IMG/VR virus record: IMGVR_UViG_3300037502_002834
Coordinates: 1 to 44,109 of that record
DNA: 44,109 bases
From: a virus
Direction: 5' to 3' (one strand)
A model generated the notes under the pieces. The model was not told where the DNA came from. It worked only from the letters and a program-made list of their open reading frames with translations, and did not search any database. The translations under genes and the position numbers were made by a program. The first letter of the stretch is position 1; each line of letters starts with the position of its first letter. Below are positions 1 to 44,109 of this stretch, piece after piece.

Positions 1-2
1 AG

Positions 3-149
3 CGTAACGTGCAAGCTGTAGCACCTGCATCCCGTTCATCGGGTATTTCGAATGCACGCCGCACTGTCAAACTGACGCCAAGTCAAGTTGCAATTGCCAA
101 AAAGCTGGGCGTTCCGCTTGAGGAATATGCCAAGTACGTGAAGGAGTGA
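3..149 (+). CDS. Partial phage head protein (C-terminus, scaffold/protease-like)
   Basis: Only the last 48 codons are present; the gene enters the window from upstream and ends at TGA 147-149. The tail of the protein is a short helical module containing LTPSQVAIAKKLGVPLEEYA, then KYVKE. Similar LTxxQ..xAKxLGV..xxYAK endings are found on scaffolding or prohead protease proteins encoded just before the capsid gene of many phages. The position, two genes before the major capsid protein, agrees with that. The catalytic or scaffold core is outside the window, so the role is inferred from the tail motif and location only. Confidence 0.5.
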   Translation, partial: RNVQAVAPASRSSGISNARRTVKLTPSQVAIAKKLGVPLEEYAKYVKE

Positions 150-153
150 GAAC

Positions 154-633
154 ATGAGCGACGCCAACACCACCATCAACCGCACCACTCGCGAGGCCGA
201 ATCTCGTGCGAAGAGTGCGCGGCGTAAGCCCTGGGCTCCCCCGTCTCGACTTGACGCACCGCCAGCTCCACCTGGGTACAAGCACCGTTGGATTCGGGCA
301 GAGGCAGGAGGGATGGAAGATCGCACCAATGTGGCCGGCAAAATCCGCGAGGGTTACGAGCTGGTTCGGGGCGATGAATATCCTGACTACCATGTGCCAA
401 CGGTTGAAGACGGCCGACATGCTGGCGTGATCAGCGTGGGAGGTCTCTTGCTTGCACGAATCCCTGAGGAGACGGTTGCAGAGCGTAATGCGTATTACCG
501 TGATCGAGCGAGCGACCAATTGCAAGCCGCTGACAACGAACTGATGAAGTCCAATGCTCATTCGAGCATGGTTATCGAGCGACCCACTCGCAAGTCGAGA
601 GTGTCGTTTGGTGGCGGTTCGAAAAGCGACTAA
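154..633 (+). CDS. Hypothetical head-region protein, 159 aa
   Basis: This is a soluble, charged protein with no signal peptide or membrane segment. It has a disordered, basic Ser/Thr/Arg/Pro-rich N-terminus (about residues 1-45), then a segment PPGYKHRWIRAE (about 39-50). A mixed alpha/beta part follows with VISVGGLLLARIP (about 91-103), and the Arg-rich tail ends RKSRVSFGGG. ATG 154 is preceded by GAAGGAG at good spacing, 4 bases after the previous stop. Its position between a scaffold-like gene and the capsid genes suggests a virion or assembly role. I recognise it only as a type of conserved phage protein seen beside capsid genes; no function is assigned. Confidence 0.75.
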   Translation: MSDANTTINRTTREAESRAKSARRKPWAPPSRLDAPPAPPGYKHRWIRAEAGGMEDRTNVAGKIREGYELVRGDEYPDYHVPTVEDGRHAGVISVGGLLLARIPEETVAERNAYYRDRASDQLQAADNELMKSNAHSSMVIERPTRKSRVSFGGGSKSD

Positions 634-662
634 TCAAACACTTTTTGTGAAGGAACCATCAA

Positions 663-1244
663 ATGGCAAACGTCGATAAGCCCTTTGGTCTGCGTCCTCT
701 CGGCAATTTGTCCGCTACTGGTGCTCAGAAACAGTACGGCTACGAAATTGCTGATAACCAGTCCGGGGCCATTTACCAAGGCGACCTAGTCACCGTCTAT
801 GACGGTTACCTGGTCAAGTTCGCACCTGCAACTCACACCGCTGCTGTTGGTGTGTTCAATGGCTGCAACTACATTGACCCGTCTTCGGGCAAACCCACCT
901 GGAAGAACTACTATCCGGGCTCGGTCAACATCACCGCTGGCAAGATCATTGCCGACGTGATTGACGATCCCAGCCAGTTGTTCATCGTCCAGGTCGATGA
1001 GTCTGTTGCGCAGACTCAGATCGGCATGAACGCCGACGTCGTAGGTACTGGCGGTAGCACCACCACTGGTGTGTCCTCCATGGAACTCGACTCGTCCACT
1101 ATCGCAAAAGCTGCAGCTTTGAACCTGAAGATCGTTGGCCTGTGGGATGTCCCTGGCAACGAGTTCGGTACCAACGCCGTGGTGGTAGTGAAGATCAACG
1201 AGCACCTGTACGGTAGTGCCGGTGTTGCAGGCCAAGGAGCTTAA
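663..1244 (+). CDS. Probable capsid decoration/stabilisation protein, 193 aa
   Basis: The protein starts MANVDKPFGLRPLGNLSATG and is beta-rich, Gly/Val/Thr-rich and without membrane segments. The opening 'M-A-N-x-x-x-P-F-G-L/F-R-P' followed by a tyrosine-rich stretch and QGDLV is a recurring arrangement in small structural proteins encoded directly before the major capsid gene of many environmental phages. A cement or decoration role is inferred from this and from the adjacency: 2 bases separate it from the capsid gene, whose AAGGAG ribosome site lies inside the end of this gene. AAGGA precedes ATG 663. A minor structural role other than decoration is possible. Confidence 0.6.
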   Translation: MANVDKPFGLRPLGNLSATGAQKQYGYEIADNQSGAIYQGDLVTVYDGYLVKFAPATHTAAVGVFNGCNYIDPSSGKPTWKNYYPGSVNITAGKIIADVIDDPSQLFIVQVDESVAQTQIGMNADVVGTGGSTTTGVSSMELDSSTIAKAAALNLKIVGLWDVPGNEFGTNAVVVVKINEHLYGSAGVAGQGA

Positions 1245-1246
1245 TC

Positions 1247-2152
1247 ATGGCAATTTCCCGCGCACAACTGGTAAAGGAGCTTGAGCCTGGCCTGAACGCC
1301 TTGTTCGGCCTGGAGTATAAGAACTACGAGAACGAGCACGAGCAGATTTACACCATGGAAACTTCGGACCGCGCGTTCGAAGAGGAAGTGATGGAGTCTG
1401 GCTTCGGTGAAGCTCCCGTGAAGAACGAAGGCGCTGGCGTCGCATACGACCAGGCGCAAGAGGTCTACACGGCTCGCTACACCCACGAGACCATCGCTTT
1501 GGCGTTCTCGCTGACCGAAGAAGCCGTGGAGGACAACCTCTACGACCGTCTGTCGGCCCGCTACACCAAGGCCCTGGCTCGTTCGATGGCTCAGACCAAG
1601 CAGATCAAGGCGGCCGCCGTTCTGAACGGCGCTTTCACCACCTCCATCGGTGGTGACGGCAAGCCTCTGTGTGCAACCGACCACCCCACCCTGGGCGGTC
1701 CGGACCTGCGCAACGAGCTGTCCACCCCTGCTGACCTGTCCGAGACCTCTCTGGAACAGGCCCTGATCGACATCGCAGCGTTCACCGACGAACGCGGCCT
1801 GAAGATCGCTGTCCAAGGCCTCAAGCTCATCATTCCGAAGGAGCTGATGTTCACTGCCGACCGTATCCTGAAGTCCACGCTTCGCGTTGGTACGGCCGAC
1901 AACGACATCAACGCCATCCGGAACATGGGCATGGTGCCGCAGGGCTATACCGTGAACCACTTCCTGACCGATCCCGACGCGTTCTTCATCAAGACCGACG
2001 CGCCCAACGGCATGAAGGGCTTCACCCGCGTGGCGATCAAGACTGGCTTCGAAGGCGACTTCGATACCGGCAACGTCCGCTACAAGGCCCGTGAGCGCTA
2101 CAGCTTCGGCTTCAGCGATCCTCGCGGTATCTTTGGCTCGCCTGGCGGCTAA
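1247..2152 (+). CDS. Major capsid protein (Mu gpT-like, HK97 fold)
   Basis: At 301 aa it has the expected size for a Mu-like major head subunit (gpT family), an HK97-fold protein that forms the icosahedral shell. Supporting features are the N-terminal helix (ISRAQLVKELEPGLNALFGL), the acidic segment with YTMETSDRAFEEEV (about 35-50), the YTARYTHETIALAFSLTEEAVEDN strand-helix region split across about 75-100, and the C-terminal KARERYSFGFSDPRG. The ribosome site AAGGAG is at 1234-1239. The gene is followed 29 bases later by a strong intrinsic terminator, typical of a very highly expressed capsid gene. Assignment rests on sequence pattern and context; the alternative is another HK97-fold subfamily. 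Confidence 0.85.
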   Translation: MAISRAQLVKELEPGLNALFGLEYKNYENEHEQIYTMETSDRAFEEEVMESGFGEAPVKNEGAGVAYDQAQEVYTARYTHETIALAFSLTEEAVEDNLYDRLSARYTKALARSMAQTKQIKAAAVLNGAFTTSIGGDGKPLCATDHPTLGGPDLRNELSTPADLSETSLEQALIDIAAFTDERGLKIAVQGLKLIIPKELMFTADRILKSTLRVGTADNDINAIRNMGMVPQGYTVNHFLTDPDAFFIKTDAPNGMKGFTRVAIKTGFEGDFDTGNVRYKARERYSFGFSDPRGIFGSPGG

Positions 2153-2181
2153 AGAGAAAGGGTTGGGAGTTTCCCGGCCGG

Positions 2182-2207
2182 AAAAAGGGGTCTTCGGACC
2201 CCTTTTT
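2182..2207 (+). terminator. Rho-independent terminator after capsid gene
   Basis: A perfect 6-bp GC-rich stem GGGGTC/GACCCC (2187-2192 with 2197-2202) closes a UUCG-type tetraloop (2193-2196). It is flanked by AAAAA upstream and TTTTT (2203-2207) downstream, with more T residues beyond. The A-tract can extend the stem with the T-tract, so it may also work on the opposite strand. It separates the capsid gene from the next structural genes, which therefore need either readthrough or their own promoter. Confidence 0.9.
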
Positions 2208-2325
2208 CTTTTTGTGGAGTTGGGTTATATTCAAGACAAGTTCCGGGGTTACCGGCACATCTGACAGTCCCGGCTGACGACATGCAGACAGATGTGCCTC
2301 AACACACTCGCATGTGAGGATCAAA
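2208..2325 (+). promoter_or_regulatory. Structured leader before 2326 gene; possible promoter
   Basis: This 118-base gap follows the capsid terminator. TATATT at 2226-2231 could be a -10 element, but no convincing -35 is visible at the proper distance. The clearer signal is a perfect 10-bp inverted repeat: GGCACATCTG (2254-2263) and CAGATGTGCC (2289-2298), with a 25-base loop. GAGGA at 2316-2320 is the ribosome site for ATG 2326. The hairpin could stabilise the 5' end of the structural mRNA or act as a protein-binding site; this is inference. Confidence 0.45.
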
Positions 2326-2781
2326 ATGGGTGCTTCTACCTTTTCGGGCCCGCTCAAGGCCGGCCCTATTTCCCAAACCACCGGCACCACTGTCGGTACC
2401 AACGTCGCCAACGTCGGCTTCGCGGTGATGGCTCAATCGGCTGTCATCGACATCATCGGCGCATCCGCTGCTGATCAGGTTGTGGCCACCATCCCGGCCG
2501 GCTCGCAGATCATCGACGTTATCCTGAACGTCACCACCGCAAACGATGACACCGGCACCGCCACCGTCGTTGTGGGCACCTCTGCTGATGCAGACGCCTT
2601 TATCCCCAGCACCAGCGTCAAAACCGCTGCCACCACCCGGGGCACGTTGGACACTGAGGCTACCGACGTGGGCACGTCCGACATCCAAGTGCTGGCTGAC
2701 TTCACTGCCCAGAACGGCAACGGCGCTGCCGGCGCTGCTACTGTCACGGTGCTGTACCTGCAAGCTCGCGACCTCGTTTAA
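2326..2781 (+). CDS. Structural protein, 151 aa, SGPLKAG type
   Basis: I chose ATG 2326 rather than an in-frame GTG at 2314 because GAGGA (2316-2320) sits 5 bases before it. The product starts MGASTFSGPLKAGPISQTTG and is almost entirely Ala/Thr/Val/Gly-rich beta sequence with no charged patches or membrane segments. This looks like a small virion surface or beta-sandwich protein. The opening with SGPLKAG is a recognisable pattern of proteins encoded just after the capsid gene in podovirus-like environmental phages. It is the first gene after the capsid terminator and is followed 12 bases later by another beta-rich gene. Exact location in the virion is unknown. Confidence 0.6.
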   Translation: MGASTFSGPLKAGPISQTTGTTVGTNVANVGFAVMAQSAVIDIIGASAADQVVATIPAGSQIIDVILNVTTANDDTGTATVVVGTSADADAFIPSTSVKTAATTRGTLDTEATDVGTSDIQVLADFTAQNGNGAAGAATVTVLYLQARDLV

Positions 2782-2793
2782 TCGGAGGCCGCC

Positions 2794-3096
2794 ATGAGCT
2801 TCAGCAACATCAAGTCGGTACAGAAGACCGCCTCTGCGGCGGCGGTCTCTGGCCGCACTCGTTTGCTGGGGGTGTACTTCACGCACACGGCCACCTCTGC
2901 CACGATCACTCTCAAGGATGGGAGCACCAGTGGTGGCACGGCCAAGTTGACGTTGACGTCGCCCGCAGCCATTGGCTCGCAGGACCTCATCATCCCCGAC
3001 ATGGGGATTCTGTTCGAGAGCGGCATCTACATCGACCTCAGCTCGGCTGAGATCACGAGCGTGACGCTGCTCTTCGAAGGTGGAGCACCTGCGTAA
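2794..3096 (+). CDS. Small beta-rich structural protein, 100 aa
   Basis: The protein is 100 aa, Ser/Thr/Ala/Gly-rich and predicted all-beta. A central block VYFTHTATSATITLKDG (about 27-43) and the ending SVTLLFEGGAPA stand out. ATG 2794 follows GGAGG with normal spacing. Its TGA/TAA-region overlaps the next gene by one base, a sign of translational coupling. Short proteins of this kind with 'TATSATITLKDG' strands occur near capsid and tail genes of phages and are presumed virion components. No specific function can be given. Confidence 0.55.
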   Translation: MSFSNIKSVQKTASAAAVSGRTRLLGVYFTHTATSATITLKDGSTSGGTAKLTLTSPAAIGSQDLIIPDMGILFESGIYIDLSSAEITSVTLLFEGGAPA

Positions 3097-3383
3097 TGGC
3101 TACCAAAAAGGGCATGGGCATCAAGACTTCGGTGAAGTCGGGGAACTTCCGACCCACCAAGCAGGGCGCTGGCATGACCAAAAAGGGCGTGGCCGCGTAT
3201 CGCAAGGCCAACCCTGGTAGCAAGCTGCAGACAGCGGTGACAGAAAAGAAGCCGTCGCCAGCGGATGCAAAGCGGCGCGCGTCGTATTGCGCGCGTTCGG
3301 AGGGGCAGATGAAGCAGTTTCCAGAGGCTGCGAAGGACCCCAACAGCCGCTTGCGCCAGGCGAGGAAGCGGTGGAGGTGTTGA
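3096..3383 (+). CDS. Basic DUF6321-like phage protein, 95 aa
   Basis: The strongly basic product carries MTKKGVAAYRKANPGSKLQT (about residues 27-46), SPADAKRRASYCARSEGQMK (about 53-72) and ends SRLRQARKRWRC. This series of motifs (KKGVxAYRxxNPGSKLQTAVT, then RRxSYCAR, then terminal RRW.C) is the pattern I associate with the DUF6321 family found in phage structural regions. Nucleic-acid binding or a packaged basic virion protein would fit the charge, but that is inference. It starts on the last base of the preceding stop codon, so it is probably translated by reinitiation. Confidence 0.65.
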   Translation: MATKKGMGIKTSVKSGNFRPTKQGAGMTKKGVAAYRKANPGSKLQTAVTEKKPSPADAKRRASYCARSEGQMKQFPEAAKDPNSRLRQARKRWRC

Positions 3384-3386
3384 GCT

Positions 3387-3632
3387 GTGGAAATGATGAT
3401 CTGGAACGTCGTTTTGACGGCGATTGTGGGCATTATGGGCTTCCTGTTGAAGGCAAAGTTCGACGAGGTCAGCCGACTTGGCATTCTTCTGAACAAGACT
3501 CGCGAAGAGGTTGCTCGGGACCATGTCACACGCAAGGAAGTCGATGACCGCTTCGATAAGTTCCTCAGTCACGTGGACCAGCGGTTCAACAGGATTGAGG
3601 CCAAGTTGGACGAAATCCGAAAGGTAGGGTAA
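3387..3632 (+). CDS. Single-TM coiled-coil protein, 81 aa
   Basis: GTG 3387 is taken as start, 3 bases after the previous stop; ATG 3393 is an alternative. One N-terminal hydrophobic segment (WNVVLTAIVGIMGFLLKA, about residues 5-22) is followed by a long charged helix rich in Lys/Asp/Glu (about 24-81), probably a coiled coil. This N-in anchor plus cytoplasmic or periplasmic coil resembles many small phage membrane proteins. A holin-accessory, superinfection or ejection role could be imagined, but nothing in the sequence decides. It sits within the head genes rather than beside the lysis genes at 11.6-13 kb. Confidence 0.6.
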   Translation: MEMMIWNVVLTAIVGIMGFLLKAKFDEVSRLGILLNKTREEVARDHVTRKEVDDRFDKFLSHVDQRFNRIEAKLDEIRKVG

Positions 3633-3636
3633 CCGA

Positions 3637-3858
3637 ATGAAGAGTGCAGGCATGAAGATGGTGAAGAAGGGTGGCAAGTCCGTGCCCGCCTTCGCCGCCG
3701 ACGGCGTCGGCAAGATGAAGAAGGGCGGAATGGCAGGAATGCACAAGATGCCCAATGGCAAGATGATGAAGAATTCCGACATGGCCGACAAGATGGGCCG
3801 TGCCGTGAAACGTAAAACGGCCGACGTCAAGGGCCGTGCAATGAAGAAAGGAGCCTGA
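3637..3858 (+). CDS. Lys/Met/Gly-rich miniprotein A, 73 aa
   Basis: The composition is extreme: 17 Lys and 12 Met in 73 residues, with no acidic patch and many repeats of K-M, K-K-G-G and K-K-G-G-M (e.g. MKKGGMAGMHKMPNGKMMK, about 27-45). No membrane segment or known domain is visible. It is followed 2 bases later by a second protein of the same type, and the two share the MKKGGMA core, so they may be diverged duplicates. Location in the capsid module suggests a virion, scaffold or DNA-condensing peptide; that is inference from charge and context. GC-rich third positions support genuine coding. Confidence 0.65.
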   Translation: MKSAGMKMVKKGGKSVPAFAADGVGKMKKGGMAGMHKMPNGKMMKNSDMADKMGRAVKRKTADVKGRAMKKGA

Positions 3859-3860
3859 TC

Positions 3861-4100
3861 ATGGCTGGCAAAGGAATGGGTTGCGCCACTCGTGGCGGCG
3901 GTGCCGTGATGAGCGGGCCGAAGAATCGTGTCACGTCGGAGCCGAGCAAGACCTCTGGCCCCGTCATGATGAAGAAGGGCGGCATGGCCAACAAAGGCAA
4001 CATGAACGAGCACAAGCGCATGGCGATGGGCAAGAAGATCATGGGCAAGATGGGCGGCGGCATGGTCAAGGGCTACCGCAAGGGCGGGATGTGTGACTGA
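3861..4100 (+). CDS. Lys/Met/Gly-rich miniprotein B, 79 aa
   Basis: This is a second small protein with 13 Met among 79 residues, rich in Lys and Gly and almost devoid of large hydrophobics. The N-terminal third is Gly/Ser/Thr-rich; the C-terminal half (about 36-79) is a run of MKKGGMAN-, KKIMGKMGGGM- and KGYRKGGM-type units. The MKKGGMA core is shared with the neighbour at 3637. AAAGGAG lies before ATG 3861, and the gene ends one base into the adaptor gene (ATGA overlap type). Endings such as KGYRKGGM recur in tiny proteins of environmental phages. Function unknown; a packaged basic protein or assembly factor is plausible. Confidence 0.65.
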   Translation: MAGKGMGCATRGGGAVMSGPKNRVTSEPSKTSGPVMMKKGGMANKGNMNEHKRMAMGKKIMGKMGGGMVKGYRKGGMCD

Positions 4101-4765
4101 TGAGCACATCGGGCACCACCACGTTCGACCTCGCGATTGACGACCTGGTCGAGGAAGCGTTTGAGCGCTGCGGCATCCGTGCGCAGAGTGGCTATCAGCT
4201 TAACTCTGCCCGCCGCTCGCTCAACCTGCTGTTCCTTGACTGGGCCAATCGCGGGCTGAACCTGTGGACGATTGAGCAGGCGACCTACACGTTGACGCAG
4301 GGCGTCAACGAGATCAGCTTGCCGACCGACACGGTCAACGTGCTCGAAGCCATCATCCGTCAGAACAACCAGGGCATCAACACCGACGTCTACATCGAGC
4401 GCATCAGTCGGGAAGACTGGCTCAACGTGCCCGACAAGACCTCGCAGGCGCGGCCCGCGCAGTTCTACGTTCAGCGGGACAACGCTCCCAAGGCCTTCTT
4501 CTATCCTGCGGCCGATCAGACGTACACGTTCGTGTACTACCGTATTCGGCGCATCCAGGATGCTGGGGCCTACACCAACACAGCGGACGTCAATTTCCGC
4601 TTCTTGCCGTGCCTGGCGTCTGGCCTGGCCTACTACCTGTCGTTGAAGTTCGCACCTGATCGGGCTGCGGCGCTCAAGGCCATCTACGAAGAGGACTTCC
4701 AGCGCGCTGCCTTGGAGGATCGCGACACTGCCAGTGTGCAGTTCGTGCCGGACTTGGGGGTGTGA
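4100..4765 (+). CDS. Head-tail adaptor protein (T7 gp11/P22 gp4-like)
   Basis: This 221-aa helical and beta protein has FDLAIDDLVEEAFERCGIRA (about 9-28), then SARRSLNLLFLDWANRGLNLW (about 36-56). A beta segment YTLTQGVNEISLPTDTVNVL follows (about 63-82), and VYYRIRRIQDAG (about 145-156) lies near the end. The order of an N-terminal helical bundle with a W-x-N-x-G-L-N-L-W-type turn, then 'Y-x-L-x-x-G-x-x-x-Y/I-x-L-P' strands, is typical of adaptor or tail-tubular-A-like proteins that dock onto the portal ring. A second adaptor-like gene follows at 5114. Which of the two binds the portal is not decidable here. Confidence 0.7.
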   Translation: MSTSGTTTFDLAIDDLVEEAFERCGIRAQSGYQLNSARRSLNLLFLDWANRGLNLWTIEQATYTLTQGVNEISLPTDTVNVLEAIIRQNNQGINTDVYIERISREDWLNVPDKTSQARPAQFYVQRDNAPKAFFYPAADQTYTFVYYRIRRIQDAGAYTNTADVNFRFLPCLASGLAYYLSLKFAPDRAAALKAIYEEDFQRAALEDRDTASVQFVPDLGV

Positions 4766-4766
4766 C

Positions 4767-5117
4767 ATGGCCTACGCGACCGGCAAGTACTCCCTGGCCC
4801 TGTGCGACTACTGCGGCCAGCGCTACCCGTACAACACCCTGCGCAAGAACTGGCAGGGGTACATGGTTTGCCCGGACGACTACGAGCCCAAAGAGCCGCA
4901 ACTGGAGCCTCTGCGCTACCGGGGCGACGCGATTGCCCTGCGCGATCCGCGTCCCGACCGCATCGAGCCGGTGTCCGTGTTCGTTGGTGCGCCAGGCTTC
5001 ACCGCCTTCCAGAGCTACGGCAGCGCCCGTGGCACGAATGACATGCGGCCCTACGTGGAGGGCCAGGCTCTCATCGCCCAGGGCGTCGTCGGGTCCGTCA
5101 CAGTGAGCACATCATGA
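4767..5117 (+). CDS. Cys-containing phage protein, 116 aa (possible Zn site)
   Basis: ATG 4767 lies one base after the adaptor stop; the frame is open further upstream but that would overlap the adaptor. The N-terminus has C13-x2-C16 (LALCDYCGQRYPYNTL) and C35 in GYMVCPDDYEPKEPQ, so a small treble-clef-like or zinc-ribbon fold of about 40 residues is possible, with a fourth ligand not obvious. The rest is Pro/Arg/Asp-rich and probably extended. Short proteins with this CDxCGQRY...VCPxDYEPKxPQ signature occur between the adaptor genes of related phages. The gene overlaps the next by 4 bases. Role unknown; a connector accessory is the contextual guess. Confidence 0.65.
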   Translation: MAYATGKYSLALCDYCGQRYPYNTLRKNWQGYMVCPDDYEPKEPQLEPLRYRGDAIALRDPRPDRIEPVSVFVGAPGFTAFQSYGSARGTNDMRPYVEGQALIAQGVVGSVTVSTS

Positions 5118-5770
5118 CCTACGACGAGCTTGTCACCAACATCCGCAACTACACCGAGGTGGACGCCAATGTGTTCTCCAACTCGGTGATCAACACGTTC
5201 ATCACGATGGCGGAGAACCAGATTCTCCGCGAGATCGATCTGGACGTCTTCAAGCTCGAAGTCGCTGGCAACATGACCTCGGGCAACAAGTTCTTGGCCG
5301 CGCCATCGGACATCTTGACGCATCGCTACATGATGATCACGGTGGCCGGCGAGCAGATTTTCCTGGACTTTCGCGACACGTCCTTCATGAAAGAGTACTG
5401 GGCTGACGGCACTGACACCGGCGTGCCCAAGTACTACTCCGTGTGGGATCAGAACACGTTCTACGTGGCCCCCACGCCTGCGCAGAACTACACCGTGGAG
5501 CTGGGCTACATCTACCGCCCCACGCAGCTTTCGTCAACCAACCCCACCACGTGGATCAGCAACAATGCGCCTGAGGCGTTGCTGTATGCCTGCTTGATTC
5601 AGGCCTACAGCTACACCAAGGGTCCGCTGGAGATGCTGCAGTACTTCCGCCAGTCGTACAAAGAAGCGATCCAAGGCCTGGGTGTCGAGCAGCAGGGCCG
5701 TCGTCGTCGCGATGAGTACCGCGATGGCATGCTTCGCATTCCCCTTAAATCGGAGTCACCTGGACCATGA
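5114..5770 (+). CDS. Second adaptor/connector-like protein, 218 aa
   Basis: The protein begins MTYDELVTNIRNYTEVD, then a helix with VINTFITMAENQILREIDLD (about 25-44), a strand region with FLAAPSDILTHRYMMI (about 58-73) and VELGYIYRPTQLSS (about 136-149), and ends in an Arg-rich tail. This matches the pattern of phage adaptor proteins (DUF6682-like / tail-tubular-A type), which sit between portal and nozzle. It overlaps the Cys gene by 4 bases and the next gene by 4 bases, so the connector genes form a coupled set. Two adaptor-like proteins in one genome would correspond to successive rings of the neck; this is inference. Confidence 0.68.
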   Translation: MTYDELVTNIRNYTEVDANVFSNSVINTFITMAENQILREIDLDVFKLEVAGNMTSGNKFLAAPSDILTHRYMMITVAGEQIFLDFRDTSFMKEYWADGTDTGVPKYYSVWDQNTFYVAPTPAQNYTVELGYIYRPTQLSSTNPTTWISNNAPEALLYACLIQAYSYTKGPLEMLQYFRQSYKEAIQGLGVEQQGRRRRDEYRDGMLRIPLKSESPGP

Positions 5771-6057
5771 TCTCTGTGCAATCACCCGTCCTCGTTGGAG
5801 GCGTACAAGTCGAAACCACCGCCCATCGCGGGTGGTCTGTCGAGGAGCTCGCGCAGCGGGCCGCCGACAAGATCATCTACGTGGGCGATCAGTCGCACCC
5901 GGCGGTGCGCGAGCAGGCCCGCGCTTTCAAAGAAAGCGTCAAGGGCGTGGTCGCGTTCTACCTTCGGGAGGCGGTTGAGCAGGATCGGCTCACGCTGGCC
6001 AATCGTCTGCGCGAGGCGGGCTATCCGGACCTGGTCCACCTCTTGAAAAGGGATTAA
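5767..6057 (+). CDS. Conserved small phage protein, 96 aa
   Basis: This is a soluble, mostly helical protein. Its core ARG/HRGW-S/T-V-E-E-L-A is visible as TTAHRGWSVEELAQRAADKI (about 17-36), followed by REQARAFKESVKGVVAFYLR (about 48-67) and a C-terminal helix. I recognise this W-[ST]-x-E-E-L-A-x-x-A-x-x-K-I arrangement as a common small phage protein encoded beside connector genes, without a known function. Start ATG 5767 overlaps the end of the adaptor gene by 4 bases. The stop codon abuts the ATG of the homing endonuclease, which appears to have been inserted immediately behind it. Confidence 0.6.
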   Translation: MISVQSPVLVGGVQVETTAHRGWSVEELAQRAADKIIYVGDQSHPAVREQARAFKESVKGVVAFYLREAVEQDRLTLANRLREAGYPDLVHLLKRD

Positions 6058-6651
6058 ATGGACTACGCACGAGCTTACGACTTTCTGATGCAGCGCGCAT
6101 CGGGAAGAGTATTGCTCGGCTATTCGGAAAAGCACCACATCGTGCCAAAATGTATGGGGGGCAGTGACCGGAAGGAAAACATTGTCAGACTCACGGCCAG
6201 AGAGCACTTCATTGCTCACCGGCTGTTGACACGCCTGTTTCCAGAGGTTCCCGGGGTGTGGTACGCCTTGATTGCTATGGGGCGGATACCTGGAGTCAAG
6301 GGTCGTATATTTGCCTCCGAACGGGAGCGCGCAGCAGTTGCTCGGCGGGGGTTTAAGTACAGCCTTGAATCAAGAAAGAAGATGTCCGAGGCTAAAAAGG
6401 GCAAGCCTTCCGTTTCTCCAAAAACACGTTTTCAAAAAGGCCAGACCGCATGGTCGGCCGGAAACACTGGACAAAACACCCCGGGTTATGGCACCAAGCG
6501 CACGCTAACACAGCGCCAGCGGATGTCGGAGGCTCAAAAAGCCTGTGGGAACCGGCCTCCCTCCCGGAAAGGCATTAAATGGACGGAGGCTCAAAAGGCC
6601 TTGGCTAAACTTAAGCGACAAACAAATCTTTTGAAAGGAGAATCCGTATGA
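6058..6651 (+). CDS. HNH homing endonuclease with NUMOD3 motifs
   Basis: This is a free-standing 197-aa HNH nuclease. Motif residues H26-H27, N41, H50 and H54 lie in EKHHIVPKCMGGSD and ENIVRLTAREHFIAH. C-terminal to this are NUMOD3-type DNA-binding repeats (SLESRKKMSEAKKGKP at about 102-117, TQRQRMSEAQKACG at about 144-157, and a weaker third). Such enzymes cut intron- or intein-less alleles or neighbouring genes to spread themselves. The ATG directly follows the TAA of the upstream gene and the 3' end overlaps the next gene by 4 bases, so the insertion kept the operon readable. The DNA is visibly more AT-rich than its neighbours, a sign of separate origin. Confidence 0.9.
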   Translation: MDYARAYDFLMQRASGRVLLGYSEKHHIVPKCMGGSDRKENIVRLTAREHFIAHRLLTRLFPEVPGVWYALIAMGRIPGVKGRIFASERERAAVARRGFKYSLESRKKMSEAKKGKPSVSPKTRFQKGQTAWSAGNTGQNTPGYGTKRTLTQRQRMSEAQKACGNRPPSRKGIKWTEAQKALAKLKRQTNLLKGESV

Positions 6652-7085
6652 GTTTCTCGGGAAATTTCATGTGCACCAGCTTCAAAGTGGAGCTGATGCG
6701 TGCGGTGCACAACTTCACGACGAGCACCGGCAACACCTTCAAGCTGGCTTTGTATGACAACAGCCCGTCGTTCACGGCCGCGACCACGGCCTACACCAGC
6801 TCGGGCGAGGTGGCCAACTCGGGCACCTATGCAGCCGGCGGCGGCACGCTGACCAACGTCACGCCCACGAGCTCAGGAACCACTGCGTTCACCGATTTCG
6901 CGGACTTGTCGTTCACCAGTGCGACCATCACGGCCTACGGCGCGTTGATCTACAACGACACGGCGGCGGGCGATCCAACGGTCTGCGTACTGGACTTTGG
7001 CGGGGCAAAGACCTCGACCAATGGCACGTTCACGATCATTTTCCCGACTGCTGATTCGACCAGTGCGATCATTCGGATTGCCTGA
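6648..7085 (+). CDS. Tail-associated structural protein, 145 aa
   Basis: The product begins MSFSGNFMCTSFKVELMRAV, followed by NTFKLALYDNSPSFTAATTA (about 27-46), and is otherwise Thr/Ser/Ala/Gly-rich beta sequence. The pattern 'S-F-K-x-E-L-x-x-A-x-H-N-F ... F-K-x-A-L-Y-x-x-S-A/P-x-x-x-x-x-T-x-x-Y' is one I know from small virion proteins next to tail fibre genes in podovirus-like phages. GAAAGGAG (6633-6640) is the ribosome site, lying within the end of the homing endonuclease gene. It is the first gene of the tail-appendage group. Exact place in the virion is not known. Confidence 0.62.
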   Translation: MSFSGNFMCTSFKVELMRAVHNFTTSTGNTFKLALYDNSPSFTAATTAYTSSGEVANSGTYAAGGGTLTNVTPTSSGTTAFTDFADLSFTSATITAYGALIYNDTAAGDPTVCVLDFGGAKTSTNGTFTIIFPTADSTSAIIRIA

Positions 7086-7096
7086 TAGGGGGGCAT

Positions 7097-7801
7097 GTGG
7101 CTGATGTCGTCGTCGCCTTTGAAGGGTGGAATGCATCCGGCGTAGGCTGGGGTGAGCAGCCCTGGGGCCAGGGGGTGCTCGACATCAAAGCCACGGGGGC
7201 CGTAGGCTCCGTGCAGGTGACCGCTGATGCGGTCGTTTTGCTTTCTGGGGTCAGTGCGACAGCTCTACTGGGGCAAGTAGCGGTCACGGGTGATGCCAAC
7301 GTGCTGGTCACCGGCGTCTCGGCCACGGGCCAGGTCGGCCAGGTGGCGGTCACGGGTGATGCCAACGTGCTGGTCACCGGCGTTGTCGGGACCATGCAGT
7401 TGGGCAACGTGACGATTGCAGCCAATGCCGACGTCTTTGTGACCGGCGTGCAGGCCACGGGCCAGGTTGGCAGCGTCACGACAACGAGCGACGCCAATGT
7501 CACATTGACCGGCGTGTCGGCCACGGGCTTTGTGGGCACCGTGGTCATTGATGCGAGCGGCAATGTCAATGTCACGGGCTTGCAAGCAACCGCCAGTGTT
7601 GGCAGTGTCGCCGTGGCAGCCAATGCCGACGTGTACCTGACGGGCGTGTCCGCCCAGGGGCAGGTCGGATCGGTACTGGTCTGGGGCGTGATTGATGACA
7701 ACCAGACCCCCAACTGGCAAAATGTGGATGACTCCCAAGCTGAAAATTGGGTGGTTGTCAATGACGGCAACACAGTGACCTGGACACAGATCACTACGTA
7801 A
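7097..7801 (+). CDS. 22-residue-repeat structural protein, 234 aa
   Basis: GTG 7097 is the start; GGGGG just upstream is the ribosome site, and the ATG at 7095 is in another frame. After an N-terminal segment with Trp and Gly (WNASGVGWGEQPWGQG, about 11-26), seven repeats of 22 residues run from about residue 32 to 185, with consensus A-T-G-x-V-G-x-V-x-V-x-x-x-A-N-V-x-V-T-G-V-x. The C-terminus (VIDDNQTPNWQNVDDSQAEN then W-V-V-V-N) is typical of the 'D-x-Q-x-x-x-W-x-x-V' endings of phage tail-appendage proteins. A beta-solenoid or a string of short strands is likely. It precedes the tail fibre gene and is probably a fibre-associated or adhesion protein. Confidence 0.7.
   Translation: MADVVVAFEGWNASGVGWGEQPWGQGVLDIKATGAVGSVQVTADAVVLLSGVSATALLGQVAVTGDANVLVTGVSATGQVGQVAVTGDANVLVTGVVGTMQLGNVTIAANADVFVTGVQATGQVGSVTTTSDANVTLTGVSATGFVGTVVIDASGNVNVTGLQATASVGSVAVAANADVYLTGVSAQGQVGSVLVWGVIDDNQTPNWQNVDDSQAENWVVVNDGNTVTWTQITT
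7190..7651 (+). repeat. Seven 66-bp tandem coding repeats
   Basis: Seven in-frame 66-base units encode the 22-residue repeats of the gene at 7097. Units 2 and 3 are nearly identical at DNA level over about 37 bases (starting 7281 and 7347, exactly 66 apart), while the others are diverged. This suggests recent local expansion or homogenisation, which could change repeat number by slippage or recombination. Confidence 0.85.
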
Positions 7802-7812
7802 AGGAACAGAAG

Positions 7813-10500
7813 ATGCCAAGCACCTACTCCAGCAATCTAAAACTTGAGCTGATGGCCACGGGTGAAAACTCGGGTACCTGGGGCAACATCACCAATACCA
7901 ACCTTGGCACGGCAGTCGAGCAGGCCATCATTGGCTTGGGCAACGTGGACTATGTGTCTGATGCCAATCTGACGATCTCGATCACCAACAGCAACGCAGC
8001 GCAGGCCGCGCGTGCGCTGGTGCTCAACGTGACGTCCTCGCTGAGTCTGACGAACACCCGCGAGCTGGTGGTCCCGACCATCGAGAAGCAGTACATCGTT
8101 CAGAACAACACCACGGGCTCGCAGAGCATCACGGTGAAGACCTCGGCCGGCACCGGCATCACTGTGCCCAACGGCCGCAAGGCGCACCTATACGTGGATG
8201 GCACGAACGTCATTCAGATGTTCGACTTCGTGGACATCAACGGCGGCACGATTGACGGCACGGCCATTGGGGGCAGCTCGGCTGCAGCCGGCTCGTTCAC
8301 CACGCTTGGTGCTTCTGGCGCCGCGACATTCAACGGCGCGGTGACCTTAGGTGATGCGGCAGCGGACCTGATCGTGTTCAACGGCACGGTCAACTCGCAC
8401 CTGCTCTTCACCGACAACACCTACGACATCGGCGCGAGCGGCGCGACGCGGCCCCGGAACCTGTTCCTGGCCGGCGCTGCCACCATTGGCGGCAACCTGA
8501 GCGTTGGCGGCACGCTGACCTTGACTGGTGGCCTGATCCTAAACGGCAACGTGACCGTGGGCGACAGCTCGGCGGACACGCTGACGGTCAACGCCACGAT
8601 CACGAGCAACCTGCTTTTCACGGACAACACCTACGACATCGGTGCGAGCGGCGCTACGCGCCCGCGCAACCTGTTCCTGGCCGGCAACGCGACCATTGGT
8701 GGCAACACCACGATGACCGGTTCGCTGACCGTGGACAGCACGACTGATTCCAGCAGCACGACCACAGGCTCGATCCAGACGGATGGTGGCGTGGGCATTG
8801 CCAAGGCTCTCTATGTGGGCACCACGCTCACCGTTGACGGCAACACCACGCTAGGCAACGCCTCTACCGACACTGTGCAGGTGAATGGGTATATGGGGGT
8901 GGGGGGTGCTGGTGCAACAAACGTGGGAATTTATGCAAAAAATTCGGCGCTGGCAGCCACGACACAAGTTGGAGTGCAAGCTGAAATTGTGGCAACTTCT
9001 GCTGCCACATCTAATGTCAGGTCTTTTGCTTCTTTTCCATCGACTGCGGCAGCGGCGTTTACGACAGCAAATATGTCTGGCGTATATCTTGGAAATGCAA
9101 CCAAAGGTGCAGGCTCAACGATTACAAACCTGCACGGTCTCTACATAACCGACCAAACCCAAGGCACCAACAACTACGGCATCACCTCCCTTGTCAGCAG
9201 TGGCACGGACAAGTGGAACATCTATGCGTCAGGGACGGCGGCGAACTATTTTGCTGGGAACGTGCTGTTAGGCACGACGACCGCCTATTCTTGGGCAAAC
9301 AACTTCAACCCCGTCTTGCGTCTCGGTAGCGGTGGTTATGTGGCCGGAAGAACGCCCGGAGCAAACTACGACGAGATTTATGTTGGAACTAACGCGTACA
9401 ACGACGGTACGTGGAAGTACGGGGTAGACGGGTTTGCGCTGCAATACTACCAAGACTCTGGGCAGCATGTTTTTAGGAACGCAGCATCCGGACTTGCGGG
9501 TAACGCTGTTACTTTTATTGAGCGTTTTGCGATCAACCAGTCCGAAGCAGTCTTCAACGACCCCGGCAACGACTACGACTTCCGCGTCGAGTCCGACAAC
9601 AGCACACACATGTTGTTCGTGGACGCCAGCCAAGACGCGGTGCTGATTAACACCAATACAAGCGTTGGTGTTGCCTCTGGCGCGGTTGGTAAGCAGCAAA
9701 TTGCAACCACCGGGGCTACGATCCATTTGTCCTTGGCAAACTACAACGCCGTCGATACAGATGGCGGCATCTTGGCCTTTGGTAAGTCTCGCGGTGCAAC
9801 GGTCGGTTCGTATACCGTGGTGCAAAACGGGGACACTCTCGGCGAGATTCGTTTTGCCGGTGCAGACGGAACAGATTTGCAGACCAATGGGGCTGTGATC
9901 CGTGCTCAAGTAGATGGCACTCCCGGTGGCAACGACATGCCGAGCCGCTTGGTGTTTTTGACTACCGCTGATGGCTCTGCCACACCCGCTGAAGTTGCTC
10001 GCATCACCTCCGATAAGTACGTCCGCCTCGCCTCCGGCACAGGTGGCATCCAGTTCAACGGCGACACCGCTGCGGCTAATGCGCTGGACGATTACGAAGA
10101 AGGCGACTGGACGCCCGTATTCCAAGGCGGCACAACGGCTGGAACATATACTTACAACACCCAATCCGGGCGCTATATTAAAGTCGGAAAGCAGGTCACG
10201 GTTTGGTGCACACTGGTGGACATCACCGCGTCTTCTGCTGGAACTGGCGATATGTACGTCAGCGGACTGCCGTTTACAGTGCTGAACAGCACCGTGAACG
10301 ACCGGGCTCCTTGTGGGGCCACCCGAGTAAGGCAAGTTGCTACTGCTTTGGGGTCTATGCCAACAGTTGGGGGGTCAAAAGGAAACGCCTACGCGTTCTT
10401 TTTAATCCCAAGTGGGACTACCGACACAGCGTTGACAATCGCCACTTATTTTGCCAACAGTATGGACATCGGGTTTACTTTGACCTACGAAACTGCGTAA
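7813..10500 (+). CDS. Tail fibre / receptor-binding protein, 895 aa
   Basis: The N-terminus (MPSTYSSNLKLELMATGENS then GTWGNITNTNLG) is the typical virion-attachment part of podovirus fibres. It is followed by Thr/Gly/Asn-rich shaft sequence with a 70-residue duplication containing LLFTDNTYDIGASGATRPRN (residues about 197-220 and 267-290). Beyond about residue 357 the sequence changes character and becomes richer in Tyr, Phe and Asn. It ends in a domain beginning YEEGDWTPVFQGG (about 760), a pattern of phage fibre ends with Y-x-x-x-x-G-R-Y-x-K-V-G. A trimeric beta-helical shaft with a swappable distal receptor domain is inferred. The ribosome site is AAAGGA before ATG 7813. No catalytic or chaperone self-cleavage motif was recognised. 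Confidence 0.85.
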   Translation: MPSTYSSNLKLELMATGENSGTWGNITNTNLGTAVEQAIIGLGNVDYVSDANLTISITNSNAAQAARALVLNVTSSLSLTNTRELVVPTIEKQYIVQNNTTGSQSITVKTSAGTGITVPNGRKAHLYVDGTNVIQMFDFVDINGGTIDGTAIGGSSAAAGSFTTLGASGAATFNGAVTLGDAAADLIVFNGTVNSHLLFTDNTYDIGASGATRPRNLFLAGAATIGGNLSVGGTLTLTGGLILNGNVTVGDSSADTLTVNATITSNLLFTDNTYDIGASGATRPRNLFLAGNATIGGNTTMTGSLTVDSTTDSSSTTTGSIQTDGGVGIAKALYVGTTLTVDGNTTLGNASTDTVQVNGYMGVGGAGATNVGIYAKNSALAATTQVGVQAEIVATSAATSNVRSFASFPSTAAAAFTTANMSGVYLGNATKGAGSTITNLHGLYITDQTQGTNNYGITSLVSSGTDKWNIYASGTAANYFAGNVLLGTTTAYSWANNFNPVLRLGSGGYVAGRTPGANYDEIYVGTNAYNDGTWKYGVDGFALQYYQDSGQHVFRNAASGLAGNAVTFIERFAINQSEAVFNDPGNDYDFRVESDNSTHMLFVDASQDAVLINTNTSVGVASGAVGKQQIATTGATIHLSLANYNAVDTDGGILAFGKSRGATVGSYTVVQNGDTLGEIRFAGADGTDLQTNGAVIRAQVDGTPGGNDMPSRLVFLTTADGSATPAEVARITSDKYVRLASGTGGIQFNGDTAAANALDDYEEGDWTPVFQGGTTAGTYTYNTQSGRYIKVGKQVTVWCTLVDITASSAGTGDMYVSGLPFTVLNSTVNDRAPCGATRVRQVATALGSMPTVGGSKGNAYAFFLIPSGTTDTALTIATYFANSMDIGFTLTYETA
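8401..8682 (+). repeat. 210-bp-spaced duplication in tail fibre shaft
   Basis: Two closely similar DNA segments of about 70 bases begin at 8401 and 8611, 210 bases apart and in frame. Both encode LLFTDNTYDIGASGATRPRN followed by LFLAG. Most differences are at third codon positions, so the duplication is old enough to have drifted but is under protein-level constraint. Confidence 0.8.
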
Positions 10501-10549
10501 CCAATTACCCCGGCTGGACTGTCGGGGCTGACCTTGAAAGGAAATGAAA

Positions 10550-10804
10550 ATGTCTCTCGAAAAACAAACCGTCGTTGACAAGATCGAAGTGGTCGAAAAC
10601 GGCTCTGTGCAAGTACGCATTGCAACGCGCATCGTGGAGGACGGCAACGTCATCTCCACCTCGTACCATCGTCACGTTGTGGCCCCCGGTCAAGATTACA
10701 GCCAAGAGGACGCTCGCGTTCAGGCTATCTGCGCCGCCACCCACACCGCCGAAGTAGTTGCCGCGTACCAAGCAGCACAACAAGCCAACCAGCAAGGAGC
10801 CTAA
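10550..10804 (+). CDS. Small protein after tail fibre, 84 aa
   Basis: I chose ATG 10550 over ATG 10544 because AAAGG (10537-10541) is 8 bases before it. The product begins MSLEKQTVVDKIEVVENGSV and continues VQVRIATRIVEDGNVIS, a beta-hairpin with charged residues, and then an Ala/Gln-rich helical tail. The pattern 'I-E-V-x-E-x-G-x-V-Q-V-R-x-x-T-x-I-x-E-D-G-x' followed by HRHVVAPGQD is one I recognise from short proteins that follow fibre genes. It may be a fibre cap or assembly protein, but that is inferred only from position. Codons are ordinary for the phage. Confidence 0.6.
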   Translation: MSLEKQTVVDKIEVVENGSVQVRIATRIVEDGNVISTSYHRHVVAPGQDYSQEDARVQAICAATHTAEVVAAYQAAQQANQQGA

Positions 10805-10807
10805 ATC

Positions 10808-11143
10808 ATGTCTCAAGTCACCCTCACCTGGTCCGTCCAGAACATGACCCGCGTCATCAACGACGGGTTCGTGATCAATGTCGCATGGGCCTGCACAGCC
10901 TCGGCCCCCGGCGCTGGCGGCGCGTTCTATGGTGGCACGACCACCTACGAAAACAATCCCTCCGAGCCAGGCTTCATCCCCTACGACCAGCTGACGCAAG
11001 AGATCGTGCTGGGCTGGGTTTACACCGCCTTGGGCGACCAAAAGGCTGAAATCGAAGCCACGCTGACCGCCAAGGTCGAGAAGCAGTTGGCACCGACCAC
11101 GGCTGACGGGCTGCCTTGGAATGCAGCACCGGCGCAGGCATAA
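10808..11143 (+). CDS. Conserved phage protein, 111 aa (DUF7936-like)
   Basis: The protein begins VTLTWSVQNMTRVINDGFVI (about 4-23) and then VNVAWACTASAPGAGG, followed by YDQLTQEIVLGWVYTALGDQ (about 58-77) and a helical end KAEIEATLTAKVEKQL. This layout of a beta-sandwich start, a Tyr-rich middle and a final helix resembles a conserved small phage protein family of unknown function (I would place it near DUF7936, without certainty). It is 3 bases after the preceding gene, which is also small, and both lie behind the tail fibre. A tail-fibre accessory role is possible. Confidence 0.55.
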   Translation: MSQVTLTWSVQNMTRVINDGFVINVAWACTASAPGAGGAFYGGTTTYENNPSEPGFIPYDQLTQEIVLGWVYTALGDQKAEIEATLTAKVEKQLAPTTADGLPWNAAPAQA

Positions 11144-11148
11144 TTTGC

Positions 11149-11175
11149 ATGGGGTAATCGCTGCTGCCCCATTTT
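11149..11175 (+). terminator. Weak possible terminator
   Basis: A 6-bp inverted repeat ATGGGG (11149-11154) / CCCCAT (11167-11172) encloses a 12-base loop and runs directly into TTTT (11172-11175). The stem is short and the T tract only four bases, so any termination would be partial. It separates the tail fibre accessory genes from the lysis-side genes. Confidence 0.35.
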
Positions 11176-11197
11176 CAGCGGCGCTTTGGAGTTATTC

Positions 11198-11386
11198 ATG
11201 AACGACCAAAAAGTTGAACTTTCGCTTGGCCTGATCAACGGCATCCTGCAGTATCTGGGTTCTCGCCCCTACGGCGAAGTGTTCCAGATCGTCAATGCCA
11301 TCCACGAGCAGGCTACGCCTCAAATCAAGGTGCCCCAGGCACCGCAGACCGATGAAGCTCAACAGCCCGTCACGGACGCTGCCTGA
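11198..11386 (+). CDS. Conserved phage protein, 62 aa
   Basis: ATG 11198 follows TTTGGAG at 6 bases; an in-frame TTG at 11186 lies over that ribosome site and is rejected. The product starts MNDQKVELSLGLINGILQYL, then GSRPYGEVFQIVNAIHEQA, and has a Pro/Gln-rich tail. The set 'V-x-x-I-L-x-Y-L-x-x-R-P-Y-x-E-V-F-x-L/I-V' is a recognisable small family in phages next to lysis genes, function unknown. Its end overlaps the zinc-ribbon gene by 35 bases in a different frame, which is unusual overlap for this genome. Confidence 0.65.
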   Translation: MNDQKVELSLGLINGILQYLGSRPYGEVFQIVNAIHEQATPQIKVPQAPQTDEAQQPVTDAA

Positions 11387-11564
11387 CGGCAGCATTGAGC
11401 CTGCACACGACGTAGAGGTTGTCTGCGGCGCGTGCGGCTACGACCTGGATGCGGCCGAGTTGGAGGCAGACACCTGCTCTGATTGCGGCCAGGCCCTGGA
11501 CCTGAAACGGTCCGTGGCCATCCAGATTACGACGGTACCTGCTGCATCGGGAGCCACTATGTAA
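11352..11564 (+). CDS. Zinc-ribbon small protein, 70 aa
   Basis: ATG 11352 is inside the end of the previous gene; the ORF is open further upstream, but the residues there look like a shadow of that gene. Two CxxC pairs, C25-x2-C28 (VVCGACGYDLD) and C42-x2-C45 (TCSDCGQALDLK), make a clear zinc ribbon of about 25 residues. Short flanks follow, ending in a Val/Thr/Ala-rich tail. The spacing between pairs (13 residues) is normal for a rubredoxin-like knuckle. A nucleic-acid or protein-contact role is possible. It lies just before the holin genes. Confidence 0.65.
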   Translation: MKLNSPSRTLPDGSIEPAHDVEVVCGACGYDLDAAELEADTCSDCGQALDLKRSVAIQITTVPAASGATM

Positions 11565-11576
11565 CCAGGAGAGATC

Positions 11577-12014
11577 ATGTCAGAGCCGACCCGCGATCAG
11601 GAGATCGCCAGGATCAAAGCCGAAGCCGAGGTCGAGCTTCGACGGCTGGAGGCCCAAAGCCCCGCCAAGGAGATTGCCGGCAAGGCCATCGGCAAGCATG
11701 GTCTCTTCTACATCACCCTGATCGTCGTGATCGGGGTTGTCTCTTCCCTGTTCCTGGAGCAGGAGAAGATCGCAGCAGTGATGGGGCTGCTCGGCGCAAG
11801 CCTGACAGCCCTCATCTCCATGCTCAACGGCATCGCGGGTGCAACGCCCAAGCAAGAGAAGCCGGAATTTCAGGTCATCCAACACCTTATCGACAAGCTC
11901 GACCGACTGGATCGGAAGGAGCAGCCGATGCGTGTGGCGGTGGAGGGTGATCGTGTCACTGTGACCAAAGGCGACAACGAGGTCGTCGCCAACCGAGGAG
12001 CCTCCAATGCTTGA
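11577..12014 (+). CDS. Two-TM holin-like membrane protein, 145 aa
   Basis: An N-terminal charged helix (about 1-40, many Glu/Arg/Lys) leads into two hydrophobic segments at about 43-60 (LFYITLIVVIGVVSSLFL) and 65-84. A charged, partly coiled tail follows. Two membrane segments with charged ends fit a class II holin or antiholin, and the gene lies directly before a second holin-like gene and the endolysin. The stop overlaps the start of the next gene by 8 bases. It could instead be a membrane anchor that regulates the second holin. No signal peptide cleavage site is seen. ATG 11577 follows AGGAGAG. Confidence 0.65.
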   Translation: MSEPTRDQEIARIKAEAEVELRRLEAQSPAKEIAGKAIGKHGLFYITLIVVIGVVSSLFLEQEKIAAVMGLLGASLTALISMLNGIAGATPKQEKPEFQVIQHLIDKLDRLDRKEQPMRVAVEGDRVTVTKGDNEVVANRGASNA

Positions 12015-12504
12015 CATACTTGGCGGGGGCATTTTCGGCTCCCTGATCGGTGGTGTCTTCCGCCTGGCACCGGAGGTGCTCAAGTGGCTGGACAAGAAAA
12101 ACGAGCGCCAGCATGAGCTGGCCATGTTCCAGCGCCAGTGTGAGCTGGAGGCCCAGCGAGGCCAGCAAAAGCTCGCCGAGATTGGCGCGCAGCGCGAAGC
12201 GGCCATTGATGTGGGCGTCATGGACGCCTTCAACGCCGCCATCCAGCAGCAGACCGAGATGGTCAAGGCTGCCGGCGGCTGGGTCGCCAGCCTGTCGGCC
12301 AGCGTGCGGCCGGTTGTGACCTACTGGATTTTGTTCATCTGGTCCTTTGTCCATGTTTGGTTCGCCTGGAACGCATGGCTCACCGGCGCGCCGTCTGCCG
12401 AGGTGTTCAAGACCATGATGTCACCGGACTTCAGCGCGCTGGTTGCGGGCACCTTGAACTACTGGTTCCTGGATCGCACCCTGGCCAAGCGGGGGCTTGC
12501 GTGA
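12007..12504 (+). CDS. Holin of 3-TM type (PF11351-like)
   Basis: This 165-aa protein has an N-terminal hydrophobic, Gly-rich segment (LDILGGGIFGSLIGGVFRL, about 2-20), then a long charged helix with Glu, Arg and Gln (about 30-75). Two further membrane segments follow, at about 102-125 (RPVVTYWILFIWSFVHVWFA) and 142-156. The ending NYWFLDRTLAKRG and the RPVxxYW segment are the pattern of the holin-of-3-TMs family also seen in gene transfer agents. It would form lesions in the inner membrane so the endolysin reaches the cell wall. The endolysin GTG overlaps its stop codon (GTGA), so the two are translationally coupled. Confidence 0.8.
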   Translation: MLDILGGGIFGSLIGGVFRLAPEVLKWLDKKNERQHELAMFQRQCELEAQRGQQKLAEIGAQREAAIDVGVMDAFNAAIQQQTEMVKAAGGWVASLSASVRPVVTYWILFIWSFVHVWFAWNAWLTGAPSAEVFKTMMSPDFSALVAGTLNYWFLDRTLAKRGLA

Positions 12505-12980
12505 AGTTGGACATCGCCACCGAACTGTGCAAGCGCTTTGAGGGCTTGCATCGGGTTGACGCGGACGGGCTGATCTATCCCTACATCTGCCCGGCCGGCT
12601 TTCCCACTCAAGGCTACGGGACCGTTTACCGGCCCGATGGCCGCAAGGTGTCGATGGATGATCCGCCCATCACCAAGGAAACGGCCGAGCAGTGGCTCAA
12701 GGTCGAGCTGCTGCACACCTACGCGCCTGGCGTGGTGCGGCAATGCCCAGGGCTATTGGCCCTTGCTCTGTCGTCCAGTGACTGGGCCAAGTTCAACGCC
12801 ATTGTGGATTTTGCGTACAACCTCGGGGTTGGCCGCTTGCAGACCAGCACCTTGCGTCGCAAGATCAACGCACAAGACTGGGAAGGGGCCAAGGAGCAGC
12901 TCATGCTTTGGACGCGCGGTGGCGGCCGTGTCTTGCCGGGCCTGGTCCGTCGCCGCCAGGCCGAATGCCAACTGATGTAG
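12501..12980 (+). CDS. Endolysin, GH24 lysozyme (muramidase)
   Basis: The start is GTG 12501, overlapping the holin stop; longer upstream extension reads through the holin in another frame and is rejected. The 159-aa product has the catalytic Glu14 in CKRFEGLHR, and then YICPAGFPTQGYGTV with C30 and T36 at the positions of Asp20 and Thr26 of T4 lysozyme, the 'Y-x-C-P-A-G-x-x-T-x-G-Y-G' version of the GH24 E-(D/C)-T triad. FAYNLGVGRLQTSTL (about 113-127) matches the usual 'F-x-x-N-x-G-x-x-x-x-x-x-S-T-L' helix. It cleaves peptidoglycan at the MurNAc-GlcNAc link. No signal peptide or SAR segment is visible, so release depends on the holin. Confidence 0.9.
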   Translation: MKLDIATELCKRFEGLHRVDADGLIYPYICPAGFPTQGYGTVYRPDGRKVSMDDPPITKETAEQWLKVELLHTYAPGVVRQCPGLLALALSSSDWAKFNAIVDFAYNLGVGRLQTSTLRRKINAQDWEGAKEQLMLWTRGGGRVLPGLVRRRQAECQLM

Positions 12981-12989
12981 GAGATCACG

Positions 12990-13184
12990 ATGCCCACCAA
13001 AAAACCTGCAACCAAATCCAAGGTCAATGCCGCTGGCAACTACACCAAGCCCAGCATGCGCAAGGCCTTGTTCAACAAGATCAAGGCCGGCTCCAAGGGC
13101 GGTGATCCGGGCGAGTGGTCCGCGCGCAAAGCTCAGATGCTCGCACGTGAGTACAAGGCTAAAGGCGGAGGCTACACGTCATGA
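12990..13184 (+). CDS. Small basic phage protein, 64 aa
   Basis: This highly basic product reads KVNAAGNYTKPSMRKALFNK (about 11-30), followed by IKAGSKGGDPGEWSARKAQM and LAREYKAKGGGYTS. It is a compact and recognisable small family, with 'G-N-Y-T-K-P-x-x-R-K-x-x-F-x-x-I-K-A-G-S-K-G-G-x-P-G-x-W-S-A-R-K-A-Q-x-L-A', common in phages and some larger viruses, function unknown. TAGGAG provides its ribosome site. It overlaps the next gene by 4 bases. Basic charge suggests nucleic-acid contact or packaging inside the virion; this is inference. Confidence 0.7.
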   Translation: MPTKKPATKSKVNAAGNYTKPSMRKALFNKIKAGSKGGDPGEWSARKAQMLAREYKAKGGGYTS

Positions 13185-13411
13185 AGCCCTCGCAGAAATC
13201 CCTCAAGGACTGGACCGCCCAGGACTGGAAGACCTCTGACGGTAAGCCCAGCAAGGGCAAGAAGCGCTACCTGCCGGCTGCGGCCTGGAATGCACTGAGC
13301 CCGGCCGAGAAGGCCGCCACCAACCGGGCGAAATCCAAGGGCAACGCCAAGGGCAAGCAGTTCGTGGCCCAGCCCAAGAAGATTGCCAAGAAAACCGCGA
13401 GCTACAGGTAA
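13181..13411 (+). CDS. DUF5872-like basic protein, 76 aa
   Basis: The sequence has SLKDWTAQDWKTSDGKPSKG (about 7-26), then KRYLPAAAWNALSPAEKAAT (about 29-48) and ends KGKQFVAQPKKIAKKTASYR. This order (S-L-x-x-W-T-x-x-x-W-x-T-x-x-G-K-P-S, then R-Y-L-P, then K-G-K-Q-x-x-x-Q-P-x-x-I-A-x-K) is what I know as the DUF5872 family, present in phages and in large eukaryotic viruses. The function is not known. It pairs with the preceding 64-aa basic protein and overlaps it by 4 bases; the pair lies between the endolysin and the nozzle-like gene. Confidence 0.7.
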   Translation: MKPSQKSLKDWTAQDWKTSDGKPSKGKKRYLPAAAWNALSPAEKAATNRAKSKGNAKGKQFVAQPKKIAKKTASYR

Positions 13412-13414
13412 ATC

Positions 13415-15274
13415 ATGGCACTCCTGCGACTTTTCCTCAAACCGGGCGTAGACAAACAGAACACCGAGTACGGCGCAGAAGGCGGCTGGGTGGACTCTGA
13501 CTACGTCCGCTTCCGATATGGTCTGCCCGAGAAGATGGGAGGCTGGACCAACTTCAACAACACCGAGGCCTACTTCATCGGCTACACCAGCGAGGTCTTC
13601 ACATGGACCGCGCTGGACGGATCGCCGCGTGCGGCCCTCGGTACCAACCGCAAGCTCTACGTGTTCTACGGCGGTTCGTGGGCCGATGTCACGCCCGTCC
13701 GCGACACGACCACCGGTGTGACCTTCGACACCACGAACGGCAGTACCAACGTCGTGGTCAACGACTCAGGCCACGGGGCCATTACCGGCGACTTCGTGAC
13801 CTTCTCCAACGTCACGGGCAACCCTGGTGGCATCCCGAATGCCGACCTGGAGAACGAGTTCGAGATCGTCGAGGTCTTGAGCGCCAACACTTACCGCATC
13901 ACGTCGCCCACACAGGCCACAAGCACAGCCTCTGCGGCCGGTACTGCGGATGCGGCCTACCAGATCAATGTCGGTTCGGACCGGGGCTACGTGGACTTTG
14001 GCTGGGGCACTGGAACGTGGGGCTTCTTCACCTGGGGCACGCCGCGCCCGCCGTCTGCTGGCCTGCAGCTCAACCCACGCGTGTGGCAGTTCGACACCTA
14101 CGGCGAGAACCTGATCGCGCAGGTGGTTGATGGCGGCATTTACGAGTGGCTGCCTGCTGGCGGTCTTGCAACGCGGGCCGTGGCCATTGCAGGCGCGCCC
14201 ACCAAGAGCAAGTACGCGCTGGTGTCCACGCCTGACCGGCACCTGGTGTGCTTCGGGACCGAGAGCACCATTGGAACACCATCCTCACAGGACCCAATGT
14301 TTGTGCGCTTCTCTGACCAGGAGAACATCAACGACTTCGTGGCCACGGCCACCAACACCGCAGGCGGCCAGCGCCTGACCGACGGCAACACCATCGTCAC
14401 GGCTGTGCGTTCGCGTGGCCAGATTCTGATCTGGACGGACACATCACTCCATGGCCAGCAGTACCTGGGTCCGCCCTACACCTTTGGCTTCCAGCAGCTC
14501 GGGGCCAACTGCGGCTGCATCGGGCCGCATGCGGCGGCCGACGTCAACGGCATCGCGTTCTGGATGGGCCGTGATGCGTTCTTCACGTTCGATGGCACGG
14601 TCAAGAAGATTCCTTGCACCGTGCAGGACTACGTGTTCAAGGACATCAACCTGGTCCAGAGCTTCCAGGTGCACGTGGGCATCAACACCCAGTTCAACGA
14701 GGTGACCTGGTGGTACTGCTCGTTCACGAGCGACTACATCGACCGCTTTGTGAGCTACAACTACCTGGAGAACGTCTGGTCTATCGGCACGATGGCGCGC
14801 ACGTCCTGGGCAGACATGAACACCTTCGCCAAACCGATAGCTTCGGCCTATCACCCCGACTCCACCGAAACGCCAACTTATGGCGATCCGATCTACGGCC
14901 TGACGGCCGGCCGTACGCGCCTGTACAACCAAGAGGACGGCGTCAACGCGGTGGATCAGCCTATCGAGGCGCACATCGTCTCGGGCTACTTTGACATTGG
15001 CGATGGCGACCAGATGCTGTTCATGAAGCGGTTCATCCCGGACTTCAAGAACCAGGTAGGCAACCTGACTGTGCGGTTGCTGCTGCGACCATTCCCGCAG
15101 GCCACGGCCAGCCCCAGCTCGCTCGACCCGTACGTCATTGCGCCTGGCACGCAGAAGGTGGACACGCGGGCGCGCGGGCGGCAGATTCAGCTTCGCATTG
15201 AGAGCAATGAGCTGGGCAGCAACTGGCGCTTTGGCACGATGCGCGTTGACATTCAACCGGACGGCCTGCGATGA
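13415..15274 (+). CDS. Tail nozzle-like protein (T7 gp12-type), 619 aa
   Basis: This large beta-rich structural protein has the typical start MALLRLFLKPGVDKQNTEYG, then WVDSDYVRFRYGLPEKMGGW (about 26-45), which recruits to the adaptor ring in related phages. It then has repeated beta-propeller-like strands: LYVFYGGSWADVTP, GYVDFGWGTGTWGFFTWGTP and YENVWSIG-like turns (about 445-470). This 'D-x-V-R-F-R-x-G-x-P-E-K-x-G-G-W' opening is a strong signature of the phage tail nozzle/stabilisation protein family. It overlaps the following gene by 4 bases. It is the main evidence for short-tailed morphology with the adaptor genes. Confidence 0.78.
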   Translation: MALLRLFLKPGVDKQNTEYGAEGGWVDSDYVRFRYGLPEKMGGWTNFNNTEAYFIGYTSEVFTWTALDGSPRAALGTNRKLYVFYGGSWADVTPVRDTTTGVTFDTTNGSTNVVVNDSGHGAITGDFVTFSNVTGNPGGIPNADLENEFEIVEVLSANTYRITSPTQATSTASAAGTADAAYQINVGSDRGYVDFGWGTGTWGFFTWGTPRPPSAGLQLNPRVWQFDTYGENLIAQVVDGGIYEWLPAGGLATRAVAIAGAPTKSKYALVSTPDRHLVCFGTESTIGTPSSQDPMFVRFSDQENINDFVATATNTAGGQRLTDGNTIVTAVRSRGQILIWTDTSLHGQQYLGPPYTFGFQQLGANCGCIGPHAAADVNGIAFWMGRDAFFTFDGTVKKIPCTVQDYVFKDINLVQSFQVHVGINTQFNEVTWWYCSFTSDYIDRFVSYNYLENVWSIGTMARTSWADMNTFAKPIASAYHPDSTETPTYGDPIYGLTAGRTRLYNQEDGVNAVDQPIEAHIVSGYFDIGDGDQMLFMKRFIPDFKNQVGNLTVRLLLRPFPQATASPSSLDPYVIAPGTQKVDTRARGRQIQLRIESNELGSNWRFGTMRVDIQPDGLR

Positions 15275-15984
15275 GCAAGATCAACAACGTCCGTCTGCCC
15301 AATGCGGTTGCGCAGAACTACAGCCCCGAGCAGTTCAACCAGCTCGTGCGTTCGCTTGAGCAGGTCATCTTCCAGCTCAACAACACCTACACCCCAGTCA
15401 CCAGCGAGAACACTGCTGGCGCGTCCACATGGATGGCGGCGGGCTCGGGTGCGGGCGGAGGCTTTGCAGGCGGCGTTCGTGGATTCCAGCTCTCCAACGG
15501 CATCCTCTTGCCGAACGCGATGCTGCTCTCCAACCTGGACCAGGACCTCACCAGCACGACGACCGAGGAGCTTTTGACCTACGACGTGGTGGCCCTGTCC
15601 AATGGCATCCGAGTGGTGGACAACACCAAGATTTACGTCCCGTGCTCTGGGCAGTATTTGGTGACGTTTCGCTTGCAGGTCTCCAACCGCAGCAACGCCA
15701 CGCAGGAGGTGGAAATTTGGGCCAAGGACACGGGCGTCAACTATCCCAGCAGCCGCACGCGGTTTGACATCGCAGCGCGCAAGGACTCCAGCACTTGGGC
15801 GCACGTCGTGCCTACAGTGACGGGTATTTTCACCGTCAATGACCCCAACGTGAACTACTTGGAGCTTGCCTGGTGGGCCAGTAGCACTGATGTCTTTTTG
15901 GAGCACTATGGCACCGACACTTCTCCTGCTCGTCCGGCGATCCCGTCGGTGATTCTCACCATCAACTTCGTATCGGCGAACTGA
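15271..15984 (+). CDS. Tail surface protein with C1q-like domain, 237 aa
   Basis: The N-terminus MSKINNVRLPNAVAQNYSPE is followed by a helix (QFNQLVRSLEQVIFQLNNTY, about 21-40). A C-terminal beta domain (about 100-237) contains VVDNTKIYVPCSGQYLVTFR (about 112-131) and a series of strands to the end. The arrangement 'I-x-V-P-x-x-G-x-Y-x-V-x-F-x-L-Q-V-S-N' is typical of C1q/jelly-roll-like domains in phage virion proteins. The short helix probably trimerises it. It starts inside the last codons of the nozzle gene (4-base overlap), so it is likely a tail spike, collar fibre or knob. Receptor specificity cannot be read from sequence. Confidence 0.65.
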   Translation: MSKINNVRLPNAVAQNYSPEQFNQLVRSLEQVIFQLNNTYTPVTSENTAGASTWMAAGSGAGGGFAGGVRGFQLSNGILLPNAMLLSNLDQDLTSTTTEELLTYDVVALSNGIRVVDNTKIYVPCSGQYLVTFRLQVSNRSNATQEVEIWAKDTGVNYPSSRTRFDIAARKDSSTWAHVVPTVTGIFTVNDPNVNYLELAWWASSTDVFLEHYGTDTSPARPAIPSVILTINFVSAN

Positions 15985-15985
15985 C

Positions 15986-16318
15986 ATGGCCAACAAATAC
16001 CTGCGCAAATACCTGACCCCATCGGCCGCGACTGAGACGACGATTTACACGGTCCCCACGGCCAACAACGCCGTTGTCTCGTCACTGCGGGTGACGAACG
16101 ACAACGCCAGCACGGCCAATTTGACTGTGACGATCTACCCCGAAGGCGGGGCCACGCCCTACAGGGCGCTCAAGACGTACGTGCTGCCCACAAGCCAGAC
16201 GATGGACGTCTTTTCCGGGGTTCCGCTGGTCATGCAAGCGGGCGACGTGCTCAAGGTGACCTCCTCGGTCGCGGATGTCGATTTTTGGCTTTCGTACCTG
16301 GAGATGGATCGAACCTGA
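15986..16318 (+). CDS. Small beta-sandwich tail protein, 110 aa
   Basis: The product has TIYTVPTANNAVVSSLRVTN (about 19-38), then NLTVTIYPEGGATPYRALKT and LPTSQTMDVFSGVPLVMQAG (about 67-86), ending WLSYLEMD. It resembles small all-beta virion proteins in which 'T-x-Y-T-V-P-A-x-x-x-x-x-V-x-S-L-x-V-x-N' forms the first strands, as I have seen in proteins encoded with nozzle and tail proteins. It is one base after the C1q-like gene and ends the group. No membrane or catalytic motif is visible. A decoration or tail-knob role is the contextual guess. Confidence 0.55.
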   Translation: MANKYLRKYLTPSAATETTIYTVPTANNAVVSSLRVTNDNASTANLTVTIYPEGGATPYRALKTYVLPTSQTMDVFSGVPLVMQAGDVLKVTSSVADVDFWLSYLEMDRT

Positions 16319-16426
16319 TGAGTGGACAAAACTGGATTTCATGTCGGATAATCTGGCCCTATCACGCGTCCTTTTCCGGCGCGCAGCCCCCTGCGGAGCT
16401 ATAGGCCATTAACGGAAAGGACAACC
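16319..16426 (+). promoter_or_regulatory. Leader with sigma70-like promoter before internal virion genes
   Basis: TGGACA (16323-16328) and GATAAT (16347-16352) are separated by 18 bases, each matching the sigma70 consensus at 5 of 6 positions. GGAAAGGA precedes ATG 16427. Between them CGCAG/CTGCG forms a small hairpin with CCCC loop, without a T tract. A 28-codon reading frame (16318-16404) starts on the last base of the previous stop, but it has no close ribosome site and I do not call it. If active, the promoter would drive the four giant virion genes. Confidence 0.5.
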
Positions 16427-18673
16427 ATGGAAAACGAAGGAATCATGGCCCTCCCGCAAGGGGCAGCCATGCAAGAAGACCAGGGGCAGATGCCCATGGT
16501 GACCAGCGCCGACGCGTACGACGCTGCACAGACGGCAATGGGGATGGTCAATCCCCAGGAACTGGCCGTCCTCAAAGAGTCTCTGCGCCAGAATATGGCC
16601 GAGCTGGAGCTCACCCCGAGCCAGCTTGAGACCCTGATCGAGATTTTTGAGTACGTCTCGCAGAACCCGGGGCAGTACAAGACGATCCGCCAGGACCTGA
16701 TCAACCGCGACTTCGTGGACGCGGATGACCTGCCTGAAGACTACGACCCCGAGTTCCTCGGTGCGATCCTGGTTGTCCTAAACGAGCTCAAGATGACGGC
16801 GGCCCAAGGGGCCAACGCTGCCATGATGGAGGGTCCGCCGGTCGAGGGCATGGGCATGCAGCCGATGGCCATGGCCGAAGGTGGCCTGGCCGACATGGCC
16901 GCCCTCCTGGCCGCGCAAGGTCGCAATGGCGACAAGATGCTGGCTCACATCACCCCGGAAGAGGCGGAGTTCCTCAAGCAGCGGGGCGGGGCGGGCACGA
17001 TCAACCCGGTCACGGGCCTGCCTGAGTTCTTCCTGAAGAAGATTTTCAACGCCGTGAAATCGGTGGTGAAAGGTGTGGTCAACGTCGTCAAGAAGGTGGT
17101 CCAGTCACCTGTCGGGCGCATCCTGGGCACCATTGCATTGGCCACGGTCCTCGGACCAGCCGGCGTGGGCCTGTCGATGGGTACCGCTGCTGGTTTGGCT
17201 GGCGCGGGCACCACCTTGATGGCTGGTGGCTCGATCAAGGAGGCTCTGATCGCTGGTGCCATGGGCTACGTGGGCGGTGGCGGCACGATCATGGGCGCGA
17301 GCCCTGTAGCATCGATTGGTCAGTATCTGCCGGGCGCTGCGGGCTCTGCACTGAACACGGGCCTTGCCACCGGTGCCATCGGCACTGGCGTCGGGCTGGT
17401 GGCCGGCATGAAGCCTGCCGACGCTCTCCGCATGGGCGTGATGTCTGGAGCCTCGGCTGCCGCACTTCAAGGCCTGCAGAACTCTGGGGTTGGGCGTCCC
17501 GACCAGGCGATGCGCGACGAAGTCTTCAAGCGGGCCATGGCGGGGGATGAGGCGGCCGCGCAGGCCATTCGCAGTGGCGACTACAGCGCCTTCTCGCAGC
17601 AGGCAGCACCGCCCGCGAGCCAGGGTGGAAATCAAGGCGTGGGCCAGGTTGGCCAAACCGGTACAACCGGCACTGCGCAGGACCTCCTGACCGGCCGAGG
17701 TCTGAACATCGAAAAAGGCAGCGGAATTGGGCTGCGTGCGCCGTTGTCGATGCAGCCTGGTTATGGAACTGGGTCCGGTAATTTCTCCATCGCCGCTGGC
17801 GGCACGGCACCGACCACCAACTACGACCTCCTGCCGCGCGGCTATGAGGGCACATCCGGGACCGGCTTGCAGGCTCCCTTTGTGGGGCGACCTTCCGACT
17901 TCTCTGTCGCTGCTGGGGGCACGGCGGCACGAACCAACTACAGCCTTGCACCGGCTGCTGCAGCCCCTGCTGCACAACCCGGCATCATCGACCGCGCCAT
18001 CACCGGCGCGAAGAACCTCTACAACGAATACCTCTCGCCCAGTCGTCCTGGCTTGCCGGCCGACGCAGGCATCCTGCAGAAGTACGGCCCCGTGGCGCTT
18101 GCTGGAACAGCCGCTGTCGCAGCCGCTGGTGGAATGAGCAGTGAGCCGGCCAACCCGAATCCGGCGTTCAACCGGAACTACACCGGCATGGACTACATCC
18201 GGGACAACCCGCAGCTCTTTCAGGGCGGTCTTGACACCAGCTACCAGCGCCCGACGACCCCCAATCCTGTGGTGGTTCCGACGCCGTCCTACGCGTCAAT
18301 CCCCATTGGGCAGCCGGGCGTTGTCCAACCAGGCGGCATCACGCAGCAGCCTGGTGGTGTGGCACAGCCCTACAACGTCGCAGGCCTGTATGGCGTGCCG
18401 CTTCTGTACGGCCAGCCCCCTGTCCCACCGGGACCGCCGGGCTACGCCAAGGGCGGCGAGCTGCGGCCGACCGAGTTCCCGCGCAAGACTGGTCCGATTG
18501 ACGGCCCGGGCACGGGAACTTCTGACTCGATTCCGGCCATGTTGTCGGATGGCGAGTTCGTCTTCACCGCCAAAGCGGTGCGCAACGCCGGGGGCGGCAG
18601 CCGACGCAAGGGAGCTGCTCGCATGTACAAACTCATGAAGAAGCTCGAAGGCGGGCCCGTAAAGGCGAAGTGA
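16427..18673 (+). CDS. Internal virion protein with amphipathic helix, 748 aa
   Basis: A Met/Gln/Glu-rich N-terminus (about 1-60) is followed by a helical part with ELELTPSQLETLIEIFEYVS (about 59-78). A cationic amphipathic segment FFLKKIFNAVKSVVKGVVNV then VVKKVVQS follows (about 201-228), then a long Gly/Ala-rich hydrophobic stretch (about 230-340). The middle is low-complexity Gly/Gln/Pro; the C-terminus has RPTEFPRKTGPIDGPGTGTS then DSIPAMLSDGEFVFTAKAVR (about 684-723), a motif block I know from large virion proteins of environmental phages. The hydrophobic and amphipathic parts suggest membrane insertion during DNA ejection; this is inference. ATG 16427 follows GGAAAGGA. Confidence 0.7.
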   Translation: MENEGIMALPQGAAMQEDQGQMPMVTSADAYDAAQTAMGMVNPQELAVLKESLRQNMAELELTPSQLETLIEIFEYVSQNPGQYKTIRQDLINRDFVDADDLPEDYDPEFLGAILVVLNELKMTAAQGANAAMMEGPPVEGMGMQPMAMAEGGLADMAALLAAQGRNGDKMLAHITPEEAEFLKQRGGAGTINPVTGLPEFFLKKIFNAVKSVVKGVVNVVKKVVQSPVGRILGTIALATVLGPAGVGLSMGTAAGLAGAGTTLMAGGSIKEALIAGAMGYVGGGGTIMGASPVASIGQYLPGAAGSALNTGLATGAIGTGVGLVAGMKPADALRMGVMSGASAAALQGLQNSGVGRPDQAMRDEVFKRAMAGDEAAAQAIRSGDYSAFSQQAAPPASQGGNQGVGQVGQTGTTGTAQDLLTGRGLNIEKGSGIGLRAPLSMQPGYGTGSGNFSIAAGGTAPTTNYDLLPRGYEGTSGTGLQAPFVGRPSDFSVAAGGTAARTNYSLAPAAAAPAAQPGIIDRAITGAKNLYNEYLSPSRPGLPADAGILQKYGPVALAGTAAVAAAGGMSSEPANPNPAFNRNYTGMDYIRDNPQLFQGGLDTSYQRPTTPNPVVVPTPSYASIPIGQPGVVQPGGITQQPGGVAQPYNVAGLYGVPLLYGQPPVPPGPPGYAKGGELRPTEFPRKTGPIDGPGTGTSDSIPAMLSDGEFVFTAKAVRNAGGGSRRKGAARMYKLMKKLEGGPVKAK

Positions 18674-18674
18674 T

Positions 18675-21671
18675 ATGGCAGAAGAAACCGTCACCCAACA
18701 GATAGTCCGGGAAGCCCCGGACATCGAGGCCTACAAACTCAAGCTGCTGCAAGAAGCGCAGCGGCTTGCGTTCAACACCGGAGCGACTCAGACGCTTGCG
18801 CAGCAGCTCCCTGGCTACCAGGTCGCAGGCTTCTCGCCGGCGCAGTTGGCCGCGATCCAGGCCACTGAGCAGCAGGGTGTCGGGGCCTTCACGCCCTACA
18901 TGACCGCTGCCAATCAGGCGCTTGGCGGAGCCTACCGGACTACCGGCGAAGCTGCCGACATCCTGCGTGGCGCGGACACCCGAAACCAGTTCACTGACGC
19001 CCAGAAGGCGATGCAGCAGGCCGGCGGCGCAGCCGCTGGCATCACCAGTGGTCTCAAGCCGATTGAGCAGGGCTTGGGATATTTGGGGGCTGCTGGGCAG
19101 CGGGCTCTTGCTTCTGACACCTCGGCTCGCTTCAACCCGGCCTTCCAAGACATCAACACGGGCCTTGGCGCGTTGGCCACGGCTCAGAACATGGCCGCGC
19201 TCTCCAGCCAGGCGGACTTGCGTCCGGCGACGGCGGCTATCGGACAAGGGCTCACGGGCCTGACCGAAGCGCAGCGCATGGCCTCGATGAGCACCGGCGC
19301 GGACTTCGGCGGCTCCCAGGCCCTCTTGAGCCAGGCCGCTGGCATGACGGCGGGCGCACAGCCTGACTTCACCGGTGCACAGGGCGTCACCATGGGCGGA
19401 CTGCAGCAGGGCTCGCTCGCGGCCCAGCAAGCTGCCCTCGCTGCCCAACAACCAGGGTTCGCGGCCCAGGGCCGATACCTCGACATGGCTGGCCGTATTG
19501 GCGCGGCTGCCGGCCCCAGCGACTTCACTGCTGCACAGGCAGGCTTGACTGGCGCAGGCGGCAGCGCGGCCGATGCTTCGCGCATGGCCGCTCAAGCGGC
19601 CCAGCAGCCGGGCTTTGCGCAAGCGCTGCAGCAAGGTCAGCAGGCGATTGGCATGTCCGCCCAAGCGGCTGGCCAGCCTGGTTTCGCTCAAGGCATCGGC
19701 ACCGCACTCACTGCTGCCGAACAGGCGCGTATGGCTGCCGCACAGCCCGGGTTTAACCAGGCCCAGGCAACTGGCATGCAGTCTGCTCAGGCTGCCATGG
19801 CCGCTGCCAATCAGCCGGGCCTGCAAGGCGGCGTGAACGCTCAATTTGCTGCTGCCCAGCAGGCCGCCCAAGCGGCCCAGCAACCTGGATTCGGCGCTGC
19901 CCAGCAGGCGATTCAGCAGGGTATTGGTCAGCTTGGCGGTGCGGCTCAGGCCTACAACCCGCAGGCCGCTCAGGCCTTCATGAATCCGTACCAGCAGCAG
20001 GTGATCGACGAGACCATGCGTCAGATCAACCGCCAAGGTGCGATTGCGCAGCAGGGGCTGTCGGCTCAAGCTGTGCGCGCCGGCGCATTCGGCGGTGAGC
20101 GCGAGGGCGTTCAGCGCGCCGAGTTGGAGCGCAACCTGATGGACCAGCGCGCTGGCACGATTGCCAACCTCCTGTCGCAGGGCTACAGCCAGGCGCAAGC
20201 GCAGTCCATGGCTGCGTTCGAGCAGCAACAGCAGCGCCAGGCGCAGACTGCACAAGGCATCGGCCAGTTGGGCACCCAACAGGCGTCCGTCGCGGCCCAA
20301 CAAGCCGGGCTCGGCCAACAGGCGGCTCAGCAACTGGGCCAGGCCGGTGCAGCACAAACCGCAGCCGCCGCGCAGCAAGCCGCACTGCAGCAGCAGGGTG
20401 CGCAAGCTCTTGGCACGCAGGCCGGGCTGCAGGCATCGATTGCCGCGCAGCAGGCAGGCCTCGGCCAAAGCGCCGCGCAGCAACTGGCGCAAGCCGCACA
20501 ACTGCAGACGCAGACCGCCGCCCAGCAGGCAGGCCTTGGCCAGAACACCGCCCAGCTCGCCGCTCAACAAGCAGCCATGGCAGGCCAGTTCGCTGGTCAG
20601 CAGGGCCAGCTCGGGTTGCAGGCAGCGCAGCAGCGCTTCCAGCAGGCCGGGTTTGATGCTCAGACGGCTATGCAGATGGCTCAGTTGCAGCAGACCCAAC
20701 AGCAGCAGGCTGTGCAGCAGTCGCAACTGATGTCAGGAATTGGCAGCTTGTACGGTCAGCAGGCGCAGGCTCAGGGCGCGCTTGGCCAACAGGCCGCGCA
20801 GACCGCGATGCAGCAAGCACAGCTTGGACTGCAGGGCGGAGCGCAGCTCGGTCAATTTGCCGCCCAAGGTGCACAGCTTGGTCAAGCGGCAGCAGGTCAG
20901 CTTGCCAATATCGGCCAGACCGTGGGCCAGCAGGCAGCGCAGCAGGCGCAGCTCGGTCAAGCGGCAGCAGGTCTGTACGGCAACCTCGCGCAGCAGCAGG
21001 TTGGCGCGGGCCAGGGGCTTGGCCAACTTGGCATCCAGCAGGCAGGCCTCGGTCAGCAGGCAGCCGGCCAGTACATGCAAGCCGCCAGCCAGTACGGCAA
21101 CCTTGCTTCGCAGCAGGGCGCGCTCGCGGGCCAGGAGGCAGCGATCAACCAGAACATCGCCAACCTGCTGATGCAGCAGGGCGCTCAGTACGGTCAGATG
21201 GGCGGTCAGATCGCCAACATCTACGGCCAGCAGGGCCAGCAGTTCCAGGGCCTTGGCCAGGGGATCGGGCAGCTTGCGACGCAGCAGTTCGGCATCGGTC
21301 AGCAGCAGGCTGCAGGTCTTGGCCAGATGGCCGGGCAGCTTGGCCAACTCGGCGTGCAACAAGGCGCGCTGGGCCAGACCGCACAGGCGCTGCAGCAGGG
21401 CGACATCAACTTCCTGTACAACGTGGGCCAGGCCCAGCAGGCGTTCAACCAGCAGACGCTGGATGCGCAGCGCGCGAGCGAGCTGCAGAAGATTTACGCG
21501 CCCTACCAGCAGGCGGGCTTCCTGTCGGACATCTACAAGGGTGCGCCGTCGAGCCAGATGTCCACGCAGGTGGCCAGCCAGCCGACGGCCAGCCCGTTCC
21601 AGCAGGCAGTGGGTATCGGCTTGGGTGCCATCTCAACGATGGCCGGGGCCAAGAAGGCAGGGCTTTTCTAA
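18675..21671 (+). CDS. Giant Ala/Gln/Gly-rich virion protein, 998 aa
   Basis: Almost the whole protein is Ala, Gln and Gly with interspersed Leu and Met. After an N-terminal part (VTQQIVREAPDIEAYKLKLL, about 6-25) there are endless A-A-Q-Q-A-G-L/F-G units; the best ordered stretch is four 25-residue repeats at about residues 540-639. The C-terminus changes to YNVGQAQQAFNQQTLDAQRA and ends with a helix leading to FLSDIYKGAPSSQ, a recurrent ending of phage internal proteins. It is likely an elongated helical ejection or core protein, analogous in role to T7 gp15/gp16 but not similar in sequence. No enzyme motif (such as transglycosylase) was seen. Confidence 0.65.
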   Translation: MAEETVTQQIVREAPDIEAYKLKLLQEAQRLAFNTGATQTLAQQLPGYQVAGFSPAQLAAIQATEQQGVGAFTPYMTAANQALGGAYRTTGEAADILRGADTRNQFTDAQKAMQQAGGAAAGITSGLKPIEQGLGYLGAAGQRALASDTSARFNPAFQDINTGLGALATAQNMAALSSQADLRPATAAIGQGLTGLTEAQRMASMSTGADFGGSQALLSQAAGMTAGAQPDFTGAQGVTMGGLQQGSLAAQQAALAAQQPGFAAQGRYLDMAGRIGAAAGPSDFTAAQAGLTGAGGSAADASRMAAQAAQQPGFAQALQQGQQAIGMSAQAAGQPGFAQGIGTALTAAEQARMAAAQPGFNQAQATGMQSAQAAMAAANQPGLQGGVNAQFAAAQQAAQAAQQPGFGAAQQAIQQGIGQLGGAAQAYNPQAAQAFMNPYQQQVIDETMRQINRQGAIAQQGLSAQAVRAGAFGGEREGVQRAELERNLMDQRAGTIANLLSQGYSQAQAQSMAAFEQQQQRQAQTAQGIGQLGTQQASVAAQQAGLGQQAAQQLGQAGAAQTAAAAQQAALQQQGAQALGTQAGLQASIAAQQAGLGQSAAQQLAQAAQLQTQTAAQQAGLGQNTAQLAAQQAAMAGQFAGQQGQLGLQAAQQRFQQAGFDAQTAMQMAQLQQTQQQQAVQQSQLMSGIGSLYGQQAQAQGALGQQAAQTAMQQAQLGLQGGAQLGQFAAQGAQLGQAAAGQLANIGQTVGQQAAQQAQLGQAAAGLYGNLAQQQVGAGQGLGQLGIQQAGLGQQAAGQYMQAASQYGNLASQQGALAGQEAAINQNIANLLMQQGAQYGQMGGQIANIYGQQGQQFQGLGQGIGQLATQQFGIGQQQAAGLGQMAGQLGQLGVQQGALGQTAQALQQGDINFLYNVGQAQQAFNQQTLDAQRASELQKIYAPYQQAGFLSDIYKGAPSSQMSTQVASQPTASPFQQAVGIGLGAISTMAGAKKAGLF
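20292..20591 (+). repeat. Four 75-bp coding repeats in giant virion protein
   Basis: Units of 75 bases start at 20292, 20367, 20442 and 20517, each encoding a 25-residue block beginning A-A-Q-Q-A-[GA]-L. The four share Gln/Ala/Leu spacing that fits a helix with about 3.57 residues per turn (25 residues in 7 turns), which suggests a nearly straight helical bundle. Confidence 0.75.
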
Positions 21672-21677
21672 GGGGTC

Positions 21678-23723
21678 ATGATGGACGACAAGATGATGAA
21701 CGAAGAGCAGGATGTCGAAAACGTCGGCATCATGCAAGGCTTCATGGACGACATGGAGGACGAGCTCGAAGACGAAGACGAGCTCGAAGGCGAGGAGGAA
21801 GATGCGGCCGCCATGGAGCGCCGCCCGGACTCCCCCGAAATCCTCATGAACAACCTGCGCGGCGACATGCGCTCTATCGAAGCGCGCCGCGATGAGCTGG
21901 CCGATCTGGTCGGCTACGCCGCTGCCTCGGAGACCCCCGAGCCGGTGCTGGCGATGCTGCAGCCGATCCTGGCGCAAGGCGGCGGCTTGGGCGCGCTGCC
22001 CCAGTCGGCAGCCGTGGCCCAAGGGCCACAGCCCCCGATGATGCCTCCGATGCCTCCGGCAGGCGGACCTGCTGGCATGCCTCCTGGTGCACCGCCCATG
22101 GTCCCCGGATCAGAGATGGCACCGCCTCCTGACAGTGGCGGCATTGCTGCGCTGCTGGCCGGTGCTGGTGGCCCGCCTCCTGGTGGCGCTCCGGCAGGGG
22201 CTCCTCCGATGCCGCCCGAGCAGCCGCCCATGCAGATGGCCGCTGGTGGGTACGTTCAGCGTTTTCAAACGGGGTCTGACGAGGACGGCGTGACCCCTGC
22301 TGGCGAAACGTCCTCACTCGGCTTCTCCCCCACCCCTGAGATGGTGGAGATGGCGCGCACCCAACTGACGAACATGCTGGCGCAAAAGCCACTGGCAGTG
22401 CCGAACCTGGCCACTGAGTCGGCCCGGCGTGCCGAGATGTACAAGCAGATCATGGGTGACAACACGGAGTCGCGCCAGGCGCAGCTCCTGCTGTCGCTTG
22501 GCCAACGCGCCTTCGGCTTTGCTGGCAACGTCGATGATCAGGGCCGTCCCTTGCGTGGCTCTTTTGTCTCACGCCTGGCCGGTGCCACGCGCACGCTGCC
22601 GGGTGAGATGGCGCAGTACATCGCGGCCACGGACAAAGAGCAGCGTCAGCTCAAGCTCATGGGCCTGCAGGCAGCCGAGAAGGACATCGCCGGCACCAAG
22701 GAGCAGAACCTCAAGCTGCTGGACAACCAGCGCAAGGCGTTCGGCGACATCCTCAAGGCTGCTGCCAAGGACAAGAACCCGCAAGGCGGCATCTTTGGCA
22801 AGGGCGTCACTGGTGGCGCGTTGAACTTCATGTACATGAAGGCCGACGACTTCGCCAAGGGCAAGCTCGACCCCGAGAACGAGCGCGCCTTCATGACCGC
22901 GATCACGGAGTACACGCAGCCCACACTGGTCACCTACACCAACCCGCTGACCCAGGAAACCGGCACGCGCGAGCAGCGCAACCAACTGCCTGACTTCGTG
23001 GTGACAGCTCTCAAGGCCCGCAACATGGCCGTGCCAACGACCACCGGCGGTGCTCCTGCCACGGGTGGTGGCCGCGCGGCAGCTCCTCAACCAGCGACGG
23101 CGGCTGGTGGCCGTGCCCGTCCTGTGCCGGCTCCTGGCGCGTCGGTCGCGGACCTTCCAGCCGATGTGGCTGGTGTCGCGCAAGCGGCTCCGCAGTCCAC
23201 GTTCTTCGATCTGGCCAGCACTGGCACCGGTTTCGTGCCCGTGCTCGTGGCCGGTGTGGCGCGCAACATCCCGCTGGAGGCTGCTGGCCGCATCAAGCCG
23301 GAGTTCCAGCAGGCCACGACCATGCTGGAGAACATGCGCAACCGTGTGGTCAACGTGCTGCAGGAGAACCCGCGCTTTGCCGAGGGTGAGCGCAAGCAGA
23401 TTCTGAGCGAACTGAATCTCGGCCCACGGCTCTTGGACAACAAGCAGAGCTTCATCAACCAGATCATCGCGCTGGACAACGTCTTCAGCGGCATCGAGGA
23501 CAAGACCACCGCGCTCACCCAGGCGCGCGAGACGGGCATGGAGAAGCGCCGCGAGGCCTTCAAGAAGCTCGAAGAGGTCAACTTCGTGCGTGACCTGCTC
23601 GGCGTGCGTCAGCGCAAGATCGACAACACCGATCAGTGGAAGGCGGCCGCGCCTGGTGAGTACCTTGTGTTTGACCCGAACCGCAAGATTTACGTCTACG
23701 CTCAGAAGAAGGGGACCCAATAA
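21678..23723 (+). CDS. Internal virion protein with acidic N-terminus, 681 aa
   Basis: The N-terminus is extremely acidic and Met-rich (DELEDEDELEGEEEDAAAME, about 28-47). A helical part follows with SIEARRDELADLVGYAAAS (about 66-84), then a Pro/Gly/Met-rich linker (about 110-190). The second half is charged and helical with TTMLENMRNRVVNVLQENPR (about 548-567), ending in a beta-like VFDPNRKIYVYAQKKGTQ. This mix of an acidic head, a flexible Gly/Pro linker and a folded tail is seen in large proteins beside ejection genes of environmental phages. It overlaps the next gene by one base. An internal core or packaging chaperone role is possible. Confidence 0.6.
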   Translation: MMDDKMMNEEQDVENVGIMQGFMDDMEDELEDEDELEGEEEDAAAMERRPDSPEILMNNLRGDMRSIEARRDELADLVGYAAASETPEPVLAMLQPILAQGGGLGALPQSAAVAQGPQPPMMPPMPPAGGPAGMPPGAPPMVPGSEMAPPPDSGGIAALLAGAGGPPPGGAPAGAPPMPPEQPPMQMAAGGYVQRFQTGSDEDGVTPAGETSSLGFSPTPEMVEMARTQLTNMLAQKPLAVPNLATESARRAEMYKQIMGDNTESRQAQLLLSLGQRAFGFAGNVDDQGRPLRGSFVSRLAGATRTLPGEMAQYIAATDKEQRQLKLMGLQAAEKDIAGTKEQNLKLLDNQRKAFGDILKAAAKDKNPQGGIFGKGVTGGALNFMYMKADDFAKGKLDPENERAFMTAITEYTQPTLVTYTNPLTQETGTREQRNQLPDFVVTALKARNMAVPTTTGGAPATGGGRAAAPQPATAAGGRARPVPAPGASVADLPADVAGVAQAAPQSTFFDLASTGTGFVPVLVAGVARNIPLEAAGRIKPEFQQATTMLENMRNRVVNVLQENPRFAEGERKQILSELNLGPRLLDNKQSFINQIIALDNVFSGIEDKTTALTQARETGMEKRREAFKKLEEVNFVRDLLGVRQRKIDNTDQWKAAAPGEYLVFDPNRKIYVYAQKKGTQ

Positions 23724-26700
23724 TGGCTCCGCCCACCCCCAAAGCACCGACGCTCGAAGAGCTGTACCCCGGCATCAGCACCACTGGCAAGACCGACGCC
23801 GAAAAGGACGCCGAGCTGGCGCAGACTTACCCGGGCCTGACGCCGGAGCCCACTATGGGCGAGGCCGCCAAGGAGACCCTGCTGGGCGCTGGCCAGGGGC
23901 TTGTGCGTACCAGCCCTATGGTCGGTGGCGCGTACATGGGCCTGAAGGCCGGTGCTCCGTTCTTCCCGCCCTACGGTGCCATTGGGGGCATGATCTTGGG
24001 CGGCGCGACCGGCTTCTTCGCCGGCCGGCAGGCCGAGCAGTTGTTCCCGGGCGTCTCTCGTGAGGACTTAATCCCCTATCGTGAGGGCGGCAAGACCTTT
24101 GGCGACTCCATCGCCTTCGCTCCGACAGCCTTTGGCATCCCGCAGATGACGGCCAACCGCGTTGCGCGGTTCGTCTCCGGCATCGGTGATGCAGCTCGTC
24201 GCAACCCCAAGGCTTTCCTGCTGGCCGAGACTTCCGCTGCCGGTGGCGCGGGCGTTGGCGGGGGTCTGGCCGAGGCCTACGACCCCGGTGCTGCTGGCAC
24301 GCGCTTCGGTGCGGAAGTGGTCGGTGGCCTGTTCTCGCCCGGCCGCCTGCTGATCAACGGCACGACGACAGCGGTGGACTTCGTCGGCAAGCTGCGCTCG
24401 ACGGTTAGCCAGACCGGCCGTGAAGCACGGGCCGCGAACCGTCTTTACACAATCTTGACAGAAGCTGGCGAGGACGTGCCGCGTCTGATCCGCGAGCTGG
24501 AGCGCCCGCTGCCCGGTGGCGTGACCACGCCCACGTCGGCCCAGAAGACCGGCAGCGTTGCGCTGTCGGAGCTGGAGACCACGCTGGGCAAGGCCCACGC
24601 CCGCTTCATGGGCGAGAGCATGGAGCAGGGCCGTCAGGCCATGCGCGCCTATCAGCTCCTGGCAGATCGGCTCAAGGACATCGGCACGCCTGATGCTCTG
24701 CGCAAAGCTGCCGAGCTGCGCGAGACCGCGTTCAACCAGATGCTCGCCGGCCGCCTGGCCGCAGCAGATGCCACCGCAGCAGACAAGATTCGCCTCATCT
24801 CACGCGACACGCCCCAGGCGCGCCGCCAGATCGGCGAGATCGTCAAGCTGGAGACTGAGAACGCCCTGCGCAGTGCCCGCGACTACGAGTCCAGCCTGTG
24901 GCAGGCGGGACTGGCCCAACTGACCAGGCCGAGCAAGACCACTGTCACCAGCGCAGTGCCCACGGGCCTTGTGGATGCCGCTGGCCAGCCGATCACGCGC
25001 CAGGTGACACAGGACGTGATCCAAGCGCCACGGCTCGCGCCCAGCCGCACGGTGCAGGATTTCCTGCAGCGCACGCTGGAGATCGGCGACGCGGTGTACA
25101 CCAACACCATGCCCAAGGTGGTCAAGGACATCATGGCCGACTTTGGTGTCACGGACGACGTGGTGCGCAAGTACAAGCTCGGCAAGAACACCCAGGAGTT
25201 CATGGACACCGGTGCGGTGCCTGCTCGCTTCTTGCCCAAGGCCAAAGAGGTGGACATCGCCGAGCTGATCAACTACCGCTCCAACCTGCTCAAGCTCTCG
25301 CGTGAAGCCGCTGGAGCTGGAGAGGTGGCCAATGCCGACTTCTACAGCACCCTGGCCGAGGGCATGCTGCGCGACCTGGAGGGGGTGAAGAACCCTGCGT
25401 TCGATTCTGCTCGACAGTTCTCCAAGGCACTGAACGACACCTTCACTCGCACCTTTGCCAAGACGGCCAGCGAGACAGGTGACCTGACCCGTGCCGGGGC
25501 CCAGCGCATCCCGGCTGAGACCCTAGTGCTTCGCGCCTTCGGCTCCAACGCCGACGTCACTGCCCAGCGGATGACCGAGATCGAGGACGCTGTGAAGTTC
25601 ATGGCGGCCCAGTATGACAACGCGGTGGCTCAGTTTGGGGCCGGCAGCCCACAGGCCTTGGCACTCAAGCCCCAGGCCGACCTGGCTCGCAGCCGTGTGT
25701 CGTCGATCACGGATGCCCAGGCCCGGGCCCTGCGCCTGATGGCTTCCAAGGCGGTTGATCCGTCCACCGGCCGCCTGAATGTGCGCCAGCTTGAAGGCTT
25801 CATCGCACAGAACAAGCCGATGCTCGACAAGATGGGCATCACCGGTGATCTGCGCAACGCCACCACGGCCGAGAACGCCCTGCGCGCCACGCAGGAGCAG
25901 AACAGCTTCATCAACAAGACGCTGCGCAACCAAACAGCGTTTGCTCAACTGCTGAAGTTTGAGAACCCGACCACTGCGGTGTCGGAGGCGCTCAACAGCC
26001 GCTTTCCTGTCAAGAACGTCAGCAACATGGCCAAGCTGGCGTCAGCCGGCGGCCCAGATGCCGTCAACGGCTTGAAGTCCACGCTGTACGACTACGCCTA
26101 CACCAAGGCCGGCGGCAACAGCGGCAACTTCAACATCCAGGCTTTTGACGACGCGCTCTTCAAGCCCATCGCTCCCAATCAGCCCTCGCTGATCAACATC
26201 ATGCGCGCCAACAACCTGATGACGCTGACGGAGGTCAAGAACCTGCGCCAGCTCATCAACCCGATGGTGCGCATCGAAGAGGCCATGGGCAACAAGCGCG
26301 TGCTCGACAACGTCGTCGAGGGCGCGGATGCGGTGAGTGAGCTGGCCATGCGCGTGATCGGTTCGCGCATCGGCACGGCTGCAGCTCCCAGTGGCCCTGG
26401 CTCGCTGATCGCGGCCAGCGCCGGCTCCAAGGCCGTGCGCCAGCTCTTTGACAAGATGCCGACCATGTTCACCCGGGGCATCATCGAGCAGGCCGCTCAG
26501 GACCCGCAGTTCATGGCGCTGCTGCTGCGTCGGGGGACCACGGAGCGCGAGAAGCTCAACATCGCCCGCTCGCTGCACAGCTACATGCTGATGTCCGGCC
26601 TGAACTACGCCACGTACGAAGAGCCACAGCCCACGCCCCAGGCCGGCACTCAAGCCCCGTTCACCCAGCAGGGCCAAGCAGCGCGTGCGCTGCGTCAGAT

Positions 26701-26884
26701 GCCGCCGGCTCCCTCTACCCGGGGCGTGCCGTTCATGCAGCAGGGCGGTCCTGGTCAGCCACCCAAGGCAGGTGGCGGCGGCCCCGCCGCTCCGGCTGCG
26801 CCTGGCGGCGCGGCATCCATGCTGCAGCAGCTCTTCCCGTTTGACAGCATCACGGGGCTGGCAGCGCAGCGGCCGCCGCAGTAA
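23723..26884 (+). CDS. Giant internal virion/ejection protein, 1053 aa
   Basis: The N-terminus TPKAPTLEELYPGISTTGKT (about 5-24) is followed by Gly-rich hydrophobic stretches (about 65-100; AYMGLKAGAPFFPPYGAIGG then MILGGATGFFAG). A helical body runs to about residue 940, with Ala/Leu/Arg/Glu-rich helices, and the tail is a Gln/Pro/Gly-rich flexible segment. No glycosidase or polymerase motif was identified. It is the last of four consecutive giant genes, and its 3' end overlaps the convergent minus-strand nuclease gene by 35 bases. It probably belongs to the proteins injected with DNA; confirmation needs virion mass spectrometry. Confidence 0.65.
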   Translation: MAPPTPKAPTLEELYPGISTTGKTDAEKDAELAQTYPGLTPEPTMGEAAKETLLGAGQGLVRTSPMVGGAYMGLKAGAPFFPPYGAIGGMILGGATGFFAGRQAEQLFPGVSREDLIPYREGGKTFGDSIAFAPTAFGIPQMTANRVARFVSGIGDAARRNPKAFLLAETSAAGGAGVGGGLAEAYDPGAAGTRFGAEVVGGLFSPGRLLINGTTTAVDFVGKLRSTVSQTGREARAANRLYTILTEAGEDVPRLIRELERPLPGGVTTPTSAQKTGSVALSELETTLGKAHARFMGESMEQGRQAMRAYQLLADRLKDIGTPDALRKAAELRETAFNQMLAGRLAAADATAADKIRLISRDTPQARRQIGEIVKLETENALRSARDYESSLWQAGLAQLTRPSKTTVTSAVPTGLVDAAGQPITRQVTQDVIQAPRLAPSRTVQDFLQRTLEIGDAVYTNTMPKVVKDIMADFGVTDDVVRKYKLGKNTQEFMDTGAVPARFLPKAKEVDIAELINYRSNLLKLSREAAGAGEVANADFYSTLAEGMLRDLEGVKNPAFDSARQFSKALNDTFTRTFAKTASETGDLTRAGAQRIPAETLVLRAFGSNADVTAQRMTEIEDAVKFMAAQYDNAVAQFGAGSPQALALKPQADLARSRVSSITDAQARALRLMASKAVDPSTGRLNVRQLEGFIAQNKPMLDKMGITGDLRNATTAENALRATQEQNSFINKTLRNQTAFAQLLKFENPTTAVSEALNSRFPVKNVSNMAKLASAGGPDAVNGLKSTLYDYAYTKAGGNSGNFNIQAFDDALFKPIAPNQPSLINIMRANNLMTLTEVKNLRQLINPMVRIEEAMGNKRVLDNVVEGADAVSELAMRVIGSRIGTAAAPSGPGSLIAASAGSKAVRQLFDKMPTMFTRGIIEQAAQDPQFMALLLRRGTTEREKLNIARSLHSYMLMSGLNYATYEEPQPTPQAGTQAPFTQQGQAARALRQMPPAPSTRGVPFMQQGGPGQPPKAGGGGPAAPAAPGGAASMLQQLFPFDSITGLAAQRPPQ

Positions 26885-27542
26885 CCCGCTCCATCCACGC
26901 GGCCTTGAATTCCTTGAATTCTCGGCCCGTGGTGGTGAACTCCTGTGTCGTGCCGTCCTGCACGGCGATCAGCACCGCACCGAAGTCGATCTCGGTGCCG
27001 TGCATCGCGTCGTGCGCAATCGCGTAGGCCGCGAGCTGGTGAAAGTAGTCCGTGATGAACTCAAAGCGCTTGGGGCGCACCGACTGCTTGAAGTCCACGA
27101 TGGCCAGCTTGCCTCGGTACCGCGCCACGAGATCAGTGGTCCCCGCATAACGGCCCGCCAGGTGCACTGACACCTCAGACCCGTAGACCACCTCGATCTC
27201 AGGGAAGTACTTGTTGGCCAGTGTGAGCGCCATCAGGTGCCCCTTTATGGCCGCCCAGTCCGTGCCGAACTTCAGCGCCTCGCCTGTCAGGATGGCTTCC
27301 AACGTGGTGTGCATGTTCGTGCCGATGTAGGCCGCCTGCTCTTTCTGCCGCAGGGCTTCTTCGGGTCCGACCCGCTGTGCCCAGGCCTCAAGCTGGGCCT
27401 TGTCCTTCGTGCGGTCCAGGATGGTTGTCACCGAGGGGACATGTCCAAATTCCGGCACTTCGTAGACACGTCCGGACGACGTGTCTATTTTTTGGAGTTT
27501 TTTGTACTCGAACCGAAATTCCCAGGGGATCAGATGAGCCAT
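26850..27542 (-). CDS. RecB/Cas4-like PD-(D/E)XK nuclease, 230 aa
   Basis: The nuclease motifs are in the standard order: G-x-x-x-H78-x-x-x-E82 (YIGTNMHTTLEAI), E123 in GSEVSVH, D137 in AGTTDLVARYRG, D150-x-K152 in LAIVDFKQS, and the Q169-x-x-x-Y173 motif in DYFHQLAAYA. These are characteristic of RecB-family exonucleases; they bind Mg2+ and degrade DNA ends or remove flaps. The ATG overlaps the end of the SNF2 helicase by 13 bases, so both are co-translated on the minus strand. Likely uses are host DNA degradation, recombination or processing of replication intermediates. The 35-base tail overlap with the plus-strand virion gene is notable. Confidence 0.85.
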   Translation of the reverse strand: MAHLIPWEFRFEYKKLQKIDTSSGRVYEVPEFGHVPSVTTILDRTKDKAQLEAWAQRVGPEEALRQKEQAAYIGTNMHTTLEAILTGEALKFGTDWAAIKGHLMALTLANKYFPEIEVVYGSEVSVHLAGRYAGTTDLVARYRGKLAIVDFKQSVRPKRFEFITDYFHQLAAYAIAHDAMHGTEIDFGAVLIAVQDGTTQEFTTTGREFKEFKAAWMERVTAAAAALPAP

Positions 27543-28981
27543 TGCTTGATGTCCTCGCCCAGAACCTGGGTCGCGATGTCGATCTTGTTGCGCAGGGCCT
27601 TGACGATCTTCTCGTCCACCGTGCCCGGGGCGATCAGATCGATGTAGGTCACGTTCTTCGTCTGGCCGATGCGGTGTGCGCGGTCCTCGGACTGCAGCCG
27701 TTTCTCCAGGTCGAAGCTGTTGCTGTAGTAGACCATCGTGGCCGCCGCTGTCAGGGTCAGGCCGTAGCCGCCCGTGCTCGGGTTGCCCACGAAGAAGCGC
27801 AGCTCGTCGTTGGGGTCCTGAAAGCGGTTGACGATGCGCTGGCGCTCCTCGGCCTCCGTGTCCCCGAAGTAAGTGGCCACGCTGTTCATGCCGTATTCCT
27901 TCTGCAGCGCGAGCTTGATGGCCTCGATGTCGTGCCGATAGTTGGCCCAGATGATCATCTTGCCGTCGGTCTCCTCGACGATGGCCATGAGCTCATCGAT
28001 GCGCTTGTTGGGCAGCTCCTTGATCGTGCCGTCGTCGAGCTTGACGTGGCCGCAGACGATCTGGTGCAGCCGCATGAGCTGCGTGAGCGCGTTGACCGTG
28101 CTCACCATGCCGCCATCAATCAGCGCCATGGCCACAGCCTTCATGTCGTTGTAGGCCTTCACCTGCTCGTCCGTCAGATCAACCTCACGCTTGACGTAGA
28201 GCTTGTCTGGCAGGTCCAGGCACTCCTCCTTCTTCACGCGGAAGCTGAAGCGGTCGAGCTTTTCCTTGAGCTCATCGAGCCTGCGGTAGCCCACGATCTG
28301 CTTGAAGCTGTGGCTGGCGAGCTGGCGCTCCACCACCACCGCATAGCGTGCCTGGAAGGCGTAGTAACTGCTGATGTTCAAGCAGCCGTCGGACAGGAAT
28401 GCGCACTGCTGGTACAGGTCCATCGGGCTCTTGGTGACCGGGGAGCCCGTGGCAATGCGCCTGAACCGCGCACCACGGCCCACCTTCTCGGTGTTCTTGC
28501 TGCGGGCCGAGCCTGGCGTCTTGATGGTGGTGCTCTCGTCGATGATCATCATCGCGTCGTGCACGAAGAGAAAGCGCTTGGCAAAGGCCGTGCCCTTGGC
28601 CGTGCTGAAGGCCTCGACGTTCATGCACAGAATCTTCAGGTCCTCGGTGGACACGAAGAGGTCATCGAGCGCCTTTGCCTCGGCCTTACGCGGGCTCGGC
28701 GACCAGATGGCCATGCGGTGCACAATGTGCTCAGGCAGGTGCTTGGGGATTTCGGTGTCGTACCAGTTGCGGTACACGCCCTTGGGTGCCACCACCAGCA
28801 CCGCGTTGATCTTGCCCTTGTCGTAGAGCATCGCGGCATTGTTGATGAGCATGAAGCTCTTGCCCGTGCCCATGTCGGCAAAGAGTGCCGCTACAGGGAA
28901 GTCCCAGAAGCGCTGCAGGTAGGCCTGCTGGTGCAGGAAAGGCTTGTTCTTGAACGGGTAGGTCTCAAGGAATCGGTCCAT
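27530..28981 (-). CDS. SNF2-family helicase/translocase, 483 aa
   Basis: This is a complete two-lobe SF2 enzyme: Walker A DMGTGKS (36-42, K41), motif Ia area VVAPKGVYRNW, DES 148-150 (DEAH box equivalent), TGSP 178-181, GYGLTL 405-410 and the diagnostic QSEDRAHRIGQ (430-440) of the SNF2 group. Compact size and absence of a chromatin-binding domain fit bacterial and phage SNF2-like proteins that translocate on double-stranded DNA using ATP. Upstream of ATG 28981 the minus-strand sequence AAGTGAG serves as a weak ribosome site. Together with the nuclease gene it forms a two-gene operon. A role in replication, recombination or displacement of bound proteins is inferred. Confidence 0.9.
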   Translation of the reverse strand: MDRFLETYPFKNKPFLHQQAYLQRFWDFPVAALFADMGTGKSFMLINNAAMLYDKGKINAVLVVAPKGVYRNWYDTEIPKHLPEHIVHRMAIWSPSPRKAEAKALDDLFVSTEDLKILCMNVEAFSTAKGTAFAKRFLFVHDAMMIIDESTTIKTPGSARSKNTEKVGRGARFRRIATGSPVTKSPMDLYQQCAFLSDGCLNISSYYAFQARYAVVVERQLASHSFKQIVGYRRLDELKEKLDRFSFRVKKEECLDLPDKLYVKREVDLTDEQVKAYNDMKAVAMALIDGGMVSTVNALTQLMRLHQIVCGHVKLDDGTIKELPNKRIDELMAIVEETDGKMIIWANYRHDIEAIKLALQKEYGMNSVATYFGDTEAEERQRIVNRFQDPNDELRFFVGNPSTGGYGLTLTAAATMVYYSNSFDLEKRLQSEDRAHRIGQTKNVTYIDLIAPGTVDEKIVKALRNKIDIATQVLGEDIKQWLI

Positions 28982-29065
28982 GTGTTCTCACTTTCTTGAA
29001 GGGGGCTTGCGCGGCCCTTGTTGAGAGTGTACACTGGTCGCTCATTTCCAGAAAGGAGAAATTCA
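28982..29065 (+). promoter_or_regulatory. Divergent promoter region with 10-bp palindrome
   Basis: This gap lies between the minus-strand SNF2/nuclease pair and the plus-strand replication genes. On the plus strand TTGCGC (29007-29012) and TACACT (29030-29035) are 17 bases apart, a weak sigma70-like match. The -10 lies in a perfect palindrome AGTGTACACT (29026-29035), so a -10 is also present on the other strand, and a dimeric regulator could bind there. GAAAGGAG (29051-29058) is the ribosome site for the gene at 29066. Confidence 0.45.
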
Positions 29066-29410
29066 GTGCCAACTGTGTACGTCGTGTCCGAGACCACGAA
29101 TCACAACATTGCGAGTGCTTTGGACTACGGCAAGATCGAAACCATTCTGCCGCCTATGGCGCAGATCGCGTTTTCAGTCGTGCCTACAGTACGACGCATC
29201 CAGCGCAAGCTGGAGAAGTTTTGCGACGATGACTTCCTGCTGCTCATCGGCGACCCCTCTGCCATAGGTATCACCTGTGCAGTAGCTGCGGCCCGTAACA
29301 ACGGCCGCTTCAAGTGCCTCAAATGGGACAAGCGCGAAAGGCGCTATATTCCGTTGGAGGTTGATCTTTTCAAGAAAGGAGAAAGTGATGAGTCTTACGA
29401 ATTTATTTGA
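29066..29410 (+). CDS. Conserved phage protein near replication genes, 114 aa
   Basis: GTG 29066 is used because GAAAGGAGAA sits 5-7 bases before it; longer in-frame starts overlap that site. The product is alpha/beta with VYVVSETTNHNIASALDYGK (about 4-23), then RKLEKFCDDDFLLLIGDPSA (about 46-65) and RFKCLKWDKRERRYIPLEVD. The design 'Y-V-V ... D-Y/L-L-L-x-G-x-P-x-x-x-x-x-x-x-A-x-x-x-x-x-G-x-x-x-L-x-W' recurs in small phage proteins of unknown function that open early operons. The gene overlaps the next by 23 bases. Regulation is likely by the palindromic site upstream. Confidence 0.6.
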   Translation: MPTVYVVSETTNHNIASALDYGKIETILPPMAQIAFSVVPTVRRIQRKLEKFCDDDFLLLIGDPSAIGITCAVAAARNNGRFKCLKWDKRERRYIPLEVDLFKKGESDESYEFI

Positions 29411-29942
29411 GAACGATGCTGACGCCCTGCAAGTTTCTGACGAGCAGGTGACAGGTATCTCTGGCCTTGCACGTCGTGCTAAGTTGCTGGAGAAAGAGCT
29501 CGCGGACCTGGAGAAAACCCTCTCCGAGAAGAACGAGCAGTACCGTAAGCTGACCGAGCAAACCATACCTGAGGCCATGGCCGAAGCAGGTATGAAGGCG
29601 TTCGCGATGGAGGACGGTAGCAGCATCAGTATCAAACCGTTCTACGGGGCCAGCATTCCGAAGGCCCGTCAAGCTGAAGCGTACCAATGGCTGCGCGACA
29701 ACGGCTTTGACGACATCATCAAGAACACTGTGAGCGTGCGGTTCGGTCGCAACGAGGACGAACTGTGCTCACGTCTTCTCACGCTTCTGGGCGAGCAAGG
29801 CTATCCAGCCGAGCAGACCGAGAAGATTGAGCCCCAGACCCTCAAGGCCTGGGTGAAGGAGCGTATCGAGAAGGGGCAGCCCGTCGATACCGATCTTTTT
29901 GGCGTATTCATTGGCCAAAAAGCTGTCATCAAGTCTGTTTAA
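29388..29942 (+). CDS. Coiled-coil phage protein, 184 aa (DUF7173-like)
   Basis: ATG 29388 follows AAAGGAGAAA (29375-29384), which decides the start. The N-terminal third has a coiled coil (RRAKLLEKELADLEKTLSEK, about 29-48). It is followed by a beta hairpin with FAMEDGSSISIKPFYGASIP (about 73-92) and a helical C-terminal region (AWVKERIEKGQPVDTDLFGV, about 156-175). The pattern matches a conserved phage protein I would place near DUF7173, often found immediately before a ssDNA-binding protein gene. It may act in recombination or DNA protection; that is inferred only from neighbours. The gap to the next gene is 30 bases. Confidence 0.55.
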   Translation: MSLTNLFENDADALQVSDEQVTGISGLARRAKLLEKELADLEKTLSEKNEQYRKLTEQTIPEAMAEAGMKAFAMEDGSSISIKPFYGASIPKARQAEAYQWLRDNGFDDIIKNTVSVRFGRNEDELCSRLLTLLGEQGYPAEQTEKIEPQTLKAWVKERIEKGQPVDTDLFGVFIGQKAVIKSV

Positions 29943-29972
29943 TCACGAACCACGAAGAAAGGACCATGAACC

Positions 29973-30749
29973 ATGGCTAAGACTGATATTGCGGAACAAA
30001 AGGCCAGCACCGCACTGGCGATCATGAGCGACCTGGAGCAAGACGCCGGTCAAGGTTTCGAGAACATGAGCCAGGAGGACTATGCACTGCCCTTCCTGCG
30101 CCTGCTCACGAGTACCAGCCCGGAAGTCGGCGATGTGGATGGTGCCCTCCCCGGCATGATCCTCAACAGCGTCACCGGCGAGCTCTTTGACGGCAAGCGT
30201 GGCGTGCAGGTGGTACCTTGCGCGTACATCCGTCAATACATCGAGTGGGCCCCGCGTGGCCAAGGTAGCGGTGCTCCCGTGCACATCTACCCGGCTACCA
30301 GCGACATCCTGTCCCAGACGCATCGCGATCCTGGTGACAACAAGGACTACCTGGACAACGGCAACTACATCGAGAACACCGCCAATCACTACGTGATGGT
30401 GATTGACGAGAACGGTGTCCCCAGCCCTGCGCTGATCGTGATGAAGTCCACGCAGCTCAAGAAGAGCCGCAAGTGGAACAGCATGATGCAGTCGGTGAAG
30501 ATGACAGGCAAGAACGGCCTGTTCACCCCGCCGATGTACAGCCAGATTTACCGCCTGACCACCACGGCCGAGTCCAACGACAAGGGCAAGTGGTTCGGAT
30601 GGGAGATCGAGCGTACGGGTCCGGTGGAGTCCAATGACATCTACATGGCCTGCAAACAGTTCGCGCAGTCTGTCAGCGCGGGCGACGTGAAGGTCAAGCA
30701 CGAGGGTGCGGAGGGGGCCGAGAGCCACGCAGGACCAGCACCGTTCTGA
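29973..30749 (+). CDS. Putative ssDNA-binding protein, 258 aa
   Basis: The body (about 30-215) is a mixed beta protein with EDYALPFLRLLTSTSPEVGD (about 35-54), GVQVVPCAYIRQYIEWAPRG and YRLTTTAESNDKGKWFGWEI (about 193-212). The tail is low-complexity and somewhat acidic and ends AGPAPF. A flexible tail ending in a Pro-Phe pair mimics the C-terminal tip by which bacterial and phage SSBs hold their partners. Position directly before the primase and polymerase genes also fits. The fold is not clearly an OB fold by eye, so the assignment is tentative; an alternative is a recombination-associated DNA-binding protein. Confidence 0.5.
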   Translation: MAKTDIAEQKASTALAIMSDLEQDAGQGFENMSQEDYALPFLRLLTSTSPEVGDVDGALPGMILNSVTGELFDGKRGVQVVPCAYIRQYIEWAPRGQGSGAPVHIYPATSDILSQTHRDPGDNKDYLDNGNYIENTANHYVMVIDENGVPSPALIVMKSTQLKKSRKWNSMMQSVKMTGKNGLFTPPMYSQIYRLTTTAESNDKGKWFGWEIERTGPVESNDIYMACKQFAQSVSAGDVKVKHEGAEGAESHAGPAPF

Positions 30750-30754
30750 TTTTC

Positions 30755-30849
30755 GGGGCCGAAAGTGGTTGGGTCACGGATAGTTGAGTCGTTCCAGGTA
30801 GCTCCTGGAAGGCAAAACACGGGTACCCGCCCAACCATGAGTAGGCCCC
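30755..30849 (+). ncRNA. Structured intergenic element before primase (candidate RNA or origin)
   Basis: Two nested long-range stems close a multi-branched element: GGGGCC (30755-30760) pairs with GGCCCC (30844-30849), and TGGTTGGG (30766-30773) pairs with CCCAACCA (30830-30837). Inside are a hairpin TTCCAGG-TAGCT-CCTGGAA (30792-30810) and the palindrome GGGTACCC (30821-30828). The inner part is about 72 nt and cloverleaf-like but lacks the T-loop and D-loop consensus of tRNA. It could be a leader RNA controlling the primase, a small stable RNA or a cruciform replication origin; the sequence alone does not decide. Confidence 0.5.
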
Positions 30850-30868
30850 ACCTTACAAGAAAGAAGAA

Positions 30869-32401
30869 ATGACAGACATCACGCGGTTCAAGGCGATATT
30901 CAGTGGACTCGATATTGCATACGGAACCTACAAGATCGAGGGGTCCAAGGAGAGCGGCAAACAAGCCGGCAAGGCGGTCGTGGTGCGCAAGCCCCCGACG
31001 GATGATTTGTGGACCAAGCACCTGGAGGGCGTTGATCCCTCGCTTGGCATCATCCCGATTCGGGCGGACAACACGTGCATCTGGGGCTGCATTGACATTG
31101 ACCAGTACCCGCTGGATCACCAGGGGCTGATCAAGCGCATCCGCGAGATGAACTTGCCGCTGGTGGTGTGCCGCAGCAAGAGTGGTGGTGCGCATGTTTT
31201 CCTGTTCGTGAGCGAGCCCACAGCGGCCGCGCACATGCAGCGTTACCTCAAGGCCTGTGCAGCATTGCTGGGCGAGGCAGGGCGCGAGATTTTTCCCAAG
31301 CAGGCCGAGATTCTGGTCGAGCGGGGTGACACCGGCAACTTCCTGAACCTGCCGTACTTCGGCGGCGATCAGACCATGCGCTACGCCATCAAGGACGATG
31401 GCACGGCGGCGACGCTGGAGGAGTTCTACGAGCTGCACGCAAAGTGGGTGCAGTCGCCTGACATCCAGCCACCGGAAGAGCCCAAGAAACCCGATCACCC
31501 CATCAAGGACGGCCCACCGTGCCTACAGGCTATCTGCGCTCAAGGCGTCCCCGAGGGGACACGCAACAACGCCCTGTTCAACATTGGTATTTTTCTCAAG
31601 CGAGCCAAGCCCGCGACCTGGGACAACGAGCTGGCCGAGCACAACGTGAAGTTCGTGCAGCCAATGCTCCCCAACAACGAGCTGCAGGTCATCATCAAGC
31701 AGCTCCACAAGAAGGACTACAAGTACAAGTGCAAGGACGCACCCTTGAACAGCTTCTGCAACAGTGGTCTGTGCAGAACCCGCAAATACGGTATCGGTGC
31801 GGACGGCCCTGACGCACCACAGCTTTCATCCCTGTCCAAGTACAACAGCGAGCCACCTCTGTGGTTCCTGGACATCAACGGCAAGCGCATTGAGCTCGAC
31901 ACCGAGGCGCTGTACAACCAATCGGCCTTTCAGAAGGCCTGCGTCGAGAAGATCAACGTGCTGCCCCCGACGCTGCGCAAGCAAGACTGGGAGCAACTCC
32001 TCAACGCCCTGCTTCGTGAGATGGTCGAGAGTGAGCAGATCACTGAAGCGCCCGAGGACACCAGCCTGACTGGACGCTTCAATGATCTGATGGAAGAGTT
32101 CACGACCCACATGCAACAGGCCATGGACCGCGATGAGATTCTCATGGGCCGGCCTTGGGTGAATGAGGACGAGGCCAAGGTCTACTTCCGCATGAAGGAC
32201 CTGGAGGCGCACCTGATGCGCAACAACTTCAAAGGCCTGACCGCGCCGAAGATGGCCCAGCGCATCCGCGAACTGGGCGGCGAGCCGATCAGCCTGTTCC
32301 TGAAGAACCGCACCGCACGCTGCTGGCGCATGCCGATGTTCGGCAAGCAGGATTCGCCCTTCGAGACACCGGAGCAGAAGAAAGCAAGGAGCCCATTTTG
32401 A
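30869..32401 (+). CDS. TOTE-type archaeo-eukaryotic primase, 510 aa
   Basis: The N-terminal domain has the AEP catalytic pattern: D76-x-D78 in IWGCIDIDQYP, S-G-G-x-H109 in CRSKSGGAHVFLF, and a basic/aromatic block ILVERGDTGNFLNLPYFGG (about 148-166). This is the arrangement of the TOTE conflict-system primases and of phage primases of the same family. The middle part carries CNSGLCRTRKYGIG (about 291-304), a Cys-containing segment as in PriCT-like regions. No helicase motifs are present, so unwinding must come from the SNF2 or UvrD proteins. ATG 30869 follows AAGAAAGAAGAA. The product ends SPF. It overlaps the next gene by 4 bases. Confidence 0.85.
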   Translation: MTDITRFKAIFSGLDIAYGTYKIEGSKESGKQAGKAVVVRKPPTDDLWTKHLEGVDPSLGIIPIRADNTCIWGCIDIDQYPLDHQGLIKRIREMNLPLVVCRSKSGGAHVFLFVSEPTAAAHMQRYLKACAALLGEAGREIFPKQAEILVERGDTGNFLNLPYFGGDQTMRYAIKDDGTAATLEEFYELHAKWVQSPDIQPPEEPKKPDHPIKDGPPCLQAICAQGVPEGTRNNALFNIGIFLKRAKPATWDNELAEHNVKFVQPMLPNNELQVIIKQLHKKDYKYKCKDAPLNSFCNSGLCRTRKYGIGADGPDAPQLSSLSKYNSEPPLWFLDINGKRIELDTEALYNQSAFQKACVEKINVLPPTLRKQDWEQLLNALLREMVESEQITEAPEDTSLTGRFNDLMEEFTTHMQQAMDRDEILMGRPWVNEDEAKVYFRMKDLEAHLMRNNFKGLTAPKMAQRIRELGGEPISLFLKNRTARCWRMPMFGKQDSPFETPEQKKARSPF

Positions 32402-32601
32402 TCCGTCACACGTCGGGTGAGGCGGTCTGGCGATTGCCGGACGTCGAGACCCCGCCAGGCGGCAGCAAGATTTTGCTGCTGACCGTGGGCGGCGTGTGCG
32501 TGATGGGCACGTGGATGAACAACGCAGGGTTCGTGGCCTGGGCACCGCTGCCCGCGCTCACACCCGAAGTCAAAGAACGACTGCGAGGGACAAAGAAATG
32601 A
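32398..32601 (+). CDS. DUF551-like small protein, 67 aa
   Basis: A TTG start at 32398 overlaps the primase stop (TTGA), with AAGGAG (32386-32391) 6 bases before it. The product has WRLPDVETPPGGSKILLLTV (about 11-30), then CVMGTWMNNAGFVAWAPLPA (about 34-53). The 'W-x-x-L-P ... V-L-V/L ... W-x-P-L-P' skeleton is that of DUF551 proteins found in many phages, here in its shortest form. A DUF551-type segment also ends the gene at 43090. No activity is known for the family. Start/stop overlap with both neighbours makes it part of the replication operon. Confidence 0.6.
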   Translation: MIRHTSGEAVWRLPDVETPPGGSKILLLTVGGVCVMGTWMNNAGFVAWAPLPALTPEVKERLRGTKK

Positions 32602-34097
32602 GCATCACCAAAGTATTCGGGCCCCCGGGTTCAGGCAAGACAACCTTCCTGCTCAACGTCGTCGAGATGGAGCTCGCCGACAACGTGCACCCCACCAAGA
32701 TCGGCTACTTCTCCTTCACCAAGAAGGCCGCAACCGAAGCACGCGACCGTGCCGTGGCCAAGTTCCCGCAACTGCGCCCCGACACCGACTTCCCGTGGTT
32801 TCGCACGCTGCACAGCCTGGCCTACCGGTGTCTGGGCATCGGCACGAAAGACATGATGACGCCAGAGCACTACCGCGAGTTCGCGCAAGAAGCCGGCATC
32901 GAGATCAACGTCGGCCTGGGCGAGGACGACTTCATGGTGCAGGCGGACAACCCCATCCTCAACGAGATCAACATCGCACGGATCAAGGGCTTGGACCTGA
33001 AGACCCACTACAACCAGTCCGTCATGGGGCTGGAGTGGTTCCACTTTGAGTACGTGGAGCGCGCCTACCGGCACTACAAGCAGTCACGCAACCTGCTGGA
33101 CTTCACTGACCTGCTGGAGCAAGTGCTCCTGGAGCCGGACCGCCTGCCCCGGCTCGACGTTCTCATCATCGACGAGGCTCAGGACCTCTCGCGTTTGCAA
33201 TGGAGGCTGGTTGAGCAGTTGGCACTGCGCTCCCAGCGTTCGTTTTTGGCAGGCGACGACGACCAGGCCGTCTACACCTGGGCAGGAGCCGACGTGGACA
33301 GCTTCCTGAGCTTCGAGGGCGAGATCAAGGTGCTGGACCAGTCCTACCGCGTGCCGGCCAAGGTGCATGCCCTGGCCAACAACGTGGTGCGCCGCATCCG
33401 CAAGCGCCAGCCCAAGGTCTGGAAGGCACGTGAAGAGACCGGTGTGGTGGAGTACTACAACGATTGGCACCACGTGGACGTCTCGCACGGCGAGTGGCTG
33501 GTGCTGGCTGCGGCCAACTACATGCTCACCGACATGCACGACTGGCTCAAGAGCCAGGGCCTCTTGTTCGAGCGCCACGGCCAACGGTCCGTGCCCGAGG
33601 CAGTGCTCACCGCTGTGCTGGGCTGGGAGCGGCTTCGCAAGGGCGGCGAGGTGCCCTTCGAGGTGGTCAAGGCCATCTACAAGTACATGGACACCGACTG
33701 CGTCAAGCATGGCCACAAGGGCCTGAAGACGGCCGACCCCGGGGCGCTGTACACCATCGATCTCCTGAAAGAAAAGCACGGACTTCTTTCTACAGAAATC
33801 TGGCACGAGGCGCTGACCAAGATCGCCGAGGACAAGCGCAACTACATCATCTCGCTGCTGCGCCGGGGCGTGAAGCTCACCGGCAAGGCCCCGATCAAGC
33901 TCTCCACGATCCATGGGGCCAAGGGCGGCGAGGCCGACAACGTGCTGCTGCTGGCGGACCTGACGACCAAGTTCGCCAAGGACTACGAGCGCAACTCCGA
34001 CGACATCAACCGGCTGCTGTACGTGGGCATCACCCGTGCAAAGCAGTCCCTGCACATCGTGCTTCCCAAGAATGAACAGAAAGGCTTCCGACTATGA
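32598..34097 (+). CDS. UvrD/Rep-like SF1 DNA helicase, 499 aa
   Basis: The SF1A motifs are complete: GPPGSGKTT (8-16, K14), YFSFTKKAA (about 36-44), IIDEAQD (190-196, D192-E193), GDDDQAVYTWAGAD (about 219-232), QSYRVP, STIHGAKGGEADNVLLL and LLYVGITRAK (about 473-482). It is short, lacks most of the accessory 1B/2B sequence and has no nuclease domain. ATPase-driven 3'-5' unwinding of DNA is expected. ATG 32598 overlaps the previous stop (ATGA), and its own stop overlaps the polymerase start the same way. It is the probable replicative or restart helicase, since no DnaB-type gene is in the window. Confidence 0.9.
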   Translation: MSITKVFGPPGSGKTTFLLNVVEMELADNVHPTKIGYFSFTKKAATEARDRAVAKFPQLRPDTDFPWFRTLHSLAYRCLGIGTKDMMTPEHYREFAQEAGIEINVGLGEDDFMVQADNPILNEINIARIKGLDLKTHYNQSVMGLEWFHFEYVERAYRHYKQSRNLLDFTDLLEQVLLEPDRLPRLDVLIIDEAQDLSRLQWRLVEQLALRSQRSFLAGDDDQAVYTWAGADVDSFLSFEGEIKVLDQSYRVPAKVHALANNVVRRIRKRQPKVWKAREETGVVEYYNDWHHVDVSHGEWLVLAAANYMLTDMHDWLKSQGLLFERHGQRSVPEAVLTAVLGWERLRKGGEVPFEVVKAIYKYMDTDCVKHGHKGLKTADPGALYTIDLLKEKHGLLSTEIWHEALTKIAEDKRNYIISLLRRGVKLTGKAPIKLSTIHGAKGGEADNVLLLADLTTKFAKDYERNSDDINRLLYVGITRAKQSLHIVLPKNEQKGFRL

Positions 34098-35971
34098 AGC
34101 GCGACACACGGACCATGTCCATGTTCCCCCGGGTTTCCGAGTGGGTTCCTCCACAGACTTTCCCCAACTTGTCCACAGCCACGGAGATCGCAATTGACCT
34201 CGAAACCTGTGACCCGAACATGGAGACCATGGGGCCGGGCTGGCCTCGGAACGATGGCTACATTGTTGGCTATGCCGTTGCTGTTGATGGCTGGGCTGGC
34301 TACTTTCCTGTTGCTCACGGTGGTGGCGGCAATCTGGACAAGCGCATTGTCGAGCGTTGGATTCGCGAGGTATTGGCGACGCCGGCAGACAAGATCATGC
34401 ACAACGCCGCCTACGACCTAGGGTGGCTCAGAGCCTCCGGCTTCGAGGTGAATGGCCGCATCTTCGACACCATGCTGGCCGCACCCCTGCTGGACGAGAA
34501 CCGCTTCAGCTATGCGCTCAACAGCCTGGGCTTCGACTACCTCAAGGAGGTGAAGTCGGAGCAAGGTCTCAAGGAGTCTGCGCAGGACTTCGGTGTGCAC
34601 CCGAAGAAGGAACTGTGGAAGCTGCCGGCCATGCACGTGGGCGAGTACGCCGAGCAGGACGCGGCGCTCACGCTCAAGCTCTGGCACCACTTCAAGGCCC
34701 TGCTGCAGCGCGACGAGGTGCAGTCGATCTTCGAGCTGGAGACCGAGGTGCTGCCGGTGCTGGTGGACATCACGCTCAAGGGCATCCGCTTCAACCGCGA
34801 GGAGTGCGAGCGCCAGGTGGAGGAGATGCGCCGCAAGGAGCAGGACATCCTCAAGTACATCAAGAACCAGGCCGGCGTGAAGGTGGACATCTGGGCCGCC
34901 GCCAGCATCGCGCAGGCCTTCGACAAGCTCTCGATCCAGTACCCACGGACCGCGCAGGGCGCGCCCAGCTTCACCAAGAGCTTCTTGGACACCCACGACC
35001 ACCCGATGGCCAAGATGATCGTGGAGGCCCGGGAGCTGAACAAGACCCACGGCACCTTCCTGGAGCCCTACCTCAAGCATAGCGCGGCCGATGGGCGCAT
35101 CCACACCCACTTCAACCAGATGCGCAACGAAGACGGCGGCACGGTCACAGGACGCCTGTCGGCTGCCAACCCCAACCTGCAGCAGGTGCCCGCGCGCCAC
35201 GAGGTAATCGGGCCGCTGGTGCGGGGCCTGTTCCTGCCGGAGGAGGGCCAGCTTTGGGCGGCAAACGACTTCTCCTCGCAGGAACCGCGATTGCTGGTCC
35301 ACTATGCCACGCTGCTGGACCTGCCGGGGGCTGAAAAGATGGCCCAGGCGTATAGGGATGACCCCAATACCGACTTCCACCAGATGGTCGCGGACATGGC
35401 CGGCATCAAGCGCAAGGCTGCCAAGACCATTGGTCTGGGCCTGATGTACGGCATGGGCAAGCAGAAGCTCGCCAACAGCCTGGAGCTGCCCCTGGACGAG
35501 GCCAGCGAGCTGATCGCTACCTTCCACCAGAAGGTCCCGTTCCTGCGCGGCACGGTGGACGCGGTGATGAAGCGCATCGAGCACCCAGCCTCGGGCGGCG
35601 CGATCCGCACGCTCCTGGGCCGCAAATGCCGCTTCCCGCTGTGGGAGCCGGTGGAATGGGGCGTGAACAAGGCGCTGCCCTACGAGCAGGCCATCATCGA
35701 ATACGGCCGCCGCATCAAGCGGGCAGGCACCTACAAGGGCCTGAACCGGCTCATCCAGGGCTCGGCTGCCGACCAGACCAAGGCGGGCATGGTGGCGCTG
35801 GCCAAGGCCGGGTTCGACATCCGGCTGCAGGTGCACGACGAGATCGCGCTGTCGGTCAGAAGCCGCGACGAGGCGGTTGAAGCATCACGGATCATGGCCA
35901 ACGCGGTGACACTGGAAGTGCCCTCGCGCGTGGACGTGGAAGTTGGCCCAAGCTGGGGTGAGGCTGCATAA
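34094..35971 (+). CDS. Family A DNA polymerase (PolA-like), 625 aa
   Basis: The N-terminal proofreading exonuclease has IDLETCDP (D35, E37), HNAAYDLGWL (D108) and EYAEQDAALT (D189). Polymerase motifs: motif A ANDFSSQEPR (D392), motif B RKAAKTIGLGLMYG (R440, K444, L448, Y452) and motif C VHDEI (580-584, D582). There is no 5' nuclease domain. The residue equivalent to E. coli Phe762 is Leu448, a variant known to give slower, more accurate synthesis and common in certain phages. It is the replicative polymerase by context (primase and helicase operon). A strong terminator follows at 36017. ATG 34094 overlaps the helicase stop; Met8 is an alternative start. Confidence 0.93.
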   Translation: MKRDTRTMSMFPRVSEWVPPQTFPNLSTATEIAIDLETCDPNMETMGPGWPRNDGYIVGYAVAVDGWAGYFPVAHGGGGNLDKRIVERWIREVLATPADKIMHNAAYDLGWLRASGFEVNGRIFDTMLAAPLLDENRFSYALNSLGFDYLKEVKSEQGLKESAQDFGVHPKKELWKLPAMHVGEYAEQDAALTLKLWHHFKALLQRDEVQSIFELETEVLPVLVDITLKGIRFNREECERQVEEMRRKEQDILKYIKNQAGVKVDIWAAASIAQAFDKLSIQYPRTAQGAPSFTKSFLDTHDHPMAKMIVEARELNKTHGTFLEPYLKHSAADGRIHTHFNQMRNEDGGTVTGRLSAANPNLQQVPARHEVIGPLVRGLFLPEEGQLWAANDFSSQEPRLLVHYATLLDLPGAEKMAQAYRDDPNTDFHQMVADMAGIKRKAAKTIGLGLMYGMGKQKLANSLELPLDEASELIATFHQKVPFLRGTVDAVMKRIEHPASGGAIRTLLGRKCRFPLWEPVEWGVNKALPYEQAIIEYGRRIKRAGTYKGLNRLIQGSAADQTKAGMVALAKAGFDIRLQVHDEIALSVRSRDEAVEASRIMANAVTLEVPSRVDVEVGPSWGEAA

Positions 35972-36016
35972 TGGAGCTGGGTTTTCAGCAGTTGTCTCCT
36001 GTCCCATCAAGGGCTT

Positions 36017-36044
36017 CGGCCGCGCACGTCGCGGCCGCTTTTTT
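36017..36044 (+). terminator. Rho-independent terminator after DNA polymerase
   Basis: An 8-bp perfect GC stem CGGCCGCG (36017-36024) / CGCGGCCG (36030-36037) with a five-base loop is followed by C and six T residues (36039-36044). It ends the replication operon. The next gene starts only 24 bases later with its own strong ribosome site, so that gene must rely on readthrough or on a promoter I cannot see. Confidence 0.93.
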
Positions 36045-36067
36045 CGAGACCTAGAAAGGAGAAATCA

Positions 36068-36469
36068 GTGCCACACGAAGAGCCGGAAGACGGCGAAGAG
36101 TTCGTGCCGAAAGAGCGCGAGCCGCAGGGCCCCAAGCGCAAGCGCGGACGCCCAGGCAGGCCACGCAAGCTCGGTGCAAAGCGCCGCAAGAAGAAGGACC
36201 CACCAGATCGGTTGTCCCCGTCTCAGCGCAAGAAGGCGCGCTGGATCACGGTGACCGTGCCAGCGGACGCCTACGTCAAGCTCAAAGAGATCGCGGCATT
36301 TCGCAAGACGTCGATGTCGCAGGCCATCGCCGACATCGTGGAGCCCGTGTTCGACAAGGTGTACGAGGAATCAATGCTGCTGCTTCGCATCGAACAGCGC
36401 CGACAGAAAGAAGAGGAAGAACGTGAAGCACAACGCCGAAATAACCCTACCGGTCGAACTCATTTTTGA
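36068..36469 (+). CDS. AT-hook plus ribbon-helix-helix DNA-binding protein
   Basis: GTG 36068 lies 6-7 bases after AGAAAGGAG, the strong site that this genome uses repeatedly. The acidic N-terminus is followed by KRKRGRPGRPRK (23-34), an AT-hook that binds the minor groove of AT-rich DNA. Then RWITVTVPADAYVKLKEIAA (about 58-77) and KTSMSQAIADIVEPVFDKVY resemble a ribbon-helix-helix fold. The C-terminal helix is Glu/Arg-rich and may dimerise. Of 133 aa, the two DNA-binding parts cover most. It is a good candidate for a regulator of phage or host transcription and stands first after the polymerase terminator. The next gene overlaps it by 47 bases. Confidence 0.7.
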   Translation: MPHEEPEDGEEFVPKEREPQGPKRKRGRPGRPRKLGAKRRKKKDPPDRLSPSQRKKARWITVTVPADAYVKLKEIAAFRKTSMSQAIADIVEPVFDKVYEESMLLLRIEQRRQKEEEEREAQRRNNPTGRTHF

Positions 36470-36662
36470 AGTCTGGCCAGCACTGGAGGTCCGGGGCGAA
36501 ATGCTCCCGCCAATGGTGGAGGTCACAGCGGTCCTGCTTGAAATCACCGGCCCGGCTGGCAAGCCCCGCAAGGTGGACATCACCAAGGGTATCTCCGAAG
36601 ACCAGCTACTGCTGTGGGAAGACGAGATCATCGATACCTATGGCCCGGATTCTGAGGAATGA
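36423..36662 (+). CDS. Hypothetical protein, 79 aa
   Basis: GTG 36423 is preceded by AGAGGAAGA, while the previous gene still continues for 47 bases in another frame. The product begins with a beta-like segment ITLPVELIFEVWPALEVRGE (about 7-26), then EVTAVLLEITGPAGKPRKVD (about 33-52) and ends acidic (YGPDSEE). It looks like a small alpha/beta protein. I do not recognise a family, and nothing marks a cofactor or membrane segment. The codon use is like the neighbours, and the end overlaps the acetyltransferase start. Confidence 0.6.
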   Translation: MKHNAEITLPVELIFEVWPALEVRGEMLPPMVEVTAVLLEITGPAGKPRKVDITKGISEDQLLLWEDEIIDTYGPDSEE

Positions 36663-37071
36663 GCGGATCGCCGCTGCAGTAGCCTGGACAAAGGATCGTA
36701 TCGGGGCCGACGGGATCGGTGATAACTGCAGCGCAGTGAGCCTGGTGGACGCGCACGACCGCTTCATCGCGGTGTGCGTGTTCTCCTCCTACATCGGTAC
36801 CAACATCGACATGCACCTGGCTGCCGAGCCTGGCCGGCACTGGCTCTCGCGCAGCTACTACAACGCGGTGATGCAGTTGCCTTTTGAGGTGCTGCAAGTA
36901 CCACGGATCACGGGCCTCATCCGGGGCTCCAACCTACGTACCCAGCGCTTTGCAACCCGTATGGGATTTCAGTACGAAGGCCGCATGCGCAAGGTTTTTG
37001 CGGATGGGGACGACCTGGTACTGTACGGTTTCCTGCGAGAAGAATATGAACGACACCCTTGGAGAAAGTGA
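36640..37071 (+). CDS. GNAT-like N-acetyltransferase fold protein, 143 aa
   Basis: I chose ATG 36640, which overlaps the previous gene by 23 bases; no ribosome site stands out. The C-terminal half reads ITGLIRGSNLRTQRFATRMG (about 89-108), FQYEGRMRKVFADGDDLVLY (about 109-128) and ends EYERHPWRK. The pattern 'V/I-x-x-S-N-x-R-x-x-x-F-x-x-R-x-G-F-x-x-E-G-x-x-R' is the terminal half of GNAT acetyltransferases, common in phages. The N-terminal acetyl-CoA loop (Q/R-x-x-G-x-G/A) is not obvious, so catalytic competence is uncertain. Possible targets are host or phage proteins or amino groups; none is indicated. Confidence 0.65.
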   Translation: MARILRNERIAAAVAWTKDRIGADGIGDNCSAVSLVDAHDRFIAVCVFSSYIGTNIDMHLAAEPGRHWLSRSYYNAVMQLPFEVLQVPRITGLIRGSNLRTQRFATRMGFQYEGRMRKVFADGDDLVLYGFLREEYERHPWRK

Positions 37072-37286
37072 TGAAGCTATCGGAGAACCTCCGGTACCTC
37101 GCCGACTTCCCCAGCCACGCACCGATTGCACCCATCCTGCAAGCCGCTGCGGACAAGCTGGACGACAGTCACCTATGGCGAGATGCCTGGATCAGATCAG
37201 AAAAAAGAGTTGAGGAGTTGACAAGTGAATTGGAGCGGCTAAGATGTAGGCTCCCAAACAGAAAGGAGAAAGAGTGTGAAGACTGA
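37071..37286 (+). CDS. Small helical phage protein, 71 aa
   Basis: ATG 37071 overlaps the stop of the acetyltransferase gene (TGATG), with GGAG at 37061-37064 as ribosome site. The N-terminal half has LSENLRYLADFPSHAPIAPI (about 3-22), then LQAAADKLDD; the C-terminal half is a charged coiled coil (KRVEELTSELERLRCRLP). The pattern L-x-x-N-L-R-x-L-A ... A-x-x-L is common in short phage proteins that bind partners through the coil. A probable promoter lies inside its 3' part (37218-37245). Function unknown. Confidence 0.6.
   Translation: MKLSENLRYLADFPSHAPIAPILQAAADKLDDSHLWRDAWIRSEKRVEELTSELERLRCRLPNRKEKECED
37218..37245 (+). promoter_or_regulatory. sigma70-like promoter inside 71-aa gene
   Basis: Perfect -35 TTGACA (37218-37223) and -10 TAAGAT (37240-37245, 4 of 6 matches) have a 16-base spacer. 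The transcript would begin near 37252, just before GAAAGGAGAA (37261-37270) and GTG 37276. This would give the genes from 37276 onward an independent start after the polymerase terminator. Confidence 0.5.
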
Positions 37287-37428
37287 ACCACTACTTCCGT
37301 ATCCCTGGCCCTTCCCTCAGTGGGATGGTACTCGTTGGGTCATGCCTGCCGAGCTCATGCCCAAGGAGCTGCGCAAGAAGGCCAAGAAGGAGGTTGACCT
37401 CGAAGACTACGAGGAGGCCCCGTTTTGA
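37276..37428 (+). CDS. Small Pro/Trp-rich protein, 50 aa
   Basis: GTG 37276 follows GAAAGGAGAA (37261-37270) at about 6 bases, which is one of the strongest ribosome sites of the window. The 50-aa product has PLLPYPWPFPQWDGTRWVMP (about 5-24), then AELMPKELRKKAKKEVDLED and ends YEEAPF. It is short and easily missed. The stop TGA overlaps the next start (TTGA type). The aromatic/proline N-terminus and charged C-terminus suggest a protein-protein interaction peptide; I recognise no family. Confidence 0.6.
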   Translation: MKTEPLLPYPWPFPQWDGTRWVMPAELMPKELRKKAKKEVDLEDYEEAPF

Positions 37429-37664
37429 AGCCCGACCTCTACAAGAAGCTGGCCGCCTCGGGCCGCTATGTCAACACCGGCAAGGTCCTCATCGGGCTGC
37501 AGTACCAACGGCCCCCGCGCCAGCTCGGTCGCGAGGAGGAACGCATTCAGGCCATCATGCTTGGACTGCGCCCGGCCAGGTATGAGTACCCTGCCACCGT
37601 TTACCTGCTGTACATCATCGGCCTGTCGATGCTGGTCGCGGCCATTGCTGAGATGTTCAAGTGA
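37425..37664 (+). CDS. Small C-terminal TM protein, 79 aa
   Basis: TTG 37425 overlaps the previous stop (TTGA) and is preceded by GAGGAGG at 7 bases. The product begins MKPDLYKKLAASGRYVNTGK then VLIGLQYQRPPRQ, a pattern I know from small phage proteins. It ends with a membrane segment (TVYLLYIIGLSMLVAAIAEM, about 58-77). A positively charged region before the membrane segment suggests the N-terminal part stays in the cytoplasm. A tail-anchored inner-membrane role, such as superinfection control or lysis regulation, is only a guess. Confidence 0.65.
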   Translation: MKPDLYKKLAASGRYVNTGKVLIGLQYQRPPRQLGREEERIQAIMLGLRPARYEYPATVYLLYIIGLSMLVAAIAEMFK

Positions 37665-38164
37665 GAAAACGCAGCAAGTACCGGCCCAAGCCCGTGCTGG
37701 CTGATCCGCTTGGATTTGTACTGTCTGGTATGCAGCGCCTGCCCCAGTTGAAAGACCAGTTCCTGATGATCCAGATCAAGAACCGCGAAGCATTGGAGCA
37801 GGTGCGCACAGGTCGCGCCACGAAAGATGACGTTGACCGATTGATCGCCATGGCCAACATGTCGGAGTCCCTCGCCATCCACGGCAAGGGCAACGACTGG
37901 CTCAAGGAGATCAACGAGTCCCAGCACCACCTCCACGCTTTGGCGGAGCGAGGTGTCAGGCTGGGCATGCGGTTCGTGATGAAAGCTGCCGAGTGGGAAG
38001 CACTCAAGCTGATCACGGACCTTCACGAGGTGCAGTTGGAAAACAGCACCGTTTACGACATCGAGAAGGCCTACGACTACGTGGAGAAAACAATCCGCGA
38101 AGGCAAAGCCAAACTTATCCGCACGAAGGAGCAACCCAATGAAACCCAAGAAGACAAAGGCTGA
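37661..38164 (+). CDS. Conserved phage protein, 167 aa
   Basis: GTG 37661 overlaps the previous stop (GTGA). The product starts MRKRSKYRPKPVLADPLGFV (1-20), and the rest is helical with KDDVDRLIAMANMSESLAIH (about 55-74) and HALAERGVRLGMRFVMKAAE. It ends in a charged region. The N-terminus R-K-x-S-K-Y-R-P-K-P-V and the following 'V-D-x-L-I-x-M-x-N-x-x-E-x-L' helix recur in proteins of Pseudomonas- and Burkholderia-type phages, with no known activity. It overlaps the next gene by 26 bases. No catalytic motif. Confidence 0.6.
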   Translation: MRKRSKYRPKPVLADPLGFVLSGMQRLPQLKDQFLMIQIKNREALEQVRTGRATKDDVDRLIAMANMSESLAIHGKGNDWLKEINESQHHLHALAERGVRLGMRFVMKAAEWEALKLITDLHEVQLENSTVYDIEKAYDYVEKTIREGKAKLIRTKEQPNETQEDKG

Positions 38165-38618
38165 CCGCATCCGCGAGTATCTGGCCAAGAACCCGAACGC
38201 TGACGTGGCCAAGCTGGCCGAGCGATTCCAGACTGCCAAGCCGGTCATCTACAAGCTGCGCAAGGACCTGCAGGCCAAGCTGCCTGTGGAGCTGCCGCAG
38301 GAGGCACCAGTGGAGCTGACCTGGACGGCCACGGCCAACGACCACGGGGAGATCGTGGCAACGCTCACGGAACGCGGCCACCGCTACGGCAAGTTCTCTG
38401 GCCACGCCCAGGTGACGCAGGGCATCAAGCGCATCATGGCCGAGCACGCCCGAGCGAACGACAAGACCTTCACCGACAGCCAGTGGGAAGCCCTGGAGAT
38501 GATCGCGCACAAGATCGGCCGCATCGTCAACGGTGACCCGGACTACGCCGACAGTTGGATCGACATCGCCGGCTACGCCAAGCTGGTGGCTGACGAGCTG
38601 CAGGGGGTGGAGCGATGA
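38139..38618 (+). CDS. HTH plus DUF6378-like protein, 159 aa
   Basis: Residues 1-50 contain KADRIREYLAKNPNADVAKL then AERFQTAKPVIYKLRKDL, an apparent helix-turn-helix (AERF-x-x-x-x-x-x-I-Y-x-L). A linker (about 51-75) leads to a C-terminal domain with RYGKFSGHAQVTQGIKRIMA (about 87-106) and ending DSWIDIAGYAKLVADELQG, the signature I know from DUF6378, a small domain in many phages. The fusion of a DNA-binding head to DUF6378 suggests a regulator or a protein acting on DNA. AAGGAG lies before ATG 38139. The gene ends in a 4-base overlap with the next. Confidence 0.7.
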   Translation: MKPKKTKADRIREYLAKNPNADVAKLAERFQTAKPVIYKLRKDLQAKLPVELPQEAPVELTWTATANDHGEIVATLTERGHRYGKFSGHAQVTQGIKRIMAEHARANDKTFTDSQWEALEMIAHKIGRIVNGDPDYADSWIDIAGYAKLVADELQGVER

Positions 38619-39001
38619 TAGGCCCCCAAGACTTCCGGGCACAGGAAAGGTACGCTCCCTACCTGTCCCAGCAGACCGAAACCGAGCGCCGCATGAACAT
38701 CGGACCGCAGGCACCGCACGGCCTCACCCGAGACCCGGGCCCGCGCTTGGGCTGCGGCATCGAGTTCCAGATGGAGCGCCTGGCCAAGAACGTTGCGGCT
38801 ATGGAAGAGCGGTTCCACGCCCTGGCCATGAAGCTCGGGCCGCTGACGCGGCCGCTGCCGGAGCCGACTGAAGTGTCGAAGGACACGGGCTACTCCACAC
38901 CTGCGCAGTCGCCGCTGGCGGATCAGGTTGCACGGCTCACGGACCAGATCGAGCGCCTGAACAACGGCATGGCCTACCTGACCGACGGGGTGGACCTATG
39001 A
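38615..39001 (+). CDS. Hypothetical protein, 128 aa
   Basis: ATG 38615 overlaps the previous stop (ATGA). The product is helical with QDFRAQERYAPYLSQQTETE (about 5-24) and ends in a coiled-coil segment PLADQVARLTDQIERLNNGM (about 99-118). The middle is Pro/Arg-rich. I do not recognise a family. It follows the HTH/DUF6378 gene and overlaps the next by 4 bases, so it is part of the same operon. Coiled-coil ends suggest oligomerisation. Confidence 0.55.
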   Translation: MIGPQDFRAQERYAPYLSQQTETERRMNIGPQAPHGLTRDPGPRLGCGIEFQMERLAKNVAAMEERFHALAMKLGPLTRPLPEPTEVSKDTGYSTPAQSPLADQVARLTDQIERLNNGMAYLTDGVDL

Positions 39002-39498
39002 GCCGCCTCAACGATCACGCATGGCTGGAGTTCAAGGCCGCAGGCTGGCTCGACGAGGACGGCCGTTTCAAGGACGACATGCAGGAGGCCATCTGCACGC
39101 ACGTCCTGAAGCTGCTGGAAGTCTTCGCCGAGGAGGGCCACAGCGGCAGCACCGCGCCCTACGCCGCCAACATGTTCAAGACCCTGGCCATGTTCGAACC
39201 TATCGCCCCGCTGACAGGGGAGGACTGGGAGTGGACCGAGGTGGGCACCGGCGTATTCCAGAACAAGCGCTGCAGCCGCGTCTTCAAGCAGGCCGACCGC
39301 TTTGATGGCCAGGCTTACGACCTGGAAGGCAAGGTCTTCTACGAGTGGCACGAGCGCGAGCTTGAGCCCGATGAGGCTGGGTACCCAGGCAAGACCCGGT
39401 ACAAGTCGCACTACACCAGCCGCGACAGCATGGTGCCCATCACTTTTCCCTACAAGCCCATCCACAACTACGTCGAACGTCCATCGGAGGCGACATGA
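38998..39498 (+). CDS. Conserved phage protein, 166 aa
   Basis: The product has HVLKLLEVFAEEGHSGSTAP (about 36-55), then YAANMFKTLAMFEPIAPLTG, EDWEWTEVGTGVFQNKRCSR (about 77-96) and ends SHYTSRDSMVPITFPYKP-like. The set 'E-G-H-S-G-S-x-x-P-Y-x-x-x-x-F-x-x-L-x-x-F-E-P-x-x-P-L-T-G-x-x-x-E-W-x-E-V' with 'Q-N-x-R-C-x-x-V-F' is a widely distributed phage family without known function. The gene overlaps both neighbours by 4 bases. The conserved GHSGS and Q-N-x-R-C blocks suggest a binding or enzymatic role; nothing further is visible. Confidence 0.7.
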   Translation: MSRLNDHAWLEFKAAGWLDEDGRFKDDMQEAICTHVLKLLEVFAEEGHSGSTAPYAANMFKTLAMFEPIAPLTGEDWEWTEVGTGVFQNKRCSRVFKQADRFDGQAYDLEGKVFYEWHERELEPDEAGYPGKTRYKSHYTSRDSMVPITFPYKPIHNYVERPSEAT

Positions 39499-39845
39499 GC
39501 TTCAAAATGCCTGAGAAGTTCCGAGTCAAGCTCTCCGGCTACGCCGAGGGCGACGCGGGCAACGGAGCCTTCGTGGTCAAGCTCAAGCACAGCCAGGTGG
39601 TCTTCGTTCTTGCCAGCGATGGCGCAGGCTGGGAGCACGTGAGCGTGAGCCGCAAGGACCGCTGCCCGACCTGGGAAGAGATGTGCCAGGTCAAAGACCT
39701 CTTCTGGGACGACGAGGACGTGGTCATGCAGTTCCACGTGCCATCCAAGGACCACGTCAACAACCATCCATACTGCCTGCACCTGTGGCGGCCTGTTGGC
39801 CAAAACGTGCTGCGGCCGGATCGCATCATGGTGGGGTTCAAATGA
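39495..39845 (+). CDS. Conserved phage protein, 116 aa
   Basis: The product has FRVKLSGYAEGDAGNGAFVV (about 8-27), KLKHSQVVFVLASDGAGWEH, and then SRKDRCPTWEEMCQVKDLFW (about 53-72), followed by VVMQFHVPSKDHVNNHPYCL (about 77-96) and HLWRP. The 'C-P-x-W-x-E-M-x-x-V-K-D-x-F-W-x-x-x-E-x-V-x-Q-x-H-P/V-x-x-x-x-Y-V/N-N-x-H-x-x-x-L-H-L-W-R' pattern is a widespread small family in bacteriophages and prophages, function unknown. ATG overlaps the preceding stop. The last bases overlap the Ntn-hydrolase gene by 4. Confidence 0.75.
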   Translation: MSFKMPEKFRVKLSGYAEGDAGNGAFVVKLKHSQVVFVLASDGAGWEHVSVSRKDRCPTWEEMCQVKDLFWDDEDVVMQFHVPSKDHVNNHPYCLHLWRPVGQNVLRPDRIMVGFK

Positions 39846-40300
39846 CCGTCATCATCTGGGATCACAAGAACGGTCAGCTCGGCGCTGACAAGCAGGCGAC
39901 ACAGAGTGACCTGGTGCGTCGCGTGACCAAAATCCGCCGCATCAACGGCCACCTGTGCGCAGCGGCCGGGGACTGGGACCTGGCGCAGGAGATGTTTCAC
40001 TGGTTCGAGCAAGGGGCCGAGCCTGGCAAGGAGCCTGCTTGCATGCGCAACAAGGACGACTGGGTGGCCTTTCTGGTCATCACGCCGGACAAGCGTGTGC
40101 TGAAGTACGAGAGGAGTCCGTACCCAATGGACTTCACCGAGGCCGCACGCAGTGACGGCTGGTACGCCTTTGGTTCTGGTCGCGACTTTGCCATTGGTGC
40201 GATGGCCGGCGGCGCAGACATCCACACCGCCCTGGAGATCGTCAGTCGGTACAGCACCGGCTGCGGCATGGGCGCAGATATTTTGTCTTTGGTCGAATAA
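39842..40300 (+). CDS. Proteasome/HslV-like Ntn-hydrolase, 152 aa
   Basis: ATG 39842 overlaps the previous stop (ATGA). After removal of Met1 the protein would begin TVIIWDHKNGQLGADKQATQ, which lines up with the start of HslV and proteasome beta subunits, where Thr1 is the nucleophile. D16 in GADKQAT and K30 in VTKIRRI match the catalytic Asp17/Lys33 partners (numbered here with Met1). GHLCAAAGDWDLAQEMFHWF (about 35-54), then VITPDKRVLKYERS and FGSGRDFAIGAMAGGADIHT (about 111-130), match the S-G-x-D-x-A-x-G-A-x-x-A-G loop. No unfoldase (HslU/ClpX) is present in the window, so partner or substrate is unknown. It may cleave small peptides or act as an adaptor. Confidence 0.75.
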   Translation: MTVIIWDHKNGQLGADKQATQSDLVRRVTKIRRINGHLCAAAGDWDLAQEMFHWFEQGAEPGKEPACMRNKDDWVAFLVITPDKRVLKYERSPYPMDFTEAARSDGWYAFGSGRDFAIGAMAGGADIHTALEIVSRYSTGCGMGADILSLVE

Positions 40301-40305
40301 AGTAC

Positions 40306-40336
40306 TTGACAGGTACTTCGCGGTACCTGCTAAAAT
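40306..40336 (+). promoter_or_regulatory. sigma70-like promoter with embedded operator
   Basis: Perfect -35 TTGACA (40306-40311) precedes an extended -10 TGC-TAAAAT (40328-40336); the spacer is 19 bases, long but compensated by the extended element. An inverted repeat AGGTAC (40311-40316) / GTACCT (40323-40328) with a 6-base centre lies between the two boxes, a typical operator position. GTACTT is also repeated directly just upstream. GAAAGGAG precedes ATG 40366. This is the best promoter in the window. Confidence 0.65.
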
Positions 40337-40365
40337 CAACTTGCCAACTTAGAAAGGAGAAAGGC

Positions 40366-40566
40366 ATGAACTTCAGTCTCAACATCCATCGGGTGACCGA
40401 CATCATTGTCGGACCTGCCAAGGTGCAGGGTAACGGCGCAGGCTACGGGAACTACGCCACACGGACCATCGAGATCAAGACGCCGGAAGGCGACTTCGAG
40501 CTCACGCTGTTCTCTGAGCACGTGGGTGAGGATCACGAGGGCGAGCTGCTGCAGGTGAAGTCATGA
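40366..40566 (+). CDS. Small beta protein, 66 aa
   Basis: ATG 40366 has GAAAGGAGAAA just before it and is the first gene behind the operator-bearing promoter. The product has NIHRVTDIIVGPAKVQGNGA (about 6-25), YATRTIEIKTPEGDFELTLF (about 30-49) and an acidic end. It resembles small beta-sheet proteins known from phage early regions, 'T-R-x-I-x-I-x-T-x-x-G-x-F-E-L-T-L-F'. Function unknown. A 4-base overlap links it to the next gene. As first gene of the early operon it could be a host takeover factor. Confidence 0.65.
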   Translation: MNFSLNIHRVTDIIVGPAKVQGNGAGYGNYATRTIEIKTPEGDFELTLFSEHVGEDHEGELLQVKS

Positions 40567-40850
40567 GCAAGCACACACCCGGGCCGTGGAACCTTTACCC
40601 CAACAACGCCAGCGATTGGGTTGTACGAAAGATGTTTCCGGACGGACAGGAGTCGCACGAGATTGCTCGCTGCCAAAGCGGGATGGATAACGCCCGTCTG
40701 ATCGCAGCCGCGCCTGAGCTGCTGGAGGCCCTGAAAATGGCGGTGAGTGCCCTTGAGCGATCAGATTACATCCAGATGGATGGGGACAGCGTTGATGTGA
40801 TTGACGTCTCTCGCGCCGCCATCGCCAAAGCAGTGGGGGAGAAGTCATGA
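40563..40850 (+). CDS. Conserved phage protein 'HTPGPW', 95 aa
   Basis: The start MSKHTPGPWNLYPNNASDWV and the block DNARLIAAAPELLEALKMAV (about 42-61) are the diagnostic pattern of a very widespread small phage/prophage protein: 'H-T-P-G-P-W ... N-A-R-L-I-A-A-A-P-E-L-L-E-A-L'. The fold is a beta N-terminus with a long helix. No biochemical function is established. ATG overlaps the previous stop (ATGA) and the end overlaps the next start. Confidence 0.85.
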   Translation: MSKHTPGPWNLYPNNASDWVVRKMFPDGQESHEIARCQSGMDNARLIAAAPELLEALKMAVSALERSDYIQMDGDSVDVIDVSRAAIAKAVGEKS

Positions 40851-41167
40851 GCATGAACACACCCTTCCATCTGCGCCAGCGGGAGTTCAACGCATTCAAC
40901 GCGGCCAACCCGGCCGTGTGGGAGTACTTTGAGCGCTTCACGCTGGAGGCTATCAACGCCGGCCATCGCAAGATCAGCCATTGGCTCATCATCAACCGCA
41001 TCCGCTGGGAGGTGATGATCACCACCACCGGCTCGGACTACAAGATCAGCAACGACCACATCGCGTTCTACGCGCGCTTGTTCGTGAAGGTGCACCCGCA
41101 GTACCGGTTCATCTTCAACCTCAAGCGCATGCGTGACGAACCATGGCACGGGGATATGCCGCTATGA
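40847..41167 (+). CDS. Conserved phage protein, 106 aa
   Basis: The product has EFNAFNAANPAVWEYFERFT (about 13-32), LEAINAGHRKISHWLIINRI then RWEVMITTTGSDYKISNDHI (about 53-72) and AFYARLFVKVHPQYRFIFNL. The sequence 'F-x-x-A-N-P-x-V-x-x-x-F-x-R-F-x-x-x-A-x-x-x-G ... R-W-E/H-x-x-x-x-T-T-G-x-x-x-K-I/L-x-N-x-H-x-A-F-Y-A-R' is a common family in phages of many hosts, probably a small DNA- or protein-binding module; no function is proven. Overlaps both neighbours by 4 bases. Confidence 0.8.
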   Translation: MSMNTPFHLRQREFNAFNAANPAVWEYFERFTLEAINAGHRKISHWLIINRIRWEVMITTTGSDYKISNDHIAFYARLFVKVHPQYRFIFNLKRMRDEPWHGDMPL

Positions 41168-41853
41168 GCCCGCTGATCCAGGAGATGGTGAGCCTCGAAC
41201 CCGAAGAGGCTATCAACTATCAGTGGTTCGACATGACCGCTGTTTACCGCCACGAGCAGCACATCAGTGGCGAGCTCCTGGAGCGGCCGCTGCCCTTCCC
41301 CAAGACCGCGCTAGTGTGCGGGTACGAGGGCAAGAAGGTGCTGATCCTGGCCAACCGTGTGGGCACGGTGACTGCGGTGGTGGGCTGGCAGTTCCACGGC
41401 AAGTCCTATCACCCGACCGTGCCGTTCACCTTCATCGTCACCCCCGACGGTGTCAAGGTGCGGCACGAAGACGGCACCAAGTTTGACTACCGCACCAGTC
41501 CCGCCACCGGCGTGCTGGCCTTCATCTGCGCGTTTCTTGAGTCCCTGGACGTGGCCCCCGCCACGGGCTACACGCCGCTCAAGCGCGCGAACTGGGCCAA
41601 GAAAATCCGCCAGGGCAAGGTCCCGTCCTACGACTGGACCACGGTGGTGATCGAGCCACGCCGACCACGGTCCGAGGACCAAGGTGGCACGCACGCGAGC
41701 CCGCGCTGGCACGAGCGCCGTGGGCATTGGCGCACGCTCAAGTCTGGCAAGCAGGTGTGGGTGAAGAACTGCGAGGTCGGGGACAAGGCGCGTGGCGCGG
41801 TGTTCCACGACTACAAGATCAACGAGAAGGCCTTTGCGCCGGAGACGACATGA
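41164..41853 (+). CDS. Conserved phage protein, 229 aa
   Basis: I take ATG 41164 (ATGA overlap with the preceding stop) over ATG 41143. The N-terminal half is globular with EEAINYQWFDMTAVYRHEQH (about 13-32) and ALVCGYEGKKVLILANRVGT (about 49-68). The C-terminal half has RTSPATGVLAFICAFLESLD (about 109-128), and then a basic block HASPRWHERRGHWRTLKSGK (about 179-198) followed by QVWVKNCEVGDKARGAVFHD. The last block is shared by many phage proteins ('H-W-R-x-L-K-S-G-K-x-V-W-V-x-x-C-x-V-G-D'). A zinc or nucleic-acid contact is possible. Length varies in this family. Function unknown. Confidence 0.7.
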   Translation: MSPLIQEMVSLEPEEAINYQWFDMTAVYRHEQHISGELLERPLPFPKTALVCGYEGKKVLILANRVGTVTAVVGWQFHGKSYHPTVPFTFIVTPDGVKVRHEDGTKFDYRTSPATGVLAFICAFLESLDVAPATGYTPLKRANWAKKIRQGKVPSYDWTTVVIEPRRPRSEDQGGTHASPRWHERRGHWRTLKSGKQVWVKNCEVGDKARGAVFHDYKINEKAFAPETT

Positions 41854-42080
41854 TTCGACTGACTTACACACACTTTTGCGACCTGTGCCGGCGGGAGATT
41901 GACTCGGAAACATATGAGTGCTCAAACCATCTCACTGGCGTGTTCCCACGGCCCCACAACCATTACACCTACCAGATAGGCTACGTGGCGGAGATGTGCA
42001 ATGAATGCGCTGCGCCCATCATGCAGGCCCGTGACGCGGCCATTGAGCAGTGGAAGGAGGGCCAGCATGGACAAGGATGA
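41850..42080 (+). CDS. Cys-rich small protein (Zn-finger-like), 76 aa
   Basis: ATG 41850 overlaps the previous stop (ATGA), with GGAG 6 bases before. Two C-x2-C pairs, C10-x2-C13 in THFCDLCRREID and C46-x2-C49 in EMCNECAAPIMQ, together with the intervening Tyr/His-rich segment, suggest one zinc site. Proteins of this small kind are frequent in phage early regions and may hold host proteins. No recognisable family beyond a zinc finger-like pattern. The 3' end overlaps the next gene by 14 bases. Confidence 0.65.
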   Translation: MIRLTYTHFCDLCRREIDSETYECSNHLTGVFPRPHNHYTYQIGYVAEMCNECAAPIMQARDAAIEQWKEGQHGQG

Positions 42081-42276
42081 AACACCAGTGTTCAGTGTCC
42101 ACGGACCACGGATCAAGACCCGCAAGCCGCGCACGCTGATTGCCGCCTCGGTGGTCTCGCAAGAGGCCTTCATCGAGATCGACAGCACCCACATGAGCCA
42201 GGACTTCCTGATGAAGCTGATGTACCACGTCGGCCAGGGCAACATCCGGGTGAAGATCGCGGAGGTGCTGCAATGA
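42067..42276 (+). CDS. Hypothetical protein, 69 aa
   Basis: ATG 42067 is behind GGAGG. The product has FSVHGPRIKTRKPRTLIAAS (about 10-29), then VVSQEAFIEIDSTHMSQDFL (about 30-49) and MKLMYHVGQGNIRVKIAEVL. The basic head and alternating beta/helix suggest a small alpha/beta protein. I do not recognise the family. Start and stop overlap its neighbours (14 and 4 bases), consistent with a real gene in a compact operon. Confidence 0.55.
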   Translation: MDKDETPVFSVHGPRIKTRKPRTLIAASVVSQEAFIEIDSTHMSQDFLMKLMYHVGQGNIRVKIAEVLQ

Positions 42277-42542
42277 CCGAGTTCGACGCTACCTGCTGCG
42301 GCATCCCCTGCATCATCCGCGTGACCTACTGGGAGCCCTACGTCCCGGCCAAGGTGAGCGGCCCGCCCGAGAACTGCTACCCAGCGGAGGGCGGCTGCGG
42401 GGACTGGGAAATCCTCGACCGCAGGGGTCGACCCGCGCCGTGGCTGGAGAAGAAGCTGCAGGGCAATCGCGCCGAATGCGAGCGCCTGGAGCAAGAAGTT
42501 TTTGAACACATGGAGAACCAAACCGATGACTACTACGACTGA
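42273..42542 (+). CDS. Conserved Cys-containing phage protein, 89 aa
   Basis: The product has DATCCGIPCIIRVTYWEPYV (about 5-24), then GPPENCYPAEGGCGDWEILD (about 30-49) and RRGRPAPWLEKKL. This 'C-G-I-P-C-x-I-x-V-T-x-x-x-P-x-x-P-A-x-x-x-G-P-P-E-N-C-x-P-A-E' is a well conserved small family in phages. The Cys residues may bind metal or be reduced; nothing is established. It lies in the compact gene group and overlaps both neighbours. Confidence 0.75.
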   Translation: MTEFDATCCGIPCIIRVTYWEPYVPAKVSGPPENCYPAEGGCGDWEILDRRGRPAPWLEKKLQGNRAECERLEQEVFEHMENQTDDYYD

Positions 42543-42864
42543 AACCCCCATCGTGATCACCGAGATCACGCCTGTGAGCGAGAGCAAGAAGCGCCCGCGC
42601 CGCACGTACAAGGATGTCGAAAGCGGAGCCTACCGCCGTGGCTGGCAGGAAGGCCGCGAAGCGGCACGCCAGGAGTATGAGGAGGCCTACCGGCTGCTGT
42701 CCAAGCACGATAGCGCAACGCTGTTGGAAGTGCACGCCCTGCGCGAGCAGTTGGCCAACATCTCCCTGCGCCGCCTGGCCTGGCAGCGGATCAAAGGACT
42801 CTTCGCCGGCTACGGCCGCTCGCAGAGCAACAACGAGCTGTTCGATGATTGGGACAAAAAATGA
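42526..42864 (+). CDS. Hypothetical protein, 112 aa
   Basis: ATG 42526 is chosen over an in-frame ATG 42502, because GGAG lies 9 bases before it. The N-terminus is Thr-rich (MTTTTETPIVITEITPVSES), the middle is basic (KKRPRRTYKDVESGAYRRGW, about 21-40), and a coiled-coil helix follows with QEYEEAYRLLSKHDSATLLE (about 48-67). A Gly-aromatic turn ends it (FAGYGRSQSN). The R-R-T-Y-x-D-V-E-x-G-A-Y-R-x-G-W-x-E-G piece suggests a short DNA/RNA contact. No family is recognised. Confidence 0.55.
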   Translation: MTTTTETPIVITEITPVSESKKRPRRTYKDVESGAYRRGWQEGREAARQEYEEAYRLLSKHDSATLLEVHALREQLANISLRRLAWQRIKGLFAGYGRSQSNNELFDDWDKK

Positions 42865-43106
42865 CTGAGGACCGCGAGTACATCGTGAACATGCACAACC
42901 TGGCGGTTCACGAGATGTACAAGAAGCTGCAGGTGATCGTGGAGAGCTACGATGGTCCGGTGGTGGTCAACACCCTGCTGATCGTCCTGGCCATGTGCGG
43001 GCAGCAAAGCGGCATGCCCGACGAGCAGTTCAAGGCCTTCGTGGTCAAAGAGCTGGACCGACTGATGTTGATCGGAAAGGAGCAAGGCGATGAGCCAACC
43101 CAATGA
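42861..43106 (+). CDS. Small helical phage protein, 81 aa
   Basis: ATG 42861 overlaps the previous stop (ATGA) but has no strong ribosome site of its own, so it is probably coupled. The product is helical with VNMHNLAVHEMYKKLQVIVE (about 8-27) and VVVNTLLIVLAMCGQQSGMP (about 33-52). The latter is moderately hydrophobic but too polar at its ends to be a sure membrane segment. It ends EQGDEPTQ. Overlaps the next gene by 17 bases. Function unknown. Confidence 0.6.
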   Translation: MTEDREYIVNMHNLAVHEMYKKLQVIVESYDGPVVVNTLLIVLAMCGQQSGMPDEQFKAFVVKELDRLMLIGKEQGDEPTQ

Positions 43107-43812
43107 CTGCAAACACGACTGGCACTTCAATGCCAATCTGTCCGAGGGGCTGCGCTGCGCACGGTGTGGCGCGGAGACCGGACCACGGGGCTACGACGAG
43201 CTGGTGCAAGACCTGCTGACCGTGGGCCAGGCCTGGATGAAGGATGGCGAGCGCATCGACCCAAACAGCGTCTACAGCGTGCCCACGGAGACCTTAGGAC
43301 CGTACACGATCCACGGGCCCACCGCGCCGCCGAACATCCACTTCTACGGTGGCCATGACCCAAAGGTGGAAATCCTGCGTTTGTCCAAAGACGGTATTTG
43401 GGCCAACCCGGACGTTCCCTGCGACGACGCTGCCAAGAAGGTCTTGGAGGCGGTGGATGTCTACCTCAAGGTGATGGTGGAAAAGGCCGTGATCGCCGCG
43501 CAGGCCTGGATACCCGTGACCGAGCGCCTACCCAAGCCTGGGAAGTACGTGCTCGCCGTCTTCCGCTACAGCACTGGCAAGCAGCAGGTGATCCGAGCGA
43601 TGCACGCTCCACCCAAAACCCTGAGCGAGGAGGACTACGGGGAGTTCCTCACGGACCCCGACTACGACGAAGCCACCGACACCACGTACTGGCCAGAAGG
43701 CTGGTACGAGTGCAACGAGAACGAGGAAACGCACTGGCAAGTGCACGAGGAAGTGACACACTGGATGCCCTTACCGGAGGTACCCCCATGCCTGACATCA
43801 ACGACCTGCTGA
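43090..43812 (+). CDS. Zn-knuckle plus DUF551-type protein, 240 aa
   Basis: AAAGGAG precedes ATG 43090 at about 7 bases. N-terminally there is C-x-H-D-W-H then C-x2-C (HDWHFNANLSEGLRCARCGA, about 9-28), a small knuckle. The middle has VEILRLSKDGIWANPDVPCD (about 92-111) and a helix. The C-terminal part is DUF551: W-I-P-V-T-E-R-L-P (about 139-147), GKYVLAVFRYSTGKQQV and VTHWMPLPEVPP (about 223-234). This combination is a common phage mosaic of short modules. Function is not known. It overlaps the next gene by 25 bases. Confidence 0.7.
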   Translation: MSQPNDCKHDWHFNANLSEGLRCARCGAETGPRGYDELVQDLLTVGQAWMKDGERIDPNSVYSVPTETLGPYTIHGPTAPPNIHFYGGHDPKVEILRLSKDGIWANPDVPCDDAAKKVLEAVDVYLKVMVEKAVIAAQAWIPVTERLPKPGKYVLAVFRYSTGKQQVIRAMHAPPKTLSEEDYGEFLTDPDYDEATDTTYWPEGWYECNENEETHWQVHEEVTHWMPLPEVPPCLTSTTC

Positions 43813-43997
43813 TCGACGCCGAGAAAGTGATGCGCCAGTGCCAACGCGGCACAAGGAACTACCAGGAAGCCAACGACCTGCACGCACAGTGCTATGGGAC
43901 CATCGGAGCCCTGATGCTAGAGCTCAAAGCCATGATCGTGCTCCACGGACCACGGACTGACAGCGCGCAGCAGGACCTTTTCGGAGACAGCAAATGA
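43788..43997 (+). CDS. Small helical protein, 69 aa
   Basis: ATG 43788 lies within the end of the previous gene, behind GGAGG. The product has LLIDAEKVMRQCQRGTRNYQ (about 7-26), then EANDLHAQCYGTIGALMLEL (about 27-46) and AMIVLHGPRTDSA-like tail. It is mostly helix with two Cys residues too far apart for a zinc knuckle. The 4-base overlap with the next gene supports translation. I recognise no family. Confidence 0.6.
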   Translation: MPDINDLLIDAEKVMRQCQRGTRNYQEANDLHAQCYGTIGALMLELKAMIVLHGPRTDSAQQDLFGDSK

Positions 43998-44109
43998 CAG
44001 CCATCTTCCCCGACCCCCGAGAGGACAGCAAGCTCTTCCCGCCCCACGGCCCGCTTGCGCCACACCGCTGCGCGATCTGCAACGGCCGGTTCGAGGTGGG
44101 ACAGCAGTT
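43994..44109 (+). CDS. Partial Cys-containing small phage protein
   Basis: ATG 43994 overlaps the previous stop (ATGA); the gene runs out of the window after 38 complete codons. The visible part is MTAIFPDPREDSKLFPPHGP, then LAPHRCAICNGRFEVG, with a C-x2-C pair (CAIC) that could start a zinc site. The missing 3' end prevents a family call. Confidence 0.6.
   Translation, partial: MTAIFPDPREDSKLFPPHGPLAPHRCAICNGRFEVGQQ

Follow-up and report, generated by a model that had tools for sequence, protein, structure and literature searches.

The window analysed here is the whole 44,109-nucleotide stretch of IMG/VR record IMGVR_UViG_3300037502_002834, which carries tailed-phage genes for head and tail proteins, a primase and a polymerase. 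It covers part of the genome of a podovirus-like phage whose relatives include DSL-LC04 and Pelagibacter phage HTVC027P. No tRNAs were found in it. The features that bear on the present analysis are the following:

6058..6651, + strand: homing endonuclease-like gene within the structural module (phrog_655, E 1e-43)
36466..37071, + strand: putative acyl-CoA N-acyltransferase of a host-takeover-class family (phrog_4470, E 2.6e-29), just 3' of the DNA polymerase gene
38998..39498, + strand: Tad3 homologue (PF25185, E 8.4e-33), Tad3 being an inhibitor of type I Thoeris; second gene upstream of the proteasome-like gene
39495..39845, + strand: upstream gene, 116 aa, DUF7694 / phrog_7839, in the same operon, with an ATGA overlap with the start of the proteasome-like gene
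39829..39835, + strand: GGTGGGG, Shine-Dalgarno-like, upstream of the ATG (direct sequence reading)
39842..40300, + strand: proteasome-like Ntn hydrolase gene, 152 aa (open reading frame, homologues and predicted structure)

The translation of the last of these begins MTVIIWDH and contains Asp16, Lys30 and a GSGRDFAIGA motif, exactly as an earlier, sequence-only reading had described this M-T-V-I-I-W protein. The start site is common to its IMG/VR relatives, of which there are 25 at 54-98% identity, and the GGTGGGG element also lies 5' of the start in 22 of these (L001-L022). Comparison with six relatives gave dN/dS values of 0.09-0.20, indicative of purifying selection, which together with the common start indicates a functional gene; 39842-40300 on the + strand is a genuine conserved gene. 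The frame stays open upstream as far as a GTG at 39683, 53 codons before the ATG. An N-terminal extension from this GTG was considered and is ruled out by a 78%-identical homologue (L017), in which an in-frame stop lies 7 codons upstream of the start, and by the absence of an alternative start at 76 of 123 homologous loci. Given this stop and the conserved Met-Thr start, the protein has no propeptide, and the earlier claim to that effect holds.

The protein belongs to the phage proteasome homologues (PPHs), a phage family published in 2021 and defined as proteasome-like proteins of Caudoviricetes of about 140 residues without AAA+ partners, of which the absence of helix H2 is a hallmark shared with RPC (PMC8665760). 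It matches phrog_1040, "peptidase HslV family", at E 7.6e-28, a match that serves here as a stand-in for membership in the PPH cluster of the published cluster map. Its length of 152 residues, its origin in a tailed-phage record, its missing H2 and propeptide, and its residues T2, D16, K30 and G43 are all in keeping with the PPH definition. The Pfam Proteasome model PF00227 matches the single window sequence weakly (E 0.013, 15.6 bits, short of the curated cut-off of 22.4), and 29 of 66 PPH homologues at E 0.01; a profile of the 66 homologues searched against the PDB finds proteasome beta (E 8e-13) and HslV (E 2.5e-11). By tblastn the protein is matched in 153 phage records, many of them annotated as HslV family peptidase or putative 20S proteasome. 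A scan of the collection with the Stenotrophomonas phage protein gave no matches. Matches of the single sequence in phmmer to designed SAKe proteins and to a P450 were rejected as spurious, being weak repeats of one short stretch. The gene is thus largely ordinary, encoding a member of a family already known from many more than a hundred sequenced phages, and the expectation that a phage peptidase of this kind would be unusual is not borne out, as the family is published (PMC8665760) and annotated in many phages. An HslV without HslU in a phage had also been remarked upon in a paper on a Salmonella jumbo phage (PMC7823757). Apart from the 2021 paper, the literature searched contained nothing on PPH function, and the papers searched report no peptide cleavage by any PPH.

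Structure prediction and comparison support the proposed proteasome/HslV-like fold. The AlphaFold2 model of the window PPH (pLDDT 96.1, pTM 0.90) aligns in VIA-align with E. coli HslV (4g4e; Z 17.5, 143 residues), which places model residue 2 opposite residue 1 of mature HslV, and with yeast proteasome beta5 at Z 16.2. Among the matches listed by Foldseek, the top one is the bacterial proteasome homologue BPH (5ovs, E 2.8e-8). As modelled, the window PPH is therefore a proteasome/HslV-type Ntn sandwich. The model has a single helix (45-56) followed by a strand (75-80) where HslV has two helices, indicating that helix H2 is absent, and HslV residues 70-84 are without counterpart in the profile alignment. 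The lack of H2 is shared with RPC, but the C-terminal domain of RPC is absent from the window PPH.

The residues expected to mediate catalysis are almost invariant. T2, D16, K30 and G43 correspond to the family's Thr/Ser1, Asp17, Lys33 and oxyanion Gly47, so that the window protein shares with published PPHs (PHROG 1040) the conserved triad and oxyanion Gly, as well as a size of about 140-150 aa, a phage-borne gene, a terminal Met-Thr and the lack of propeptide, H2 and AAA+ partner. Thr or Ser occupies position 2 in 124/124 phage homologues, a count partly biased by the one query pattern that covered the N-terminus; the sets fetched without an N-terminal pattern (A1, L001-L025 and L035-L045) likewise have only Thr or Ser at this position. 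Asp16 is kept in 124/124 homologues, Lys30 in 122/124 and Gly43 in 123/124, consistent with the earlier assignment of Thr2, Asp16 and Lys30 as catalytic positions. Both outcomes that the sequence-only reading had set against itself, a non-Ntn fold and unconserved residues, were checked, and neither was observed. The SGRDFAIGAMAGG stretch that it had described as a loop is present, but in the model it comprises a GSG motif, containing Ser112 (the Ser129 equivalent), and the helix 114-122 that follows.

Taken together, the window PPH is probably an active enzyme, with peptidase activity as its likely function, and it is judged probable that it is a PPH-family proteasome-like peptidase subunit that uses Thr2 as nucleophile in a homo-oligomer without an unfoldase. 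Methionine aminopeptidases prefer small second residues, and the host enzyme would accordingly be expected to remove Met1, leaving Thr2 as the N-terminal nucleophile. The Thr2 hydroxyl would then be deprotonated by Lys30 together with Asp16, and the Gly43 NH would form the oxyanion hole for an acyl-enzyme that is subsequently hydrolysed by water. The subunit would most likely self-assemble as a homo-oligomer that works without HslU or another AAA+ unfoldase. During infection it may cleave flexible peptides or one particular protein of the phage or the host.

The window's clade (L001-L025 and P0001; counts n=25, against n=99 other PPHs) differs from published PPHs in the second triad, Ser129-Asp166-Ser169. 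At the Asp166 equivalent, 25/25 clade sequences have Cys, Ser or Glu and 94/99 other PPHs have Asp; at the Ser169 equivalent, 25/25 clade sequences have Cys and 97/99 others Thr or Ser. The window PPH itself has Ser138 in place of Asp166 and Cys141 in place of Ser169, with Ser112 retained. Judged by its aligned sequences, the clade has kept the Thr-Asp-Lys triad and lost the second one, and the substitutions at Asp166 and Ser169 genuinely mark the clade; a clade-specific loss of the PPH second triad was not found in the literature searched. In yeast and archaeal proteasomes, the second triad is part of a network that protonates the Thr1 amine; activity is sharply reduced in yeast beta5 D166N, and both autolysis and catalysis are abolished in archaeal D166A (PMC4792962). 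These effects suggest that window-clade PPHs could have low activity. In the profile alignment, the columns of Asp166 and Ser169 are occupied in E. coli HslV by Cys and Thr; since that enzyme is active, activity can persist without Asp166. The incomplete second triad, with the missing propeptide and H2, sets the window PPH apart from the 20S proteasome beta subunits that it resembles in fold (Z about 16) and triad.

The altered second triad and the missing H2 might also be taken to indicate that the window PPH is an Ntn-fold enzyme whose chemistry is different or whose substrate is very narrow (a site-specific peptidase, a connectase-like ligase or an amidase), acting as a monomer or small oligomer, and the monomeric ligase connectase is indeed a proteasome-like protein (PMC8665760). 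Neither the standard triad nor the oxyanion Gly is disrupted, however, and insertions of the connectase type around the active site are absent, making this reading unlikely. Less likely still is that the PPH docks on host HslU as a replacement HslV, redirecting the host HslUV machine, for which the odds are very low. HslV is among the closest solved folds, with matching triad positions, and the phage encodes no unfoldase of its own: the sequence-only reading had noted none, and searches of the window, itself a partial record, and of seven relatives, among them DSL-LC04 with its complete 61.5-kb genome, found neither an AAA_2 match nor an hslU partner gene. Identity to HslV is nevertheless only about 20%, and the HslV residues discussed as contacts of the HslU tail, Ala79 and Lys80, fall in the missing H2 region, while the pocket residue Phe54 aligns with Gln49 of the PPH (PMC6429459). 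Since part of the HslU-tail pocket is gone with H2, borrowing of host HslU by the window PPH seems unlikely. Of the two options raised in the sequence-only reading, borrowing host HslU or working alone, acting alone would be the better fit, by analogy with the suggestion made for BPH-like proteins. BPH is likewise a compact subunit reported to be unfoldase-independent, but at about 185 aa it exceeds the window PPH in length, and it differs further in its long pore loop; the two are about 15% identical.

The gene neighbourhood offers two further readings. In one, the PPH would degrade a host protein, as a protease of counter-defence or host takeover. The gene belongs to a series of small accessory genes and lies two genes after the Tad3 homologue, an arrangement not found in the literature searched, and the presence of PPHs across unrelated phages is scattered and optional-looking. 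The Tad3 link is confined to the window clade, where it recurs in five other contigs, and no other PPH neighbourhood examined outside the clade showed Tad3, so that a counter-defence role is quite improbable. A more elaborate version, in which the window clade represents a phage-specific lineage of PPHs, its second triad rebuilt by Cys for Asp166 and Ser169, acting as an unfoldase-free, substrate-specific counter-defence protease from an operon with Tad3, is a long shot. In the other reading, PPHs serve head or packaging maturation by processing terminase, scaffold or a head protein. Of 22 non-redundant contigs, 15 have the PPH gene no more than 1.2 kb from that for the large terminase, where random placement would give 1.5; this count covers contigs with a phrog_2-detectable terminase, from a set drawn from one query's patterns, which itself weighs against the reading. 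The tendency to adjoin the terminase gene concerns the L047-L125 contigs and Caulobacter phage CcrSC (L027); in CcrSC the PPH is directly 3' of a terminase gene. The region flanking the terminase is a frequent home of optional genes, and the excess may simply reflect PPHs occupying this common slot. In the window's relatives, moreover, the PPH-terminase distance is about 6-12 kb (the 12-kb value assumes a circular 65-kb contig), and in Klebsiella, Escherichia and Rhizobium phages the PPH is located away from the terminase. A head or packaging role thus has little probability. The 2021 paper reported no telling gene context for PPHs (PMC8665760), and adjacency to terminase was not found in the literature searched.

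The unfoldase-free PPH peptidase remains the preferred reading. The first activity found for such a widespread phage proteasome-like peptidase would reveal a new way in which phages cut proteins in the cell, and the window record adds a small, well-conserved PPH with a distinctive active-site variant that can be compared directly with ordinary PPHs.

The gene directly upstream provides no evidence of a functional partnership between the PPH and the DUF7694 gene. This neighbour differs among other PPH phages, and a 4-nt overlap with the PPH start is present at 27 of the 62 loci that have a same-strand neighbour. A conserved operon partner was considered and rejected, as the overlapping upstream genes are mutually unrelated (an HNH nuclease, a terminase fragment and several unknown families), indicating that the overlap reflects tight packing. 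DSL-LC04 encodes its own PPH, annotated as "ATP-dependent protease"; there (L034:21118-21982) an HNH endonuclease gene overlaps that for the PPH, and most of the surrounding genes are on the strand opposite to these two. Two PPH matches, close to opposite ends, are present on one 42-kb IMG/VR contig (L069 and L073).
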